Below, one piece after another: positions 1-64,000 of a stretch of 64,000 bases of DNA. Location: NCBI RefSeq assembly GCF_003853705.1, contig NZ_QTQI01000034.1, forward strand, positions 1-64,000. The letters run 5' to 3'. The translations under genes and the position numbers were made by a program. Positions within the stretch are counted from its first letter, which is position 1. Each line of letters opens with the position of its first letter. The stretch is from Burkholderia sp. Bp8992 (GTDB taxonomy: Bacteria > Pseudomonadota > Gammaproteobacteria > Burkholderiales > Burkholderiaceae). The notes below the pieces were generated by a model. It searched no databases. It saw only the letters and a list, made by a program, of their open reading frames with translations, and had not been told where the DNA came from.

Positions 1-744
<744 letters not shown>

Positions 745-748
745 CACC

Positions 749-764
749 GCCCGCCACGGCGGGC
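749..764 (+). terminator. Short GC hairpin after acsA
   Basis: Perfect 7-bp arms (GCCCGCC / GGCGGGC) with a 2-nt loop begin a few bases after the acsA stop. There is no T-run downstream, so it could be a weak terminator or an mRNA 3'-end stabiliser. The position is suggestive; function is inferred. Confidence 0.3.
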
Positions 765-905
765 GCATCGCTTCACCGCGGCACCGAAGCACGGCCGCCT
801 GCCCGCTTCCCACGCCGGGCTCGCGGCCGCCTTCGCGCCGACGACAAGCAGCGCCGTGCGTTCCCCGACGGCACGGCATGCAGGCGGCCAGCATCGACTC
901 CGCCA

Positions 906-934
906 TCGAAGTTTTAATTAGTCGTACGTATTAC
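906..934 (+). promoter_or_regulatory. Candidate promoter of the porin gene
   Basis: The 215-bp gap between acsA and the porin gene becomes AT-rich just before the porin. A TATTAC hexamer at 929-934 (4/6 to the sigma-70 -10) lies 17 nt after TCGAAG at 906-911 (weak -35). The GGAG ribosome site at 949-952 precedes the ATG at 960. This would give a short leader; it is only a pattern match. Confidence 0.3.
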
Positions 935-959
935 AACACTCAAAAAACGGAGACAGACG

Positions 960-2030
960 ATGAAGAGCAGGACATGGACCATTTGCGCGGCGCTGCTCGG
1001 CGCGGCGGCAAGCACGAGCAGTTTCGCGCAGAGCAGCGTCACGCTGTACGGCGACCTCGATGCCGCGTTGCTCTATACGAGCCGATCGCTCGATGCGGCG
1101 ACCGGCGGCAACGCCGGACGCCAGTTCGCGCTGACCGACACGGGCATGACGCCGACCAACTTCGGCATCACGGGCACCGAGGATCTCGGCGGCGGGCTGC
1201 ACGCGAGATTCAAGCTGGAAAGCGGCTTCAACATCACGGACGGCGCGTTCGGCCATTCGAACGGCAACTTCTTCGGCCGCCAGGCGTGGGTCGGGTTCGA
1301 CGGCGGATTCGGCGAAACGAAGGTCGGCCTGCAGTTCTCGCCGTTCGTGCTGGCGATACTCGGATCGGATCCGCGCAACGTCTCGCATTTCGGCGCGGCA
1401 CTGGTTCCGTATGTCGACAACGTGCTCGTCACGGGGCTCTTCAACCCGAACGCGATTTCGTACACCAGCCCGACGATCGCCGGGCTGACGGCGAGCGCGA
1501 TGTTCGGATTCGGCGGGAAAGCCGGCGACTTCCAGGCGGGACGCCAGTATTCCGGCAGCGTCACCTATACGAACGGCGGTTTCATGCTCAATGCGGCACT
1601 CTACGACGGCAACGGCGGCACGACGCCGACACCGGTTCCGAGCACCGTCGCGTTCGTCGGCCGCACGATTGGTACCGCCTATACGTTCGGGCCCGTCACC
1701 GGCAAGGCGTCGTTCACGAGCTACAAGGTCGCCGGCTCGTTCAGCAACAACGTGTACAGCGCAGGCCTCGACTATCGCGTCACGCCGGCGCTCGATCTGA
1801 ACACCGGCGCGTGGTACACGACCGACCGCAACGATTCGCACAATCATTCGCTGCTTGCCGCGATCGGCGCCGACTACAGCCTGTCGAAGCGAACGGGCCT
1901 GTATGCGCAGGTCGGCGTCGTCAACAACCACGGTGCGATGAATACGGGCCTCGGCATCACGGGCGGCGCGCTGTACGGGTTGCCGGGCACGACGGTCGGC
2001 GTCAACGCCGGCATCCATCACGTGTTCTGA
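960..2030 (+). CDS. Gram-negative porin (OmpC-like, Burkholderia type)
   Basis: A 356-residue outer-membrane porin forming a trimeric beta-barrel diffusion channel. The first 23 residues are a Sec signal peptide ending ASTSSFAQ, and the mature chain opens with [12 protein letters not shown], the typical start of neisserial/burkholderial porins (porin_4 family). The chain ends with a C-terminal phenylalanine (HHVF), the recognition signal for the BAM complex. Length matches the family (350-390). The GGAG ribosome site at 949-952 supports the ATG start. It is transcribed alone from an AT-rich leader. Burkholderia genomes carry many porin paralogues, so substrate preference cannot be read from the sequence. 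Confidence 0.92.
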
Positions 2031-2268
2031 CGCAGCGCCTGTGCACGGGCGGCCGCCGCGCGCCGCCCGTCCGGCTCCGCATCGCGGCGCGGCCGCCACG
2101 GAAACGTGGCGCAAACGCGCCTTGCCCGGTGCCGGTCAGGCCGCCCGGCATGCCGATCTCGATGTTTACCCGACCTCAAGTCCGCGGCCGCGCGGCCGTC
2201 AAGTCGGGAAGGCACGCCCAACATCCGCCGGGAACGCGGCGCGCATGATCTCAAGGAGACCCACCAAC

Positions 2269-3675
2269 GTGAACTTCTTCGGAATCGGCCGCGGCCGCCG
2301 TTCGTCTCGCGCGCTCGTCGGCGATATCGCCGAGCAGGCCGGCAGGCTCGGCATCGAGATCTGCGACGTGTCGGGCCACGTCGAGGAAGTCGCGGCCCGC
2401 GTCGCCCGGCAGGCCGAGGTCTGCCACACGCTGCGCGAATCGGCCGCCCTCACGCTGCGCGGCAACCACCGGATCGCCGAGGCCGCGCAGCAGGTGCGCG
2501 ACGTCAGCGCCAACGCGTCGAATGCCGTGCGGCAGTCGCAGCAGACGATCGAGGCTTCGCTCGCCGACATTCACGGCCTCGTCGAGGGCGTCACCACGAT
2601 CAGCGACCAGATGGGCGCGCTGCGCGATGCGCTCGGTCACGTGCGGGCCGTGTCCGAAGAAATCTCCGTCATCGCCCGCCAGACCCACCTGCTCGCGCTG
2701 AACGCCGCGATCGAGGCCGCGCGCGCCGGCGAGTCGGGCCGCAGCTTCGCGGTCGTCGCGGCCGAGGTCAAGAACCTGTCCGCGAAGACCGGGCAGGCGA
2801 CGGCCCAGATCGAGACGACCCTCGCGCGGCTCGCCGAGCAGACCGAACACCTGCTCGCGGAAGGCACCGACAACGCCGCGCGCGCGCATCGCGTGCGCGA
2901 GGGCACGCGCACGATCGGCGAGGTCGTGCACGCGACCGGCCACGCGATCACCGAGCTGGCCGGCGAGGCCGAACAGATCGCGTCGCTGACGGACGAGATC
3001 GAGGCGCAGTGCCACCGTCTCGACGAGCAGGTGGGCGAAATGGCGTCCGGCGTCGAGAACTCGGCCGACAATTTCTCGCAGGCCAAGGACCGGCTCGGCA
3101 ATCTGCTGACCGTCTCCGAGACGCTGATCGAACTCACCGCTGCAACCGGCATCGAATCGCCCGACACGCGCCTGATCGACACCGCGCGGAACACGGCCGC
3201 CGCGATCAGCAAACTCTTCGAGGACGCGGTCGGCCGTGGCGATATCGCACTCGACGCGCTGTTCGACACGCACTACGAACCGATTCCCGGCACCGACCCG
3301 CAGCAGTTCATGACGCGCTTCACGGCATTCACCGATCGCGTGCTGCCGGCCGTCCAGGAGCCGGTGCTCGACGTCGACGCACGCGTCGTCTATTGCGCGA
3401 GCTTCGACCGGCAGTGCTACCTGCCGACTCACAACCGCAAGTTCTCGCTGCCCCAGCGCGCGGACGCCGCCTGGAACGCGGCGAACTGCCGGAACCGCCG
3501 GATCTACACGGACCGGACGGCGCGCATGTCCGTGGCGCATAACAAGCCGTTCCTGCTGCAGACCTATCGCCGCGACATGGGCAACGGCCAGTTCGTGCTG
3601 ATGAAGGACGTGTCCGCGCCGATCGTCGTCGGCGGACGGCCATGGGGTGTCCTGCGGATCGGCTACAGCGTCTGA
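2269..3675 (+). CDS. Soluble methyl-accepting chemotaxis protein with C-terminal sensor domain
   Basis: Cytoplasmic chemoreceptor of 468 residues that should control CheA. The conserved hairpin tip of the MCP signalling domain lies around residues 130-175 ([19 protein letters not shown], then VVAAEVKNL). No transmembrane segment or signal peptide is visible. The signalling coiled coil sits N-terminally, and a Cys/His-containing globular domain of about 130 residues occupies the C-terminus ([21 protein letters not shown]). This inverts the order of classical receptors. The GTG at 2269 is chosen because AAGGAG at 2253-2258 is 10 nt upstream; an in-frame ATG at 2245 lies before that site. The ligand is unknown; the C-terminal domain resembles the PAS/Cache fold class only loosely. 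It ends 21 bp from convergent pbpC. Confidence 0.85.
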
Positions 3676-3696
3676 ACCGGCGGGGGCGGGCCGCGC

Positions 3697-6108
3697 CTAC
3701 TGCTCCAGCCCCACCCCCAACGGCCGCTGATCGCCGCGCCCGTGGTCATCGACCACCCGCACCGTATAGTTGCCGGCCGTCCGCGGCTGCCAGAACAACG
3801 CGTCGCCCGGCGTACTGCGGCCGACATACGCATCGTTGACGAACCAGTACAGCGCATGCGCGCTCGCATCGGCCGTCGCGTTGAACGCGATGCGCGTCTC
3901 CTCCGTACTCTTCACGCGCATCGCATACGTGCTGCCGCGCAGCGGCGACGTGATGCGCGGCGGATCGCCTTCGACCTGCCCGGCATCGCGACAGTCCGCA
4001 TTCTGCGGCGGCCGCCGGCGCGGAATGCCGGCCTGCGCGAACACCTGCTGCAGATCCGACGGCCAGAACTCGAAGATCTCCGTATGCGTGCGCTTGCCGT
4101 CGTACGGCGGGCATGCGGCCTTTCCCGTCGCGTCGTCGATCACGACCGGCCGGTGCACAGTGCTCACGCGAATCGGCGACGTACCCGGGATGAACCACGT
4201 CCAGCCCTGTTGCGGACACCACTCGTTCGGCAGATCGCCGCTCGCGAGACAGATCCGCACACGCTTCAGCCGCGGCGGCACCGCGCGCGGCGGCTCGACG
4301 AGCGTGCGCTCGGCGTTTATCGCATCGACGACCTGGAAGAACAGCGGCGCGGCCGCATCGACGCCGACGAAGGCCGTATTCGTCGAATTGTCGAAATTGC
4401 CGACCCACACGACCAGCACGTACGGGCCGAACACGCCAGCCGTCCATGCATCGCGGAACGACCATGACGTGCCGGTCTTCCAGTACACCGGCACGCTGGA
4501 CGGCTGCGCGCCGCTCGTCTCGTCGGGGCGCAGGTGCTGGCGCAGCATGTCCATCGTCATGTAGCTCGCGTCGGCGCTGAGCAGGCGCCGGCCGGGCGGC
4601 GCCGGCTCGTCCGCGCGCAGCCGCAGCGGCCGGAACTCGCCGCGATTCGCGAGCATCGCGTACAGCGCCGCGAGATCCTGCATCGTCACCTCGCCGCCGC
4701 CGAGCACGAGTGCGAGCCCGTAATGCTGCGCGCTCGCCAGGCGGCGCACGCCGGCTTCCTGCAGGAACTGGTACAGGTCGGGCGACTTGATCTGCGACGC
4801 GACCCACACGGCCGGCACGTTGCGGCTGCGGTTCAGCGCGTCGGTCGCGGTGATCGGCCCGAGGAAGTGGCCGTCGAAATTCTCCGGTGCATACGGGCCG
4901 AATGAAATCGGCACATCGCGCAGCACCGTCTGCGGATGCAGCACGCCCTGGTCGAAGCCGAGCGCATAGATGAACGGCTTGAGCGTCGAGCCCGGCGAGC
5001 GCCGCGCGAGCGTGCCGTTCACCTGCCCGTCGATCGAACGGTCGAAGAAGTTCGCGGAGCCGACCAGCGCCTTCACGCCCATGTCGCGCGTATCGACGAG
5101 AATGGCCGCTGCGTTGCGCACGCCGCGCGTGTCGTTGCGCGCGACATAGCGTGCGATCTGCCGCTCCAGCGTGCGCTGCAGGTCGAGGTCGAGTGTCGTG
5201 ACGAGCCGCGCGCCTTCGCCGCCGTCTTCCGCGGCGCCGCCCGACGTCGTGCGCCACGCACTGCGCGCGGCGAGCGCCTGGCCGACCGCATGCGGTGCGT
5301 CGAACGGCAGCGCGGACAGCGGTCGCATCGCGAGCGGCAACGCGAACAGCGGCTTCAGCGTCGCATCGCCCGGATGCTTCGTCAGCCAGCGCGCATACAG
5401 CCGGTTGCGCGACACGGCCAGCGCACGGTTGATCTCGTCCTGCCCGCCACGCACGCGCCGCGCCGGGTCCTGCGGAATCACCGCGAGCGCGAGCGCCTCG
5501 GGCAGCGTCAGCGCATCGGGCATCCGGTCGAAATAGACGACGCTCGCGGTACCCGCGCCTTCCACGTTGCGGCCGTACGGTGCGTCGTTCAGATAGGCTT
5601 CGAGGATCTGCCGCTTCGAGTAGAAGAGTTCGAGCTGCATCGCGCGCGCGACCTGCGCGAGCTTGCCGGCCGGCGTGCGCGTGTTCAGCTTCCACAGCGA
5701 GCGCGCGAGCTGCATCGTCAGCGTCGACCCGCCCTGCGGATTGCCGCCGCGCACGTACGTGATCCACGCGCCGCGTGCAAGCCCGTACGGGTTGAAGCCC
5801 GGATGCCACCAGAACCAGCGGTCCTCGTGCAGCATCACGGCCTCGACGAGCTGCGGCGACATCCGGTCGAGCGGCACCCACAGCCGGTAGCGGTCGTCCT
5901 TCGCGAGCGTCAGGCGCAGCAACCGGCCCTGCGCGTCCGTCACCGCAACCGACGACGGCTTCCAGTCGCGCAGCGGCGGATGCGGCCACAGCCGGCACGC
6001 CGCCAGCGCACCGAACACGAGCAGCACGCCGACGAGCCAGTTCTGCCAGCGATGCAGCCAGCGGCCGGTGCCATGCAGCGCGCGCCGGAGCCTGGATGCT
6101 TCAGCCAC
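3697..6108 (-). CDS. pbpC: Penicillin-binding protein 1C (bifunctional transglycosylase/transpeptidase-like)
   Basis: An 803-residue class A penicillin-binding protein anchored in the inner membrane by a segment near residues 22-42. Domains in order: GT51 transglycosylase at about 60-230, with HEDRWFWWHPGF and GGSTLTMQLAR motifs; transpeptidase at about 300-560, with active-site S374-T-L-K377 and the later KTGTSW box; and a BiPBP_C domain at the C-terminus. It acts on peptidoglycan in the periplasm. It lies 54 bp downstream of the alpha-2-macroglobulin gene in the same orientation. This pairing is known in many Gram-negatives (E. coli yfhM-pbpC), where PBP1C is thought to repair the wall after protease or host attack. 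Length and motifs are complete. Confidence 0.95.
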   Translation of the reverse strand: MAEASRLRRALHGTGRWLHRWQNWLVGVLLVFGALAACRLWPHPPLRDWKPSSVAVTDAQGRLLRLTLAKDDRYRLWVPLDRMSPQLVEAVMLHEDRWFWWHPGFNPYGLARGAWITYVRGGNPQGGSTLTMQLARSLWKLNTRTPAGKLAQVARAMQLELFYSKRQILEAYLNDAPYGRNVEGAGTASVVYFDRMPDALTLPEALALAVIPQDPARRVRGGQDEINRALAVSRNRLYARWLTKHPGDATLKPLFALPLAMRPLSALPFDAPHAVGQALAARSAWRTTSGGAAEDGGEGARLVTTLDLDLQRTLERQIARYVARNDTRGVRNAAAILVDTRDMGVKALVGSANFFDRSIDGQVNGTLARRSPGSTLKPFIYALGFDQGVLHPQTVLRDVPISFGPYAPENFDGHFLGPITATDALNRSRNVPAVWVASQIKSPDLYQFLQEAGVRRLASAQHYGLALVLGGGEVTMQDLAALYAMLANRGEFRPLRLRADEPAPPGRRLLSADASYMTMDMLRQHLRPDETSGAQPSSVPVYWKTGTSWSFRDAWTAGVFGPYVLVVWVGNFDNSTNTAFVGVDAAAPLFFQVVDAINAERTLVEPPRAVPPRLKRVRICLASGDLPNEWCPQQGWTWFIPGTSPIRVSTVHRPVVIDDATGKAACPPYDGKRTHTEIFEFWPSDLQQVFAQAGIPRRRPPQNADCRDAGQVEGDPPRITSPLRGSTYAMRVKSTEETRIAFNATADASAHALYWFVNDAYVGRSTPGDALFWQPRTAGNYTVRVVDDHGRGDQRPLGVGLEQ

Positions 6109-6162
6109 GCGCGCGTGCTCCCCGCTTTCGACGTGACCGGCAACGCCGCTGCGGCAGCCTCG

Positions 6163-9100
6163 TCATCGCACGCGCTCCACCGTCAGCGCCATGCCGCCCG
6201 GCGCCTGCGCCTGCACGCGGCGGTCGTACATCGACTCGCCGTACGCGGGCGGCGCAATGAAGCGGCCCGCGTTGCTCGCCTTGATCCGGTAGACGAATTC
6301 GCGCACGTCGGTCGTCGCGGTGCCGTAGATCACCACGCGATCCTCGCGCACGTCCGCGAACTGCGGCTGCCACGTCGAACCCGTCACGCCGATCGGCGAA
6401 CGCCACGGCGCATCGGCCACCGGCGCCGGCGCGCCGCCGTTGCCGTCACCGTCCTGTGCGTCGGTCACGGGCGGCGGCGCGATCACCGGGTCGAAGCCGC
6501 CCGGCAGCAGGTCGACGATCGCGACGTTGCCGACGTTCGCCGAGCCCGTCGCGCGGATCTTCAGGTGCACGTCGATCTCCTGGCCGAGCGTGATCTTGTC
6601 GAGCGGCTTGCCGTTCGTATCGGTGTAGTCGCGCACGACCTCCAGCCCGTTCCTGATCGCCTTCGTCGACGTGCCGCGGTCGTAGCCCGACTGGCTCGCG
6701 ACCCACCACGCGGGCAACGTGCTGCCGTTCACGAAGTCGACGCGCGACGCGCCGGCCGCCCACGTGCCCGAGCGCACGAGATTCGCGTGGATCGACGACA
6801 CGTCCTTCGCGCCGGCACCCGCACGCACCTCGTCGATCGCGAGCTGGTCGAGCTGGCCCGCATTCGACGCCGCATATGCGTCGAGCGCGAGGATCGTCAT
6901 CGCCGACGACAGCGTGTTGTAGCGGTTATCGACGAGCGGCGCGGCGAGGTTGTCCATTGCGCGCGGCGACAGCTTGCTCACGCGTTCCGGGAAGTGCTTC
7001 GCGAGCAGGTACAGCACGCTCGCGTCGCGCGTCAGCGGGTCGATGTAATAGCCCGTCACGTCATCGCCGTCGGACGCGCGCTTGCGTTCGAGCAACGCCT
7101 GCGGGCCCGCGATCAGCGCGGCGGCCTCCTTGTCCTGCTTCAGCAGTTGATACGACGCGGCGAGCCACGCAGCCGCGAGATCGCTCTTCCAGTCTTTCGG
7201 ATAGGCATCCTGCAGTCGCTTCTGCACGGCCGCGAGGCTGTTGGTCGTCACGTTGCCCTGGCGCGTCAGCAGGTACACCGCGTACGCGCGCTGCCGCAGC
7301 AGGTCCAGCGAGCCGAGCGAGTCGTTCGCGGCGAGCTTCTGCAGATACGCATTGCCCGCGTCGAGCATGTCCCTCGGCACCGCAACGCCACGATCGCGTG
7401 CATCGAGCAGCACGTGCATCGAATACGCGGACACGAACGGATCGGCATCGGGCGTCGCGCTCCACACCCCGAACCCGCCCTGCGCGTTCTGCCGGCTGCG
7501 CAGCACGCCGAGGAACTGCGCGATCGCGCTCGCGTTCGCCGCATCGGTGCCGGCTTCGGGCGCGTGCATCGCGCTGGTCAGCGCGCGCACCGACAGCCAC
7601 TTCGCCGCGAACATGCGCGGCACGACCGCGCTCACCATCTGCTCGCTGCAATAGTGGTCGAAGTTGACGAGATACGACGACAGCCCCTCGGACAGCACGA
7701 GCGGCGCGGTCGAGATGCTCGCGTCGCGCGACGCGTACGCGTCGTACATCGACCGCAGGTTCGGCACGCTGGCCTTCTTGCCCGGATCGACGCGCGCGAT
7801 GTCGAGCTGCGTGCGGAACGCCGCGGCCGGCCGCACCGACACGTCGACGCGCTGCTGCGCGCCCTTCGCGCCGTAGCGCGCACCAAACGACAGCGCGCCC
7901 GAGCCGAGCATATCGGTCGCCTTCACGCGGAACAGCGCGACGCCTTCATGCTGCGGCGCGAGCACGACGTTCTGCGTCGCCGGCCCGATCACCTGCAGCT
8001 GCGGGCCGGTCTTCAGCGTGACCGCGACCGGCACCGGCTGGTTGCCGACGCCCGTCAGGTTGTTCGCCACGCCGACGCTGACATCGGCCTCGTCGCCCGG
8101 CGCCAGCGTCGTCGGCACGTTCGGCGACAGCACGAAATCGCCGCGCACCGTCGTCGCGCCTTCGAACGTGCCGACCAGGTCCGGCGACACCGACACGGCC
8201 ATTACGCGCAGTTTCCCGTTGAAGTAGTCGGGCACCGTGTAGCTCAGGCGCGTGTCGCCGTTCACGTCGACGATCCCCGACCAGTAGACGACCGGCTTGT
8301 CGCGCTTGCGCTTGAACGGATTCAGCTGGCGGCCGATCGCGTCGTCGGCGTCGCCGCCGGGCGCGGCCATCGCCATCAGCTTCTCGAAGTCCGGCAGGAT
8401 CAGGTCGAGGATCTGCGACGTGCCGACTTCGAGCATCCGCTTGCGGAAGAAGAACTTCAGCGGATCGCCGAGCTTGTAGCGCGCGACCTGCAGGATGCCC
8501 TCGTCGACCGCGAACACGACGACCTTCGCGGGCTTCGCCGAATGCACGGTGAAGTTGACGGTGTCGCCCGGCTTCACGAGCGCCGGCGCATCGACGCTCA
8601 CCGCGTTGCGGCGCGCGTCGAGGTTCACCGAGAACGGCACGACGCCGTAGCTCAGCGGGCTCATGAAGATCTCGTCCGACGACGGATCGCGGATGGTCTG
8701 CACGTTGATGTAGCCGTTGCCTTCGAAACCGGCCGGCACCGTGATGTGCTGGATCGAGCTCGTCGTATCCGCATGGAACCATGCGTGCGCATACACCTTG
8801 TCGCGCTCGATCGTGATCAGGCCGCTGCCCGCGTAGGGCGCGCGGATCGCGATTTCCACCTGCTCGCCCGGCCTGAAGTCGTGCTTCGCGAGGCTCACCT
8901 GCAGCTCGGCGTTGCGGTCGAGCGAGCGCGTGACGTTCGCGGCGCCCGTGACCGAATACTCGATCCGGTTCACCGCGGTACCGTCCGCGCGGCGGATCAC
9001 GAGCGCATAGCTGCCCGGCTTGTCGGTGCGCAGCGCGAAGTCGAGCCCGGCCGCCGGAATCGACAGCGGCTTCTCGTCGACCGGCACTTCCTTCAGCCGC

Positions 9101-12100
9101 GAATCGTATTTGTACGCGCCGGAGTCCTGCTTGGTCAGCACCGACACGTAGCGTTCCTCGACGAGCTGCGCGCGCAGGTCCTTCACGTCGATCGCCTTCG
9201 CGCCCGGGTCGATCGCGACGAGCCGCACCGTGCGCGGGCTGGCACGCTTCACGTAGCCGAGGTCGTCGACCGACTTGTAGCCGACGAGCCAGTCGTTGTT
9301 CGACACGAGCGTCTGCGCGTTCGCGGCGACGTTGCGGCCGCCTTCCGCTTCGTACGCCTTCGCCTGGAAGTACAGCTGGTAGGTCGCGTCCGCGTACTTG
9401 TCGAGATCGAGGTCGAATTCGGCATGGCCCTTGTCGTCGGTCGTGCCGTCCTGCAGCGTCGTCGTGTAGCCCTCCTTCGCGCGGCGTGCATCGAAGAAGT
9501 GATAGCCCTGCCAGCTGCGGAACGACGGCCACACGGGGCGCAGCGTCAGCGTCGCCGCGACGCGGCGTTTCTCGGCCGGCGTGCCGAACAGGTTCTGCGC
9601 ATCGACGAGGCCCTTCAGCCCCTTCGGCTTCACCCACCCTTCGACGACCTGCTGCGACAGCTTCGCGTCGACCTTCATCCGGTCGGGCAGGAACTCCTTC
9701 ACCTGCACGGTCGTGCTGCCGATCGGCTCGGCGCCCGGCTGGCCGTCCTTCACGATATACAGGTTGACCGTCCACGTGCCGGTCGGCGCCGTTTCGGCGG
9801 TCGTGTAGCCGAGCTCGGTGAAGCCCGTCGCGTCGACGGTCACTGGCTTGCGCTCGACGGTGATGCCGCGCGGGTCGACGATCTCCGCCTGCAGCGGCAC
9901 GCCGGCCGGGCTGCGCGCCCAGCTGGCCGCGCGCACGATCAGGCCGATGTGGAACGGATCGCCGGGCCGGTACAGGCCGCGATCCGAGAACAGGTACGCG
10001 GACAGCTGACCCTGGCCCGTCGCATTGCGCTCGCCGTCGACGTCGAAGCGCGAGAAGTCGAGCTGGCGGTCGCGGCCGGCCACCGGCAGGAACGACAGGT
10101 CGGTGTCCTTCTTCACGACGTACAGCTGCGGCCGCTTCTCGCGGTCGAGCCCCTTGAACGCGGGGAAATGCACGACGCCGTCGGCGCTCGTGGTCTGCGT
10201 GAACAGCGCCTGCCCGTTCACCGCAAGCACCGATACCGTTGCGCCCGCAACCGGCTTGCCGGTACGGATCGACTGGATGAACACGTCCTGGCTGCCATCC
10301 AGCGACTTCTTGACCAGCATCCCGAGATCGGTCACGACGATCAGGCGCGTATCGCCGAGTGCGTTGTCGCTGTCGTCGCCGTTACCGCTGCTGTCGCCCG
10401 AATCGGCGTTGTCGGACGCATCCTGGCTGCCGTCGCCGGACGATGCATCGCCATCCTTCGCATCGTCGGCTTTCTTCTTCTCGGCCGCCGGATCGTACTT
10501 CGACAGGTGCAGCAGGAACACGCCGCGCTTGCCGCCCTTCAGGTACTGGCCGAGATCGATGCCTTCGTAATGCGCACGGCCGGGCTCGCCGGCCGGGAAC
10601 GCGCGCGTCTGCACGAAGCGCTCGACGATATGGTCCTCGCTGAACGAATAGGACAGCTCGGGCCGCGCGTACGTGCCGTTGTTGAAGCTCACGAGATGCT
10701 GGATCTGGTCGGGCAGCACGCGGCCGATCTCGACCTTCATCCCCGGCAGGTTGCGCGACACGACCGACAGCCGCTTGCTGCCGCTCATCGACAGCAGCGA
10801 GCCGTCGGCCATGAAGCGCAGCAGCTTCGGATAGTCGGGCACCGTGAATGCGCTCGTCACGGGCTTGCCGAGCAGGTAGCCGCCGGCCGATTTCAGGTCG
10901 CCCTCGAACCGGACGACGACGCGGTCGCCCGGCGTCGCGTGGTACTTGAAACTCTGCAGCGTCGCGAAATCGTTCTCGGTGGGCACCGCTTCGAGCGGCA
11001 GCGGCTTCGACTGCTTCAGCACCGCGTCGCTGATGTCGGCCACGTTCCATTCGTAGGGCGGATCGTCGTCCGACTGGTCGACACCGGGCTTGCGCTTCGG
11101 CAGCACCCACGCCTTCGCGCGTGCGGCGAGATCGGCACTGCGCACGCCGTCGGACGTTTCGGCCACGAGCACCTGCTCGGGTTCGTAGCGCTCGTTGTCG
11201 ACGAGCGTCGGCGCGACGTTGCCGATCGACAAACTGTAGAGCCCCGGCACACCGACCGATGCATGCAGCACGTCCGGCGTGCCGTTGCCGCCGCGCGCGC
11301 TCTTCACGCCCTTGTCGACGTCGAGCCGCACCGACAGCGGATCGCGCGGGATCTCGAGCGGCTGCGAGTAGACCCACGCGCTCGTCTTCATCTTGTCGTA
11401 GTTGACCGTGTAGCGCAGCGGCGACGTGGCCTTGCCGTCGCGGCCGACCAGCACGAGGCCGATGCGCTTCTCGAATTCGGCCGGATCGACCGGGTAGTTG
11501 AAACGCAACTGCAGCAGCGCCTGCTTCTCCGCCGGATTGTCGGGGTTCTGGTAGAACTCGTTGTTGCCGAATGTTGCGGCGAACGCCGGCAGGTCGAACG
11601 CGAAACGATCGTCGCGCATGACCACCTGCGGCGCGAACACGCGGTGCACCGCGAAACGCACCTCGACGTGCGCGCCGACCGGCCAGTCGGCCGCCGGCGT
11701 GAAGCGCAGCGTCTTGTCGTCGGCCCACTCCCACGCGCCTTTCAGCGCCGGGGTCATCTCGATCCCGTCACCAGCGGGCTTGCCGACCCGCTCGATCGGC
11801 GCGGCCGATTGCGCGAACGCCACTTCGAGCGGATGCACGGTGATCTTCGGCTTGTCGGTGTCGTCGACCTCGTAGGTCGTGATCGCCGGCGCCTTCACGG
11901 TGAAGCTGACGGTTTCGGGCTCGGGCGGCTTCGGGCGGTGCTTGAACCAATAGCCGCCGTAGCCGAGCGCGGCCGCGAGCAGCACGAGGCCGCCCGCATG
12001 CCACGGACGGCGGCGCACGGCCGCGGCGGTGACGCCCATCCACGCGGGCGCCGTCCACGACACGTCGCCGACCAGCGGCCGCAGCGCGCAGCCGAGCAGC

Positions 12101-12159
12101 CACCAGACGAAGCCTGCGACACGAATCGGCAGGAGCAGCAGGAAGCGCAGCAAATCCAT
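6163..12159 (-). CDS. Bacterial alpha-2-macroglobulin family protein (YfhM-like)
   Basis: A 1998-residue periplasmic alpha-2-macroglobulin, a giant protease trap that should protect the cell wall compartment and cooperate with PBP1C encoded next to it. MG-type beta domains fill the first ~1450 residues. The candidate thioester C1504-S-E-Q1507 is followed by the alpha/alpha-barrel thioester domain and a C-terminal MG domain. The usual bacterial motif is CLEQ or CGEQ; here the second position is Ser, but Cys and Gln are kept. Unlike the E. coli lipoprotein there is no lipobox. Two hydrophobic segments (about residues 5-25 and 57-72) suggest a membrane anchor. An Asp/Ser-rich low-complexity linker lies at about 553-605. 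At 1998 residues it is longer than E. coli YfhM (~1650). Confidence 0.92.
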   Translation of the reverse strand: MDLLRFLLLLPIRVAGFVWWLLGCALRPLVGDVSWTAPAWMGVTAAAVRRRPWHAGGLVLLAAALGYGGYWFKHRPKPPEPETVSFTVKAPAITTYEVDDTDKPKITVHPLEVAFAQSAAPIERVGKPAGDGIEMTPALKGAWEWADDKTLRFTPAADWPVGAHVEVRFAVHRVFAPQVVMRDDRFAFDLPAFAATFGNNEFYQNPDNPAEKQALLQLRFNYPVDPAEFEKRIGLVLVGRDGKATSPLRYTVNYDKMKTSAWVYSQPLEIPRDPLSVRLDVDKGVKSARGGNGTPDVLHASVGVPGLYSLSIGNVAPTLVDNERYEPEQVLVAETSDGVRSADLAARAKAWVLPKRKPGVDQSDDDPPYEWNVADISDAVLKQSKPLPLEAVPTENDFATLQSFKYHATPGDRVVVRFEGDLKSAGGYLLGKPVTSAFTVPDYPKLLRFMADGSLLSMSGSKRLSVVSRNLPGMKVEIGRVLPDQIQHLVSFNNGTYARPELSYSFSEDHIVERFVQTRAFPAGEPGRAHYEGIDLGQYLKGGKRGVFLLHLSKYDPAAEKKKADDAKDGDASSGDGSQDASDNADSGDSSGNGDDSDNALGDTRLIVVTDLGMLVKKSLDGSQDVFIQSIRTGKPVAGATVSVLAVNGQALFTQTTSADGVVHFPAFKGLDREKRPQLYVVKKDTDLSFLPVAGRDRQLDFSRFDVDGERNATGQGQLSAYLFSDRGLYRPGDPFHIGLIVRAASWARSPAGVPLQAEIVDPRGITVERKPVTVDATGFTELGYTTAETAPTGTWTVNLYIVKDGQPGAEPIGSTTVQVKEFLPDRMKVDAKLSQQVVEGWVKPKGLKGLVDAQNLFGTPAEKRRVAATLTLRPVWPSFRSWQGYHFFDARRAKEGYTTTLQDGTTDDKGHAEFDLDLDKYADATYQLYFQAKAYEAEGGRNVAANAQTLVSNNDWLVGYKSVDDLGYVKRASPRTVRLVAIDPGAKAIDVKDLRAQLVEERYVSVLTKQDSGAYKYDSRLKEVPVDEKPLSIPAAGLDFALRTDKPGSYALVIRRADGTAVNRIEYSVTGAANVTRSLDRNAELQVSLAKHDFRPGEQVEIAIRAPYAGSGLITIERDKVYAHAWFHADTTSSIQHITVPAGFEGNGYINVQTIRDPSSDEIFMSPLSYGVVPFSVNLDARRNAVSVDAPALVKPGDTVNFTVHSAKPAKVVVFAVDEGILQVARYKLGDPLKFFFRKRMLEVGTSQILDLILPDFEKLMAMAAPGGDADDAIGRQLNPFKRKRDKPVVYWSGIVDVNGDTRLSYTVPDYFNGKLRVMAVSVSPDLVGTFEGATTVRGDFVLSPNVPTTLAPGDEADVSVGVANNLTGVGNQPVPVAVTLKTGPQLQVIGPATQNVVLAPQHEGVALFRVKATDMLGSGALSFGARYGAKGAQQRVDVSVRPAAAFRTQLDIARVDPGKKASVPNLRSMYDAYASRDASISTAPLVLSEGLSSYLVNFDHYCSEQMVSAVVPRMFAAKWLSVRALTSAMHAPEAGTDAANASAIAQFLGVLRSRQNAQGGFGVWSATPDADPFVSAYSMHVLLDARDRGVAVPRDMLDAGNAYLQKLAANDSLGSLDLLRQRAYAVYLLTRQGNVTTNSLAAVQKRLQDAYPKDWKSDLAAAWLAASYQLLKQDKEAAALIAGPQALLERKRASDGDDVTGYYIDPLTRDASVLYLLAKHFPERVSKLSPRAMDNLAAPLVDNRYNTLSSAMTILALDAYAASNAGQLDQLAIDEVRAGAGAKDVSSIHANLVRSGTWAAGASRVDFVNGSTLPAWWVASQSGYDRGTSTKAIRNGLEVVRDYTDTNGKPLDKITLGQEIDVHLKIRATGSANVGNVAIVDLLPGGFDPVIAPPPVTDAQDGDGNGGAPAPVADAPWRSPIGVTGSTWQPQFADVREDRVVIYGTATTDVREFVYRIKASNAGRFIAPPAYGESMYDRRVQAQAPGGMALTVERVR

Positions 12160-12410
12160 CTTGTTATTTCCTTGTCAAGGACATGCTGCCGATGCGGCAA
12201 CCTTCCCCGAATTGTTATGGGTCTGTGACGGCGCGGCCCGGTTGCGCCGTATTGCTTGGTATGTTCGACCGGATGCTGGCCGCCATTATCGATCAGACCC
12301 GAAACGATGGAAATATCGGTGTGCCGGCGCGCAACGCCGCCCGACGACCGGCCGGTCGGGCGGATTTCGGGCCGCGGCGCAACCTCTGCCCACGGTCGCG
12401 CCGCGTTCGC

Positions 12411-12460
12411 TAGAATGCGCGGCTCGGCAGGATCGAATCGAAATGAAAGGAAACCGCTTG
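12411..12460 (+). promoter_or_regulatory. lolC-like gene leader: -10 box and ribosome site deciding a TTG start
   Basis: The 298-bp gap between divergent genes ends with a TAGAAT hexamer at 12411-12416, a good -10 without a clear -35. AAAGGAAA at 12446-12453 then sits 6-7 nt before TTG 12458. The nearby ATG at 12443 lies just before this ribosome site, so the TTG is the better start. The rest of the gap shows no further convincing signal. Confidence 0.45.
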
Positions 12461-13711
12461 AAACTCCCGTTCGAATGGCAGATCGGGCTGCGCTACGCGC
12501 GCGGCGGCCGGCGCTCGGCCGGCGACGGCTTCGTATCGTTCATCGCCGGCGCCGCGATGGCCGGCATCGCGCTCGGCGTGGCCGCGCTGATCGTCGTGCT
12601 GTCGGTGATGAACGGCTTTCGCACCGAGGTGCGCGACCGGATGCTGTCGGTGCTCGCGCACGTGGAAATCTTCTCACCGTCGGGCTCGATGCCCGACTGG
12701 CGGCTGACCGCGCACGAATCGCTGCAGAACCCGGCGGTGCGCGCCGTCGCGCCCTATGTCGACGCGCAGGCGCTGCTGACGAACGCGGGCAGCGTGACGG
12801 GCGTCGCGCTGCGCGGCATCGATCCGGTGCTCGAGCCGCGCGTATCCGAGATCGCGCGCAAGCTGAAGACCGGCCGCCTCGACGCGCTCGTGCCCGGCGA
12901 GATGGGCATCGTGCTCGGCGCCGCGCTCGCCGATGCGCTGCACGTGAAGATCGGCGACCGCATCACGTTCTTCGCGCCCGGCAACACCGCGCGCCTCGGC
13001 GACGCGCTGCCGCAGTTTCGCCAGTTCAACGTGGTCGGCACGTTCGAGTCGGGCCACTACCAGTACGACAGCGCGCTCGCGTACATCCACATCCGCGATG
13101 CGCAGAAGCTGTCCAACGTGCCGGCGCCGACCGGCATCCGGCTGCGCATCGACGATCTGCAGCGCGCGCCGGAGATCGCGCTGGCGCTGTCGCGCACGCT
13201 GTCCGGCAACCTGTATATCCGCGACTGGACGCGGCAGAACCGTACGTGGTTCGAAGCCGAGCGGCTGCAGAAGCGGATGCTGTCGCTGATCCTGATGCTG
13301 ATCGTCGCGGTCGCCGCATTCAACCTCGTGTCGTCGCTCGTGATGACCGTCACGCAGAAGCAGGGCGACATCGCGATCCTGCGCACGCTCGGCGCGCCGC
13401 CGCAGTCGATCATGAAGATCTTCGCGATCCAGGGGATGACGATCGGCCTTGCCGGCACGCTTGCGGGCGTCGCCTTCGGCTGCGCGATCGCGGTGAGCAT
13501 CCCGTGGGTGCTGCCGGCGATCGAACAGTTGCTCGGCATCCGCTTCCTGACGCCGTCCGTGTACTTCCTCAGCTCGCTGCCGTCGAAGCTCGCGGCGGTC
13601 GACGTGATCGAGATCGCCGCGGCCGCATTCCTGATGTCGTGCGTCGCGACGCTATACCCGAGCTGGCGCGCCGCGCGGGTGCGGCCGGCCGAGGCGCTGC
13701 GCGACGAATAG
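12458..13711 (+). CDS. LolC/LolE-like lipoprotein-releasing ABC transporter permease
   Basis: A 417-residue inner-membrane permease of the LolC/E family, which extracts outer-membrane lipoproteins from the inner membrane for LolA. The N-terminus KLPFEWQIGLRYAR and first membrane span IALGVAALIVVLSVMNGF match LolC closely. A periplasmic MacB-type domain (about residues 50-270) and three C-terminal membrane spans of the FtsX fold follow, ending with YPSWRAARVRPAEALRDE. The start is a TTG chosen for its ribosome site. No LolD ATPase gene is adjacent: the next gene is convergent and unrelated. It may therefore be a second LolC paralogue that borrows LolD made elsewhere. Calling it the main lolC would need the rest of the genome. 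Confidence 0.85.
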   Translation: MKLPFEWQIGLRYARGGRRSAGDGFVSFIAGAAMAGIALGVAALIVVLSVMNGFRTEVRDRMLSVLAHVEIFSPSGSMPDWRLTAHESLQNPAVRAVAPYVDAQALLTNAGSVTGVALRGIDPVLEPRVSEIARKLKTGRLDALVPGEMGIVLGAALADALHVKIGDRITFFAPGNTARLGDALPQFRQFNVVGTFESGHYQYDSALAYIHIRDAQKLSNVPAPTGIRLRIDDLQRAPEIALALSRTLSGNLYIRDWTRQNRTWFEAERLQKRMLSLILMLIVAVAAFNLVSSLVMTVTQKQGDIAILRTLGAPPQSIMKIFAIQGMTIGLAGTLAGVAFGCAIAVSIPWVLPAIEQLLGIRFLTPSVYFLSSLPSKLAAVDVIEIAAAAFLMSCVATLYPSWRAARVRPAEALRDE

Positions 13712-13714
13712 GCG

Positions 13715-13729
13715 CGATTGGCGCAATCG
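13715..13729. terminator. Small hairpin between convergent genes
   Basis: CGATTG-gcg-CAATCG, a 6-bp stem with a 3-nt loop, lies in the 26-bp gap between the convergent lolC-like gene and the unknown gene at 13738. It could act in both directions. No T-run is present. Confidence 0.3.
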
Positions 13730-13737
13730 GCGCGGCG

Positions 13738-14550
13738 TTACGCGATCTCGTGGAAGCCGACGCTGTTGCCGCCGTCGGGCGTGTAGCCGGCGAGCACGTC
13801 GAAGCCGACGTTGACGAGTTCCACGCGCATGCCGTAGGACTGGTTGCCGGATGCGTCGACGAAGATCGCCGCACCCGACGACAGCTGGCGCGCGGTGTTC
13901 AGCAGCGCCAGCGTGCCGCGCGCCGTACCGGCCGATGGCTCGATCGTCAGCGTCGTGCCGTCCTGCGCCGTGAAGTGTCCGCCGGGCGCGACGGGCGGCG
14001 GGTTGTCCGCGACCGACCGGTTGAGCAGGCTCATGAAGTGAAAGCGCGCATCGGCGCCCTGGCTCGCCGCCGCGCGGTCGCTGTCCGTGAACGTGTCGCC
14101 GCGCACGGCCGCGCCTTGCGCGGCGATATCGACGGCCTGCTCGTGAAAATCGCGCGTCGCACGCACGAGGTCGGCGTTCGCGTTCAGCGTCGATTCGACC
14201 CATGCGCGATCGCTGTCCGTCATCGTCTTCGACACGACCTTGATCCGGCCGTCGTCGGTCATGAAGTCGAACCGCGCATCGGCCAAGTCCGGCCGCTTCG
14301 CGACGATGTCCTGCAGGCTCGTCGCGAGCGCATCGGTGACGCCGCGCAGCTTCAACGTCAGGTCGCCCACCATCGACAGCTGTTTCGTCATCCCAGCCTG
14401 CAGCGCCTGCGGATCGATTGCCCGGACGCTGATCGGCTCGTCTTGCTGCGCGCCGGACACCGTCGTGTCCGGCGTCTCGCGCCCGTCGAGCGCCGCCTGC
14501 GCCATTTGCGCGAGCGTAAGGCCGCCCGCCGCCGTAACCGGTATCGTCAT
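13738..14550 (-). CDS. Protein of unknown function (270 aa)
   Basis: I do not recognise this protein. It is 270 residues long, has no signal peptide and no membrane span, and is rich in Ala, Thr, Asp and Ser. It opens MTIPVTAAGGLTLAQMAQAA. Residues ~40-150 are predicted mostly helical, with alternating polar and hydrophobic residues; the C-terminal third looks beta-rich and ends with GYTPDGGNSVGFHEIA. A purine-rich ribosome site (AGAGGG) sits directly before the ATG, and codon use is like the neighbours, so it is probably a real gene. Upstream, on the coding side, lies an unusually AT-rich patch around 14640-14700 that may hold its promoter. The lack of a signal sequence plus its composition could fit a secreted effector-like or structural protein, but this is speculation. 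Confidence 0.6.
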   Translation of the reverse strand: MTIPVTAAGGLTLAQMAQAALDGRETPDTTVSGAQQDEPISVRAIDPQALQAGMTKQLSMVGDLTLKLRGVTDALATSLQDIVAKRPDLADARFDFMTDDGRIKVVSKTMTDSDRAWVESTLNANADLVRATRDFHEQAVDIAAQGAAVRGDTFTDSDRAAASQGADARFHFMSLLNRSVADNPPPVAPGGHFTAQDGTTLTIEPSAGTARGTLALLNTARQLSSGAAIFVDASGNQSYGMRVELVNVGFDVLAGYTPDGGNSVGFHEIA

Positions 14551-15092
14551 TGCCCTCTTTTCTCTCTCGTTTTCAGCCTGTTTTTCCCTGTTTACGGACG
14601 GATTGCCGGGAAGTTAAGCGCGCATGCCGCACCCCTACCGAAACTTTGTTTGATTTAGGCTAAAAAAGTTTGACATGAAGATTTCACTGGGATAACTTTT
14701 GCGCAAGCTTCCGGAAAGCAATCCGGCCAGCCGTGCCGACTCGCGTCGCGCTTTCCTGCCGTTGCAGCACCGCCGTTCGCAACATTCCCGCCTCATCGCA
14801 TCGTGCCGTTCCGTTTCATCCGAAACCTGAAGGAAGCTCGGGCATGCCCGTATTTGATTCGTACTCCTGCATTCTAAGCGAGCCGCCGCACTGACGATTT
14901 CCGTTCGGGGCGATCCGCTCGCCTCGACGCCGGCCGGATGCGCGCCGGCACCGGGCGAGATCCTCATCCGTCCCGCCCGCCGCTTTTGATGGTGCAGTTC
15001 CGCTTCATCCGACGCAGTACCCGGCCAGGCCGCAGGGGGCGTATCGCGAGCCGTGCCGGTTCCAGACAATCACAAGAGACGAGGTCGATTCA
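14551..15092. other. 542-bp intergenic region with AT-rich patch
   Basis: No credible gene is seen. Bases 14640-14700 are strikingly AT-rich for this genome and contain AAACTTT (14641-14647) and its inverted copy AAAGTTT (14665-14671). The remaining ~390 bp before the peptidase gene at 15093 is ordinary GC-rich sequence. A minus-strand reading frame through 14635-15069 has cysteine/arginine-rich, shadow-like composition and is not supported. Confidence 0.5.
14670..14698 (+). promoter_or_regulatory. Candidate sigma-70 promoter
   Basis: A perfect -35 hexamer TTGACA at 14670-14675 is followed, after 17 nt, by TAACTT at 14693-14698 (3/6 to -10); GATAAC at 14691 is an alternative. If used, it would give a leader of nearly 390 nt before the peptidase gene, or a non-coding transcript. 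Confidence 0.35.
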
Positions 15093-17057
15093 ATGAACAT
15101 TCATCGAACCGGATTCCGGCGCGCGTGGCTTCCCGCGCTCGTGGCCGCCACGACGCTCGCCGCGTGCGGCGGCGACGACGGCGGCAGCGTGGCGGGTGCA
15201 TCCGCACTCGCGCAGGGCCAGCAGGAGGGGGCCGCCGCAGCGGCGGCCGATTCGCAGTCGCTCGCGTCGCACGTGTCGCCGTCCGGCGTCCCGTACGCGA
15301 ATCCGGCCAGCAACGGTCGCTACAAGCCGGTGATCAGCAACGGCCAGGTGCAGCCGTCGTTGTCGGGCGGCACGATCGAGGAGAACGCGTGGGTCGACAC
15401 GCCGGTCGATTCCGACGGCGACGGCACGCGCGACCGCATCCACGTGCGCATCGTGCGGCCGTCCGAAACCGCGAACGGCGCGCGCACGCCGGTCATCGTG
15501 CTCGCGAGTCCGTATTACGCGGGGCTCGCCGACAGCCCCAATCACGACGTCGACGTCGAACTCGACGGCACGCCGCATCCGGCCGCGGCCGCCGGCGCAC
15601 CGGCCTCGGCGGCCACCCGCATCCTGGCCGCCGCGCCGCAGTCGCGGATGCTGCAGCAGGTCGAGGCGGCCGCCGCCGGCCGCTCGTGGATCGAGGGCTA
15701 CTTCGTGCCGCGCGGCTTCACGATCGTCTACGCGGATTCGCTCGGCACCGCCGGCTCGGACGGCTGCCCGACGATCCTGACGCGCGACGAATCGGTCGCG
15801 ATGGCGTCGGTGATCCGCTGGCTCGGCCGGGACGCGACCGCGAAGGACGCGAACGGCAAGACGGTCGTCGCGAACTGGTCGACGGGCCACGTCGGCATGT
15901 ACGGCGTGTCGTACGACGGCACGCTGCCGAAGATGGTCGCGAGCCTGCGCACGCGCGGGCTCGACGCGATCGTGCCGATCGCCGGGCTGACGAACATGTA
16001 CGGCTACTACCGCTCGGGCGGGCTCGTGCGCGCGCCGGAAGGTTATCAGGGCGAAGATGTCGACGTGTACATCAAGGCGCTGCTGACGAACGCGCATCCG
16101 GAACGCTGCACGCACCTGATCGACGAAGCGTTGCAGCAGGAGGACCGCAAGACCGGCGACTATTCGCCGTTCTGGGCCGCGCGCGACATCCCGACGGGAT
16201 TCGCGGTCGCACCGGCACTCGTCGCGCAGGGGCTGACCGACGACAACGTGCGCGTCGACCAGTCGACGTCGTGGTATCTCGCGATGCGGCGCCAGGGCGT
16301 GCCGACGCAGCTGTGGCTGCACCGCCTGAAGCACACCGACCCGACGCGTGTGCCGGCGATGGGCGAAGCGTGGACCGCGGAGGTGAACCGCTGGTTCACG
16401 CGCTACCTGATCGGCTACAACAACGGCGTCGAACGCGATCCGCGCGCGGTGATCGAGCAGGCCGACGGCACGCTGCTGAAGGAAGCCGACTGGGCCGCGC
16501 GCCGTGCGACGCCCGTCACGTACTTCGCGGGCGGCGACGGTGCCAGCACCGGCACGCTGCTGCGGCTGCCAAGCGGCGGCCCGCTCACGCGCTTCACCGA
16601 CGATGCGCGCATTCCCGCGCTCACGCTGGCGAACGCGCCGACCGGCGAAAACCGCAGCCGCTTCGAAACCGCGCCGCTGACGGCCGCGACACGCCTCTCC
16701 GGCGCCGCGACCGCACGCGTCAGGCTGACCTTCACCGGCGTCGCCAACGTCACGGCGCTGCTGGTCGACCGCGCACCGGACGGCACGGCCACGATCGTCA
16801 CGCGCGCCTGGACCGACCCGCGCAACCGGCTGTCCGAGTGGCTGTCGGAGCCGGTGCTGCCCGGCCTGCCCTACGACCTGAAGCTGACGTTCATGCCGCG
16901 CGACTACAAGCTGGAAGCCGGCCATCGGCTCGGGCTCGTCGTCCTCTCAAGCGATTACGAGGCGACGCTGCGGCCGACACCGGGCACGGGCCTGACGCTC
17001 GATCCGGCCGGCACGTCGGTGACGGTGCCGCTGGCTTCGCCGTCGGCGGGCGTGTAG
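15093..17057 (+). CDS. Secreted X-Pro dipeptidyl-peptidase-like lipoprotein (S15/CocE family)
   Basis: A 654-residue serine hydrolase of the S15 / CocE-NonD family. The N-terminus is a lipoprotein signal (lipobox LAAC, Cys about residue 25, followed by GGDDGG), so the mature protein should be lipid-anchored in the envelope. The alpha/beta-hydrolase nucleophile is Ser273 in GVSYDGTLP. The C-terminal ~200 residues form the jelly-roll domain typical of X-prolyl dipeptidyl aminopeptidases (PepX_C), beginning near RLSGAATARVRLTF. Members cleave Xaa-Pro dipeptides or small esters; substrate cannot be told from sequence. It is monocistronic, with a long AT-rich upstream region and a strong GC hairpin after the stop. 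Confidence 0.85.
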   Translation: MNIHRTGFRRAWLPALVAATTLAACGGDDGGSVAGASALAQGQQEGAAAAAADSQSLASHVSPSGVPYANPASNGRYKPVISNGQVQPSLSGGTIEENAWVDTPVDSDGDGTRDRIHVRIVRPSETANGARTPVIVLASPYYAGLADSPNHDVDVELDGTPHPAAAAGAPASAATRILAAAPQSRMLQQVEAAAAGRSWIEGYFVPRGFTIVYADSLGTAGSDGCPTILTRDESVAMASVIRWLGRDATAKDANGKTVVANWSTGHVGMYGVSYDGTLPKMVASLRTRGLDAIVPIAGLTNMYGYYRSGGLVRAPEGYQGEDVDVYIKALLTNAHPERCTHLIDEALQQEDRKTGDYSPFWAARDIPTGFAVAPALVAQGLTDDNVRVDQSTSWYLAMRRQGVPTQLWLHRLKHTDPTRVPAMGEAWTAEVNRWFTRYLIGYNNGVERDPRAVIEQADGTLLKEADWAARRATPVTYFAGGDGASTGTLLRLPSGGPLTRFTDDARIPALTLANAPTGENRSRFETAPLTAATRLSGAATARVRLTFTGVANVTALLVDRAPDGTATIVTRAWTDPRNRLSEWLSEPVLPGLPYDLKLTFMPRDYKLEAGHRLGLVVLSSDYEATLRPTPGTGLTLDPAGTSVTVPLASPSAGV

Positions 17058-17091
17058 TCGCACGCCGGCTGCCGGCATGACGGCACGGCCG

Positions 17092-17125
17092 CCCCCGCCT
17101 GCGCGCCCTTCGGCGCAGGCGGGGG
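17092..17125 (+). terminator. Strong hairpin after the S15 peptidase gene
   Basis: A perfect 13-bp GC-rich stem (17092-17104 with 17113-17125) and 8-nt loop lie 34 nt after the stop codon. No T-run follows, as is common in high-GC genomes. It is most likely the transcript end. Confidence 0.6.
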
Positions 17126-17188
17126 ATCGCTGCAGGAACGGAACACCTGCGCTACGCTGCGAAAGTCGAACGCCAACGGTGCACCATC

Positions 17189-17557
17189 ATGATCCCCCTC
17201 AGCGCGAAAGCCATCGTCCGTGACGGACGCTCGGTCCTGTTCCTGCGCAATCCACGCGACGAATGGGAGTTGCCGGGCGGCTGGCCCGAAGCCGGCGAAT
17301 CGCTCGAGGAAACCGTCGCGCGCGAAGTGCGGGAGGAATGCGGGATCGTCGCCTCGGCGATCCGCTACGTGGCGAGCCGCTCGTGCGAGGTCGTGCCGGG
17401 CAAGCGCGTGCTCATCGTGTGCTTCGAGTGCCGGGTCGATCGGCACGAAATCGTCCTGAGCGACGAGCACAACCAGTTCGGCTGGATCGACCTCGATGGC
17501 GGCAAGCCGGCGAACCTGCCGGATTTCTATTGGGAATTCTGCAGGCAGGCGGGCTGA
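17189..17557 (+). CDS. Nudix hydrolase
   Basis: A 122-residue cytoplasmic Nudix hydrolase, which cleaves nucleoside diphosphates linked to another moiety. The full Nudix box is present at about residues 31-53: GGWPEAGESLEETVAREVRE followed by ECGI, with all catalytic glutamates. Length is at the small end of the family. It lies alone between a strong terminator and a convergent dehydrogenase gene. The substrate (damaged nucleotide, dinucleotide polyphosphate or other) cannot be told from the sequence. Confidence 0.88.
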   Translation: MIPLSAKAIVRDGRSVLFLRNPRDEWELPGGWPEAGESLEETVAREVREECGIVASAIRYVASRSCEVVPGKRVLIVCFECRVDRHEIVLSDEHNQFGWIDLDGGKPANLPDFYWEFCRQAG

Positions 17558-17567
17558 TTCGCCCGCC
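17548..17567. terminator. Hairpin at convergent gene ends
   Basis: GGCGGGC-tgattc-GCCCGCC forms a 7-bp stem whose loop contains the Nudix gene stop codon. It lies 10 bp from the end of the convergent dehydrogenase gene and could terminate both transcripts. Confidence 0.45.
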
Positions 17568-17576
17568 CTTCGGCAA

Positions 17577-18506
17577 TCACACCGGCGTCAACACCGGCTG
17601 CCCCGCGAAATGCCGCGCTGCGTTGTCGAGAAACTGCTGCACCGACCGATCGAGCGCCTCGGGCGACCAGCCGCCCATGTGCGGCGTGAGCACCACGCTG
17701 TCGAGATCGATCAGAGCCTGCGGCGGCTCCGGTTCCCCTTCGTACACGTCGAGCCCCGCGCCCGCGATGCGCCGTTCGCGCAACGCGTCTGCCAAAGCAG
17801 CGGTATCGACAACGCTGCCGCGCGATACGTTGACGAGAAAGCCGCCGGGGCCGAGCGCATCGAGCACGGTGCGATCGATCAGGTGACGCGTGCCCGCGCC
17901 GCCCGGCGTCGCGACGATCAGGAAATCGGCCCACTGCGCGAGCGCGTCGACCCGGTCGAAATAGCGGTACGGCACGGGCTTCTCCGAGCGGTTGTGATAA
18001 CCGATCTCGATGTCGAAGCCGGCCGCGCGACGCGCGCACTTCTCGCCGATCTTGCCGAGCCCGACGATGCCGAGCTTCTTGCCCGACACGTTCGGCGGCA
18101 TCGACAGCCCGTCGCGCCACACGCCAGCGCGGGTTTTCGCGTCGAGCTGCACGACGTTGCGCACCGCCGCGAGCAGCAGCGCGAACGCGTGATCGGCAAC
18201 GCAATCGTCGTTGGTGCCCGCGCCCGTGACGACCGTGACGCCGCGCGCCTTCGCATGCGCGACGTCGATATGCTCGTAGCCGGCGCCGAGCGCGCTGACG
18301 AACGTGAGTTGCGGCAGCCGGTCGATCTCGGCGGCGGTGAGCCCCGTGCTGCCGTTGGTCAGCACCGCGCGAATCGTGCTGCCGTGTTCGGCGATCGCGC
18401 GTGCCCGTTCGTCGGGCGTCGAGGCGTGGCGCACGTCGAAAGACGCGGCGATCTCGCGCTGCGCGTCGCCGCGCAATGCGATGAGGACCAGCAACTCGGG
18501 CTTCAT
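17577..18506 (-). CDS. D-isomer specific 2-hydroxyacid dehydrogenase
   Basis: A 309-residue NAD(P)-dependent dehydrogenase that reduces a 2-oxoacid such as glyoxylate or hydroxypyruvate. The Rossmann motif GLGKIG is at about residue 150. The catalytic Arg (NVSRGS), Glu (GLDVYEGEPE) and His (LTPHMGG) are all present in family order. Length is normal. Hydroxypyruvate/glyoxylate reductases of the GhrB type are the nearest picture, but I would not fix a substrate. It is divergent from the betaine transporter operon, with about 165 bp between them that includes a CCCACA-ccggc-TGTGGG inverted repeat at 18575-18591. Confidence 0.88.
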   Translation of the reverse strand: MKPELLVLIALRGDAQREIAASFDVRHASTPDERARAIAEHGSTIRAVLTNGSTGLTAAEIDRLPQLTFVSALGAGYEHIDVAHAKARGVTVVTGAGTNDDCVADHAFALLLAAVRNVVQLDAKTRAGVWRDGLSMPPNVSGKKLGIVGLGKIGEKCARRAAGFDIEIGYHNRSEKPVPYRYFDRVDALAQWADFLIVATPGGAGTRHLIDRTVLDALGPGGFLVNVSRGSVVDTAALADALRERRIAGAGLDVYEGEPEPPQALIDLDSVVLTPHMGGWSPEALDRSVQQFLDNAARHFAGQPVLTPV

Positions 18507-18672
18507 GTCAGCAAGTGTCCACAGGCAGGAATGAATTTCAGTGTAACAAGCGCGCGTGACGGATACGGGTTATCCCCACACCGGCTGTGGGCACGCCGCC
18601 GCACGCGGTTTGCCAAAGCCGGCTCAGTCAAGTAACTTTCGGCGTACGCCCCCGTCCTGGAGATTGGCCCCG

Positions 18673-19596
18673 ATGAAGCTCGCCCTGCCCGCCCGGATCC
18701 TGGGCCTCGCGTTCGCCGCCGCCCTCGTCGCGCCCGGCGCGCACGCCGACACACCTGTCGTGGTGTCGTCGAAGATCGACACCGAAGGCAACCTGCTCGG
18801 CAATCTCATCGCGCAGGTGCTGAAGGCCCACGGCATTCCGGTCACCGAAAAGATCGCGCTCGGCACGACACCGATCGTGCGCAAGGCGCTCACGAGCGGC
18901 GAGATCGACATCTACCCCGAATACACGGGCAACGCCGCGTTCTTCTTCAACAAGGCCGACGACCCCGCGTGGAAGGACGCCGGACAAGGCTACGACACCG
19001 CGAAGAAGCTCGACTACGCGGCGAACCATCTCGTGTGGCTCGCGCCGGCGCCCGCGAACAACACCTGGGGCGTCGCACTGCTCGCCCCTGTCGCGCAGTC
19101 GCAGCACCTGAAGACCTTCTCCGATTTCGGCAAGTGGGTGGCCGGCGGCGGCAAGGTGAAACTCGCGGCATCGGCCGAATTCGTGAACAGCGCGTCCGCG
19201 CTGCCGTCGTTCGAGAAGGCGTACGGCTTCAAGCTGAAGCCCGAGCAGCTCGTCGTGTTGTCCGGCGGCGACACGGCCGCGACGATCAAGGCCGCCGCGA
19301 ACCAGACCGACGGCGTGAACGCCGCGATGGTCTACGGCACCGACGGCGGCATCGCATCGAGCGGCCTCGCGGTGCTCGACGACGACAAGCACGTGCAGCC
19401 CGTCTACGCGCCGGCGCCGGTGATCCGCGAAGCCGTGCTGAAAGCGCATCCGCAGATCGCCGACTATCTGAAGCCGGTATTCGCGAGCCTCGACCTGAAG
19501 ACGCTGCAGTCGCTGAACGCCCGCATCCAGATCAACGGCGAGCCGGCCGCCGGCGTCGCGAAAAGCTACCTGAAAGCGAAGGGCTTCGTGAAATGA
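18673..19596 (+). CDS. yehZ: Glycine betaine ABC transporter substrate-binding protein (YehZ/OsmF-like)
   Basis: A 307-residue periplasmic binding protein of the OpuAC family. The signal peptide spans residues ~1-24 (cleavage near GAHA-DT). The mature chain contains SSKIDTEGNLLGNLI and DIYPEYTGN, hallmarks of the OsmF/ProX-type fold that binds quaternary amines. The ATG at 18673 is preferred over an upstream in-frame ATG at 18556 because the signal peptide starts there and a GGAG lies 10 nt before it. It is the first gene of a four-gene operon in the E. coli yehZYXW order; each following gene overlaps its predecessor by 4 nt. In E. coli this system is a low-affinity betaine importer. The exact ligand here is inferred. 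Confidence 0.88.
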   Translation: MKLALPARILGLAFAAALVAPGAHADTPVVVSSKIDTEGNLLGNLIAQVLKAHGIPVTEKIALGTTPIVRKALTSGEIDIYPEYTGNAAFFFNKADDPAWKDAGQGYDTAKKLDYAANHLVWLAPAPANNTWGVALLAPVAQSQHLKTFSDFGKWVAGGGKVKLAASAEFVNSASALPSFEKAYGFKLKPEQLVVLSGGDTAATIKAAANQTDGVNAAMVYGTDGGIASSGLAVLDDDKHVQPVYAPAPVIREAVLKAHPQIADYLKPVFASLDLKTLQSLNARIQINGEPAAGVAKSYLKAKGFVK

Positions 19597-20771
19597 CGGC
19601 GCGCGCGGCGGCGTCCGCGCGGCGCGTCACACTCGACAAGGTCGGCATCCTGATCGGGGTACTGACGATCGTCGCCGTGTTCGGGCTGCCGTTCGCGGTG
19701 CTGCGGCCGAACCGGATCGCGGCCGGCACCGGGCTGTCGGTGTTCGCCGCGCTGCCGCCGATGCAGGGCGCCGCGCTCGCCGCACTGTGGACCGCCGGCG
19801 CGCTGTGGGCGATGACGGCGAGCCGTCCCGCGCGGCGGCTCGCGGCCGGCTGCGCGGCGCTCGCCACGCTCGCGTATGCGGTCGGCGCGGCCGCGACGCA
19901 CGTCGTCGCACCCGACGACATGCTGGCCCGCGTGTCGCCCGATGCCGGCGTCTGGCTGCTGCTGTTCGCGTGGTCCGTGCTCATCGCCGACGCGCTCGCA
20001 CGGCTCGCGTTCGGCCCGTGGCGGCGGCTCGCCGCGCTCGCCGTCGCGATAGCAGCGGTTTCCGTGCCGCTCGCGAGCGGCTGGTGGGACAGCCTTTCCG
20101 TGATGCGTGAATACGCGGTGCGCAGCGACGATTTCTGGCGCGAGGCGATCCGCCACGTGTCGCTCGCGGGCGGCTCGGTCGCCGCCGCGCTCGTCGCGGG
20201 CTTGCCGCTCGGTATCGCCTGCGCACGCATCGCGGCGGTGCGCACCGTCGCGATGCCCGTGCTCAATGTCGTGCAGACGATCCCCAGCATCGCGATGTAC
20301 GGGCTGATGATGGCGCCGCTCGGCCTGCTCGCCGCGCACGTGCCGCTCGCGGCCGCGCTCGGCATCCGCGGGATCGGCATCGCACCGGCCGTGCTCGCGC
20401 TGTTCCTGTATTCGCTGCTGCCGATCGCATCGAGCGTCGTGGTCGGGCTCGGGCAGGTGCCGCCGCATGTGACCGAAGCCGCACGCGCGATGGGCATGAC
20501 GCGTGCGCAGCGGCTGCTGCGCGTCGATCTCGTGCTCGCGCTGCCGGTGATCCTGAGCGGCCTGCGCATCGTGCTCGTGCAGAACATCGGCCTGACCGCG
20601 GTCGCCGCGCTGATCGGCGGCGGCGGGTTCGGCACCTTCATCTTCCAGGGGATCGGGCAATCGGCCGCCGATCTCGTGCTGCTCGGCGCGATCCCGACGA
20701 TCGCGCTCGCACTGGCGGCCGCCGTCGTGTTCGAAGCCGCGACGTCGCTCGCGAAGGGACGTACCGCATGA
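19593..20771 (+). CDS. yehY: Betaine ABC transporter permease (YehY-like)
   Basis: A 392-residue inner-membrane permease with an extended N-terminal membrane region and a C-terminal BPD_transp_1 domain. The EAA loop is EAARAMGMTRAQRLLRVDL. Length agrees with E. coli YehY (385), which is longer than its partner permease. The ATG overlaps the yehZ stop by 4 nt (ATGA), so translation is coupled; a longer upstream reading frame is only a shadow of yehZ. It forms the channel with YehW. Confidence 0.88.
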   Translation: MTARAAASARRVTLDKVGILIGVLTIVAVFGLPFAVLRPNRIAAGTGLSVFAALPPMQGAALAALWTAGALWAMTASRPARRLAAGCAALATLAYAVGAAATHVVAPDDMLARVSPDAGVWLLLFAWSVLIADALARLAFGPWRRLAALAVAIAAVSVPLASGWWDSLSVMREYAVRSDDFWREAIRHVSLAGGSVAAALVAGLPLGIACARIAAVRTVAMPVLNVVQTIPSIAMYGLMMAPLGLLAAHVPLAAALGIRGIGIAPAVLALFLYSLLPIASSVVVGLGQVPPHVTEAARAMGMTRAQRLLRVDLVLALPVILSGLRIVLVQNIGLTAVAALIGGGGFGTFIFQGIGQSAADLVLLGAIPTIALALAAAVVFEAATSLAKGRTA

Positions 20772-21721
20772 TCGAGATCGAACGGGCCGGCAAACGCTTC
20801 GGCGACGTGGTCGCCGTCGACGACGTGTCGCTGACGATAGAGCGCGGCACCATCACCGCACTCGTCGGCGCATCGGGCAGCGGCAAGTCGACACTCCTGC
20901 GCATGATCAACCGGCTGATCGCGCCGACCAGCGGCACGATCCGCATCGACGGCGTCGATACGGCGACCGTCGCGCCCGAGCAGTTGCGGCGCGGCATCGG
21001 CTACGCGATCCAGGGGCACGGGCTGTTCCCGCACTGGAGCGTCGCGCGCAACATCGCGACCGTGCCACGCCTGCTCGGCTGGGCCGCCGATCGCATCGAC
21101 GCGCGCGTGAACGAGCTGCTCGAGCTGTTCCACCTCGCGCCGGCCGAGTTCGCGGGCAAACTCCCGCACGAACTGTCGGGCGGCCAGCAGCAGCGCGTCG
21201 GCGTGGCACGCGCGCTCGCGGCCGAGCCGGCGATGCTGCTGATGGACGAACCGTTCGGCGCGCTCGACCCGATCATTCGCGGCAAGGCGCAGGACGACCT
21301 GTTCGCGCTGCAGCGCCGCCTCGGCATCACGGTCGTGATCGTCACGCACGATATCGAGGAAGCGCTGAAGCTCGGCGACACGATCGCGGTGATGGACGGC
21401 GGCAAGCTGCTGCAGGTCGCGACGCCGGCCGAGATTCTCGGCAAGCCGGCGGCCGGCGTCGTCGAGCAGCTCGTCGCGGGCGTCGACCGGCCGCTGCGCC
21501 TGCTCGCGCTGACGCCGATCGATACGGTGGCCGAACCCGGCCATGCCGACGGTGAACCGATCGCCGCGACGCGCACGCTGCGCGACGCGGTGTCCGAGCT
21601 GCTGTGGCGCGGTGTCGATGCGCTGCCCGTCGACGATACGGCCGACGGCAACCGCCACGGACACGGCGCGCGCCGCATCACGCTCGACGCGATCCGTGCG
21701 CACGCGAGGAAGCCTGCATGA
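20768..21721 (+). CDS. yehX: Betaine ABC transporter ATP-binding protein (YehX-like)
   Basis: A 317-residue ABC ATPase energising the betaine importer. Walker A GASGSGKST (about residues 36-44), signature LSGGQQQR, Walker B LLMDEPFGALDP and the switch His (VTHD) are all intact. The C-terminal ~70 residues after the ATPase core are shorter than the two-CBS module of osmotically gated OpuCA/ProV proteins, so CBS-mediated osmosensing is doubtful. It overlaps yehY and yehW by 4 nt each. Confidence 0.9.
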   Translation: MIEIERAGKRFGDVVAVDDVSLTIERGTITALVGASGSGKSTLLRMINRLIAPTSGTIRIDGVDTATVAPEQLRRGIGYAIQGHGLFPHWSVARNIATVPRLLGWAADRIDARVNELLELFHLAPAEFAGKLPHELSGGQQQRVGVARALAAEPAMLLMDEPFGALDPIIRGKAQDDLFALQRRLGITVVIVTHDIEEALKLGDTIAVMDGGKLLQVATPAEILGKPAAGVVEQLVAGVDRPLRLLALTPIDTVAEPGHADGEPIAATRTLRDAVSELLWRGVDALPVDDTADGNRHGHGARRITLDAIRAHARKPA

Positions 21722-22485
21722 CGGCGCACGGCAGCGTGCGGCCCACGCGCTCGGCACTTCCCGCGTACGTCGCGCGCGCCGCGGCGCTCGCGCTGCTGCT
21801 CGTGCTGCTGTTGCGCCCCGCGTGGCTGCAGGGCGTGTTCGCGCCGTTCGCGGACAACGGCGCACCGGTGATCTACGATCGTGCGAGCCTGCTCGATCTC
21901 ACGCTCGCGCATCTCGGCACGGTCGCGCTGTCGAGCCTGATCGGCACGATCGTCGCGGTCGCGGCCGGCATCGCGGTCACGCGGCCGGCCGGCGCGGATT
22001 TCCTGCCGCTCGCACGCAGCGTCGTCGATATCGGCCAGACCTTCCCGCCCGTCGCCGTGCTCGCGCTCGCGGTGCCGGCCGTCGGCTTCGGCTTGAAGCC
22101 GGTGTTGATCGCGCTCGTTTTGTACGGGCTCCTGCCGGTTTTCGAAAGCACGATCGCGGGGCTCGAAGACGTGCCGCGCGACGTCGTCGATGCCGCACGT
22201 GGAATGGGGATGAGCGGCTGGCAGCAACTGGTGTCGGTCGAGCTGCCGCTCGCGTTTCCGGTGATCGTCAACGGGATCCGGCTCGCGGTCGTGATCAATC
22301 TCGGCACCGCGACGATCGGCTCGACGGTCGCCGCGCGCGGGCTCGGCGACGTGATCATCGCGGGCCTGCAGACGTCGAATACCGCATTCGTGCTGCAAGG
22401 CGGCGTGATCGTCGGGCTGCTCGCGGTGCTCGTCAGCGATGCGATCGGCGCGCTTGCGCGGGTGGCGAGCGCACGGCGCGCGTAA
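21718..22485 (+). CDS. yehW: Betaine ABC transporter permease (YehW-like)
   Basis: A 255-residue permease with six or so membrane spans and the EAA loop DAARGMGMSGWQQLVSVELP, closing the yehZYXW operon. The ATG at 21718 overlaps the yehX stop by 4 nt; an upstream ATG in the same frame lies inside yehX and is not used. The next gene (arr) begins 32 bp later with its own strong ribosome site. Confidence 0.88.
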   Translation: MTAHGSVRPTRSALPAYVARAAALALLLVLLLRPAWLQGVFAPFADNGAPVIYDRASLLDLTLAHLGTVALSSLIGTIVAVAAGIAVTRPAGADFLPLARSVVDIGQTFPPVAVLALAVPAVGFGLKPVLIALVLYGLLPVFESTIAGLEDVPRDVVDAARGMGMSGWQQLVSVELPLAFPVIVNGIRLAVVINLGTATIGSTVAARGLGDVIIAGLQTSNTAFVLQGGVIVGLLAVLVSDAIGALARVASARRA

Positions 22486-22517
22486 AAGCCGTTGCGAAAT
22501 TTTTCGAAGGAGCAACC

Positions 22518-22913
22518 ATGGCTGCCCTGGACACCGGCCCGTTTTTTCATGGCACGAAAGCGAATTTGCGGATCGGCGACTTGCTGACAGCAGGCTTCAG
22601 GTCGAATTATCGGGACAGTGTCGTGATGAATCACATTTATTTCACGGCCCTGTCCAAAGGCGCCGGCCTTGCGGCGGAAATCGCCAGGGGCGACGGCAAG
22701 CCGCGGGTTTACGTCGTCGAGCCCACCGGGGAATTCGAAAACGACCCGAACGTCACGGACAAGAAATTCCCGGGCAATCCGACGCGATCGTATCGAAGCA
22801 CACTGCCGTTGAAAATCGTCGGCGAACTCGATAGCTGGGAACCCTACGATCCGGAGTTCATCCGGCAACTCAGGATCCGCATCGAAACCGGCATGGGCGA
22901 GATCATCAACTAG
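22518..22913 (+). CDS. arr: Rifampin ADP-ribosyltransferase (Arr family)
   Basis: A 131-residue Arr-type enzyme, which transfers ADP-ribose from NAD to rifamycins and inactivates them. Characteristic motifs run in order: GPFFHGTKANLRIGDLL, NHIYFTAL, VYVVEPTGEFENDPNVTDKK, FPGNPTRSYRS and LKIVGELDSWEP. It is slightly shorter at the N-terminus than plasmid Arr-2 (~150). AAGGAG at 22507-22512 is 5 nt before the ATG. Estimated GC over its middle part is about 58%, clearly below its neighbours, hinting at horizontal origin, although no IS or integron site flanks it. Chromosomal arr genes are common in environmental bacteria, so resistance is likely but depends on expression. Confidence 0.92.
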   Translation: MAALDTGPFFHGTKANLRIGDLLTAGFRSNYRDSVVMNHIYFTALSKGAGLAAEIARGDGKPRVYVVEPTGEFENDPNVTDKKFPGNPTRSYRSTLPLKIVGELDSWEPYDPEFIRQLRIRIETGMGEIIN

Positions 22914-23097
22914 CGTTCCGTTCGGCCGATCCGCGTACAGGGCCAGGACTACAGTCGGAACAGGACAAGCGAACCCATGATCCGGACTCCGATGCGTGTC
23001 CGCGCAACGATCGGTGCATCGATCGTTGCGAAAGCCACAAACCTACACATCGCTTTCATTCGAGCCGGCGCTCGACCACTCGCCGCGATTGGTCGAT

Positions 23098-23103
23098 ATA
23101 CTA
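23098..23103 (+). promoter_or_regulatory. Candidate -10 box (TATACT) for the lytic transglycosylase gene
   Basis: TATACT at 23098-23103 lies 28 nt before the ATG at 23132 in a lower-GC stretch. No convincing -35 hexamer is found at 16-18 nt. Confidence 0.35.
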
Positions 23104-23131
23104 TGCGCCTCCCATTTCCCCGCACTCGACC

Positions 23132-23824
23132 ATGCGACGACGGTTCTTCTGGCTGATCGTGCTTTCGCTCGGCATCGCGCAACAGGTATCGGCGCAGCAA
23201 GCGCCCGCACTGCCTGCATCGGCGCCCGAAGCGGTCGCATCGGCGCCGCCCGTCGCCTCCGCGCCGCTCGCGGATGCCAACGATCAGCCGAACGAAGCAA
23301 ACCGCCGCATCACGTCCTACCTGACGAAGAAATTCGGCGTCGCGAAAGAACGCGCCGCGAAGCTCGCCGATATCGTGAGCGTCACTGCGACGAAATATTC
23401 GCTGCCGCCGGCACTCGTTTACGCCATTATTTCGATCGAATCGCGCTTCCAGGAAAAAGCGCGCGGCCAGCACGGCGCGACCGGGTTGATGCAGGTCGTG
23501 CCGTCTGCGCACCGCGGCATGCTGCGCAACGTGAAGGACCTGACCGAGCCGAATGCGAACGTCGAAGCCGGCTCGCGCATTCTGTCGGGCTACGTGAAGG
23601 CGGCCGGCGGCAACGTGCAGGCCGGGTTGAGGAGCTACAGCGGCGGATCCAGTGCGTATGCGGCGAAAGTGATGCAGCGGGTCGATTCGTTCCGGTTCGT
23701 GCTCGAACCCGAGGACGATGCGAAAAGCGCGAATACCGCGAACGATGCGAACAATGCGAAGGCGCACATGGTGCCGGTCAGCGATCCGTCAGCGGCGGCG
23801 GCCGCGAACCGCAACGCGAAGTAA
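23132..23824 (+). CDS. Lytic transglycosylase (SLT domain)
   Basis: A 230-residue periplasmic protein with an N-terminal signal peptide (residues ~1-21, cleavage after VSAQ), an Ala/Pro-rich linker to ~residue 50, and an SLT domain at ~80-190. The catalytic Glu is E103 in IISIESRF, followed by GATGLMQV and the later NVEAGSRIL and YSGGSSAYAAKV motifs. It cleaves peptidoglycan glycan strands to 1,6-anhydro products. The C-terminal ~40 residues are an Ala/Asn-rich tail. The next gene, 3 bp downstream, encodes an LprI-like protein, so the two are likely co-transcribed. Confidence 0.9.
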   Translation: MRRRFFWLIVLSLGIAQQVSAQQAPALPASAPEAVASAPPVASAPLADANDQPNEANRRITSYLTKKFGVAKERAAKLADIVSVTATKYSLPPALVYAIISIESRFQEKARGQHGATGLMQVVPSAHRGMLRNVKDLTEPNANVEAGSRILSGYVKAAGGNVQAGLRSYSGGSSAYAAKVMQRVDSFRFVLEPEDDAKSANTANDANNAKAHMVPVSDPSAAAAANRNAK

Positions 23825-23827
23825 GCA

Positions 23828-24244
23828 ATGGCCACCCGCGTTCGCACGGCTCCGGTCCGACGCTGCGCGGCCCGGCTGCTCGCCATGGCTGCGCTGTCGG
23901 CCGGCCCTGTATCGGCTTTCGCCGTCGTCGACTGCGAACAGGCAGGGACGACGATGGAAGCCGTGCGACGCTGCGTGCTCGATCAGCAGCAGCAGCAAGT
24001 CGACAGCGCGTACCGGTCGCTTGCGCGCAAACTGCGCCCACGCAACCCCGACGCTGCCGCCCAACTCGCGAAATCGCAGACGAGTTGGGCCGCCTTTGCC
24101 GGCGATACTTGTGACTACGTGAAGACCGCCAATCCGCAGCAGACGATTCCGAGTGACGCCTGGCTGAGCTGTTGGGTGGATTTCAGTCAGGCACGCGTGC
24201 GCATCCTGAAGAAGTGGGAAGCGCAACTGACGCAGCCGAACTGA
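23828..24244 (+). CDS. LprI-like / DUF1311 secreted protein
   Basis: A 138-residue exported protein with a signal peptide to about residue 31. The mature part has the DUF1311 pattern: DCEQA, a Gln-rich helix, then the QTSWAAFAGDTCDYV motif and a second conserved Cys (LSCWVDFS). Mycobacterial LprI with this domain inhibits lysozyme. Here it sits 3 bp behind a lytic transglycosylase gene, which suggests an envelope role linked to wall hydrolysis; this is inference. Confidence 0.8.
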   Translation: MATRVRTAPVRRCAARLLAMAALSAGPVSAFAVVDCEQAGTTMEAVRRCVLDQQQQQVDSAYRSLARKLRPRNPDAAAQLAKSQTSWAAFAGDTCDYVKTANPQQTIPSDAWLSCWVDFSQARVRILKKWEAQLTQPN

Positions 24245-24292
24245 CCGCCGGCCGTGCCATATCGCTCGTCGGCCAGATCGCCAATTGTTCCG

Positions 24293-24353
24293 ATATTTCA
24301 GGAATAAAAGCACCAAAGGCCGGCGGCGACCCATTATTCTCATATTTCAGGAA
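24293..24353 (+). repeat. 12-bp direct repeat pair in AT-rich gap
   Basis: ATATTTCAGGAA occurs at 24293-24304 and again at 24342-24353, 49 bp apart start to start, in the AT-rich gap after the LprI-like gene. Two copies could be a regulator site or leftover of a mobile sequence; no function can be assigned. Confidence 0.5.
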
Positions 24354-24365
24354 CTGTAAACGAGT

Positions 24366-24389
24366 ACGGCGGCGCATTCGCGCCGCCGT
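24366..24389. terminator. Perfect 10-bp stem hairpin between convergent transcripts
   Basis: ACGGCGGCGC-attc-GCGCCGCCGT forms a perfect stem with a 4-nt loop. It lies between the LprI-like gene and the end of the convergent sox-folB operon, so it may end both. No T-run is present on either side. Confidence 0.5.
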
Positions 24390-24441
24390 CCCATGGAGTC
24401 GCCGGATCACCTCCCTCGCGCCTTGATCCAGCCCCCTTTGA

Positions 24442-24882
24442 TCAAAGCTGCCCCGCCGCCCCCGTCCACCGCAGGTAATCCCCACGCGTCCAGTCGAGCG
24501 ACACGCCGACGCGCCTCGTGCCGGGCCGGATCTTCGGCTTGTACACCGACAGCGTCAGCGACTCCAGCGCCGGCCATTCACGGAACGACAGCACCGCGAT
24601 ATCGGCGACGAGCGTTTCGAGCAGCCGCGTATGCGGCTTGTGCGACAGGAACGACGCGACGCGCGCGCAATAGCCGTCGTAATCGATCCACTCGCCCTGC
24701 TCGCTCGGCTCGCAGCGATACCCGAGCCGCGCATCGATCACGATCGGCTGCGGCGCTTCATGCTCGTGCGCATGAATGCCGATCCGCGCGGGCACTTTCA
24801 GTTCGTCGACGAACACGCTCCAGCCGCGCCCGCGCAGGCGCGGCGTGTCGATCGCCACGAACGGTTCGTCGAACGGCTTCAT
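24442..24882 (-). CDS. folB: Dihydroneopterin aldolase family protein (FolB-like)
   Basis: A 146-residue member of the FolB/FolX family, which cleaves or epimerises dihydroneopterin in folate synthesis. The active-site region GIHAHEHEAPQPIVID and the conserved Lys-Pro in LSVYKPK are present. It is the last gene of the sarcosine oxidase operon, overlapping soxG by 4 nt (ATGA), so it is translationally coupled. Sarcosine oxidase delivers its methyl group to tetrahydrofolate, so an extra FolB copy may boost the folate pool during sarcosine breakdown (inference). Whether this is the only folB in the genome cannot be told here. The in-frame extension upstream of 24882 is a shadow of soxG. Confidence 0.8.
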   Translation of the reverse strand: MKPFDEPFVAIDTPRLRGRGWSVFVDELKVPARIGIHAHEHEAPQPIVIDARLGYRCEPSEQGEWIDYDGYCARVASFLSHKPHTRLLETLVADIAVLSFREWPALESLTLSVYKPKIRPGTRRVGVSLDWTRGDYLRWTGAAGQL

Positions 24883-25511
24883 GATGCGAGCGGCGCCGCG
24901 GCGTCGAGCATGATGCGCACGAAATAGTCGGCGAAGCTGCGGCGCAGGACGATCTCGAACGTGTCGTCGCCGGTCGGGATCAGCGTGATCGGCGACTTGA
25001 AGTAGTGCGACTGCGCACACTGGCCCGGCTTGAACACACGCGGATGCAGGTCGAGCGGGCAGCCGCGCGCGATCACGTCGCGCACGCGTTCGCCGCTGAT
25101 CTCGACGACCGTATAGCCGCTGCCGACATCGACGGCCGCCGCATACGAACCCTGCACGGCTTCCGCGAGCTTCGCTTCGAGCACGCCGGCCGGCACGGGC
25201 CCGTTCGAGCGCACGAGCCACTCGTCGGGGCCGAGCCACAGCACGTCGTACTCGGCGCCGCGCGCAACCGTGTTCGGCTCCGCGGGCGGCCGGCAGCCGA
25301 CCACGCGCTCGAACGCGGCGACGAATGCCGGATCGCTCAACTCGCCGCGCACGTTGACGAGATCGAGGAACGACCGCTCGCGCAGCGCGAACTTCTTCGA
25401 TGCGCGTGCCTGGTGCGGCTTCAGCACGTCGGCCGCGCCGACGAACGGCGATTCAAGCGTCACGCCGCCCGCACCCGCCACCTGCGTCTGGTTTCTCGTT
25501 TCATTCCACAT
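24879..25511 (-). CDS. soxG: Sarcosine oxidase gamma subunit
   Basis: A 210-residue gamma subunit of heterotetrameric sarcosine oxidase, a cytoplasmic flavoenzyme oxidising sarcosine to glycine. It shows the family's GcvT-like layout: LRERSFLDLVNVRG, WLGPDEWLV, AVDVGSGYTVVEISG and the RGCPLDLHPRVF segment. Its start overlaps the end of soxA by 11 nt, and its stop overlaps folB by 4 nt. Confidence 0.93.
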   Translation of the reverse strand: MWNETRNQTQVAGAGGVTLESPFVGAADVLKPHQARASKKFALRERSFLDLVNVRGELSDPAFVAAFERVVGCRPPAEPNTVARGAEYDVLWLGPDEWLVRSNGPVPAGVLEAKLAEAVQGSYAAAVDVGSGYTVVEISGERVRDVIARGCPLDLHPRVFKPGQCAQSHYFKSPITLIPTGDDTFEIVLRRSFADYFVRIMLDAAAPLAS

Positions 25512-28500
25512 GCTGGCGCACCCCTTCGGTATCGTAGAAAACCGGGCTCGAGATCTTCGCGGTGATGCGGCGGCCGTTGGCCAGCGGAATCACGACGCTC
25601 TCGCCCATCTTGTTCAGGCCGCCCTTCACCACCGCGAGCGCGATCGAGCGCTTCAGGATCGGGCTGTAGTAGCTCGACGTCACGTGGCCGATCATCGGCG
25701 TCGGATCGACCGCCGACACCTGTGTGTCCTTGGCGATGATCTGCGCGCCTTCCGGCAGCACGAACTGTTCGTCTTCGGTCAGGAGGCCGACGAACTGCTT
25801 GCGGCCCTCCTTCGCCGTGTCCGACCGCGCGAGCGAGCGCTTGCCGAGGAAGTCCTTCGACTTCGCGACGACGCCGCCCATCCCGAGGTCGTACGGCGTG
25901 ATCGAGCCGTCGGTATCCTGGCCGACGATGATGTAGCCCTTCTCCGCGCGCAACACGTGCATCGTCTCGGTGCCGTACGGCGTGATGTCGAACTCGGCGC
26001 CGGCCGCCATCAGCGCTTCCCACACCGCGCGGCCCGCGTTCGCCGGCACGTTCACTTCATAGGCCAGCTCGCCCGAGAAGCTGATCCGCATCACGCGCGC
26101 CTTCGCACCCGCGACGGTGCCGTTCCGGTAGCTCATGAACGGGAACGCTTCGTTGCCGAAGTCGATGTCCTGGCACACCTTCTGCACGACCTTGCGGCTC
26201 TTCGGGCCGACCACCGCGAACGTCGCCCAGTGATCGGTGACCGACGCGAGCCGCACCTTCATGTCGGGCCATTCGGTCTGCAGCCAGCGCTCGAGCCACG
26301 TGAGCACGCGCGCCGCGCCGCCGGTGGTGGTCGTCATCATGAAATGCTGGTCGGCGAGGCGCACGGTCACGCCGTCGTCGAACACCATCCCGTTTTCGTC
26401 GAGCATCAACCCGTAGCGGCACTTGCCCACTTCGAGCTTGTTCCACGGGTTCGTGTACATCCAGTTCAGCAGCTTCACCGCGTCCGGGCCCTGGATGTCG
26501 ATCTTGCCGAGCGTCGACGCGTCGAGAATGCCGACGCTGTTGCGCACCGCGAGGCATTCGCGCTTCACGGCCGCATGGAGATCCTCGCCGTTCTTCGGGA
26601 AATACCACGGCCGCTTCCAGTTGCCGACGTCCTCGAACATCGCACCGTGCTCGACGTGCCATTCGTGCACGCAGGTCTTGCGGATCGGGTCGAGGAAATC
26701 GCCCGTCTCGCGGCCCGCGAACGTACCGAACGACACGGGCGTGTAGTTCGGGCGGAACGTCGTCGTGCCCGTTTCCGGAATCGTCTTGCCGAGCGCGCCC
26801 GCGAGGATCGCCATCCCGTTGATGTTGCCGAGCTTGCCCTGGTCGGTGCCGAAGCCCATCGCCGTGTAGCGCTTCACGTGCTCGACCGACTCGAAGCCTT
26901 CGCGCGCCGCGAGCAGGATGTCGGCGGCCGCCACGTCGTTCTGGAAGTCGACGAACTGCTTCGGCCCGCGTGCGGCTGCCTCGCGGCTGCCGACGAGCCA
27001 CAACGGCTGCAGTGCGCCTTCGACGGTTTCGGCGACCTGCGGCGCGACCGGGCGCTGCGCGGCCGTGAAGCCCGCGGCCTTCGCGGCTTCCGCGCCGGCA
27101 TCGACCGCGAGCCGCAGCGCACGGGCCAGCCCGAATTCGCCGGCTGCCGCACCGATGCTCGCTTCCGCCTGCACGGGCTTGCCCGGCAGGAAGCATGCCT
27201 TCTCGTCGTTCCAGCACGCCTTGCCGCCCGACTGCGCGAACAGGTGCAGCACGGGGCTGAAGCCGCCCGACATCGCGACGAGGTCGCACGGCAGCGTCTG
27301 CAGCTTGCCGCCGGTCTGGCCGTTCGAGTAGGACGCGACGTCGACCGACGATACGCGCCACTTGCCCGAAGCGGCCGTCACGACCGCACCGCTCATCACC
27401 GTCACGCCCTGCCGCTTCGCAGCGGCCGGCAGCGCGCCGTTCGACGACGCACGCGAATCGACGACCGTCACCTTCGCGCCGCACGCCTTCAGGTCGAGTG
27501 CGGTCTGGTACGCACGGTCGTTGTTCGTGAACACGACTGCGTTGCGGCCGGGCAGCACACCGAAGCGATGCACGTAGGTGGAGACTGCGCCGGCCAGCAT
27601 CACGCCCGGCAGGTCGTTGTTGCCGAACACGATCGGCCGCTCGTGCGCGCCGGTCGCGAGGATCACGCGCTTCGCGCGGACCTTCCACAGCAGCTCGCGC
27701 GTGCCCTTGCGCATCGATACCGGCAGGTGATCGGTCAGGCGCTGCGTGACCGTCACGAGGTTGTGGTCCTGGTAGCCGAACGCGGTGCTGCGCGACAGGA
27801 TCGTCACGTCGGGCAGCTTGCGCAGTTCGGCCTCGATCTTCTCGACCCACTGCAGCGCGGGCTTCGCGTCGATCTCCGCGCGGCACGACAGCAGGCTGCC
27901 GCCGAGTTCGCGCTGGTCGTCGACGAGGATCACGCGGGCACCGGCGGTCGCTGCCGCATGCGCGGCGGCGAGGCCCGACGGGCCACCGCCGACCACGAGC
28001 ACGTCGCAGTGCGCGTAGCACTTGTCGTAGCGATCGGCGTCGAGCACTTCAGGTGCCTTGCCGAGGCCGGCCGCTTCGCGGATCTTCTCTTCGTACTTCG
28101 GCCACATGTTGCGCGGCCACATGAACGTCTTGTAGTAGAACCCGGCCGGCATGAAGCGCGAGAACTTCTGGTTGATCGCGTACTTGTCGTTCTCGAGCGT
28201 CGGCTCGGCGTTCACGCTCGTCGCGACGAGCCCCTGGTACAGCTCGATCTCGGTCGCGCGTGCGTTCGGCACCGTGTACGGACCCGTTTCGAGCTGCACG
28301 ACGGCATTCGGTTCGGCCACATCCGCCGTCACGATCCCGCGCGGACGGTGGTACTTGAAGCTGCGCGCGACGAAGTGCACGCCGTTCGCGAGCAGCGCGG
28401 ACGCGAGCGTGTCGCCCTGGAAGCCCTGATACGTGCGGCCGTTGAACGTGAACGTCAACGGAATCGCGCGATTGATGCGGCCACCGGTGCCGAGGCGGTC

Positions 28501-28512
28501 TTTCTGGCTCAT
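25501..28512 (-). CDS. soxA: Sarcosine oxidase alpha subunit
   Basis: A 1003-residue alpha subunit. An N-terminal ferredoxin-like segment (FNGRTYQGFQGDTLASALL) is followed by an NAD/FAD-binding domain (VLVVGGGPSGLAAAHAA near residue 173, and GNNDLPGVMLAGA). A C-terminal GcvT-like tetrahydrofolate domain runs from about residue 600. The complex oxidises sarcosine to glycine and hydrogen peroxide and passes the methyl group to folate as methylene-THF. Length matches known SoxA (~1000). It overlaps soxD by 4 nt and soxG by 11 nt, typical of stoichiometric subunit synthesis. Confidence 0.96.
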   Translation of the reverse strand: MSQKDRLGTGGRINRAIPLTFTFNGRTYQGFQGDTLASALLANGVHFVARSFKYHRPRGIVTADVAEPNAVVQLETGPYTVPNARATEIELYQGLVATSVNAEPTLENDKYAINQKFSRFMPAGFYYKTFMWPRNMWPKYEEKIREAAGLGKAPEVLDADRYDKCYAHCDVLVVGGGPSGLAAAHAAATAGARVILVDDQRELGGSLLSCRAEIDAKPALQWVEKIEAELRKLPDVTILSRSTAFGYQDHNLVTVTQRLTDHLPVSMRKGTRELLWKVRAKRVILATGAHERPIVFGNNDLPGVMLAGAVSTYVHRFGVLPGRNAVVFTNNDRAYQTALDLKACGAKVTVVDSRASSNGALPAAAKRQGVTVMSGAVVTAASGKWRVSSVDVASYSNGQTGGKLQTLPCDLVAMSGGFSPVLHLFAQSGGKACWNDEKACFLPGKPVQAEASIGAAAGEFGLARALRLAVDAGAEAAKAAGFTAAQRPVAPQVAETVEGALQPLWLVGSREAAARGPKQFVDFQNDVAAADILLAAREGFESVEHVKRYTAMGFGTDQGKLGNINGMAILAGALGKTIPETGTTTFRPNYTPVSFGTFAGRETGDFLDPIRKTCVHEWHVEHGAMFEDVGNWKRPWYFPKNGEDLHAAVKRECLAVRNSVGILDASTLGKIDIQGPDAVKLLNWMYTNPWNKLEVGKCRYGLMLDENGMVFDDGVTVRLADQHFMMTTTTGGAARVLTWLERWLQTEWPDMKVRLASVTDHWATFAVVGPKSRKVVQKVCQDIDFGNEAFPFMSYRNGTVAGAKARVMRISFSGELAYEVNVPANAGRAVWEALMAAGAEFDITPYGTETMHVLRAEKGYIIVGQDTDGSITPYDLGMGGVVAKSKDFLGKRSLARSDTAKEGRKQFVGLLTEDEQFVLPEGAQIIAKDTQVSAVDPTPMIGHVTSSYYSPILKRSIALAVVKGGLNKMGESVVIPLANGRRITAKISSPVFYDTEGVRQHVE

Positions 28513-28808
28513 TTGCTCGTACCCTCTTCGTGTGCGTTGCCGGCAGCCGCGCTACCGAACTTTTCGTAGCCCTTGATATCGTAGGTCACCGTGTCGCGCG
28601 TGACCTTGAACCAGCGGCGGCAGCCCTGCGTGTGCAGCCATTGCTCCTTGTGCAGCCCGCGCTTGTTCTCGCGCATGAACACGTACTCGCCCCATTCACG
28701 GTCGGTCATGTTCTCGTTGTTGACGGGGCGCACGATGTCGGCTTCGCCGCCGCACGAGAACTCGGATTCGGCGCGCGGCCCGCACCACGGACATTCGATC
28801 AGCAACAT
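28509..28808 (-). CDS. soxD: Sarcosine oxidase delta subunit
   Basis: A 99-residue delta subunit. The N-terminal CPWCG pair (C6, C9) together with a later His and Cys (about H59 and C63 in LHTQGCRRWF) form the zinc site of this subunit family. DREWGEYVFMRENKRG is the conserved central block. It lies 22 bp after soxB and overlaps soxA by 4 nt. Confidence 0.95.
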   Translation of the reverse strand: MLLIECPWCGPRAESEFSCGGEADIVRPVNNENMTDREWGEYVFMRENKRGLHKEQWLHTQGCRRWFKVTRDTVTYDIKGYEKFGSAAAGNAHEEGTSK

Positions 28809-28830
28809 GTTTCTTTCTCCTTCAGTGCGG

Positions 28831-30075
28831 TTAGTGCGCGACGGCGGCTGCGCCGTGCTCGTCGATCAGGTGGCCCGTGTAGAAGCGGTCGAGCGCGAAC
28901 GGCGCGTTCAGCGGATGCGGTTCGTCACGCGCGATCGTGTGCGCGAACACCCAGCCCGAGCCCGGCGTCGCCTTGAAGCCGCCGGTACCCCAGCCGCAGT
29001 TGAAATAGAGGCCCTTCACGTCGGTCTTGGTGATGATCGGGCATGCATCCGGCGACACGTCGACGATGCCGCCCCACTGGCGGTTCATCCGCACGCGCGA
29101 GAACACCGGGAACATCTCGACGATCGCCTGCAGCGTGCTTTCGATGATGTGGAAGCTGCCGCGCTGGCCGAAGCCCGTGTACTGGTCGATGCCCGCGCCG
29201 ATCACGAGGTCGCCCTTGTCGGACTGGCTGATGTACGCGTGCACCGCGTTCGACATGATCACCGAGTTGACGACCGGCTTGATCGGCTCGGACACCAGCG
29301 CCTGCAGCGGGTGGCTTTCGATCGGCAAGCGCACGCCGGCCATGTCGGCGAGCGTCGTCGTGTTGCCGGCCGCGACCACCGCGACCTTCTTCGCCTTGAT
29401 GAAGCCCTTCACCGTATCGACGCCGACCACCGCGCCGCCTTCACGACGGATGCCCGTCACCTGGCAGTTCTGGATGATGTCGACGCCGGCGCGGTCCGCG
29501 CCGCGCGCGAAGCCCCACGCCACCGCATCGTGACGCGCGACGCCCGCACGGCGCTGGATCGATGCGCCGAGCACCGGGTAGCGGCTGTTCAGGTTGATCG
29601 TCGGCTCGATTTCCTTGATCTGCGCGGGCGTCAGGAATTCGGCGTCGACGCCGTTCAGCCGGTTCGCGTTCACGCGGCGCTCGGTGTCGCGCACGTCCTG
29701 CAGCGTGTGGGCCAGGTTCATCACGCCGCGCTGGCTGAACATCACGTTGTAGTTCAGGTCCTGCGACAGCCCTTCCCACAGCTTCATCGCCTTCTCGTAC
29801 AGCGCGGCCGATTCGTCCCACAGATAGTTCGAGCGCACGATCGTCGTGTTGCGCGCGGTGTTGCCGCCGCCGATCCAGCCCTTCTCGAGGATCGCGACGT
29901 TCGTGATGCCGTGTTCCTTCGCGAGGTAGTACGCGGTCGCGAGGCCGTGGCCGCCGCCGCCGACGATCACGACGTCGTATTCCTTCTTCGGCTCCGGGCT
30001 CTTCCACTGCTTTTCCCAGTTCTCGTGATACGAGAGACCGTTGCGGAACAGGCTGAATATCGAGTAGCGGCTCAT
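28831..30075 (-). CDS. soxB: Sarcosine oxidase beta subunit
   Basis: A 414-residue beta subunit carrying the sarcosine-oxidising flavin site. The N-terminus [20 protein letters not shown] is typical of SoxB. The FAD Rossmann motif [16 protein letters not shown] lies at about residues 34-49, and the C-terminal [10 protein letters not shown] closes the flavin domain. The ATG at 30075 is the true start; the long open frame upstream belongs to a shadow of sdaA. It follows sdaA by 14 bp. Confidence 0.95.
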
Positions 30076-30089
30076 GTTGTGGTCCTTCG

Positions 30090-31475
<1,386 letters not shown>

Positions 31476-31761
31476 CTGGCTTCCTCAGGGTGACATGCGT
31501 GGAATGACGTTGGGCACCAGTACATCAAAGCGTAAAATCGGCCGATAGAACAAAAACGGCATCGGCGTGGGATACCGCCGCCAAGCACCGTGCCGGCCGG
31601 CCCGAAAGTGCGTTTTGGCGATGGTTCGCGACGGAAAACCACAAGTCCGGCCTGGGCCGATCGGCGACGCTGGCTTCATCCGCGCCGCCTCCGGCAGCCG
31701 CAACCCGCAAACAGTGTGAAACGAGTGAGACCGCCTGCCCGGCGTGACGAGATTGGCCGCG
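31476..31761. promoter_or_regulatory. Divergent control region of the sox operon and its regulator gene
   Basis: This 286-bp gap separates divergent sdaA and the AraC-type regulator gene and must hold both promoters. It includes an AT-richer stretch at about 31524-31560. A loosely symmetric element runs from GTTTT near 31612 to AAAAC near 31639. I could not identify a firm operator or hexamer pair. Confidence 0.4.
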
Positions 31762-32829
31762 ATGACACCCGACGTACCCGCTTCCCCCCTCGCTGAACCC
31801 GCGCCTCGGCGCATCCGCTTCGGCATCGTGCTGCTGCCGAACTTCACGCTGACGGCGTTCTCCGGCTTCGTCGACATGCTGCGGCTGTCGGCCGACGACG
31901 GCGACTACAGCAAGCCCGTGCGCTGCGCCTGGAGCGTGATCGGCGAGACGCTCGCGCCGGTGCGCGCGAGCTGCGGGATCCAGATCACGCCGTGGGAGAC
32001 GTTCGACGCGGCCGAGCCGTTCGACTATGTGGTGGTGGTCGGCGGGCTGCTGCATTCGGGGCCGCAGGCCGGGCCGGAAACGCTCGACTTCATCCGCCGC
32101 GCGGCGGCGGGCGGCGCAACGGTCGTCGGCATCTGCACCGGCGTGTTCACGCTGATGCGCGCCGGCGTGCTCGACGGCTACCGCACCTGCGTGAGCTGGT
32201 TCCACTACTGGGATTTCATCGAGCGCTTTCCGTCAGCCGATCCCGACCTGCTGATCGCCGACCGGCTGTTCGTGATCGACCGGCGCCGAATCACCTGCTC
32301 GGGCGGCCGCGCGTCGATCGACGTCGCCGCCGCGATCCTGCTGCGCCATTTCGATCACGCCACGGTGCAAAAGGCGCTGCGCATCCTGCTCGTCGGCGAG
32401 ATGCAGAAAGGCAATGCGCCGCAGCCGCATCCGCCAGGCCTCGAGCCGGCGACGCACCCGAAGGTCAAGCGCGCGATTCTTCTGATGGAACAGCACGTGG
32501 GGCGCGCGCTGCCGCTCGAGGAGCTCGCGTGCAAGCTCGACCTGTCGACGCGGCAGCTCGAGCGGCTGTTCAAGGCCGAGACGGGCAAGAGCCCGCAGGC
32601 GTTCGCGAAGCAGGTGCGGCTGCGCACGGCCGCGTGGCTGCTGACGAGTTCGGACCGCACGGTGGCCGACATTGCGTCGAGCTGCGGATTCGCCGACGCA
32701 TCGCACCTCGGGCGCGAATTCCGCAAGCAGTTCGGCGTGCCGCCGGCGACCTATCGCGAGCGTGGCGGTGACGTCGCCGAGGCCGGCGAACTGGCGACGG
32801 CCGACCCCGTCGAGGACATCGCCGACTGA
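31762..32829 (+). CDS. GATase/DJ-1-type AraC regulator, SouR-like
   Basis: A 355-residue transcription regulator with an N-terminal DJ-1/PfpI domain (about residues 15-190, with GICTGVFTLM at the nucleophile elbow) and a C-terminal AraC HTH domain (LDLSTRQLERLFKAETGKSP, then IASSCGFADASHLGREF). This is the GbdR/CdhR/SouR architecture. In Pseudomonas, SouR senses sarcosine and activates sox genes. Its divergent position beside sdaA-soxBDAG makes that role likely here. ATG 31762 is preferred to the in-frame GTG at 31744, though neither has a strong ribosome site. A second protein of this class lies at 54283-55281. Confidence 0.82.
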   Translation: MTPDVPASPLAEPAPRRIRFGIVLLPNFTLTAFSGFVDMLRLSADDGDYSKPVRCAWSVIGETLAPVRASCGIQITPWETFDAAEPFDYVVVVGGLLHSGPQAGPETLDFIRRAAAGGATVVGICTGVFTLMRAGVLDGYRTCVSWFHYWDFIERFPSADPDLLIADRLFVIDRRRITCSGGRASIDVAAAILLRHFDHATVQKALRILLVGEMQKGNAPQPHPPGLEPATHPKVKRAILLMEQHVGRALPLEELACKLDLSTRQLERLFKAETGKSPQAFAKQVRLRTAAWLLTSSDRTVADIASSCGFADASHLGREFRKQFGVPPATYRERGGDVAEAGELATADPVEDIAD

Positions 32830-32980
32830 CGGCCGCGGGCACGCGCCCCTTTCCCGATCGATCGTAGAACGACACACGTTCGCGCCGGTTTCGGCGCTTT
32901 TGGAACCGGTTTCATTCAATTTCGCCGACGTTGTCCACAGTAAATCGAGGGTTATCCCGGATGCTGATGCTCATTCAAAT

Positions 32981-33007
32981 TTGTATGATGACCACATCAC
33001 CTTACAA
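32981..33007. promoter_or_regulatory. Candidate operator of the FadR-type regulator
   Basis: An imperfect palindrome lies in the AT-rich leader 12 nt before the regulator ATG. Outer arms are TTGTA (32981-32985) and TACAA (33003-33007); inner arms are TGATG (32986-32990) and CATCA (32995-32999). Its position fits autoregulation by the GntR protein that follows. Confidence 0.5.
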
Positions 33008-33018
33008 ACCTGAACATC

Positions 33019-33723
33019 ATGTTCGAGAAAATCCCCGCCCGTGCGATGAGCGACCATGTCGCGCAGCAACTGCTCAAGCAGATCGAAGTCGGCAGTTTCT
33101 CGGCCACCGGCAAGCTGCCGACGGAAGCCGTGCTCGCGCAGGAATTCGGCGTGAGCCGCACCGTGATCCGCGAGGCGATCTCGCGGCTGAAGAACGAAGG
33201 CGTGGTCGAGCCGCGCCAGGGCAGCGGCGTGTTCGTGAACCAGCACGGCGCGATCCGGCCGCTGCGGATCGACTACGCGGAAGCCGTCGAGGCGAGCTCG
33301 CTGCCGCACCTGCTCGCGGTGCGCCGTGCGATCGAGGCTGAAGTCGCGGCCGAAGCCGCGCTGCACCACACCGCCGACGACATGGCCGACATCGACGACG
33401 CGCTGCGCAAGATCGACGATGCGGTGGCCGAAGGGCGCGACGGCGTCGCGGAAGACGTCGCATTCCACCGCACGATCGCGGCCGTCACCGGCAACCCGTA
33501 TTTCCTGAAGACGCTGCAGTTCCTGAACCAGTACCTCGAAGCCGGCGTGAAGGTGACGCGCAGCAACGAAGCGACGCGCGAGGATTTCTCGCGGCAGGTG
33601 CGCGAGGAGCACGCGGCGATCGCCGACGCGATCCGCGCACGCGACCCGATGGCCGCCCGCAACGCGGCACGCTCGCATATGTACAACGCGGCCCGCCGTC
33701 TCGCGGAAGCCGGCATCTGCTGA
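33019..33723 (+). CDS. FadR-subfamily GntR transcription regulator
   Basis: A 234-residue repressor. The winged helix occupies residues ~1-75 (KLPTEAVLAQEFGVSRTVIR, then GVVEPRQGSGVFV), and an all-helical FCD ligand domain occupies ~90-225, with metal-site-like Asp/His residues (DVAFHRTIA, EEHAAIADAI). It directly precedes and points into the erythronate/threonate operon, 58 bp before ltnD, so it is the likely repressor, relieved by a four-carbon sugar acid. A palindrome sits just upstream of its ATG. Confidence 0.88.
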   Translation: MFEKIPARAMSDHVAQQLLKQIEVGSFSATGKLPTEAVLAQEFGVSRTVIREAISRLKNEGVVEPRQGSGVFVNQHGAIRPLRIDYAEAVEASSLPHLLAVRRAIEAEVAAEAALHHTADDMADIDDALRKIDDAVAEGRDGVAEDVAFHRTIAAVTGNPYFLKTLQFLNQYLEAGVKVTRSNEATREDFSRQVREEHAAIADAIRARDPMAARNAARSHMYNAARRLAEAGIC

Positions 33724-33781
33724 AGCCGGCGGCGCCCGCCGCCGTTATCCAGAACCTCTCCCGAATCGATCAAGGTTGACC

Positions 33782-34672
33782 ATGTCACGAAATGTTGGAG
33801 TCATCGGCCTCGGCGCGATGGGCCTCGGCGTCGCCCGCTCGCTGCTGCGCGCCGGCCTGCGCGTCCATGCATGCGACGTGCGCGATACCGTGCTGCAGGC
33901 GTTCGCCGCCGAAGGCGGCGTGGCCTGCGCGACGCCGGCCGAACTCGGCGCGCAGTGCGACGTCGTCGTCACGCTCGTCGTCAATGCCGCGCAAACGGAA
34001 ACGGTGCTGTTCGGCGAACACGGCGCGGTCGCCGCGATGAAGCCGGGCGGCGTCGTGATCGCGAGCGCGACCGTCGCGCCCGAATTCGCGGTCGCGCTCG
34101 GCGCCCGCATCGAGGCCGCCGGCCTGCAGATGCTCGACGCGCCCGTGTCCGGCGGCGCCGCGCGAGCGGCCTCCGGCGAGATGACGATGATGACGTCGGG
34201 CCCGGCCGCGGCCTATGCGGGCTGCGAAGACGTGCTCGCCGCGATCGCCGGCAAGGTGTACCGCCTCGGCGACGCGCACGGCATCGGCTCGAAAGTGAAG
34301 ATCATCAACCAGCTGCTGGCCGGCGTGCACATCGCGGCGGCGGCCGAAGCCATGGCGCTGGGCCTGCGCGAAGGCGTGGACGCCGACGCGCTGTACGACG
34401 TGATCACGCACAGCGCCGGCAACTCGTGGATGTTCGAGAACCGCGTGCCGCACATCCTGAACGGCGACTACACGCCGCTGTCGGCCGTCGACATCTTCGT
34501 GAAGGATCTCGGCCTCGTGCTCGATACCGCGCGCCGCAGCAAGTTCCCGCTGCCGCTGTCGGCTACCGCGCACCAGATGTTCATGAGCGCGTCGAGCGCC
34601 GGCCACGGCGGCGAAGACGATTCCGCCGTGATCAAGACTTTCCCCGGCATCACGCTGCCGCCCGCCCGCTGA
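33782..34672 (+). CDS. ltnD: L-threonate dehydrogenase
   Basis: A 296-residue member of the 3-hydroxyisobutyrate dehydrogenase family, which oxidises L-threonate to 2-oxo-tetronate with NAD. The Rossmann motif GVIGLGAMGLG is at the N-terminus. DAPVSGGAARA is the substrate loop, and the catalytic Lys lies in GIGSKVKIINQLL. ATG 33782 is chosen because AAGG at 33772-33775 lies 6 nt before it. The specific name rests on the gene neighbourhood (OtnK, OtnC, OtnI, DenD), which matches the pathway worked out in Cupriavidus and Haemophilus. Confidence 0.9.
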   Translation: MSRNVGVIGLGAMGLGVARSLLRAGLRVHACDVRDTVLQAFAAEGGVACATPAELGAQCDVVVTLVVNAAQTETVLFGEHGAVAAMKPGGVVIASATVAPEFAVALGARIEAAGLQMLDAPVSGGAARAASGEMTMMTSGPAAAYAGCEDVLAAIAGKVYRLGDAHGIGSKVKIINQLLAGVHIAAAAEAMALGLREGVDADALYDVITHSAGNSWMFENRVPHILNGDYTPLSAVDIFVKDLGLVLDTARRSKFPLPLSATAHQMFMSASSAGHGGEDDSAVIKTFPGITLPPAR

Positions 34673-34691
34673 TTCGAACGACGTTCCTGCC

Positions 34692-35993
34692 ATGACCGCT
34701 TCCGCTTTCCGTCCCCTGCTCGGCTGCATCGCCGACGATTTCACCGGCGCGACCGATCTCGCGAACATGCTCGTCAAGAGCGGCATGCGCACCGTGCAGA
34801 CGATCGGCGTGCCCGCCGACGGCGCCGCGCTCGACACGGCAGCCGATGCCGACGCGATCGTCGTCGCGCTGAAGTCGCGCACGATCCCCGCGGCCGACGC
34901 CGTCGCGCAATCGCTCGCCGCGTACGAATGGCTGCGCGCGCAAGGCTGTCGCCAGTTCTTCTTCAAGTACTGCTCGACGTTCGACTCGACCGACGCGGGC
35001 AACATCGGGCCGGTGGCCGACGCGCTGCTCGACGCGGCCGGCGGCGGCTTCACGATCGCGTGCCCGGCATTCCCCGAGAACGGCCGCACGATCTATCGCG
35101 GCCACCTGTTCGTCGGCGACGTGCTGCTGAACGAATCGGGCATGGAGCACCACCCGCTCACGCCGATGAAGGACGCGAACCTCGTGCGCGTGCTGCAGCG
35201 GCAGACGAAGTCGGCGGTCGGCCTGATCCGCTACGACACGATCGCGCTCGGCGCGGCCGCCGTCCGTACGCGGATCGAACAGCTGCGCGCGGAAGGCGCG
35301 CGCTTCGCGATCGCCGACGCGCTGTCGGACCGCGACCTCTACGTGCTCGGCGAAGCGTGCGCGGGCCTGCCGCTCGTCACCGGCGGCTCGGGCATCGCGC
35401 TCGGCCTGCCGGCGAATTTCCGCCGCGCGGAGCAACTGCCCGAGCGCGACGACGCGGCGGCGCTGCCGCGCATCGACGGGCTGTCGGCCGTGCTCGCCGG
35501 CAGCGCGTCGAAGGCCACCAACGCACAGGTCGCCACGTGGCGCGCGACGCGGCCGAGCTTCCGCATCGATCCGCTCGCGGCGGCGCGCGGCGAACCCGTC
35601 GTCGACCAGGCGCTCGCCTTCGCGCGCTCGCACCTGCCGCAACCCGTGCTGATCTACGCGACCGCGACGCCCGACGAAGTGAAGGCCGTGCAGCAAACGC
35701 TCGGCGTCGAAGCGGCCGGCCATCTCGTCGAAAGCACGCTCGCGGCGATCGCACGCGGCCTGCGCGAACTCGGCGTGCGCAAGTTCGTCGTCGCGGGCGG
35801 CGAAACGTCCGGCGCGGTCGTGCAGGCGCTCGACGTGAAGGCGCTGCAGATCGGCGCGCAAATCGATCCGGGCGTGCCGGCCACGGCCACCATCGACGCG
35901 CAGCCGCTCGGCCTCGCGCTGAAATCCGGCAACTTCGGCACCACGGACTTTTTCGACAAGGCGCTGCGCGCGCTGGACGGAGCCGCACGATGA
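34692..35993 (+). CDS. otnK: 3-oxo-tetronate kinase (DUF1537 family)
   Basis: A 433-residue kinase of the former DUF1537 family. It phosphorylates 3-oxo-tetronate to its 4-phosphate. The N-terminal substrate domain begins LLGCIADDFTGATDLANML. The C-terminal nucleotide-binding domain ends with the glycine-rich VVAGGETSGAVVQAL loop. Length is typical (~420). It follows ltnD by 19 bp, and its stop overlaps the otnC start by 4 nt. Confidence 0.92.
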   Translation: MTASAFRPLLGCIADDFTGATDLANMLVKSGMRTVQTIGVPADGAALDTAADADAIVVALKSRTIPAADAVAQSLAAYEWLRAQGCRQFFFKYCSTFDSTDAGNIGPVADALLDAAGGGFTIACPAFPENGRTIYRGHLFVGDVLLNESGMEHHPLTPMKDANLVRVLQRQTKSAVGLIRYDTIALGAAAVRTRIEQLRAEGARFAIADALSDRDLYVLGEACAGLPLVTGGSGIALGLPANFRRAEQLPERDDAAALPRIDGLSAVLAGSASKATNAQVATWRATRPSFRIDPLAAARGEPVVDQALAFARSHLPQPVLIYATATPDEVKAVQQTLGVEAAGHLVESTLAAIARGLRELGVRKFVVAGGETSGAVVQALDVKALQIGAQIDPGVPATATIDAQPLGLALKSGNFGTTDFFDKALRALDGAAR

Positions 35994-36628
35994 GCGACGA
36001 AGCGAAACTGCGCGAAGAAATCTGCGTGGTCGGCGCGAGCCTGTATGCGCGCGGCCATGCGGTCGGCAGTGCCGGCAACATCAGCGCGCGCCTGAACGAC
36101 GGCTGGCTGATCACGCCGACCGACGCCTGCCTCGGCCGGCTCGACCCGAACGACATCGCGAAGGTCGGCGCGGACGGTCAGCCCGTATCGGGCGGCAAGC
36201 CGTCGAAGACGCTCACGCTGCATCGCGGCATCTATGCACGCAACGCGGAAGCGAACGGCATCGTCCACACGCATTCGACGCACCTCGTCGCGCTGACGCT
36301 CGCGGGCGTGTGGCGCGACACCGACGTGCTGCCGCCGATCACGCCGTACTACGTGATGAAGGTCGGCCACATTCCGCTGATCCGCTACCGCCGCCCCGGC
36401 GACCCGGCCGTCGCGGCCGAAGTCGCGGCGCTGGCCGACCAGGTGCGCGGCGTGCTGCTCGACCGCCTCGGCCCCGTGATGTGGGGGCCGTCGGTATCGC
36501 AGGCGTCGTATGCGCTCGAAGAGCTCGAGGAAACGGCACGGCTGTGGCTGATGACGCAGCCGAAGCCCGAGCCGCTGCCCGACGCCGCGCTCGACGAACT
36601 GCGCCGGACCTTCGGCGCGCGCTGGTAG
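35990..36628 (+). CDS. otnC: 3-oxo-tetronate 4-phosphate decarboxylase (class II aldolase family)
   Basis: A 212-residue zinc-dependent class II aldolase/adducin family enzyme that decarboxylates 3-oxo-tetronate 4-phosphate to dihydroxyacetone phosphate. Motifs: GSAGNISARL near residue 25 for phosphate/substrate binding, and VHTHSTHLVAL with the zinc histidines. The ATG at 35990 overlaps the otnK stop by 4 nt, coupling the two consecutive steps. The long frame extending upstream is a shadow of otnK. Confidence 0.92.
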   Translation: MSDEAKLREEICVVGASLYARGHAVGSAGNISARLNDGWLITPTDACLGRLDPNDIAKVGADGQPVSGGKPSKTLTLHRGIYARNAEANGIVHTHSTHLVALTLAGVWRDTDVLPPITPYYVMKVGHIPLIRYRRPGDPAVAAEVAALADQVRGVLLDRLGPVMWGPSVSQASYALEELEETARLWLMTQPKPEPLPDAALDELRRTFGARW

Positions 36629-36640
36629 CCCGGCGCACAT

Positions 36641-36655
36641 CGCACGAATCGTGCG
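36641..36655. promoter_or_regulatory. 15-bp palindrome in the otnC-transporter gap
   Basis: CGCACGA-a-TCGTGCG is a perfect palindrome with a 1-nt centre, 12 bp after the otnC stop in a 149-bp gap. It may be a regulator site for the second half of the cluster or a small hairpin. Its sequence does not match the palindrome before the FadR-type regulator gene. Confidence 0.35.
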
Positions 36656-36777
36656 GCATGCTTCATGCAGGACTGCAAACCGATTCCCTGTCCGCCGTGT
36701 GCGCGGGCCCTTCCGTCAGCACACACACGATCCGGCGGCGTACGCGCCACCGGCACATAACATCATTGGAGACGACG

Positions 36778-38103
36778 ATGACTGCTCTCGACGCGGCCGC
36801 AAGCCGCTCGCCCGCCGCGCCCGCCCGTGCGGCCGAACTCGACCGCACCTACAAGAAAGTGTTCTGGCGCATCGTGCCGTTCCTGATGCTCTGCTACGTG
36901 GTCGCCTACCTCGACCGCGTGAACGTCGGCTTCGCCAAGCTGCAGATGTCGCAGGACCTCGCGTTCAGCGAAACCGTGTTCGGGCTCGGCGCGGGCATCT
37001 TCTTCCTCGGCTACTTCCTGTTCGAACTGCCGAGCAACCTGCTGATGCACCGCATCGGCGCGCGCATCTGGATCGCGCGGATCATGATCACGTGGGGCCT
37101 GCTGTCCGCGCTGTTCGCGTTCGTGAAGACGCCGACGCAGTTCTACGTGCTGCGCTTCCTGCTCGGCCTCGCGGAAGCCGGCTTCTATCCCGGCGTGATC
37201 CTGTACCTCACGTACTGGTTCCCGTCGCATCGCCGCGCGAAGATCATCGCGGTGTTCATGTCCGCGATCCCCGTGTCGGGCATCTTCGGCAACCCGCTGT
37301 CGGGCTGGATCATGGAGCGCTTCCACGGCGGCTCGGGCTTCCACGGCTGGCAATGGATGTTCATGATCGAAGCCGTGCCGGCCGTGCTGGTCGGCATCGC
37401 GACGATCCTGTATCTCGACAACAGCATTCGCAGCGCGAAATGGCTCGACGAGCGCGAGAAGCAGCTCCTCGAGGACGAGATCGCCGCGCAGCCGCAGGAA
37501 CAGCAGAAGGACGGCCACTCGCTGAAGGCCGTGTTCTCGGACCCGCGCATGTGGTGGATGTCGCTGATCTACTTCGCGTTCGTCACGGGCCAGTACGGCC
37601 TCACGTTCTGGATGCCGACGCTCGTGAAATCGACCGGCATCACCGATACGCTTCAGATCGGCCTGCTGTCGGCGATCCCGTTCGTCGTCGCGATCGTCGT
37701 GATGAACCTGTTCGGCCACAGCGCGGACAAGCGCCGCGAACGCCGCTGGCACCTGATCGTGCCGGCGCTGATGGGCGCGGTCGGGTTTGCGGTCGCCGCG
37801 TCGTACTCGCACAATACGGCGGTGTCGATCGTGTTCCTGTCGCTCGCGGCAGGCGGCGTGCTGACCTGCGCACCGCTGTTCTGGTCGCTGCCGACCGCGT
37901 TCCTCGCGGGCTCCGCGGCCGCGGCCGGGATCGCGATCATCAACTCGGTCGGCAACCTCGCCGGTTTCGCGAGCCCGTACGTGATCGGCTACCTGAAGGA
38001 CGCCACGCACAGCACCGCATCCGGCATGTACGTGCTGGCCGCGATGCTCGTGATCGGTGCGATCGCCGTGTGGCTCACGCCCGCGAAACTCGTGAACCGC
38101 TGA
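36778..38103 (+). CDS. MFS transporter (anion:cation symporter type), probably for tetronates
   Basis: A 441-residue major facilitator with 12 membrane spans. The first span region reads [21 protein letters not shown], the ACS (D-galactonate/glucarate) family signature, followed by [20 protein letters not shown]. This family imports sugar acids with protons. Its place between otnC and otnI makes D-erythronate and/or L-threonate the likely cargo. The start at 36778 has GGAG 6 nt before it; the longer frame upstream overlaps otnC and is spurious. Confidence 0.88.
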
Positions 38104-38170
38104 TCCGGCCGCCTTCATTCGACGCGGGGTGCACGACGCCCCGCCCCACTCGTTCACAGGACCCGCTGCC

Positions 38171-38947
38171 ATGCCACGCTTCGCCGCCAACCTCTCGATG
38201 ATGTACACCGAGCATGCGTTCCTCGACCGCTTCGCCGCTGCCTCGTACGATGGCTTCAAGGCCGTCGAGTACCTGTTCCCGTACGACTTCGCCGCCGAGG
38301 ACATCCGCGCGCGCCTCGACGCGCACAACCTCGAACAGGCGCTGTTCAACGCGCCGCCGGGCGACTGGGCCGCGGGCGAACGCGGCATCGCGTCGCTGCC
38401 GGGCCGCGAGGACGAGTTCCGCCGCGGCATCGACCAGGCGCTCGACTATGCACGCGTGCTCGGCAACAGGAAGCTGCACGTGATGGCCGGCATGGTCGCG
38501 CCGGGCGCCGACCGTGCGCGCCATCGCGACACCTACGTCGCGAACCTGCGCCATGCGGCCCAGGCCGCCGCCGCGCACGGCATCACGATCCTGATCGAGC
38601 CGATCAACCAGCGCGACATGCCCGGCTATTTCCTGAGCCGCCAGGACGACGCGCAAGCGATCTGCGCGGAAGTCGGCGCGCCGAACCTGAAGGTGCAGTT
38701 CGACTGCTACCACTGCCAGATCGTCGAAGGCGATCTCGCGATGAAACTGAAGCGCGATTTCGCGGGCATCGGCCACATCCAGATCGCCGGCGTGCCCGAG
38801 CGCCACGAGCCGGACATCGGCGAACTCAACTACCCGTACCTGTTCGCGCTGATCGACACGCTCGGCTACGACGGCTGGATCGGCTGCGAGTACCGCCCGA
38901 AGGCCGGCACGCCGGAAGGCCTCGGCTGGCTGAAGCCGTACCTGTAA
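38171..38947 (+). CDS. otnI: 2-oxo-tetronate isomerase (Hyi family)
   Basis: A 258-residue TIM-barrel isomerase of the hydroxypyruvate isomerase family, converting 2-oxo-tetronate to 3-oxo-tetronate. The opening [20 protein letters not shown] is characteristic. Catalytic glutamates lie in [15 protein letters not shown] and GCEYRPK, with metal ligands in [10 protein letters not shown]. Older annotations call such proteins hydroxypyruvate isomerase; the neighbourhood supports OtnI. It follows the transporter gene by 67 bp. Confidence 0.9.
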
Positions 38948-38976
38948 TTCAAAGCATTCCTCAGAGGGCAACGAAC

Positions 38977-39948
38977 ATGAAAGTACTGATCACCGGCGGC
39001 GCCGGTTTTCTGGGCCAGCGTCTCGCGCGCAAGCTGCTCGAGCGCGGTGAACTGACCGGCCCCGACGGCCGGACCGGCAGGATCGACGAGCTGGTGCTGC
39101 TCGACGTCGTCAAGGGCAGCGACTTCGGCGATGCACGCGTGACGTCGATCGTCGGCGACATCGCCGATCGCACGGTGCTCGAAAGCGCGATCGACACGCA
39201 GACGGGCGCGATCTTCCACCTCGCGGCGATCGTCAGCGGGCAGGCCGAAGCCGATTTCGATCTCGGCATGCGGATCAACCTCGACGCGTCGCGCACGCTG
39301 CTCGAAGTGTGCCGTGCACGCGGCCACCAGCCGCGCGTCGTGTTCACGAGCTCCGTCGCGGTGTATGGTGGCGCGCTGCCCGACGTCGTGCAGGACGACA
39401 CCGCGCTGAACCCGCAATCGTCTTACGGCGCCGAGAAGGCGATCGCCGAGCTGCTGCTGTGCGACTACGCGCGGCGCGGCTTCGTCGACGGCCGCGTGCT
39501 GCGGCTGCCGACGATCAGCGTGCGGCCGGGCCGCCCGAACGCCGCCGCCTCGTCGTTCGCGAGCGGCATCATCCGCGAGCCGCTGAACGGCGAGGAAAGC
39601 GTGTGCCCGGTGCCCGGTTCGACGCGGCTGTGGGTGCTGTCGCCGCGCGGCGCGATCGAAGCGCTCGTCGCCGGTTGCGAGATCGATAGCGCGAAGCTCG
39701 GCAACAAGCGCGTGATCAACCTGCCGGGCCTGTCTGTTTCGGTCGACGAGATGATCGAAGCGCTGCGCGAAGTCGCCGGCGACGACGTCGTGAAGTTGAT
39801 CCGCCATGCGCCCGACGAGCGTGTCGAGAAGATCGTCGGCAGCTGGCCGGGCCGCTGGGACACGTCGCGTGCGGAAGCGCTCGGGCTGAAGGGCGATACG
39901 TCGTTCGCCGACGTGATCCGCAGCCATATCGCCGACGAACGGCGCTGA
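38977..39948 (+). CDS. denD: D-erythronate dehydrogenase
   Basis: A 323-residue extended short-chain dehydrogenase that oxidises D-erythronate. The NAD motif TGGAGFLG is at residue ~6, and the active-site Tyr-x3-Lys is in SSYGAEKAIAE. Length and C-terminal region agree with DenD. With LtnD present as well, the cluster can take in both D-erythronate and L-threonate. It closes the operon and ends 28 bp from a convergent gene. Confidence 0.9.
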   Translation: MKVLITGGAGFLGQRLARKLLERGELTGPDGRTGRIDELVLLDVVKGSDFGDARVTSIVGDIADRTVLESAIDTQTGAIFHLAAIVSGQAEADFDLGMRINLDASRTLLEVCRARGHQPRVVFTSSVAVYGGALPDVVQDDTALNPQSSYGAEKAIAELLLCDYARRGFVDGRVLRLPTISVRPGRPNAAASSFASGIIREPLNGEESVCPVPGSTRLWVLSPRGAIEALVAGCEIDSAKLGNKRVINLPGLSVSVDEMIEALREVAGDDVVKLIRHAPDERVEKIVGSWPGRWDTSRAEALGLKGDTSFADVIRSHIADERR

Positions 39949-39976
39949 ATCGCGCGCCGCGTCGCGCACGGTTGCG

Positions 39977-41065
39977 TCAACGCGGCCGGGCGGATTTCCC
40001 GATGGGCAGCGACGCGGGCTTCGTGCCGCCCGGCCGGTTCGACGCCCCGGCCGCCCACTGCCATGCGAGCAGGCCCGGCAGATAGAACAGCAGGTCGCGC
40101 ACGCGGCGGGCGCCGGCCAGCGCGAGGCAGGTCGGCGGGTCGAACCCGAGCAGCCCGCCGATCAGCACGAACCCGCCCTCCTGCACGCCCAGGCCGCCCG
40201 GCATCAGGAACGCGATGCTGCTCACGAGCTGGATCAGCGCCTCGATCGCGAGCGCCTGCGAAAAGGTAGGATCGGCACCGAGAAAATACAGCGCCAGCCA
40301 GATTTCCAGCGCATAGCCCATGAACTGCAGCGTCTGCCAGATCCCCAGGTAGCGCACGACGACCCCCGTCTTTCTCCAGATCAACCGGATCGACTGATCG
40401 GTCCGCGCCGATTCGCCGACCAGCGCGACCACCTTGCCGCTCGTGACGCGGTTGAGCACGCGCATGGCGCGCTCGAACGGCCGCGCATGCTGCACCAGCG
40501 CGAACAGCAGCAGCACCGGCACCAGCGCGGCCATGCCGATCGCGAGGTGCGCGGCCACCCGCGCGGCATCGGACGACACGTGTTCGAGCACGTAGCCGAT
40601 CGCGACCAGCGCGAAGATCAACTGGCTGATCAGCGTCAGCTGCATGTCGGCGACGAGGCTGGCCACGGCGGTCGCCGGGCGCACGCCGGCCTGCCGCAGC
40701 ATGCCGAACGACACGATCTCGCCGCCGATGCGCGCCACCGGCAGCAATCCGTTGATCGATTCGCGGATCCACACGACCTTCAGCATCGTCATGAACGACG
40801 GCCGGCGCGGGCCGCGGATCAGCATCCGCCAGTCCCACGCGTTCGCGAGCATCGGCAGGATGTGCGCGAGCGCGGCGACCAGCAGGCCGGCGCCGGCGAT
40901 CTGCAGGCGATGCAGGATATCCAGCGGATGTTCGCGCCAGATCAGCCACACGGCGAGCGCCAGTCCGCCGAGCGCCGCCGCGCGCCCCGCATGGCGAAGC
41001 CGTGCGTCGCCGCGCGTGGCGCCCCGGTCCGCGGGGGCGGCGTCGGTGTTCGTCCCGGTCGTCAC
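39977..41065 (-). CDS. HpnL-like integral membrane protein (hopanoid-associated)
   Basis: A 362-residue membrane protein of the lysylphosphatidylglycerol synthase transmembrane-region superfamily, with about eight hydrophobic segments. Conserved blocks are IRESINGLLPVARIGGE and, near the C-terminus, AFLMPGGLGVQEGGFVLIGG. This subset is called HpnL and is associated with hopanoid loci, possibly in hopanoid transport. It overlaps the hpnI stop by 4 nt, so the two are translationally coupled. Assignment to HpnL rests on family motifs and the hpnI neighbour. Confidence 0.8.
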   Translation of the reverse strand: MTTGTNTDAAPADRGATRGDARLRHAGRAAALGGLALAVWLIWREHPLDILHRLQIAGAGLLVAALAHILPMLANAWDWRMLIRGPRRPSFMTMLKVVWIRESINGLLPVARIGGEIVSFGMLRQAGVRPATAVASLVADMQLTLISQLIFALVAIGYVLEHVSSDAARVAAHLAIGMAALVPVLLLFALVQHARPFERAMRVLNRVTSGKVVALVGESARTDQSIRLIWRKTGVVVRYLGIWQTLQFMGYALEIWLALYFLGADPTFSQALAIEALIQLVSSIAFLMPGGLGVQEGGFVLIGGLLGFDPPTCLALAGARRVRDLLFYLPGLLAWQWAAGASNRPGGTKPASLPIGKSARPR

Positions 41066-42231
41066 GATTCACCCGCCGGCGACAGCAGGCCTTCGCGGTC
41101 GACGCGAAAGCGCGTGCCGCGCCACACGACATGCGACGAGAAGAAGCTCGATACGAAGATCAGGAATTGCAGCAGGTCGACGAACGGCAGCCAGCCTGCG
41201 CCGCGCAGGCCGGCGCCGGTTGCACGGCTCGTTCGCAGCATCAGGAGTGTGCGCGCCGCCAGCGCCGCGACCGTCAGCGCGCACGCGACGGCCGCGCCAC
41301 CGGAGAACAGCAGCGCCAGCAGCGCGAGCGGCAGCGGGTGCATCAGCACCGACCCCGCATGACCGAGCCGGTCCGCCGCGCGGATCGTGCAGCTCCAGCG
41401 CAATTCGTGCGCGTACAGCCGGGCGAAGGTCTCTTCGACACAGGCGTGCCCGACCACGAACGGCGGAATGACGACCTGCGCGCCCGCTTGCCGCACCGCT
41501 TCGCCGAGTGCGTGATCTTCCGCGAGGTGATGCGCGAAACGCGTCAGCCCGCCGATGCGTTCGAGCGTCTCGCGCGTGATCGCAATCGTCTGCCCGAAGC
41601 ACGGCCGCGCACGCCCGATGAAGAGCCCGGTGATCACGCCCGGCAGGAAATGGTAGTTCGTCATCGCGACGGCGACTCCGGGCCAGAATCCCGGCGACGC
41701 GACGCCGCGATAGACGCTCGTCACGATGCCGACATCCGGCTGCTGTAGCGCGCCGACGACGGCGCGCAGATAATCGCGCTCGACCACCACGTCGCTGTCG
41801 GCAAGGCAGAGCACCGAATGCTCCGCGTGTTCGAGCATGTTCACGAGATTGGCGATCTTGCGGTTCGGCCCGTACAGCCGTGCATCGGCCACGACCTTGA
41901 TGTTCGCATCCGGGTAGTGTGCGCGCAACGTCTCGACGGCCGCCAGTGCGGCGTCGTTCGCATCGTGCACGCCGAACAGGTGCTGGACCGGCCCTGGATA
42001 ATTCTGCGCGAAGAAGCTTTCGAGATGCTGTACGAGATCCCATTCGTCGCCGTGCAGCGGCTTCGCGACGGTGACGCCCGGAAACGTGCGCGGCTCCGCC
42101 GCCGCCCGCGAAAAGAACCGGCCGACCAGCACGCTGGCCGTGAGCGTGTACGCAATGCCCAGCACCACGCCCAGCCCGCAGACGAACGACATTGCCTCGG
42201 CCAGCGCACGCAGCACATGCAGCAAAACCAT
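41062..42231 (-). CDS. hpnI: HpnI-type glycosyltransferase (bacteriohopanetetrol glycosylation)
   Basis: A 389-residue membrane glycosyltransferase of the GT2/ceramide-glucosyltransferase-like family. It adds an N-acetylglucosamine unit to bacteriohopanetetrol, an early step toward the cyclitol ether side chain. An N-terminal membrane anchor (residues ~8-33) is followed by PLHGDEW, the DSD metal motif in LCLADSDVVVERDYL, LAEDHALGE, and the ELRWSCTIR block, then C-terminal spans. ATG 42231 is chosen for the GGGAG just upstream; a longer frame to 42366 lacks one. The later enzymes HpnK and HpnJ are not in the window. Confidence 0.85.
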   Translation of the reverse strand: MVLLHVLRALAEAMSFVCGLGVVLGIAYTLTASVLVGRFFSRAAAEPRTFPGVTVAKPLHGDEWDLVQHLESFFAQNYPGPVQHLFGVHDANDAALAAVETLRAHYPDANIKVVADARLYGPNRKIANLVNMLEHAEHSVLCLADSDVVVERDYLRAVVGALQQPDVGIVTSVYRGVASPGFWPGVAVAMTNYHFLPGVITGLFIGRARPCFGQTIAITRETLERIGGLTRFAHHLAEDHALGEAVRQAGAQVVIPPFVVGHACVEETFARLYAHELRWSCTIRAADRLGHAGSVLMHPLPLALLALLFSGGAAVACALTVAALAARTLLMLRTSRATGAGLRGAGWLPFVDLLQFLIFVSSFFSSHVVWRGTRFRVDREGLLSPAGES

Positions 42232-42293
42232 GCTTCTCCCCAGTGGTGACCCGTAAGACCGCGACGCCCGGGAACGGCGGCGCGCACGCGGGC

Positions 42294-42644
42294 TCACCCG
42301 TGCACGCCGCCGTATCGGTTCCCGTTGAGCCGGATATGAAGGACGACCAACCGACGGTACGCGCAATCAGATGACACAACTACCGTGCGGCGATCGATTC
42401 CGGTTACGCGCACGCAACCGCATGCCATCGCGGCCTTGAACGCCGCGCCGGCAAGCTTACGGGCCGACAGGATCGCGGTGGCGACCGCCACGACGATCCA
42501 GATGCGAAACGTCATCGTGGTGAAAAATGCTTCGGGTATGCGCCATGCAAGCAGCGAAACCAGCACGAAACACTGGATGAACATGCCGGCCAGTGCGGCG
42601 ATCAGCAGGTAGGCGCGCCATCGCTCGATCGTCGAGGGTGCCAT
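42294..42644 (-). CDS. Small putative membrane protein
   Basis: Not recognised. A 116-residue frame with two hydrophobic segments (AYLLIAALAGMFIQCFVLV and a second around RIWIVVAVATAIL) and a basic C-terminal tail. GGGAGG lies about 10 nt before ATG 42644; an alternative ATG at 42677 has no better site. It precedes hpnI on the same strand by 62 bp and could be a small co-transcribed inner-membrane protein. Coding status is less certain than for the neighbours. Confidence 0.45.
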   Translation of the reverse strand: MAPSTIERWRAYLLIAALAGMFIQCFVLVSLLAWRIPEAFFTTMTFRIWIVVAVATAILSARKLAGAAFKAAMACGCVRVTGIDRRTVVVSSDCAYRRLVVLHIRLNGNRYGGVHG

Positions 42645-42827
42645 CAGGAATGAACCTCCCGTGCAGGCGACACGCATCGACCGTACGCCGATCGAAAGGG
42701 TCGCGGATTGGCGGGCAGGTGCGTCCGGCTCGTGCCGGACGTGCCTGCGCCGGTTCGGGATCAGGGGAAGCGGAGCACTCCCCGAGAAATGTCGTGGCCG
42801 ATGGTAGCGGGATTGCCGGCGCCAAAC

Positions 42828-42913
42828 CTTAAGCGTTCTTCAGAATCGCACGGCATTCGAACAGGGTCCGATTACATTCCGTTGCACGGCGCACGCGGTC
42901 GGGCTCGTACAAT
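42828..42913 (+). promoter_or_regulatory. Candidate QseB-type direct repeat and -10 box before the response regulator gene
   Basis: CTTAAG-cgtt-CTTCAG at 42828-42843 is a direct repeat with 10-nt period, resembling the CTTAA-type boxes of PmrA/QseB regulators. TACAAT at 42908-42913 is a good -10 hexamer, 27 nt before the chosen ATG. No -35 with proper spacing is visible, as expected for an activated promoter. Confidence 0.4.
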
Positions 42914-42939
42914 CGCGGATGCCTGCACACGAATCGACC

Positions 42940-43599
42940 ATGCGACTCCTCCTTGTTGAAGACGACGACCTGATCGGCAGCGGCCTCGAGATCAGCCTCG
43001 GCCAGGCCGGTTATCACGTCGACTGGTTGCGCGACGGTCACGCAGCCGCCGCGGCGCTCGCGACGACGCGCTTCGCGCTCGTCGTGCTCGATCTCGGCCT
43101 GCCCGGCAAATCCGGTACGGAACTGCTGCGCGCGCTGCGCGACGCGGGCGATACGGTGCCCGTGCTGGTGCTGACCGCGCGCGGCACCGTGGCCGACCGC
43201 GTCCGCGGCCTCGACGACGGCGCGGACGACTATCTCGCGAAGCCGTTCGAGCTGACGGAAGTGCTCGCCCGCTGCCGCGCGCTCGTGCGACGCTCGCAGG
43301 GCCGGGCCGGCGACGAAATCGTGTGGCGCGACATCACGATCGACCTGGCCGCGCATACCGTGACGCGCGATGCGTCGCGCATCGCGCTCACGTCGCGCGA
43401 ATGGGCGATCCTCGTTCAGCTCGTCAGCCACCCAGGCATGCCGCAGTCGCGCGCGCGCCTCGAGGACAGCCTGTACGGCTGGCAGGAAGGCATCGAAAGC
43501 AACGCGATCGAGGTCCATGTTTCGAACCTGCGCAAGAAGCTCGGCGCGGAACTGATCCGCACCGTCCGCGGCATCGGCTACGTCGTCGACCTCCCATGA
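42940..43599 (+). CDS. OmpR-family response regulator (QseB-like)
   Basis: A 219-residue response regulator. The receiver domain has the acidic pocket EDDD at residues 7-10, phospho-acceptor D51 in VVLDLGLPG, T in VLTARG and K in LAKPFEL. The C-terminal winged helix shows ITSREW-like and EVHVSNLRKKLG blocks. ATG 42940 (MRLLLVEDD) is the family-typical start; an ATG at 42919 is also in frame. It overlaps the kinase gene by 4 nt. QseB-like proteins answer to the QseC kinase, but the signal here is unknown. Confidence 0.9.
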   Translation: MRLLLVEDDDLIGSGLEISLGQAGYHVDWLRDGHAAAAALATTRFALVVLDLGLPGKSGTELLRALRDAGDTVPVLVLTARGTVADRVRGLDDGADDYLAKPFELTEVLARCRALVRRSQGRAGDEIVWRDITIDLAAHTVTRDASRIALTSREWAILVQLVSHPGMPQSRARLEDSLYGWQEGIESNAIEVHVSNLRKKLGAELIRTVRGIGYVVDLP

Positions 43600-45011
43600 T
43601 CGCCCGCTCGATACGGCACCGCGTGTCGCTGATGGCGATCGGCTGCGTGACCGTCGTCTGGCTCGTCGCCGTGTTCGGCAGCATCCACTACGCGACGCGC
43701 GAGATCGGCGAATGGGAGGATGCCCGCCTCGCCGAAACCGCGTCGCTGCTGGTCAACCTCGCACCGGCCGACCTCGAGCGCCTTGCCCGCGTGCCGCCCG
43801 ACGCGCGGGTCGAACTCGCGTTCGACGCGTCGCGACGCGGGTCCGACAACGACGGCGACCGCCTGCCGCGCGACGTGCTGTTCGACGTGCGCGACGCGCA
43901 AGGCACCGTCGTTGCATCGAGCCTCCCCGCTGCCGCTGCCCGGTTGCCCGATGCGCGTGACCTGCGTGGCGCGCCGCAGACGATCGTCATCGGCGACGCA
44001 CAGTGGCGCACTTACGCGCTGCGCGACAACGCGTCGGGGCGCCGCGTGCGCGTGATGGAAACCGCCAATACGCGCAGCGATCTGGCGACCGGCATCGCAC
44101 GCGGCATCGTCCTGCCGCTGATCGTCGCGCTACCCGTGCTCGCGCTGCTGCTCTGGGTCACGATCGGACGCAGTCTCGCGCCGTTGAAGACACTCTCCAC
44201 GCTGATCGGCGCGCGCGATGCGCGATCGCTCGAACCGCTCGGCATCGCGACCGTCCCGGACGAAGTGCGCACGCTGGTCGATGCGATCGACCGCCTGCTG
44301 GCGAGGCTGCGGCAATCGATCGTGCGCGAGCGCGCGTTCACGTCCGACGCCGCGCACGAACTGAAGACGCCGCTCGCCGCGATCAAGGTGCAGGCGCAGG
44401 TGGCGATCGCGACCGACGATCCGGCGGGCAAGCAGCTGGCGATGCAGCGCGTCGTGCAAGGCGTCGACCGCAGCGCGCGGCTCGCCGAACAGTTGCTGCT
44501 GCTCGCGCGGCTCGACGAGTACGAACGCATTCCGACGCGCGCGGTCGTCGTGCGCGAACTCGTCGATGCGGCCATCGACCGCCATCTGGCGAAGGCCGCC
44601 GACAAGGACATCGCCATCGTGGCCGGCGACCGCTCCGCACGCGCGATCGACGCCGATCCGATCCTGATCGGCATCCTGCTCGACAATCTCGTCGACAACG
44701 CCGTCAAGTACGGCCGCCGCGGCGGGCGCATCGAGCTCGGCGTGCACGACGACGGCGCACTGCAACGCATCGTCGTGCGCGACGACGGGCCCGGCGTCGC
44801 GCCCGGCGAGCACGAACGGCTCGGCGACCGCTTCTATCGCGGCAGCGGCGCGCAGTCGCCCGGCAGCGGGCTCGGGTTGTCGATCGTCACACGCATCGCG
44901 CAGTATTTCGGCGGCAGCGTGCGGTTCGCGTCCGGTATCGGCGGCCAGGGGCTCGGCGTGGCCATCACGCTGCCGTCGGCGGATACCGGTGGATCGATGC
45001 CGCGCGCTTAA
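43596..45011 (+). CDS. Sensor histidine kinase (QseC-like)
   Basis: A 471-residue membrane kinase. The first membrane span is at about residues 10-30, followed by a periplasmic sensor of ~130 residues and a second span at about 165-188 (IVLPLIVALPVLALLLWVTI). The HisKA domain has the phospho-accepting H254 in SDAAHELKTPLAAIK. The ATPase domain shows the N box (DNLVDNAVKYG), DDGPGV and SGLGLSIV. It is translationally coupled to the regulator gene by a 4-nt overlap. The stop codon lies inside a palindrome that may control the next gene. Confidence 0.92.
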   Translation: MIARSIRHRVSLMAIGCVTVVWLVAVFGSIHYATREIGEWEDARLAETASLLVNLAPADLERLARVPPDARVELAFDASRRGSDNDGDRLPRDVLFDVRDAQGTVVASSLPAAAARLPDARDLRGAPQTIVIGDAQWRTYALRDNASGRRVRVMETANTRSDLATGIARGIVLPLIVALPVLALLLWVTIGRSLAPLKTLSTLIGARDARSLEPLGIATVPDEVRTLVDAIDRLLARLRQSIVRERAFTSDAAHELKTPLAAIKVQAQVAIATDDPAGKQLAMQRVVQGVDRSARLAEQLLLLARLDEYERIPTRAVVVRELVDAAIDRHLAKAADKDIAIVAGDRSARAIDADPILIGILLDNLVDNAVKYGRRGGRIELGVHDDGALQRIVVRDDGPGVAPGEHERLGDRFYRGSGAQSPGSGLGLSIVTRIAQYFGGSVRFASGIGGQGLGVAITLPSADTGGSMPRA

Positions 45012-45039
45012 CGTTTCGTTAAGGATTCGACCGTAGAAT
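45007..45039 (+). promoter_or_regulatory. Palindromic CTTAACG box and -10 before the cytochrome b561 gene
   Basis: CTTAACG-ttt-CGTTAAG (45007-45023) is a perfect 7-bp inverted repeat spanning the kinase stop codon. TAGAAT at 45034-45039 follows after 10 nt, a good -10. The palindrome occupies the place of a -35, as in promoters activated by OmpR-family proteins, and shares the CTTAA core found before the regulator gene. A small hairpin terminator role is the alternative. Confidence 0.45.
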
Positions 45040-45082
45040 CCGCCCGAACCCTGTCACCTCCCGTCTCCCGCCAGGAGTCTTC

Positions 45083-45610
45083 ATGTCCGCACCCGCCCGT
45101 TATGACGCCGTCGCCCGTTTCCTTCACTGGCTGATCGTGGCGCTGGTCGTCGCGCAATATGCGATCGGCTGGACGATGCCCGACGTGCATCGCGACACGC
45201 AACCGGTCGGCCTGATCGCCGCGCACCTGCTCGTCGGCACGGCGCTGCTCGCGGCGATGGCGTGCCGCGTGCTGTGGCGCGCGACGCATCGCCCGCCTGC
45301 CAGCGACCTGTCGCCCGCGATGCGTGCGCTGTCGGGCATCACGCATGGCGCACTCTACGTGCTGCTGATCGTCGTGCCGCTGCTCGGCTGGATCAACGCG
45401 TCGTCGCGCGCATGGGCCGTGACGCTGGTCGGTGTCATTCCGCTGCCGGCGCTGTCGGCGGCCGGCTCCGGATTCGGTCACGCGATGGGCGACGTGCATG
45501 GCATCCTCGCGTGGGTCCTGTTCGCCGGCATCTGCCTGCACGTGGCGGCCGCGCTGTTGCACCGCTTCGTGCTGCGCGACCAGGTCGTGCAGCGCATGAT
45601 GCCGTGGTGA
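45083..45610 (+). CDS. Cytochrome b561 (CybB-type)
   Basis: A 175-residue inner-membrane diheme cytochrome b561. Four membrane spans and histidines in the family positions are seen: RFLHWLIVALVVAQY, AAHLLVGTALL, HGALYVLLIVVPL, and DVHGILAWVLFAGICLHVAAALLH. It moves electrons between the quinone pool and acceptors such as superoxide. AGGAG lies about 5 nt before the ATG. A palindrome and -10 box immediately upstream suggest control by the preceding two-component system. Confidence 0.92.
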   Translation: MSAPARYDAVARFLHWLIVALVVAQYAIGWTMPDVHRDTQPVGLIAAHLLVGTALLAAMACRVLWRATHRPPASDLSPAMRALSGITHGALYVLLIVVPLLGWINASSRAWAVTLVGVIPLPALSAAGSGFGHAMGDVHGILAWVLFAGICLHVAAALLHRFVLRDQVVQRMMPW

Positions 45611-45787
45611 ACGACGTCCCGGCTCAGCGCGCCCGGTTGACGAGCTGATCGCGACGCCGCGCGAAGCGGCGTGCAATGAGCGGCATCGCAGCCCGCGCCC
45701 TTCGGCCACGGCGCGTGGCGCGAAGGGCATGCGGTTTGCCGTCCCGCGAACACGACGGCCAGACTTCACACACGATCATGTCGGCAC

Positions 45788-46063
45788 CTAGTTGCTGATT
45801 TGCGCCGGCATGCCGGGCGCCGGCGCATGCGCGGCCGACGCCGCCATCCGCGCACGATCCTGCTCGGCGAGCTTCGCTTGCGCGGCCTGGATGTCCGCCG
45901 GATACTCGCCGTCGTCGCCCTTCGCCGGGTCGTACCCGGCCGCTTCCAGACGCATCAGTTCGTCGCGAACCTGCGCGCGCGTCAGCGGCGCAGCCGATTG
46001 CGCGAATGCCGACTGACCGACGATCGCTGCGATCATCGTCAGTAGTGCGATATATGTTTTCAT
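45788..46063 (-). CDS. DUF4148 small secreted protein
   Basis: A 91-residue exported protein with a signal peptide to about residue 21 (ending QSAFAQS). The body is the DUF4148 pattern LTRAQVRDELMRLEAAGYDP, then YPADIQAAQAKLA. AAGGAG is 6 nt before ATG 46063; the adjacent ATG at 46066 is only 3 nt from it. Function is unknown. These proteins are numerous in Burkholderia and often surface in stress data sets. A second member follows at 46135. Confidence 0.82.
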   Translation of the reverse strand: MKTYIALLTMIAAIVGQSAFAQSAAPLTRAQVRDELMRLEAAGYDPAKGDDGEYPADIQAAQAKLAEQDRARMAASAAHAPAPGMPAQISN

Positions 46064-46134
46064 CATGAACTCCTTCAATGCTGTGTATCGATCAACCGTG
46101 GCGAATGCGTGACCTGCGGATGCAGGCGGGTGCG

Positions 46135-46479
46135 TCAGCTGCCGAAATAGATCGCACAGAAACTCGCGGGGCCGACGCATGCGGCAGCGCGCGGATGCGG
46201 CGACATCGTCGCCGGCTTGCCTGCTTCGGACGACACGGCCGGATCGCCGCCGACCGCCGTGCTCGCCTGGCGCTGCGGCATCTGTTCGGCCTGCTGCCGG
46301 AACAGCGGGCTCACGTCCGGATACGACGTATCGGTCACGAAGCGCAGCCCGTCGTTTTCCGCGTCGATCAGTTGTTGCGTGACCTGCGCGCGCGTCAGCG
46401 CCTGTGCCGACGCTTGCGTCGCGACACCCGCGACAGACATCGCCGCCACCGTGGCGGCCACCAGCCAATGCGTATTCAT
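46135..46479 (-). CDS. DUF4148 family secreted protein (divergent copy)
   Basis: A 114-residue exported protein with a signal peptide to about residue 25 (QASAQA). The body begins LTRAQVTQQLIDAENDGL, the DUF4148 start, but the usual GYxP motif is replaced, and the chain has an extra C-terminal tail with two Cys residues (AAACVGPASFCAIYFGS). AAGGAG precedes the ATG. It lies 71 bp upstream of the other DUF4148 gene in the same orientation, so the two may be one transcript derived from a duplication. Confidence 0.75.
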   Translation of the reverse strand: MNTHWLVAATVAAMSVAGVATQASAQALTRAQVTQQLIDAENDGLRFVTDTSYPDVSPLFRQQAEQMPQRQASTAVGGDPAVSSEAGKPATMSPHPRAAACVGPASFCAIYFGS

Positions 46480-46689
46480 GTTCTACTCCTTAAGAAGTCA
46501 ACGAGACGATGTGCTACACCCGTATGACGACGGAGGGACTGTGTTTATTCCCGGCCTGTCGATCTGCGCGTGCCGGGCGTTCATAAAACTGTCATTCATT
46601 CGTCAGCCGGCGTAACCTGACGTAACGCAGCGCCCGTTGCGGTTCGGGCAGACTGACGTCACCTCATAGGGATCGCGATCCGATCGACC

Positions 46690-47379
46690 ATGTCCGTCGC
46701 TTACGACTATGCAGCCGGCCTGCTTCGCACGCTGTACGACCGCCATATCGATGGCGGCGCCGTGCTCGACACGGCCGCGTTCCCGGACGCCGAGCGTTTC
46801 GTGCGCGCCTGGCCCGCGATCCGGGCCGAAGCACTCGCCGTCGCCCGCGACATGCCGCGCATCCCGCGCTTCCACGAAATCATGCGCGAGCAGTACGACA
46901 TCTCGGCCAACGACGCACGCGACTGGCGGATGTTCATCATGCAGGCGTACGGCCAGCGATTCCCGCGCAACCTGTCGCGCTGCCCGACTGTCGCGTCGCT
47001 CGTCGCGGCATCGCCGGACGTGCTGTCCGCGTCGTTGTCCTTTCTCGCGCCCGGCAAGCACATCCCGCCGCATCGCGGGCCGTTTCGCGGCATCCTGCGC
47101 GGGTATCTCGTGCTGTCGATGCCGAAGCGCGCGGACGGCACGCCGGCCGCCGTGCTGAAGATCGACGGCCGCGAATACCGGCTCGACGAAGGCCGCTTCC
47201 TGCTGTGGGACGACACGTTCATGCACGAGGTGTGGAACGACAGCGACGCCGTGAGGATCGTGCTGCTGCTCGATATCCGCCGGCGCGGCATGCCGCGTCC
47301 GCTCACCTGGCTGTCGAATGCGGTGATCGGCGTCGTGCGGCTCGGGATCCGGTTCCGCGGGCGGTCGATTCCGGTCTAG
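46690..47379 (+). CDS. Aspartyl/asparaginyl beta-hydroxylase family dioxygenase (LpxO-like)
   Basis: A 229-residue Fe(II)/2-oxoglutarate dioxygenase. Its core has LAPGKHIPPHRGPFRGILR, with the metal His and 2-oxoglutarate-binding Arg residues, and a second metal His in FMHEVWNDSDAVRIVLLLD. A C-terminal basic/hydrophobic tail (LSNAVIGVVRLGIRFRGR) fits membrane association, as in LpxO, which hydroxylates acyl chains of lipid A. The lipid A role is an inference from family resemblance; proteins of this family may also act on peptides. It is monocistronic. Confidence 0.82.
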   Translation: MSVAYDYAAGLLRTLYDRHIDGGAVLDTAAFPDAERFVRAWPAIRAEALAVARDMPRIPRFHEIMREQYDISANDARDWRMFIMQAYGQRFPRNLSRCPTVASLVAASPDVLSASLSFLAPGKHIPPHRGPFRGILRGYLVLSMPKRADGTPAAVLKIDGREYRLDEGRFLLWDDTFMHEVWNDSDAVRIVLLLDIRRRGMPRPLTWLSNAVIGVVRLGIRFRGRSIPV

Positions 47380-47400
47380 CGCGCCGGCGCGGCGCCATCC

Positions 47401-47421
47401 CGGCTTCCGGCTTCCGGCTTC
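47401..47421 (+). repeat. Three tandem copies of a 7-bp unit
   Basis: CGGCTTC is repeated three times exactly, 22 bp after the dioxygenase gene and upstream of the MoaD-like gene. It is non-coding. Short tandem repeats of this kind can vary in number between strains. Confidence 0.7.
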
Positions 47422-47479
47422 CAGCGAATCGCCTACACTACAGACCGTCCCTTCCGCGCGGCTCCTGCCAGCCACCGCC

Positions 47480-47749
47480 ATGGCGCATCTCTTCTTCGCC
47501 GCGTCGATCCAGCGGCATATCGAAACGCCCGAGCGCGATATCGACGCGCACACGGTCGGTGAAGCATTCGACACCGTTTTCAGCGAGCAGCCGCGGCTGC
47601 GCGGCTACATCCTCGACGACCAGGGCGCGCTGCGAAAGCACCTGTCGGTGTTCGTCGACGGCCAGCCGATCCGCGACCGGCAGCACCTGTCCGATGCGCT
47701 CGGCGATGCCAGCCGCGTGTACGTCGTCCAGGCGCTGACGGGCGGATAA
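47480..47749 (+). CDS. MoaD/ThiS-like small protein ending in Gly-Gly
   Basis: An 89-residue beta-grasp protein. It begins with a strand (MAHLFFAASIQRHI), has a helix around residues 25-35, the LSVFVDGQPI strand typical of MoaD/ThiS, and ends QALTGG. The C-terminal Gly-Gly is the tail that sulfur carriers and ubiquitin-like modifiers use for thiocarboxylation or conjugation. No MoeB/ThiF activating enzyme is nearby. The gene 66 bp downstream encodes an Asp-box beta-propeller, which suggests they work together. Function is not established. Confidence 0.75.
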   Translation: MAHLFFAASIQRHIETPERDIDAHTVGEAFDTVFSEQPRLRGYILDDQGALRKHLSVFVDGQPIRDRQHLSDALGDASRVYVVQALTGG

Positions 47750-47815
47750 AGGGACGGATGCATCGACCCGGACCCGGCGCCCGAATGCCGGGCCGGCCCC
47801 TCAGGAGACTCGCAC

Positions 47816-48964
47816 ATGAACGATCGACTGCTCGTCGCCACCCGCAAGGGCCTGTTCATCCTGCAACCCGACGGCCGCGGCGGCTGGACGCTGGGCGACC
47901 CGCATTTCATCGGCGAGCCCGTCAGCATGGCGCTCGCCGACCCGCGCGACGGCACGCTGTATGCGGCGCTCAACCTCGGCCATTTCGGCGTGAAGCTGCA
48001 TCGCCAGCGCGCCGGCGCGACCGACTGGGAAGAATGCGCGGTCCCTGTCTACCCGCCGCAACCGGCCGACGCGGCGCCCGCCAGCGCCGGTGCGCATGCC
48101 GGCACCGGCGACACGGACGACGCGCCGCCCGGCGCACCGCAGCCGCCGTGGACGCTGCAGCAGATCTGGTCGCTCGAAGCCGGCGGCGCCGACGAGCCGG
48201 GCGTGCTGTGGGCCGGCACGATTCCCGGCGGACTGTTCCGCTCCGACGACCACGGCGACTCGTGGGTGCTCAACCGCGCGCTGTGGGATCGCCCCGAACG
48301 CGCCGAATGGGGCGGCGGCGGGTACGACGCGCCGGGCATCCATTCGGTGATGGTCGATCCGCGCGACAGCCGGCACGTGACGGTCGGCATCTCGTGCGGC
48401 GGCGTCTGGCAGACCGCCGACGGCGGCGCGACGTGGCGCGTGACCGCGGAGGGCATGGAAGCCGACTACATGCCGCCCGAGCGGCGCGGCGAGCCCAACA
48501 TGCAGGATCCGCACCGCGTCGTGCAGTGCGCGGCCAACCCGGACGTGCTGTGGACGCAGCATCACTGCGCGATCTTCCGCACGACCGACGGCGCCGAGCA
48601 CTGGCGGCGGATCGAAGCACAACCGTCGAGCTTCGGTTTCGCGGTGGCCGTGCATCCGCACGAACCGGATACCGCGTGGTTCGTGCCGGCCGTGAAGGAC
48701 GCGTGCCGGATTCCGGTGAACGGCCGGTTCGTCGTCACGCGCACGCGCGACGGCGGTCGCAGTTTCGAGAGCCTGTCGAACGGATTGCCGGCCGCGCCGG
48801 CATACGACCTCGTGTACCGGCACGGGCTCGCGGTGGACGATTCCGGCACGCGCCTCGCGATGGCGTCGACGACCGGCGGGCTATGGACCTCCGCCGATGG
48901 CGGCGACAACTGGCAACAGGTATCGGCGCATTTGCCGCCGGTCTATTGCGTCAGCTTCGGGTAG
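47816..48964 (+). CDS. Asp-box (BNR) beta-propeller protein, sialidase-like fold
   Basis: A 382-residue propeller protein without a signal peptide. Repeated Asp-box motifs of the S/T-x-D-x-G-x-x-W/F type are seen: SDDHGDSW, TADGGATW, TTDGAEHW, TRDGGRSF and SADGGDNW, evenly spaced. It opens MNDRLLVATRKGLFILQPD, typical of the WD40/YVTN/BNR group often named exo-alpha-sialidase. The sialidase arginine triad is not evident, so enzyme activity is doubtful. AGGAG lies before the ATG. It follows a MoaD/ThiS-like gene by 66 bp; these are likely an operon. Confidence 0.8.
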   Translation: MNDRLLVATRKGLFILQPDGRGGWTLGDPHFIGEPVSMALADPRDGTLYAALNLGHFGVKLHRQRAGATDWEECAVPVYPPQPADAAPASAGAHAGTGDTDDAPPGAPQPPWTLQQIWSLEAGGADEPGVLWAGTIPGGLFRSDDHGDSWVLNRALWDRPERAEWGGGGYDAPGIHSVMVDPRDSRHVTVGISCGGVWQTADGGATWRVTAEGMEADYMPPERRGEPNMQDPHRVVQCAANPDVLWTQHHCAIFRTTDGAEHWRRIEAQPSSFGFAVAVHPHEPDTAWFVPAVKDACRIPVNGRFVVTRTRDGGRSFESLSNGLPAAPAYDLVYRHGLAVDDSGTRLAMASTTGGLWTSADGGDNWQQVSAHLPPVYCVSFG

Positions 48965-49100
48965 CGGGCCGATGTGCGTCCCGTTTCGGGACTGCTCAAG
49001 GAAATGCACGGAACGATCGCTCGTTCGTACGGAAACCGCACCCCGATCGCGTGCCCGAATCGCTTAAACTGCACGCCCGGTCTCCCATCGCCCTCTCGCC

Positions 49101-49823
49101 ATGCGCCTTCTCCTGTCGTCTCCCCGCGCGGACGCTGCACCGAGCAGCTTGCACGCGCTGCTTGTGGTCACGGTACTCGTCGCCTCCGCCACCGCGCATG
49201 GCGCAGGGCCGCTCAACACGGCCGAGGATCCCTGCGGCAAGGTCGACACCGGTTACACACTCGACGACAGCATCCGCGGCGGGTTCGGCTCGACCCAACT
49301 GGTAACCGCCTGCATCGACGTGCTGCGCGGGCAGCCCGACGGCCCACGGCGCCTGCGCATCTTCGTCGGCGGCAAGCGCGTGCTCACGAACGACGCGATC
49401 GCGATGGGGCCGAACGACGGCGGCGTAATGGGCGATCCGTACCAGCCGCTCGACATCAGCCATGGTTCACTGCTCGTGCGAAATTACGGCGGCAGTTCGA
49501 TGCGCTGGGGCGAAACTTGGCGCGTGACGACCCGCAACGGCCAATGGATCGTCGCGGGATGGGACGAGGACAGCTGGAACTTCCGCTGGGATGGCGGCGG
49601 CAGCAGCGAATCCCATACGAGCGTCAATGCGTTGACGGGAGACGTACACGACAGCTACGCGCCGCTGCCTGGTGACGAAGCGCCCACGAAACGCACAGCC
49701 CGCCGCACCTGCAAGTTGCCCGATGCATGGCGCAGCCCGGCTGTCGCACAGATCGCGGCAATACGCGACCGAAGCTGGCATTGCGACGCGAAGCTCGCGA
49801 AGCCGATACGAATCGAGAAATGA
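49101..49823 (+). CDS. Exported protein of unknown function
   Basis: Not recognised. A 240-residue protein with an N-terminal hydrophobic segment (about residues 16-35, LHALLVVTVLVASATAHGA) consistent with a signal peptide. The mature part is beta-rich and Gly/Trp-rich (GGFGSTQLVTACID, SWNFRWDGGGSSESH), with four Cys residues that could form disulfides. The basic C-terminal third ends KPIRIEK. It is monocistronic, and its end lies 52 bp from a convergent LysR gene. Confidence 0.6.
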   Translation: MRLLLSSPRADAAPSSLHALLVVTVLVASATAHGAGPLNTAEDPCGKVDTGYTLDDSIRGGFGSTQLVTACIDVLRGQPDGPRRLRIFVGGKRVLTNDAIAMGPNDGGVMGDPYQPLDISHGSLLVRNYGGSSMRWGETWRVTTRNGQWIVAGWDEDSWNFRWDGGGSSESHTSVNALTGDVHDSYAPLPGDEAPTKRTARRTCKLPDAWRSPAVAQIAAIRDRSWHCDAKLAKPIRIEK

Positions 49824-49875
49824 CTGGGGCCGCATCCGCCCGCGCGTGATAAGCGGTGCGGCCATGCGTTCCCGC

Positions 49876-50799
49876 TCAGCCCGCTCCTCCCATCCGCGCG
49901 ACCGCCGCGCGCGTCTGCGCGATTTCCGTTTCGAGCCAGTCGAGAAACCGCCTGACCTGCGGCTCACGCTCGCGCCCCGGCCGGCACAACGCGACGAAGC
50001 GCGCACCGTCGAGCCGCACCGTGGGCTCGATCGGCATCAACGCGCCGCGCTCGACATGCTCGGCGGCCAGCACCGAGCTGAGCAGCGCGATACCCTGCCC
50101 GTGCAGCACGGCCTGTACCGCGTAATGCTCGTCGTCGTAATGACGAAACACCGCGCGGTCGAGCCACGCTTCGCGCCCCGCCGCACGACACCATGACGCC
50201 CAGTCGACCGACACGGGCAGCGGCGTATCCCACACGGTCTCGATCAGGTCGAGCGGCGCGTCCGTGCGATGCGCGTCGAAGCCTGCCGCCGCATACGCGC
50301 CGAAATACTCGTCGATCAACGCAATCTCGTGCAGCGCCGAAAACGTGCGCGACGTCGCGCGAATCGCGAGGTCGATGCGTGCATCGCGTTCGAGATCGAC
50401 GAGCATGTTGCCGGTTTCGACCTTGATGTGCAGATGCGGATCGACGCGTCGAAACGCACCGAGACGCGGAATCAGCCACATCGCGGCAAAGGCGGGCGTG
50501 GTGGTCAGCACGAGCGTGCGCTCGCTGGAGGCGTCCGGCCGCACCGCATCCAGCCCCCGACTCAACGCAAGCAACGCATCGTGGCTCGTGCGAAACAGGC
50601 GCGCTCCGTCGCCCGTCAGCCGCACGCCGCTCGCGCCGCGCTCGAACAGCAGCACGCCGAGCCGGCTTTCGAGCAACTTGATCTGGTGCGACACGGCGGC
50701 CGGCGTCACGGACAGTTCGTCCGCGGCGGCCTTGAACGTGCCGAGCCGCGCCGACGCTTCGAATACACGCAACGCGGTCAGGGGAATTTTCGAGAACAC
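49876..50799 (-). CDS. LysR-type transcription regulator (GcvA-like subgroup)
   Basis: A 307-residue LysR regulator. The N-terminal helix-turn-helix reads LTALRVFEASARLGTFKAAA followed by DELSVTPAAVSHQIK, and the co-inducer domain runs from ~90 to 295. The opening and HTH resemble GcvA-type proteins. It is divergent from the PACE efflux gene, with a 147-bp gap holding a T-N11-A palindrome, so it probably controls that pump and itself. Confidence 0.9.
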   Translation of the reverse strand: MFSKIPLTALRVFEASARLGTFKAAADELSVTPAAVSHQIKLLESRLGVLLFERGASGVRLTGDGARLFRTSHDALLALSRGLDAVRPDASSERTLVLTTTPAFAAMWLIPRLGAFRRVDPHLHIKVETGNMLVDLERDARIDLAIRATSRTFSALHEIALIDEYFGAYAAAGFDAHRTDAPLDLIETVWDTPLPVSVDWASWCRAAGREAWLDRAVFRHYDDEHYAVQAVLHGQGIALLSSVLAAEHVERGALMPIEPTVRLDGARFVALCRPGREREPQVRRFLDWLETEIAQTRAAVARMGGAG

Positions 50800-50826
50800 G
50801 GGGCCTCGCGGGCCGGATGCGGCCGG

Positions 50827-50841
50827 GTTGAATTCGATTCA
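50827..50841. promoter_or_regulatory. LysR-type operator between divergent regulator and pump genes
   Basis: TTGAAT-tcg-ATTCAA is a perfect 6-bp inverted repeat that contains the T-N11-A core of LysR sites (T828 to A840). It lies 28 bp from the LysR start and about 105 bp before the pump gene. Confidence 0.6.
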
Positions 50842-50946
50842 ATCGGGGTGAGATTAGGTGAATTGAAGCGCGCGTGCAACGTGGATAGCCTTGCGGAACG
50901 TTGCGGCACGGCGCCGCGGCGGGTGCCGTCGAACCGGAGGAACAAC

Positions 50947-51372
50947 GTGCAAGGCCTACCGCGCAGGATCACGCAGGCGGTGCTCTACGAAGCGATCGCC
51001 ATCTCCTGCATCTCGCCCGCGATCGCGGCGATCTTCAAGCAGGATCTCGTCTATTCGGGCGCGCTGTCGGCGACGATGTCGGCGATCGCGCTGCTGTGGA
51101 ACATGATCTTCAACGCGCTGTTCGAGCGCTGGGAAGCGTCGCGCCGGCAGCCGACGCGTACGCTCGGGCGGCGGATCCTGCATGCGACCGGATTCGAAGG
51201 CGGGCTGATTTTCATTCTGGTGCCGGTCGTGTCGTGGTGGCTCGACATCTCGTGGTTCGACGCGTTCGTCGTCGATATCGGGCTGTTCGCGTTTTTCTTC
51301 TGTTACGCGTTCGTGTTCCAGTGGGCGTTCGATCGCGTGTTCGACGTGCCGGCGGCGACGAAGGAGTCGTGA
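50947..51372 (+). CDS. PACE family efflux transporter (AceI-like)
   Basis: A 141-residue inner-membrane pump with four spans built from two bacterial transmembrane pair domains. Family motifs are intact: Glu15 in the first helix (LYEAIAI), WNMIFNALFERWE, RILHATGFEGGL and FCYAFVFQWAFDRVFD. AceI-type proteins export chlorhexidine and other biocides or short diamines. The GTG at 50947 is the start: GGAGG lies 6 nt before it, and it places Glu at residue 15 as in AceI. The longer frame upstream is antisense to the LysR gene. Regulation by the divergent LysR protein is likely. Confidence 0.9.
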   Translation: MQGLPRRITQAVLYEAIAISCISPAIAAIFKQDLVYSGALSATMSAIALLWNMIFNALFERWEASRRQPTRTLGRRILHATGFEGGLIFILVPVVSWWLDISWFDAFVVDIGLFAFFFCYAFVFQWAFDRVFDVPAATKES

Positions 51373-51410
51373 GGCGGGCGCGTGGTACTCATCCAGCGAG
51401 GCGGGCAGAG

Positions 51411-52175
51411 TCAGATCCGGTCGAAGTTGAACGGCGTCACGCCTGGCAAACCATCGACCCGCCGCACGTCGACGCCGCACCAGGTGCCGATCATGCCGGC
51501 CATGCGGCGCGCTTGCTCGCCGTCGTTGATCCGCCCCATCAGGTCGACCGGCGGGCGATCGCGAAACACGAGCACGAGCTGCGCCAGATCGCTCTGGATC
51601 TTCACCAGCGAACCGCCCACGACCGCGCCGTCGATACTCTTCCGGCCGCCGACCAGCAGGTGCTCCAGCTCGCGGCACGCGTAGGTATTCAGCACCGGCT
51701 TGCGCAGCAGGCGCGTGGTGCGAATATCGATCCAGCGTTCTTCGTCGCGCCAGCAGAAACGCGCTTCGCGCAGTGGGCCTGCAAACCAGCGTGCGCGCAT
51801 CAGCTTGCGGCCGATCCAGATCAACAGCACGCCCACGCCGACGACGAACACACCGAACACGCCGAGCCCGAGCCATTCGTACCACGCATGCAATTCATCA
51901 CCGGTGACGCTCCCGGCAAGCAGGGGTACGCCAGTCATGCAGGCCAGTCCCAACGCACTCAGCCCGAAGCCGAACGACCACCACACGAAGTGACCCATGC
52001 GCATGCGCCGCGGCGCCAGGATCAGGTCCCGGCCGTCGGGCACGCACGCATAGCCGGCCTCGAATACCCACCGGTCCGGCGTCAACGGCCAGATCATCAT
52101 GCAGATCAAGCCCAGTGCGCCCAGCGCGACCGTGGCCCAACCCAGGATTGCTTCGACGAGAGGCGGCATAGGCAT
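51411..52175 (-). CDS. Membrane protein of unknown function
   Basis: Not recognised. A 254-residue protein with three membrane spans in the first half (about residues 8-28, 64-88 and 105-128), then a soluble C-terminal domain of ~120 residues with WIDIRTTRLLRKPVLNTYACRELEHLL. The C-terminal layout resembles bacterial PH-like or short membrane-anchored domains, but I cannot name a family. No signal peptide cleavage is evident. It is separated from the convergent PACE gene by 38 bp. Confidence 0.6.
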   Translation of the reverse strand: MPMPPLVEAILGWATVALGALGLICMMIWPLTPDRWVFEAGYACVPDGRDLILAPRRMRMGHFVWWSFGFGLSALGLACMTGVPLLAGSVTGDELHAWYEWLGLGVFGVFVVGVGVLLIWIGRKLMRARWFAGPLREARFCWRDEERWIDIRTTRLLRKPVLNTYACRELEHLLVGGRKSIDGAVVGGSLVKIQSDLAQLVLVFRDRPPVDLMGRINDGEQARRMAGMIGTWCGVDVRRVDGLPGVTPFNFDRI

Positions 52176-52301
52176 ACCCGATTGCGATCCACTGCGCTGC
52201 GCGAAACGGACGTATGGTCCGGGTCGGTCGTCGCGATTCTGTCCGATCCTTTTTCGCGCGGCGAGCGGAAGCGGCTGCGCGAAGTGTGCCTGAAACGCCG
52301 T

Positions 52302-52928
52302 TTACGCCCCGCCCGCGGTTTTCGGCAGCTGCCAGCCGAAACGCACCGCCGCCATCCGCAGCGCAAAGCAGGCGATGCCGCCGAGCACGGCCGCGATGAC
52401 CGGCGGACAACCGAGCCGCCGGCACGACACGACGACGACCGCGCCGAGCAGCGCCGCGCTCGCGTAAATGTCCGTGACCAGCACGACCGGTATCCGCGCG
52501 AGCAGCACGTCGCGCACGACGCCGCCGCCGCAGCCGGTCACGGCGCCCATCAGCGTTGCAATGAACGGGTGGACGCGGAACTCGAGCGCCTTCACCGCGC
52601 CCGCGACCGCGAACAATGCGAGGCCGGCCGCATCGAGCGTCGTGAGCATCGACGGCGAGAACGCGGCCACCCGCGCATGAAAGACGAACGCGACCAGCCC
52701 GGACGCGAACGCGAGCGCCGGATAGCGCCAGTCGCTCACGGCGCTGGGCGGCCGCGCGCCGATCAGCAGATCGCGGATCACGCCGCCGCCGAGCGCGACG
52801 ACGAGCGACAGCACCATCACGCCGAACAGGTCGAGCCCGGCGCCGATCGCCGCATTGGCACCCTCGACCGCGAACACCGCCGTGCCCGCGAGATCGGCGG
52901 CGAGCACCACTTGCTCGATGCGCTTCAT
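52302..52928 (-). CDS. Trimeric intracellular cation channel family protein (YadS/UPF0126)
   Basis: A 208-residue membrane protein made of two related halves. Each half has the glycine-rich motif GGGVIRDLLIG or GGGVVRDVLLA. The bacterial TRIC/UPF0126 family forms homotrimeric cation channels. ATG 52928 gives the family's usual length. A longer form from ATG 53030 adds 34 basic residues but has a better ribosome site (GAGG 8 nt upstream), so the start is unsettled. Confidence 0.85.
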   Translation of the reverse strand: MKRIEQVVLAADLAGTAVFAVEGANAAIGAGLDLFGVMVLSLVVALGGGVIRDLLIGARPPSAVSDWRYPALAFASGLVAFVFHARVAAFSPSMLTTLDAAGLALFAVAGAVKALEFRVHPFIATLMGAVTGCGGGVVRDVLLARIPVVLVTDIYASAALLGAVVVVSCRRLGCPPVIAAVLGGIACFALRMAAVRFGWQLPKTAGGA

Positions 52929-53139
52929 GCGCGTGAATGGCCGCAGTGCGGCATCGTCCGGCTGCAGCCTGCGTCGCGACAAGCCGACGCACCATTCGGC
53001 CTCGGCCGCCTGCCGGCCACCTGCCGCCATCCGGATACCTCAAGCGCACTGCGTATCATTGCCGTCTCCTCGATCGGGATCGAGCAGTCTAGCGCATCGT
53101 CCACCGACTGACGGGCCGAACCTGAAGCTGGAAGCAAAA

Positions 53140-53179
53140 GGCCGGTGGAAGCAGGATGCGCACCCTGCTTCCACCGGCC
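53140..53179 (-). terminator. Rho-independent terminator of choX
   Basis: A perfect 16-bp stem (53140-53155 with 53164-53179) and 8-nt loop lie about 50 nt after the choX stop. Read on the minus strand it is followed by TTTTGCTT. This is the clearest intrinsic terminator in the window and marks the end of the choline locus transcript. Confidence 0.85.
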
Positions 53180-53231
53180 CGGAAATCACGTCAGGCTTGC
53201 GGCCGAAGCCGCGAAGCCCGCCGCGTTACGC

Positions 53232-54179
53232 TCAATGCACGCCGAGGTACGCCTTCACAGCCGGCAGACCCGGCTTGCCGTCGAGCGTCGTCACGCCGGC
53301 GAGCCACTTGTCGAGCGCCTGCGGGTTCGCCTTCAGCCAGTCGGCCGCCGCCTTGTTCGGGTCTTGCTTGTTCATGATCGGCAACATCACGTGGTTCTCG
53401 ATCGTCGTCGTGAACTGCAGGTTCGACACGAACTTCGCGACGTTCGGGCAGCGCTGCGAATAGTCGGGCGGCGTGGCCGTCAGCACCTTCGCTTCGCCGT
53501 AGTTCGGACCGAACACGTCGTCGCCGCCGGTCAGGTAATCGATCTTCATCTGCACGTTCATCGGATGCGGCTCCCACCCGAGAAAGACAATCCACTGCTT
53601 GTCGCGCGCCGCGCGATTCACCTCGACCAGCATCCCGGCCTCGCTCGACTCGACCAGCTTGAACTTGCCGAGGCCGAACTGGTTGCCGTCGATCATCTTC
53701 TTGATCAGCGCGTTGCCGTCGTTGCCCGGCTCGATCCCGTAGATCTTGCCGTTGAGCTTGTCCGCGTACTTCTGGATGTCCGCGAACGACTTCAGGCCGC
53801 CCTGGTACACGTAGTCGGGCACCGCGAGCGTGTATTTCGCGCCGGTCAGGTTGGGCGTCGCGAGCACCTTGATCGTGCCGGCCTTCGTGAACGGCTGGAT
53901 GATCGGGTCCATCGTCGGCGACCAGTAGCCGAGGAACACGTCGATCTGCTTGCTCTTGATCCCGGCGAACGTGATCGGCACCGAGGCGATCGTCTTCGTC
54001 GGGTTGTAGCCGAGGCCCTGCAGCATCGTCGACGCAAGGCCCGTGGTCGCCGCGATGTCGGACCAGCCGACATCCGCGAAGCGCACGTTCTTGCATACGG
54101 GCGGATCGGCCGCATACACGGCCGACATCGGCGCGGTTATCCCGACCCCGCACACCGCTGCGATCAATAGGCGCTTCAT
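53232..54179 (-). CDS. choX: Choline ABC transporter substrate-binding protein
   Basis: A 315-residue periplasmic binding protein of the OpuAC family. The signal peptide spans residues ~1-23 (AVYAA-DP). The mature chain contains VCKNVRFADVGWSDIAATTG and IDVFLGYWSPTMDP, typical of ChoX, whose aromatic box binds choline. GAGGAG lies 7 nt before ATG 54179. It lies 103 bp after the GbdR-like regulator gene and ends at a strong terminator. ChoX normally sits with choW and choV; here the regulator gene and a MITE-like element separate them. Confidence 0.92.
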   Translation of the reverse strand: MKRLLIAAVCGVGITAPMSAVYAADPPVCKNVRFADVGWSDIAATTGLASTMLQGLGYNPTKTIASVPITFAGIKSKQIDVFLGYWSPTMDPIIQPFTKAGTIKVLATPNLTGAKYTLAVPDYVYQGGLKSFADIQKYADKLNGKIYGIEPGNDGNALIKKMIDGNQFGLGKFKLVESSEAGMLVEVNRAARDKQWIVFLGWEPHPMNVQMKIDYLTGGDDVFGPNYGEAKVLTATPPDYSQRCPNVAKFVSNLQFTTTIENHVMLPIMNKQDPNKAAADWLKANPQALDKWLAGVTTLDGKPGLPAVKAYLGVH

Positions 54180-54282
54180 CTTTCTTCTCCTCAAAGTGAT
54201 GTCGTTTGCTTGAATGCGGGACCGTTTATTGAAGCCGCGCGCCACGATCCCGGCGACGTCGCGGACCGAATCATCTTCTCGT

Positions 54283-55281
54283 TCAGCGCCCCGGCAACCG
54301 GCGCTCGTAGCTCGGCGCATGGCCGAACTGCGCGCGGTAGGCCTTGCTGAAATGACACGGCGAATGAAAGCCGCAGACCGTCGTCACGCGTGCGATCGAC
54401 GCGTCGGTCGTGCGCAGCAGGTCGCGCGCGCGTTTCAGGCGCAGTGTCAGGTAATAGTGGGTCGGCGACACGTTCAGATATACCTTGAACATCCGCTGCA
54501 GGTGCCGCTGCGACAATCGCACGAGCCGCGCGAGTTCCTCGAGCGACAGCGGCTCTTCGATGTTCGCCTCCATCAGCCGCACGACCTCGATCAGCTCGGC
54601 GCGCGAGAAGCCGACGCGCGCATCGACCGGAATCGGCTGCGTGTCGGTCGAGCTGCGGATGCGCTCCAGGATGAACTGTTCGGACACCTGCGCGGCCAGC
54701 TGCTGGCCGAAGCGCATGCCGACGAGGTTCAGCATCAGGTCGAGCGGCGCGGTGCCGCCGGTACAGGTCAGCCGGTCGCGGTCGACGACGAACAGCTCGT
54801 CGGCGAAGCCGACCTGCGGAAACTCGGCATGCAGCGAGGACAGGTTCTCCCAGTGCACGGTGCAGCGATAGCCGTCGAGCAGCCCGCTCGACATCAGCGC
54901 GTACGCACCCGTGCAGATGCCGCCGAGCGGCAGCCCGCGTTCGGCGAGCGCCGCGAGCGTATCGCGCGCGCCTTCGTCGACCACGTCGCGGATGCGGATG
55001 CCGCCGCACACGATCATCACGTCGGGCAGGTTCTCGTAGTCGAGCGCCTGCGTGGGCCGCACCGCGATGCCGTTGCTGGCATGCGCGGGCGCGCCGTCGA
55101 GCGAGTAGATCGACCACTTGTAGTGGTCGGCACGCCCCACGTAGTTCGCCATCCGAAGCACCTCGACCGCGCTCGAGAACGCGATCATCGAGAAGTTCGG
55201 CAGCGTCAGGAAGCCGAAATGGGCAAGGGACGAAACCGGTGAAACGCAGGCGGCGGGCGCAACAGCGACGGCGGACGTCAC
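54283..55281 (-). CDS. gbdR: GATase/DJ-1-type AraC regulator, GbdR-like
   Basis: A 332-residue regulator with an N-terminal DJ-1/PfpI domain (GGICTGAYALMSSGLLDGYRC contains the elbow) and a C-terminal AraC domain (LARLVRLSQRHLQRMFKVY, then VTTVCGFHSPCHFSKAYR). GbdR in Pseudomonas senses glycine betaine and dimethylglycine and activates choline/betaine uptake and catabolism. Lying inside the cho locus, this protein is its likely activator. The start is a GTG with AGGAG 6 nt upstream; that ribosome site overlaps the end of the inserted palindromic element. Confidence 0.88.
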   Translation of the reverse strand: MTSAVAVAPAACVSPVSSLAHFGFLTLPNFSMIAFSSAVEVLRMANYVGRADHYKWSIYSLDGAPAHASNGIAVRPTQALDYENLPDVMIVCGGIRIRDVVDEGARDTLAALAERGLPLGGICTGAYALMSSGLLDGYRCTVHWENLSSLHAEFPQVGFADELFVVDRDRLTCTGGTAPLDLMLNLVGMRFGQQLAAQVSEQFILERIRSSTDTQPIPVDARVGFSRAELIEVVRLMEANIEEPLSLEELARLVRLSQRHLQRMFKVYLNVSPTHYYLTLRLKRARDLLRTTDASIARVTTVCGFHSPCHFSKAYRAQFGHAPSYERRLPGR

Positions 55282-55287
55282 ATCGGT

Positions 55288-55292
55288 CTCCT
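55288..55292 (-). promoter_or_regulatory. Ribosome site of the gbdR-like gene overlapping the element boundary
   Basis: AGGAG on the minus strand is 6 nt before GTG 55281. Its first two bases belong to the CTAG at the edge of the palindromic element. The element therefore sits directly against translation initiation and moves any native promoter 289 bp away. Confidence 0.7.
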
Positions 55293-55579
55293 AGGGTCTG
55301 TTTCCAGATGGAACGCACATGCGTTGCCACGAGAACGGCCGCTCGCGAGGCGCGCGACGCCGCGAATACTTGGCGTATCGCCAAGGAGCGCAACGCGGCG
55401 AGCGGCCGTTCTCGTGGCAACCCCAAACTTGAAATTTATTCCACGGGAATGCCCGAAATCGCCCGCATGGCGGCGTCGCTCGTCGCTTGTTTGGCCCGGC
55501 CAAACGGCGCTCCTCACTTCTTGCCCTGCGAGCGATTTCGGGCATTCGCATGTGCGTTCCATCTGGAAACAGACCCTAG
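55291..55579. mobile_element. MITE-like palindromic element (289 bp, no coding capacity)
   Basis: Bases 55291-55323 and 55547-55579 are perfect 33-bp inverted repeats. The outermost 4 bp on both sides are CTAG, and symmetry stops exactly there, which fits a target duplication of the YTAR type used by IS5-family elements. Inside are two further hairpin domains of 99 nt each: 55323-55421 (24-bp perfect arms, centre CTTGGCG-tat-CGCCAAG) and 55448-55546 (15-bp perfect arms, imperfect interior, central GTTTGGCC palindrome). An AT-rich spacer at 55422-55447 joins them. One strand could fold into a three-way junction. No transposase is present. It lies between choW and the regulator gene. Confidence 0.85.
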
Positions 55580-55642
55580 AGGAGGTTGCAGGGGGCCAAC
55601 CCCGCGGCCGAGGCCGCGGAAGTCGTTATCCATTCAGGGTGA

Positions 55643-55667
55643 GCGGCCGGAGCGTATTCCCGGCCGC
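55643..55667 (-). terminator. Hairpin after choW
   Basis: GCGGCCGG / CCGGCCGC arms with a 9-nt loop begin 7 nt after the choW stop (minus strand). No T-run follows. A second hairpin, CCGCGGCC-ga-GGCCGCGG, lies at 55602-55619. Together with the element's own hairpins they may separate choVW from the regulator transcript. Confidence 0.4.
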
Positions 55668-55673
55668 CGGCGC

Positions 55674-56570
55674 TCAGGCCTGTGCGGGTGCCGCCTTCAC
55701 GCGAAAGAGCTGCTTGAGACCGGCGAACAGCGGCGCCTTCACGGTGCCCGGCGCGCGGCCGAAGCTTTCGGTGATGCGGTCGAGAATGATCGCGAGCAGC
55801 ACGACCGACAGACCGCTTTCGAAACCGAGGCCGATGTCGAGTCGCTGGATACTCGCGAGCACGTCGTTGCCGAGACCGCCCGCGCCGACCATCGACGCGA
55901 TGATCACCATCGACAGCGCCATCATGATCGTCTGGTTCACGCCCTGCATGATCGACGGCAGCGCATTCGGGAACTGCACCTTGTACAGCAGCTGCCACGG
56001 CGTGCAGCCGAACGCCTGGCCGGCTTCGACGATCTCGCGGTTCACGTGGCGGATGCCGAGGCTCGTCAGGCGCACGGCCGGCGGCATCGCGAAGATCACC
56101 GTCGACAGGATCCCCGGCACGCGGCCGAGACCGAACAGCATCGCGGCCGGAATCAGGTAGACGAAGGCCGGCATCGTCTGCATCAGGTCGAGGATCGGAC
56201 GCACGATCGCGGCGACCCACTTGCTCTTCGCAGCCCAGATGCCGAGCGGAATGCCGAGCACGAGGCTGATGATCGTCGACGACAACGTGAGGCCGAGCGT
56301 GATGACGGTCTGATCCCAGAAGCCCGTCGCGAAGATCAGCAGCAGCGACGCCGTGGTGAACAGCGCGAAGCGCCAGCCCACCCGCCATAGCCCGACGCCG
56401 ATGAAAATCGCCATCATCAGCCACATCGGGATCGCCTGCAGGCCATGCTCGACGAATGCGGCGAGCCCTTCGATCGCCTGACCGATCGCGTCGAACGTCT
56501 TCGCGTCATGGTCGAGCAGGTAGTGAACGGACTGGTCGACCCAGCTACCGAGCGGAATCATTTCAGACAT
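55674..56570 (-). CDS. choW: Choline ABC transporter permease
   Basis: A 298-residue permease of the ProW/ChoW type. An N-terminal amphipathic/hydrophilic region (LGSWVDQSVHYLLDHDAKTF) is followed by six or more membrane spans and the EAA loop EAGQAFGCTPWQLLYKVQFP. Its start overlaps the choV end by 8 nt, so the two subunits are translationally coupled. Substrate choline is inferred from choV/choX. Confidence 0.92.
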   Translation of the reverse strand: MSEMIPLGSWVDQSVHYLLDHDAKTFDAIGQAIEGLAAFVEHGLQAIPMWLMMAIFIGVGLWRVGWRFALFTTASLLLIFATGFWDQTVITLGLTLSSTIISLVLGIPLGIWAAKSKWVAAIVRPILDLMQTMPAFVYLIPAAMLFGLGRVPGILSTVIFAMPPAVRLTSLGIRHVNREIVEAGQAFGCTPWQLLYKVQFPNALPSIMQGVNQTIMMALSMVIIASMVGAGGLGNDVLASIQRLDIGLGFESGLSVVLLAIILDRITESFGRAPGTVKAPLFAGLKQLFRVKAAPAQA

Positions 56571-57732
56571 GGGAGCCTCGCGAACGCGTGATGGCCTTCA
56601 GGATGAGCGCACGATCGACCGAGCCGCAGTAGCAGCCGTCGTCGTCGACGACGGGCAGTGCATTCGGGCTCGCGACCACACGCGCGACGACATGTTCGAG
56701 CGACGCGTCGCGCCGGATGCTTTCGATCGGCCGCACCGACGGCGTGTCCTGACCGATCGCCTCGCGCGTGACGAAGCCGCGGATCTTGCGCTGGGCGTCG
56801 AGCACGAACGCGTATTCGGCACTGCCGTTCAGCGTCGCCGCGACGTTCGCGGCGTCGCACTTCGACACGATCGGCACCGCACCCGTCTGCATCAGGTCGC
56901 CGGCCGTGAGGTAGCGGCTGGTGTCGATGCCGTCGAAGAACGCACGCACGTAGTCGTCGGCCGGGTTCGCGATGATGTCCTGCGGCGTGCCGACCTGCAC
57001 GAGGCGACCGCCTTCCATGATCGCGATGCGGTTGCCGATGCGCAGTGCCTCCTCCAGATCGTGCGACACGAACATGATCGTGCGGCGCTGTTCCTTCTGC
57101 AGTTGCAGCAGCACATCCTGCATTTCGCGGCGCTTGAGCGGATCGAGCGCGGAGAACGCCTCGTCCATGATCATCAGCGACGGATTCACGGCCAGCGCGC
57201 GGGCGAGGCCGACGCGCTGCTGCATGCCGCCCGACAGCTCCGACGGCAGCTTGTGCGAGAACGGCGCGAGGCCGACCTGCTCGAGCACTTCCATCGCACG
57301 GCGCTCGCGTTCCTTCTTGCCCATGCCCGCGACTTCGAGGCCGAACGCGGCGTTCGACACGACGCTGCGATGCGGCATCAGCGCGAACGACTGGAACACC
57401 ATGCTCATGTCCTTGCGGCGCAGCGCGGTCAGCGCCGAGCGGCGTGCCGACGCGACGTCGAGCCCGTCGATCATCACCTTGCCGGCGCTCGGATCGACCA
57501 GCCGGTTCACGAGGCGGATCAGCGTGGACTTGCCGGAGCCGGACAGGCCCATCAGCACAAAAATTTCGCCTTCCTGCACATCGAAGGAGACGTTGTGCAC
57601 GCCGACGACCTGACCGGTGCGCTTGAGCACATCGTCTTTCGTCGCGCCGGCGGCGAGCATGTCGAGCGCCTGCTGCGGGTTGCTTCCAAACACCTTGCAC
57701 AGACCTTCGACCACGACCTTGGGGGCATCCAT
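56563..57732 (-). CDS. choV: Choline ABC transporter ATP-binding protein
   Basis: A 389-residue ABC ATPase of the ProV/ChoV type. The N-terminal extension MDAPKVVVEGLCKVFGSNPQ is typical. Walker A GLSGSGKST, signature LSGGMQQR, Walker B LMIMDEAFSALDP and the His switch are intact. The C-terminal ~110 residues are a CBS-type module (AFVLDAQRKIRGFVTREAIG and ALPVVDDDG), present in transporters of this class. It is the first gene of the choVW unit, with an AG-rich ribosome site. Confidence 0.93.
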   Translation of the reverse strand: MDAPKVVVEGLCKVFGSNPQQALDMLAAGATKDDVLKRTGQVVGVHNVSFDVQEGEIFVLMGLSGSGKSTLIRLVNRLVDPSAGKVMIDGLDVASARRSALTALRRKDMSMVFQSFALMPHRSVVSNAAFGLEVAGMGKKERERRAMEVLEQVGLAPFSHKLPSELSGGMQQRVGLARALAVNPSLMIMDEAFSALDPLKRREMQDVLLQLQKEQRRTIMFVSHDLEEALRIGNRIAIMEGGRLVQVGTPQDIIANPADDYVRAFFDGIDTSRYLTAGDLMQTGAVPIVSKCDAANVAATLNGSAEYAFVLDAQRKIRGFVTREAIGQDTPSVRPIESIRRDASLEHVVARVVASPNALPVVDDDGCYCGSVDRALILKAITRSRGSHV

Positions 57733-58335
57733 CGAAACCTTCTCCTCGTGTAGCGGGGACTCGCGCTTGTCATAGCGTGCCTACATAGTTGCCAGAAAAA
57801 ACCCCGACCTGCCGACGAATTACGACAAACGCTTGCGCAAATACGACACGGCCTCCAGCCCCGCCTGGCGGGCCGCGCCACGCGGCGGCACCCGATTGCG
57901 GCGGCGCAATACGCGCACACCCAGCAACGGCGGGCATCGCGCGTCCGACTTGTGCGCAGCAGCGCGGCGCGCATCGCATGAGATTTTGCGCCAAAGCGTG
58001 TCGGCCGCACGTCGCTTTGCGACAAATCCACGTCCGATCCGACGGCCGTCTGTTCAGACGAAAGCGCTCGTCGCATTCACCGGTAAAAAGCATGACCGTG
58101 CAAAAAACCGTTCGGCGACACCGGACGGCGCACGCCGCGGTACCGCGCCAACCGCGGAAATCCGCGACAGGCCGCTGTGATACATTCCCCGCAAACACGC
58201 TGATCGCGACGTTGCCGCAGGGTCCATCCATGCCGCACGCGCATGCCGGTTCGCCTGCCGGCCGTGCTGAAACCGCCTCGATCCGGTGCGATCCGCGATC
58301 GATGGACGATAACGATAGTGAGAGGGAGCAAGGCG
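57733..58335. other. 603-bp divergent intergenic region
   Basis: This region separates choV from the divergent DUF2339 gene. CGACAAA occurs at about 57827 and again at about 58019; these may be regulator half-sites but do not match a motif I can name with certainty. A CGCGGA-aa-TCCGCG palindrome (58153-58166) and a TACATT -10-like hexamer (58181-58186) lie upstream of the DUF2339 gene. A minus-strand open frame at 57770-58348 is Cys/Arg-rich and overlaps both promoters; I do not support it as a gene. Confidence 0.45.
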
Positions 58336-61300
58336 TTGAACTGGGCATTCGCCGTAATCGGTTTCGTCGTGGGCGGCATCGCCGCCCTGATCGGGGATTT
58401 CTCGGCCGCGAGCGGCTCGCTGCTCGGGGCTGCCGTCGGGTTCTGCATCGGTCACGCGCTGCAGCAGCACAAGCTCAAGAACAAGCCTGCCGCGCCCGAT
58501 GCATTCGCGATGTCCGCGACACCGTCGCCCGCGCCGTTGCCGCTCGCCGATCGCGTCGCGCGCCTCGAAGCAACCGTCGACACGCTCACGCGCGAACTCG
58601 ACGCGCTGCGCGCCCAGTTGGCCGGCGCGAAGGCCGGTGCGGCCACCGCCGGCAGCATCGCGCGAACGGCGCCGCCCGTCCCGACACCGCCCGTACAACC
58701 TGCACAACCCGCCGTCGCGCGGGCAGGCACACCCGCCTCCATCTCGGTACCGGCACCTGCCGCGACGCCCGCGCCGGCAACCGCAGCGCGCCCGGCCGCA
58801 CCCGCGCCTGCTCCCGCCAATACCATGGCAAGCCCGCCTGCCGCACCGGCCCGCCCTGCCCCGCCCGTGCCGCGCGAACCCGGCATCGTCGACCGTGCTT
58901 TCGGCGCCGCGCGCGACTGGCTGCTCGGCGGCAACACGGTCGTGCGCGTCGGGATCATCGTGCTGTTCTTCGGTGTCGCGTTCCTGCTCAAGTACGCGGC
59001 CGACAACAACATGCTGCCGATCGAATTCCGCCTCGCGGGCACGGCGCTCGCCGCGGCCGCGCTGCTCGCGATCGGCTGGCGCGTGCGTGCGCGCCGCGCG
59101 GCGTACGGTCTCGTGCTGCAGGGCGGCGGCATCGGCATCCTGTACCTGACGATCTTCGCCGCGACCAAGCTTTACGCGCTGCTGCCCGTCGGCGCCGCGT
59201 TCCCGCTGATGGTCGCGGTCTGCGCGCTGAGCGCGTTCCTCGCGGTGCGGCAGAACGCACTGCCGCTCGCGTTCATGGGCAGTGCGGGCGGCTTCCTCGC
59301 ACCGGTGCTGTTGTCGACCGGCCAGGGCAATCACGTGGCGCTGTTCAGCTACTACGCATTGCTGAATGCAGGCATCTTCGCGATCGCGTGGTTCAAGGCG
59401 TGGCGCCCGCTGAACCTGCTCGGCTTCGTGTTCACGTTCACGATCGGCTCGGCGTGGGGCGTGACGGCCTATCGTCCCGCGCTGTTCGCGAGCACCGAAC
59501 CGTTCCTGATCCTGTTCTTCCTGATGTACGTCGGCATCGCACTGCTGTATGCGGTGAAACGCGAACTCGCGCTGCGGCACTACGTGGACGGCACGCTCGT
59601 GTTCGGCACGCCGATCGTCGCGACCGCGCTGCAGGCATCGCTCGTGAAGGGCATGCCGTTCGGGCTCGCGTGGAGCGCCGTCGCGCTGTCCGCGTTCTAC
59701 GTCGCGGTGGCGGCATGGCTCGCACGGCGCCGCGACCGCCTCGGGCTGCTGTTCGAATCGATGCTCGCGCTTGCGGTCATCTTTGCGACGCTGGCCGTGC
59801 CGCTCGCCTTCTCGGGCCCGACGACCAGCGCCGCATGGGCGATCGAAGGCGCGGCCGTCGTGTGGCTCGGCGTGCGTCAGAAGCGCCTGCTGGCGTTCGG
59901 CTTCGGTCTGCTGATGCAGGTCGCCGCGGCCGGCGCGTTCTTCACCAGCCTGCTCGGGCCGGCCGACGCCACCACGCTGCCCGTGCTCAACGGCCCTTAC
60001 ATCGCGATGCTGCTGATCGCGCTCGCCGGCCTGTTCACCGGCTGGTGGCTGCACGGACGTGACGAAGCGCGCGCGTGGCATGCATGGATGCCCGAGATCG
60101 GCGGCGCGGCCGCCGCGTGGGGGCTGCTGTGGTGGGTCAGCGGCGGGCTGCACGAGATCCTCGTCTATGCGAGCCGTCACGTCGACCTGCATGCCGATCG
60201 CTTCGTCGTCGATACGACCGCGCTGTTCGCGGCCGGCACCGCGTGGCTCGCCCATGTCGCGCGCCGCCGGCTCGCGTGGCCGCTCGCCGAATGGCCCGCG
60301 CTTGCGCTGACGCCGGTGCTCGCCCTGCTCGCGCTCCGTGCGTTCGACGCACACGAAGCGCCGCTGTCGGGGATGGGTGCGTTCGCGTGGCCCGTCGCCG
60401 TCGGCGCAGCGCTCGCGCTGCTGCGGCGCCAGTCGCGCGGCACGGCCGGCGCCGATACCGCGAACGGCACGGTGCCGTCGATCGCGGCCGGCATCATCGC
60501 GCCGCTGCATACGCTGACGTTCTGGACCCTGTGCGGGCTGCTGTCGCTCGAAGGCTTCTGGCGCCTGCGCGCGTTCGTCCCCGAAGGCGCATGGAGCTGG
60601 AGCGCATGGGCGTACGGCTTCGGCGCACTGCTTCTGCTCGTGTCGGGCCCCGGCTCGCGCCTGCGCTGGCCCGTCGCCGCGTTCCCGCGCGCCTACCAGG
60701 TATGGGGCGCGGCGCCGCTCGCCGCGCTGCTATGGCTGTGGAGCCTCGCCAGCACGATCAGCGACGGCAGCGCCGCACCACTCTTCTGGCTGCCGCTGCT
60801 CAATCCGCTCGACATCGCGCAATGTCTCGTCTTCGTCGCATTCGCCGTGTGGCTGCGCCGCCTGAAAGCGCTCGGCATCACGTGGCATCCGCGCACCGTC
60901 GACTATGCAGCCGTCGCGACCGTGTTCCTGTGGTTCAACGCGCTGATGCTGCGCACGCTGCACCATCGCTTCCACACGGGTTACGACGTCGACACCGTGC
61001 TGTCGTCGTTCGGCATCCAGCAGGTGTTCATGGTCGGCTGGAGCCTGTTCGCGTTCGCCGGGATGTGGCTGACGCGCCGCGACGGCATCGCCCGTCTCTG
61101 TGCGTTCGCATCGCTGCCGCTGATCGTCGTGATGTGGGTGTGGACCTTCTACGCGAACTTCACGCAGGACGGCGGAAGCTGGGCGCGCGTACCGCTCCTC
61201 AACCCGCTCGACCTCGTGCTCGCGGTCGTCTATGCGCTCGCTGTGTCGTGGTTCATCCGCGCGCGCAAGCTCGGCTGGTCGTTCGGCACGTATCGCGTCG

Positions 61301-61686
61301 AGCTGCTGGGCGCGGCCGGCGCCACCGCGTTCCTGTGGCTGAACGCGATCCTGCTGCGCACGCTGCATCACTGGGCCGGCGTGCCGTACGAGTTGGGCGC
61401 GATGGCCGAATCGACGCTCGTGCAGGCATCGGTGTCCGTGTACTGGACGCTCTGCGCGCTCGCGATCACGATCTGGGCCACGCGCCGCGGGCTGCGCCCG
61501 CTGTGGTTCGTCGGCGCCGCGCTGCTCGCGCTCACGGTCGTCAAGCTGTTCCTGTTCGACCTGTCGCACGTGACCGGGATCGAGCGCATCGTGTCGTTCA
61601 TCGGCATCGGCGTGCTGCTGCTGTTGATCGGCTATTTCTCGCCGCTGCCGCCGAAGGCCGCCGCGCAGCAGGACGACCGGCCATGA
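58336..61686 (+). CDS. DUF2339 multispanning membrane protein
   Basis: An 1116-residue inner-membrane protein of the DUF2339 family, function unknown. One or two N-terminal spans (FAVIGFVVGGIAALIGD) are followed by a coiled coil (LADRVARLEATVDTLTREL), a long Pro/Ala-rich linker, and then more than twenty hydrophobic segments starting at WLLGGNTVVRVGIIVLFFGV. The start is probably TTG 58336, with GGGAG about 7 nt upstream; an in-frame GTG at 58318 and ATG at 58243 are alternatives. Its stop overlaps the DUF3999 gene by 4 nt. Such pairs occur in many proteobacteria and may act in envelope stress or polymer handling, which is unproven. Confidence 0.85.
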   Translation: MNWAFAVIGFVVGGIAALIGDFSAASGSLLGAAVGFCIGHALQQHKLKNKPAAPDAFAMSATPSPAPLPLADRVARLEATVDTLTRELDALRAQLAGAKAGAATAGSIARTAPPVPTPPVQPAQPAVARAGTPASISVPAPAATPAPATAARPAAPAPAPANTMASPPAAPARPAPPVPREPGIVDRAFGAARDWLLGGNTVVRVGIIVLFFGVAFLLKYAADNNMLPIEFRLAGTALAAAALLAIGWRVRARRAAYGLVLQGGGIGILYLTIFAATKLYALLPVGAAFPLMVAVCALSAFLAVRQNALPLAFMGSAGGFLAPVLLSTGQGNHVALFSYYALLNAGIFAIAWFKAWRPLNLLGFVFTFTIGSAWGVTAYRPALFASTEPFLILFFLMYVGIALLYAVKRELALRHYVDGTLVFGTPIVATALQASLVKGMPFGLAWSAVALSAFYVAVAAWLARRRDRLGLLFESMLALAVIFATLAVPLAFSGPTTSAAWAIEGAAVVWLGVRQKRLLAFGFGLLMQVAAAGAFFTSLLGPADATTLPVLNGPYIAMLLIALAGLFTGWWLHGRDEARAWHAWMPEIGGAAAAWGLLWWVSGGLHEILVYASRHVDLHADRFVVDTTALFAAGTAWLAHVARRRLAWPLAEWPALALTPVLALLALRAFDAHEAPLSGMGAFAWPVAVGAALALLRRQSRGTAGADTANGTVPSIAAGIIAPLHTLTFWTLCGLLSLEGFWRLRAFVPEGAWSWSAWAYGFGALLLLVSGPGSRLRWPVAAFPRAYQVWGAAPLAALLWLWSLASTISDGSAAPLFWLPLLNPLDIAQCLVFVAFAVWLRRLKALGITWHPRTVDYAAVATVFLWFNALMLRTLHHRFHTGYDVDTVLSSFGIQQVFMVGWSLFAFAGMWLTRRDGIARLCAFASLPLIVVMWVWTFYANFTQDGGSWARVPLLNPLDLVLAVVYALAVSWFIRARKLGWSFGTYRVELLGAAGATAFLWLNAILLRTLHHWAGVPYELGAMAESTLVQASVSVYWTLCALAITIWATRRGLRPLWFVGAALLALTVVKLFLFDLSHVTGIERIVSFIGIGVLLLLIGYFSPLPPKAAAQQDDRP

Positions 61687-63041
61687 AGCGACTCGCCGCC
61701 CTGCTCGGACTGAGCCTGCTCGCGTCGTTCGCGGCGGCCGACGGCACGCCTGACGCCGGACGCGTCGCGCAACGCTTCGCGCTCGACCTCGACGGCAGCG
61801 CCGCGTATTACCAGCTCACCGTGCCGCAGCCCGTGTATGCGGCGAGCCGGCGCGATGATCTCGGCGACGTGCGCATCTTCAACGGCGCGGGCGAACCGGT
61901 GCCGTATTCGCTCGACGCCCCCGTGGCGGCCACACCCGCGATGCCGCCGACGCGCGCGCCGGTGCACTGGTTCCCGCTGCCGCCGGCCCGCGCCGACAAC
62001 GGCGGCGCGCCGCTCGGCGTGACGGTCGGCCCGGACGGCGCGCTACGCGCGGCGAGCGCCGCACCGGCGCGCACGAAGCACGGCGCCGATCTCGTCGACC
62101 TGTCGCATACGGACGGCACCCTCGACGCGCTGTTCGTGCACGTGGGCGACGACAGCTACCAGGGGCGCGTCGCGATCGAAGCAAGCGACGACCTGCGCAG
62201 CTGGCGGTCGCTCGGCAGCACGCAGTTGCTGAAGGTCGGCCACGGCGACGACATGCTGGTGCAGGAACGCATCGCGCTCGACGGCGCCGCACCCCGCTAC
62301 CTGCGGCTGGACTGGCTCGACGGCGCGCCTGCGATCGCGTCGATCGACGTCGAGACGCATCCGCGCGACGCGCGCGGGACCGACGCCGCGTCCGTGCCGC
62401 GCCAGTGGCGCGACGCCGTGCGCGTGCGTGCCGGCAGTACGACGGGCGAGTATCTGTTCGACACCGACGGCGCGTATCCGGTCGATCGCGTGCGCATCGA
62501 CCTGCCGCAGCCGAACACCGTCGCGCGCGCGACGCTGCAGAGCCGCGCCGATGCACAGGCGCCGTGGCGCGACGTCGCGGGCGCCGTGCTGTTCCGGCTG
62601 CAGGGCAAGGCCGGCGAGCAGCGCAATCCGCCGCTCGAATTCGCGGCGAACACGGATCGTACGTGGCGGATCGTCGTCGACATGCGCAACGGCGGGTTCG
62701 GCGGCGGTCAGCCGGCCGTCGCGATCGGCTGGCATCCGGCCGCGCTGACCTTCGTCGCGCGCGGCACGCCGCCGTTCACGCTCGGGGTCGGCGATGCGTC
62801 GCTCGTGTCGTCAGCCGTGAGCCGCGATGCGCTGCTGGTCGGCATGGCGCCCGAAGTGCGGCCCGCCCGCGTCGGCGCGGCGCTGCCGGCATCGGCGGTC
62901 GCGCCGGTGCCGGTAGCCGACACGGACGCGCCACGCCGCTACGTGCTGTGGGGCGCGCTGGTCGTCGCGGTCGGTGTGCTCGGCACGATCGCTTGGCGGC
63001 TCGCGAAGGGCGGCGGCGACACGCGCGGCCGCGACGAGTGA
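61683..63041 (+). CDS. DUF3999 exported membrane-anchored protein
   Basis: A 452-residue protein with a signal peptide (residues ~1-20, SFAAADG), a large periplasmic beta-rich domain, and one C-terminal membrane span (about residues 422-442, YVLWGALVVAVGVLGTIAW) before a short basic tail. The DUF3999 family has no known biochemical role. The 4-nt overlap with the DUF2339 gene shows coupled translation, so the two products probably form a complex across the inner membrane. The open frame upstream of 61683 is a shadow. Confidence 0.85.
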   Translation: MKRLAALLGLSLLASFAAADGTPDAGRVAQRFALDLDGSAAYYQLTVPQPVYAASRRDDLGDVRIFNGAGEPVPYSLDAPVAATPAMPPTRAPVHWFPLPPARADNGGAPLGVTVGPDGALRAASAAPARTKHGADLVDLSHTDGTLDALFVHVGDDSYQGRVAIEASDDLRSWRSLGSTQLLKVGHGDDMLVQERIALDGAAPRYLRLDWLDGAPAIASIDVETHPRDARGTDAASVPRQWRDAVRVRAGSTTGEYLFDTDGAYPVDRVRIDLPQPNTVARATLQSRADAQAPWRDVAGAVLFRLQGKAGEQRNPPLEFAANTDRTWRIVVDMRNGGFGGGQPAVAIGWHPAALTFVARGTPPFTLGVGDASLVSSAVSRDALLVGMAPEVRPARVGAALPASAVAPVPVADTDAPRRYVLWGALVVAVGVLGTIAWRLAKGGGDTRGRDE

Positions 63042-63276
63042 CGCAACGCGCGTCGTCGCACGCGAGGTTTCCGTTTCCACGCAACCATCTTGTGAAGGCG
63101 CGCGTGAAGATCGCGGCAAAGGATCGCGCCAGCGCATAAAAAGCGCGTAAACGTCCGTTCGCCGCGACGCGGCGGGGGTGTCTCGAGGGCCGTACACGAG
63201 CGGGAGCGCCACACTCCGCTCACGAGACGCTTACGCGGCAAAACCAGGAACAAGAACAGGAACCGGCGCGCGGCGC
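63042..63276. other. Intergenic region between convergent genes
   Basis: This 235-bp stretch separates the DUF3999 gene from the GNAT gene. It contains an A-rich patch (AAAAAGCGCGTAAACG near 63138) but no hairpin with a T-run that I would call a terminator and no credible gene. Confidence 0.4.
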
Positions 63277-63996
63277 TCAGCCGAACGTGTAGCGCCCGTG
63301 CTGGCGTGGCCGCCACGGCGACGAGCGGCAGCTCGCGGCGCCGGCCGCGCGCCGCGCGGCCCAGCCTGCACCGCGGCGCACCTGCCGGTCGCGGCGGGCC
63401 ACCGCGGCCACGCGCGGCGGCAACGCATTCGCAAGACGCCGTACGGCCGCGACACGTACTGCCAGCCGCGACGCCGGCGACATGCGGCGCGCGACATGCG
63501 CGACGGGCCGCTTGCAGAGGATTGCGCTGTCGTAGTGCTTGCCGGCAAAACGCATCACGTCGACGACCTCGAAGCCCTGCGCGCCATAGAACGCCAGCAG
63601 GTGTGCAGCGGGATGCGGCGTATCGAGCGCGAGCAGCGTATAGCCGCGCAACGCGGCCCACTGCTCGGCGAACGACAGCAGCAACGCGCCGATCCCGCGG
63701 CTCTGGCAATCGGGGTCCACGGCGACCTGGCGCACGCTCGCGACGCCTTCGCGCCGATACAGCGAGCAGGCCGACGATGGATCGGTCGCATACAGCGTGG
63801 CCGTGCCGACGACACGCCCGCCACAGACGGCGACGTAGCACTCGCCGGCTTCCGCGCGGCGGCGCGTGACGTCTTCGCCCTGATCGACGCACGTGCAATT
63901 GAGCCCCATCGCGCCGAGCCGCGCGAAGGCGCGATGCAGCATCGGCGTGAGTTGTGCATAGCTGTCGGATGCCGGATCGAAACGCCGTACGACCAC
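63277..63996 (-). CDS. GNAT family N-acetyltransferase with basic C-terminal tail (start at window edge)
   Basis: A 239-residue frame. The GNAT core occupies residues ~1-160, with the acetyl-CoA loop SRGIGALLLSFAEQ after VRQVAVDPDCQ and the C-terminal YGAQGFEVVDVMRF. The last ~75 residues are an unusual Arg/Ala-rich tail not found in typical members (~155 residues). A GTG at 63996 can start it, but the frame is still open to the window edge, so the true start may lie outside. The substrate is unknown. Confidence 0.72.
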   Translation of the reverse strand: MVVRRFDPASDSYAQLTPMLHRAFARLGAMGLNCTCVDQGEDVTRRRAEAGECYVAVCGGRVVGTATLYATDPSSACSLYRREGVASVRQVAVDPDCQSRGIGALLLSFAEQWAALRGYTLLALDTPHPAAHLLAFYGAQGFEVVDVMRFAGKHYDSAILCKRPVAHVARRMSPASRLAVRVAAVRRLANALPPRVAAVARRDRQVRRGAGWAARRAAGAASCRSSPWRPRQHGRYTFG

Positions 63997-64000
63997 CCGG

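What the first reader, a model, noticed from the sequence alone, without database searches (positions are those of the whole stretch)
55291..55579. 289-bp MITE-like element with three nested palindromes forming a potential three-way junction
The sequence shows perfect 33-bp terminal inverted repeats including CTAG at both edges, plus two internal 99-nt hairpin domains separated by an AT-rich spacer. Most MITEs have only terminal repeats; two equal-sized internal hairpins give a Y-shaped fold if transcribed or extruded. This suggests a repeat family maintained for structure, possibly acting as RNA (terminator, processing site or small RNA). The CTAG edges fit IS5-type target choice, so mobilisation by a resident IS5-family transposase is plausible.
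Basis: partly seen in the sequence, partly recalled or inferred. Interest (0 to 1): 0.75.

Follow-up and report, generated by a model that had tools for sequence, protein, structure and literature searches.

The report
Hairpin-rich mobile repeat of Burkholderia
This 289-base palindromic stretch is one copy of a mobile DNA repeat family of Burkholderia and its relatives, which keeps the same folded shape even where much of its stem sequence has been replaced, so it offers a good test of how such folds are kept.

Summary
It is one copy of a non-autonomous transposable element (MITE) with matches in 62 of 65 genomes of the genus and 7 of 25 genera sampled in the family. Its ends match an ~826-bp IS5-family, IS427-type insertion sequence. 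The window site is uninterrupted in 60 of 65 genomes. At a second site the empty allele is a single CTAG in 20 of 20 loci inspected, so insertion duplicates TA. Two identical copies at different places in one genome suggest recent movement.

Stem sequences differ between subfamilies, yet in 25 aligned copies 95.4% of pair cells stay paired and 42 of 89 pairs show double changes (0 of 500 shuffles). Loop motifs are conserved. Mismatches are about as often A.C as G.T, which points to pairing kept as DNA (arm-to-arm correction) rather than as RNA. Copies often abut stop codons. Between co-directed genes the window's subfamily lies in one orientation (42 to 6). That is unexplained and suggests selection on transcripts. 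No transcript and no movement was observed directly.

The parts
55291..55579 (+). whole element as first described: CTAG...CTAG, 289 nt
   Evidence: full-length relatives
55292..55293 (.). left TA of the inferred target duplication
   Evidence: duplication inferred from flanks of 135 copies and the empty site of locus L168
55577..55578 (.). right TA of the inferred target duplication
55294..55323 (+). P1, left arm of the terminal inverted repeat; first bases GGGTCTGTTT match the IS427-type IS ends
55547..55576 (-). P1, right arm of the terminal inverted repeat
55324..55346 (+). P2 (hairpin 1 stem), 5' arm
55347..55397 (+). loop of hairpin 1 with an inner hairpin; motif region conserved across subfamilies
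55398..55420 (-). P2 (hairpin 1 stem), 3' arm
55422..55447 (+). AT-rich spacer that starts CCC and ends GGG (possible 3-pair stem P4)
55448..55466 (+). P3 (hairpin 2 stem), 5' arm
55467..55527 (+). loop of hairpin 2 with inner hairpin 55489-55505; resembles the reverse complement of loop 1
55528..55546 (-). P3 (hairpin 2 stem), 3' arm
54283..55281 (-). downstream neighbour: DJ-1/PfpI + AraC-type regulator; the element ends 9 nt before its called start
55674..56570 (-). upstream neighbour: ABC transporter permease; 94 nt between its stop and the element

Best explanation
The element is a non-autonomous transposable element (MITE) moved in trans by an IS5-family, IS427-type transposase that recognises its GGGTCTGTTYACAT ends. 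It inserts at YTAR (best CTAG) and duplicates TA. Because its first base is G, an insertion into a TAG or TAA stop codon leaves TA+G, again a stop, so neighbouring genes keep their ends; this explains why many copies sit at gene ends and inside gene clusters. Inside the ends it carries two hairpins of about 100 nt, the second looking like a diverged inverted copy of the first, around an AT-rich spacer. The stems are kept paired mainly at the DNA level, most likely by template-switch (quasipalindrome) correction in which one arm is recopied from the other during replication; the loop motifs are kept by sequence constraint of unknown cause. Where a copy lies between co-directed genes it is presumably read into the mRNA, and subfamily 1 is kept there in one orientation, which suggests selection on the transcript. 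SHOWN: family, copies, empty sites, end match, covariation, mismatch types, orientation bias. INFERRED: mobilisation in trans, template switching, transcript-level selection.
For: Copies: 62 of 65 genus genomes match; 135 full-length copies, 87 with TA on both sides, 37 of them CTA/TAG and 23 TTA/TAA. TTA...TAA sites exclude a 4-nt CTAG duplication. Empty sites: window site 60 of 65 contiguous, 5 split; site of L168 61 of 65 contiguous, 4 split, single CTAG in 20 of 20 shown. Recent movement: L168 and L173, identical over 287 nt, different contigs and flanks in one genome; L173 lies in a LysR-type gene that is uninterrupted in relatives. IS partner: two overlapping frames, DUF4096 + DDE_Tnp_1, TA-flanked, ends GGGTCTGTTYACATT; published IS427-group elements are 832-865 bp with 12-21 bp ends, mostly 2-bp duplications and often two overlapping ORFs (PMC3281130, passages). 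Pairing: 42 of 89 pairs with double changes, 0 of 500 shuffles; at shared sites 110 of 1777 stem pairs compensatory, 91 single, mismatches G.T 35, A.C 30, other 45. Template switching as a way to fix stems: PMC8794818 (abstract). Stop codons: 36 of 107 gene 3' ends lie -4..0 nt from the element edge. Orientation: 42 to 6, and 24 to 0 when the stop is within 10 nt.
Against: No transposition and no RNA was measured. An IS with these ends was found in 7 of 65 genomes and a close transposase in 7 of 65, partly in genomes poor in the MITE (G022, G065); no such end was found at the transposase loci fetched from G038, the genome with identical copies. The end match is only ~14 bp. Double changes at shared sites could partly be conversion from other copies; two clusters (L299, L100) with very diverged flanks supply 44 of the 110. 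The window site's empty allele is not a clean CTAG (CTCCTGGCG in 23 of 30 loci shown), and L173's right flank is TG. One pair (27-263) has G.T in 49 of 136 copies against one A.C, as RNA pairing would predict. DNA-level correction alone does not explain conserved loops or the orientation bias. At shared sites the element is no more conserved than its flanks (medians 0.050 vs 0.049 and 0.063).
Confidence: 0.68

Rival explanations
1. Structured-RNA element: the fold is kept because the transcript acts in cis in operons and leaders (processing site, antiterminator or insulator against polarity), with the loops as contact sites.
For: Covariation in all outer stems; conserved loops while stems change; orientation bias 42 to 6 between co-directed genes and 24 to 0 at abutting stops; between divergent genes the same tendency against the nearest start, 16 to 7; the favoured orientation of subfamily 1 gives a U-rich spacer in 40 of 48 sites; 49 of 136 copies carry G.T at pair 27-263.
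Against: Outside that one pair, stem mismatches are G.T 61 and A.C 71 in P1+P2+P3, and 35 to 30 at shared sites; RNA selection predicts an excess of G.U on one strand. Subfamily 2 with the same architecture shows no orientation bias (14 to 23, p 0.19), and its spacer composition does not follow orientation (p 0.27). No Rfam match at gathering score.
Confidence: 0.25
2. Functional DNA fold: hairpins or a cruciform extruded from the duplex are recognised by the transposase or a host protein through the paired inverted loop motifs, so selection keeps the DNA pairing.
For: Strand-symmetric mismatches; loop motifs in inverted, symmetric positions at equal distance from both ends, hairpins of equal modal length 101 nt in subfamily 2; 220 of 221 distinct copies fold with the two hairpins.
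Against: Copies without hairpin 1 (L048, L102, L103, L105) exist between intact ends, so hairpin 1 is not needed in every copy. The symmetry of loop 1 and loop 2 rests on 49% ungapped identity. No binding protein is known.
Confidence: 0.2
3. Ordinary conserved leader or terminator of this locus, not mobile.
For: It lies 9 nt before the called start of a regulator gene and is present at the same place in 5 other genomes.
Against: Absent from this place in 60 of 65 genomes and present at 146 distinct sites elsewhere.
Confidence: 0.01
4. A small protein gene: open frames run through the element.
For: At least one frame without stops in 78 of 135 (opposite strand) and 107 of 135 (same strand) copies, against 237 of 2000 shuffled ones.
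Against: Lengths differ by single bases; the frame from the inner ATG is interrupted in 70 of 135 copies on either strand and that ATG is missing in 39 and 43; the orientation favoured in operons is the less open one.
Confidence: 0.03

Closest known systems
IS5 family, IS427 group insertion sequences and MITEs derived from them
   Same: Terminal GGGTCTGTTYACAT, TA duplication, insertion at CTAG/YTAR; partner IS of ~826 bp with two overlapping frames, DUF4096 + DDE_Tnp_1; lengths, end sizes and 2-bp duplications agree with published IS427 members (PMC3281130, passages).
   Different: Perfect inverted repeats of ~33 bp instead of ~14, two further hairpins, loops unrelated to the IS by eye, and many carriers without a detected partner.
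Bacterial MITEs and small repeats in general (ERIC/RU, Correia/NEMIS, QMITEs, BOX/RUP)
   Same: Short, non-coding, dispersed, with stable predicted folds (review PMC10969869, passages; the named families otherwise recalled).
   Different: Four-helix architecture kept across genera with much of the stem sequence replaced; hairpin 2 resembles an inverted hairpin 1; strict orientation between co-directed genes in one subfamily.
BRE, the Beta-proteobacterial repeat element
   Same: Repeat of Betaproteobacteria, usually intergenic (PMC3110155, passages).
   Different: About 90 bp or less and described from Bordetella; no sequence comparison was made here.
REP/REPIN elements with RAYT transposases
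   Same: Palindromic non-autonomous repeats (recalled; listing only).
   Different: Here IS5-type ends with a TA duplication; no RAYT search was made.

Membership tests
MITE (non-autonomous transposable element) | terminal inverted repeats | tested here: met
   33-bp perfect arms
MITE (non-autonomous transposable element) | short, without its own transposase | tested here: met
   289 nt; no conserved frame
MITE (non-autonomous transposable element) | dispersed copies with different flanks | tested here: met
   146 distinct sites after clustering by flanks
MITE (non-autonomous transposable element) | target duplication and empty sites | tested here: met
   TA...TA in 87 of 135 copies; single CTAG in 20 of 20 empty loci at site L168
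MITE (non-autonomous transposable element) | movement by a transposase in trans | not testable with these tools
   only sequence available
Derivative of an IS427-group (IS5 family) IS | ends matching an autonomous IS | tested here: met
   GGGTCTGTTYACAT shared with IS in L057/L106/L113/L373
Derivative of an IS427-group (IS5 family) IS | partner encodes an IS5-type DDE transposase | tested here: met
   DUF4096 E 9e-29 and DDE_Tnp_1 E 7e-5 on a 149-aa piece
Derivative of an IS427-group (IS5 family) IS | partner present in carriers | tested here: inconclusive
   end pattern in 7 of 65 genomes; own genome not held
Derivative of an IS427-group (IS5 family) IS | interior derived from the IS | not tested
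   no alignment of interior to IS was run
Known Rfam structured RNA | covariance-model score above gathering | tested here: not met
   0 matches over the window; best local E 0.003 at 28 bits against a cut-off of 83
Functional structured RNA (as a kind) | G.U tolerated over A.C in stems | tested here: not met
   61 vs 71 without pair 27-263; 110 vs 72 with it; 35 vs 30 at shared sites
REPIN/REP-RAYT | RAYT tyrosine transposase | not tested
   no search made

The most novel reading that the evidence does not exclude
A Burkholderiaceae-wide mobile element built as an inverted dimer of a hairpin module, whose four-helix fold and loop motifs have outlasted much of its stem sequence across genera, and which is tolerated inside operons in one orientation because its transcript (or its extruded DNA) performs a job such as shielding downstream genes from polarity. 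That would be a self-preserving 'operon-safe' MITE: a stop-codon-regenerating target choice plus a protective fold.
Probability: 0.22. Interest if true: 0.8.

Novelty: new variant of a known kind. Interest (0 to 1): 0.6.

Why it matters
Covarying stems are normally taken as proof of a functional RNA. Here many stems covary strongly in a mobile DNA element with almost no G.U bias, so the family is a natural test of how far DNA-level arm correction alone can produce 'RNA-like' covariation. It also offers a testable reason why a MITE can live at stop codons and inside operons, and an unexplained orientation rule that reporters can settle. For annotation, it identifies a repeat of the Burkholderia cepacia group and relatives that no held Rfam model names.

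Tried and rejected
Coding element: rejected as main reading, although open frames are commoner than in shuffles. Known RNA family: none at gathering score. Intrinsic terminator: one terminator-like hit in the region against 0.8 expected. Four-nt CTAG duplication: rejected because 23 copies are TTA...TAA. Orientation rule by spacer strand composition: fits subfamily 1 but not subfamily 2. Stronger conservation of the element than its flanks at shared sites: not seen. Annotated neighbours from the plasmid collection: four records opened, no features listed in the stretches, so contexts rest on my own codon-usage gene caller, which cannot see genes split by an insertion (L173 is one) and places starts roughly. 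Rows dropped: 6 of 263 elements for short flanks, then 8 of 146 sites as too near a contig end and 6 without a called neighbour. First attempt at an inverted-repeat scan of transposase loci used most of its time limit and gave mostly chance pairs beside the real ones. Literature: nine paper searches; eight looked for this or similar elements and their listings named none in Burkholderia; that covers open-licence PubMed Central only, and I saw listings plus passages of six papers (passages; abstract and opening text).

Full report
WHAT IS THERE. The stretch 55291-55579 has perfect 33-bp terminal arms and two inner hairpins of about 100 nt around an AT-rich spacer. Both strands, as RNA and (for +) as DNA, fold far better than 200 shuffles. 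It lies between two genes on the - strand: an ABC permease (stop 94 nt away) and a DJ-1/AraC-type regulator (called start 9 nt away), beside an ABC ATPase and an OpuAC-type substrate-binding protein.

IT IS A REPEAT FAMILY. A search of 65 genomes of the genus found matches in 62. Five genomes searched more deeply held 14-35 matching stretches each, secondary self-matches included. In the family, 60 of 299 sampled genomes in 7 of 25 genera matched at E <= 1e-6, with at most two candidates scored per genome, so this is a lower bound. In a collection of 84,980 species an exact loop-2 pattern gave 114 stretches; all 80 listed titles are Burkholderia or Paraburkholderia.

IT MOVES, OR DID. Of 135 full-length copies in the loci then held, 87 have TA on both sides; 37 are CTA/TAG and 23 TTA/TAA. 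The window site is uninterrupted in 60 of 65 genomes and split in five; where the junction could be displayed the empty allele reads CTCCTGGCG (23 of 30 loci), so that site no longer shows a clean CTAG. A second site (L168) is split in four genomes and contiguous in 61, and all 20 empty loci printed carry one CTAG where the occupied allele has C-TA-element-TA-G. In one genome two copies at different places are identical over 287 nt; one of them interrupts a LysR-type gene that is uninterrupted in relatives. Its right flank is TG rather than TA.

THE LIKELY MOVER. Two of 30 DUF4096 loci fetched carry the same end sequence. The complete IS is flanked by TA, about 826 bp between the TAs, begins and ends GGGTCTGTTYACATT, and has two overlapping frames with DUF4096 and DDE_Tnp_1. 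Published IS427-group members have similar length, end size, 2-bp duplications and two overlapping frames (PMC3281130, passages). The end pattern occurs in 7 of 65 genomes, a close transposase in 7 of 65. In G038, which has the identical copies, no matching end was seen at the transposase loci fetched. So mobilisation by this kind of IS is inferred from ends and target, not shown, and in most carriers the source may be gone or undetected.

ARCHITECTURE. 220 of 221 distinct copies fold with two hairpins on the terminal stem. Subfamily 2 and more distant relatives in other genera have other terminal, P2 and P3 stem sequences but the same plan. In 66 copies with two hairpins of exactly 101 nt, hairpin 1 and the reverse complement of hairpin 2 agree without gaps at 49% in the loop region and 36% in the stems; for one pair, 5000 shuffles had mean 28% and maximum 50.8% (observed 49.2%). 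I read hairpin 2 as a diverged inverted copy of hairpin 1; this is suggestive, not proven. Variants lack hairpin 1 (L048, L102, L103, L105), have shortened loops (L055, L099), or carry a 27-nt module on one arm or both arms of P3 (L014, L047, L105, L044).

PAIRING IS KEPT, AND HOW. In 25 copies from several subfamilies, 95.4% of cells in 89 named pairs are standard pairs (shuffled mean 82.5%; slid structures 29-39%), and 42 pairs show a change on both sides (0 of 500 shuffles; slid 10-17). The structure was drawn from these sequences, and shuffles do not respect relatedness, so this is strong but not a formal probability. Within 136 distinct subfamily-1 type sequences, P1+P2+P3 hold 9484 Watson-Crick cells against 110 G.T and 72 A.C; leaving out pair 27-263 (49 G.T, 1 A.C) the counts are 61 and 71. 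At 25 sites shared between genomes, 110 of 1777 stem pairs show compensatory states and 91 single ones, with mismatches G.T 35, A.C 30, other 45. Two clusters with very diverged flanks (L299, L100) supply 44 of the 110; without them 66 remain. Independent substitution at about 5% divergence would give only a pair or two by my own arithmetic. The near symmetry of G.T and A.C argues for correction or selection at the DNA level. Template switching is a published way to keep stems perfect (PMC8794818, abstract); conversion from other copies is also possible. At 24 shared sites the element diverges as its flanks do (medians 0.049 left, 0.050 element, 0.063 right), so no extra conservation is seen.

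WHERE IT SITS. 263 elements in the loci gave 257 with flanks and 146 distinct sites; 132 could be classed: 85 tandem, 36 divergent, 11 convergent. Of 107 gene 3' ends facing the element, 36 lie at -4..0 nt from its edge: the target YTAR is often a stop codon, and TA plus the element's G gives TAG again. In tandem contexts subfamily 1 is opposite to the genes in 42 of 48 sites (two-sided binomial p 1e-7) and in 24 of 24 where the upstream stop is within 10 nt; subfamily 2 shows 14 opposite and 23 same (p 0.19). Between divergent genes subfamily 1 shows 16 opposite and 7 same relative to the nearest start. The favoured orientation gives a U-rich spacer in 40 of 48 subfamily-1 sites, but subfamily 2 does not follow spacer composition. 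The cause is open; selection on the transcript is my best guess. Gene positions come from my own caller trained on the window.

VERDICT. A new, well-defined MITE family of a known kind (IS5/IS427-type), with an unusual conserved fold, a probable DNA-level upkeep of pairing, conserved loops of unknown role and an unexplained orientation rule. I found no description of it in the searches listed, which cover open-licence papers only.

Noticed in passing
L086 1-2601 and L087 1-2601 (G011): An IS110-family transposase element (PF01548 + PF02371) sits at the same point of the hairpin-2 loop (after GCGCTCC) in two copies at different places; L104 carries only its first ~20 nt there. It may target this loop.
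   Followed up: partly
L382, L386, L391 and counterparts in G007, G011, G041, G043: Three DUF4096 (IS5-type DNA-binding domain) genes recur in all five genomes opened, two of them ~27 kb apart; the two of the three kinds translated and scanned (150 and 360 aa) gave no DDE hit at E <= 0.001, and at least 3 DUF4096 matches occur in 65 of 65 genus genomes. They look like domesticated transposase domains.
   Followed up: partly
L014, L044, L047, L105 (hairpin 2): A 27-nt module (GTCCCCCAAGGGGACTTCCTTCGGGGC or its complement) occurs on the 5' arm, the 3' arm or both arms of P3, as if stem extensions were gained or lost arm by arm.
   Followed up: no
L237 (G093): A 1.7-Mb genome of the same family carries a copy with quite different stems but the same plan and loop motifs.
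   Followed up: no
L360, L361 (IMG/VR): Two viral contigs contain the loop-2 pattern; whether the copy is in phage or flanking host DNA was not checked.
   Followed up: no
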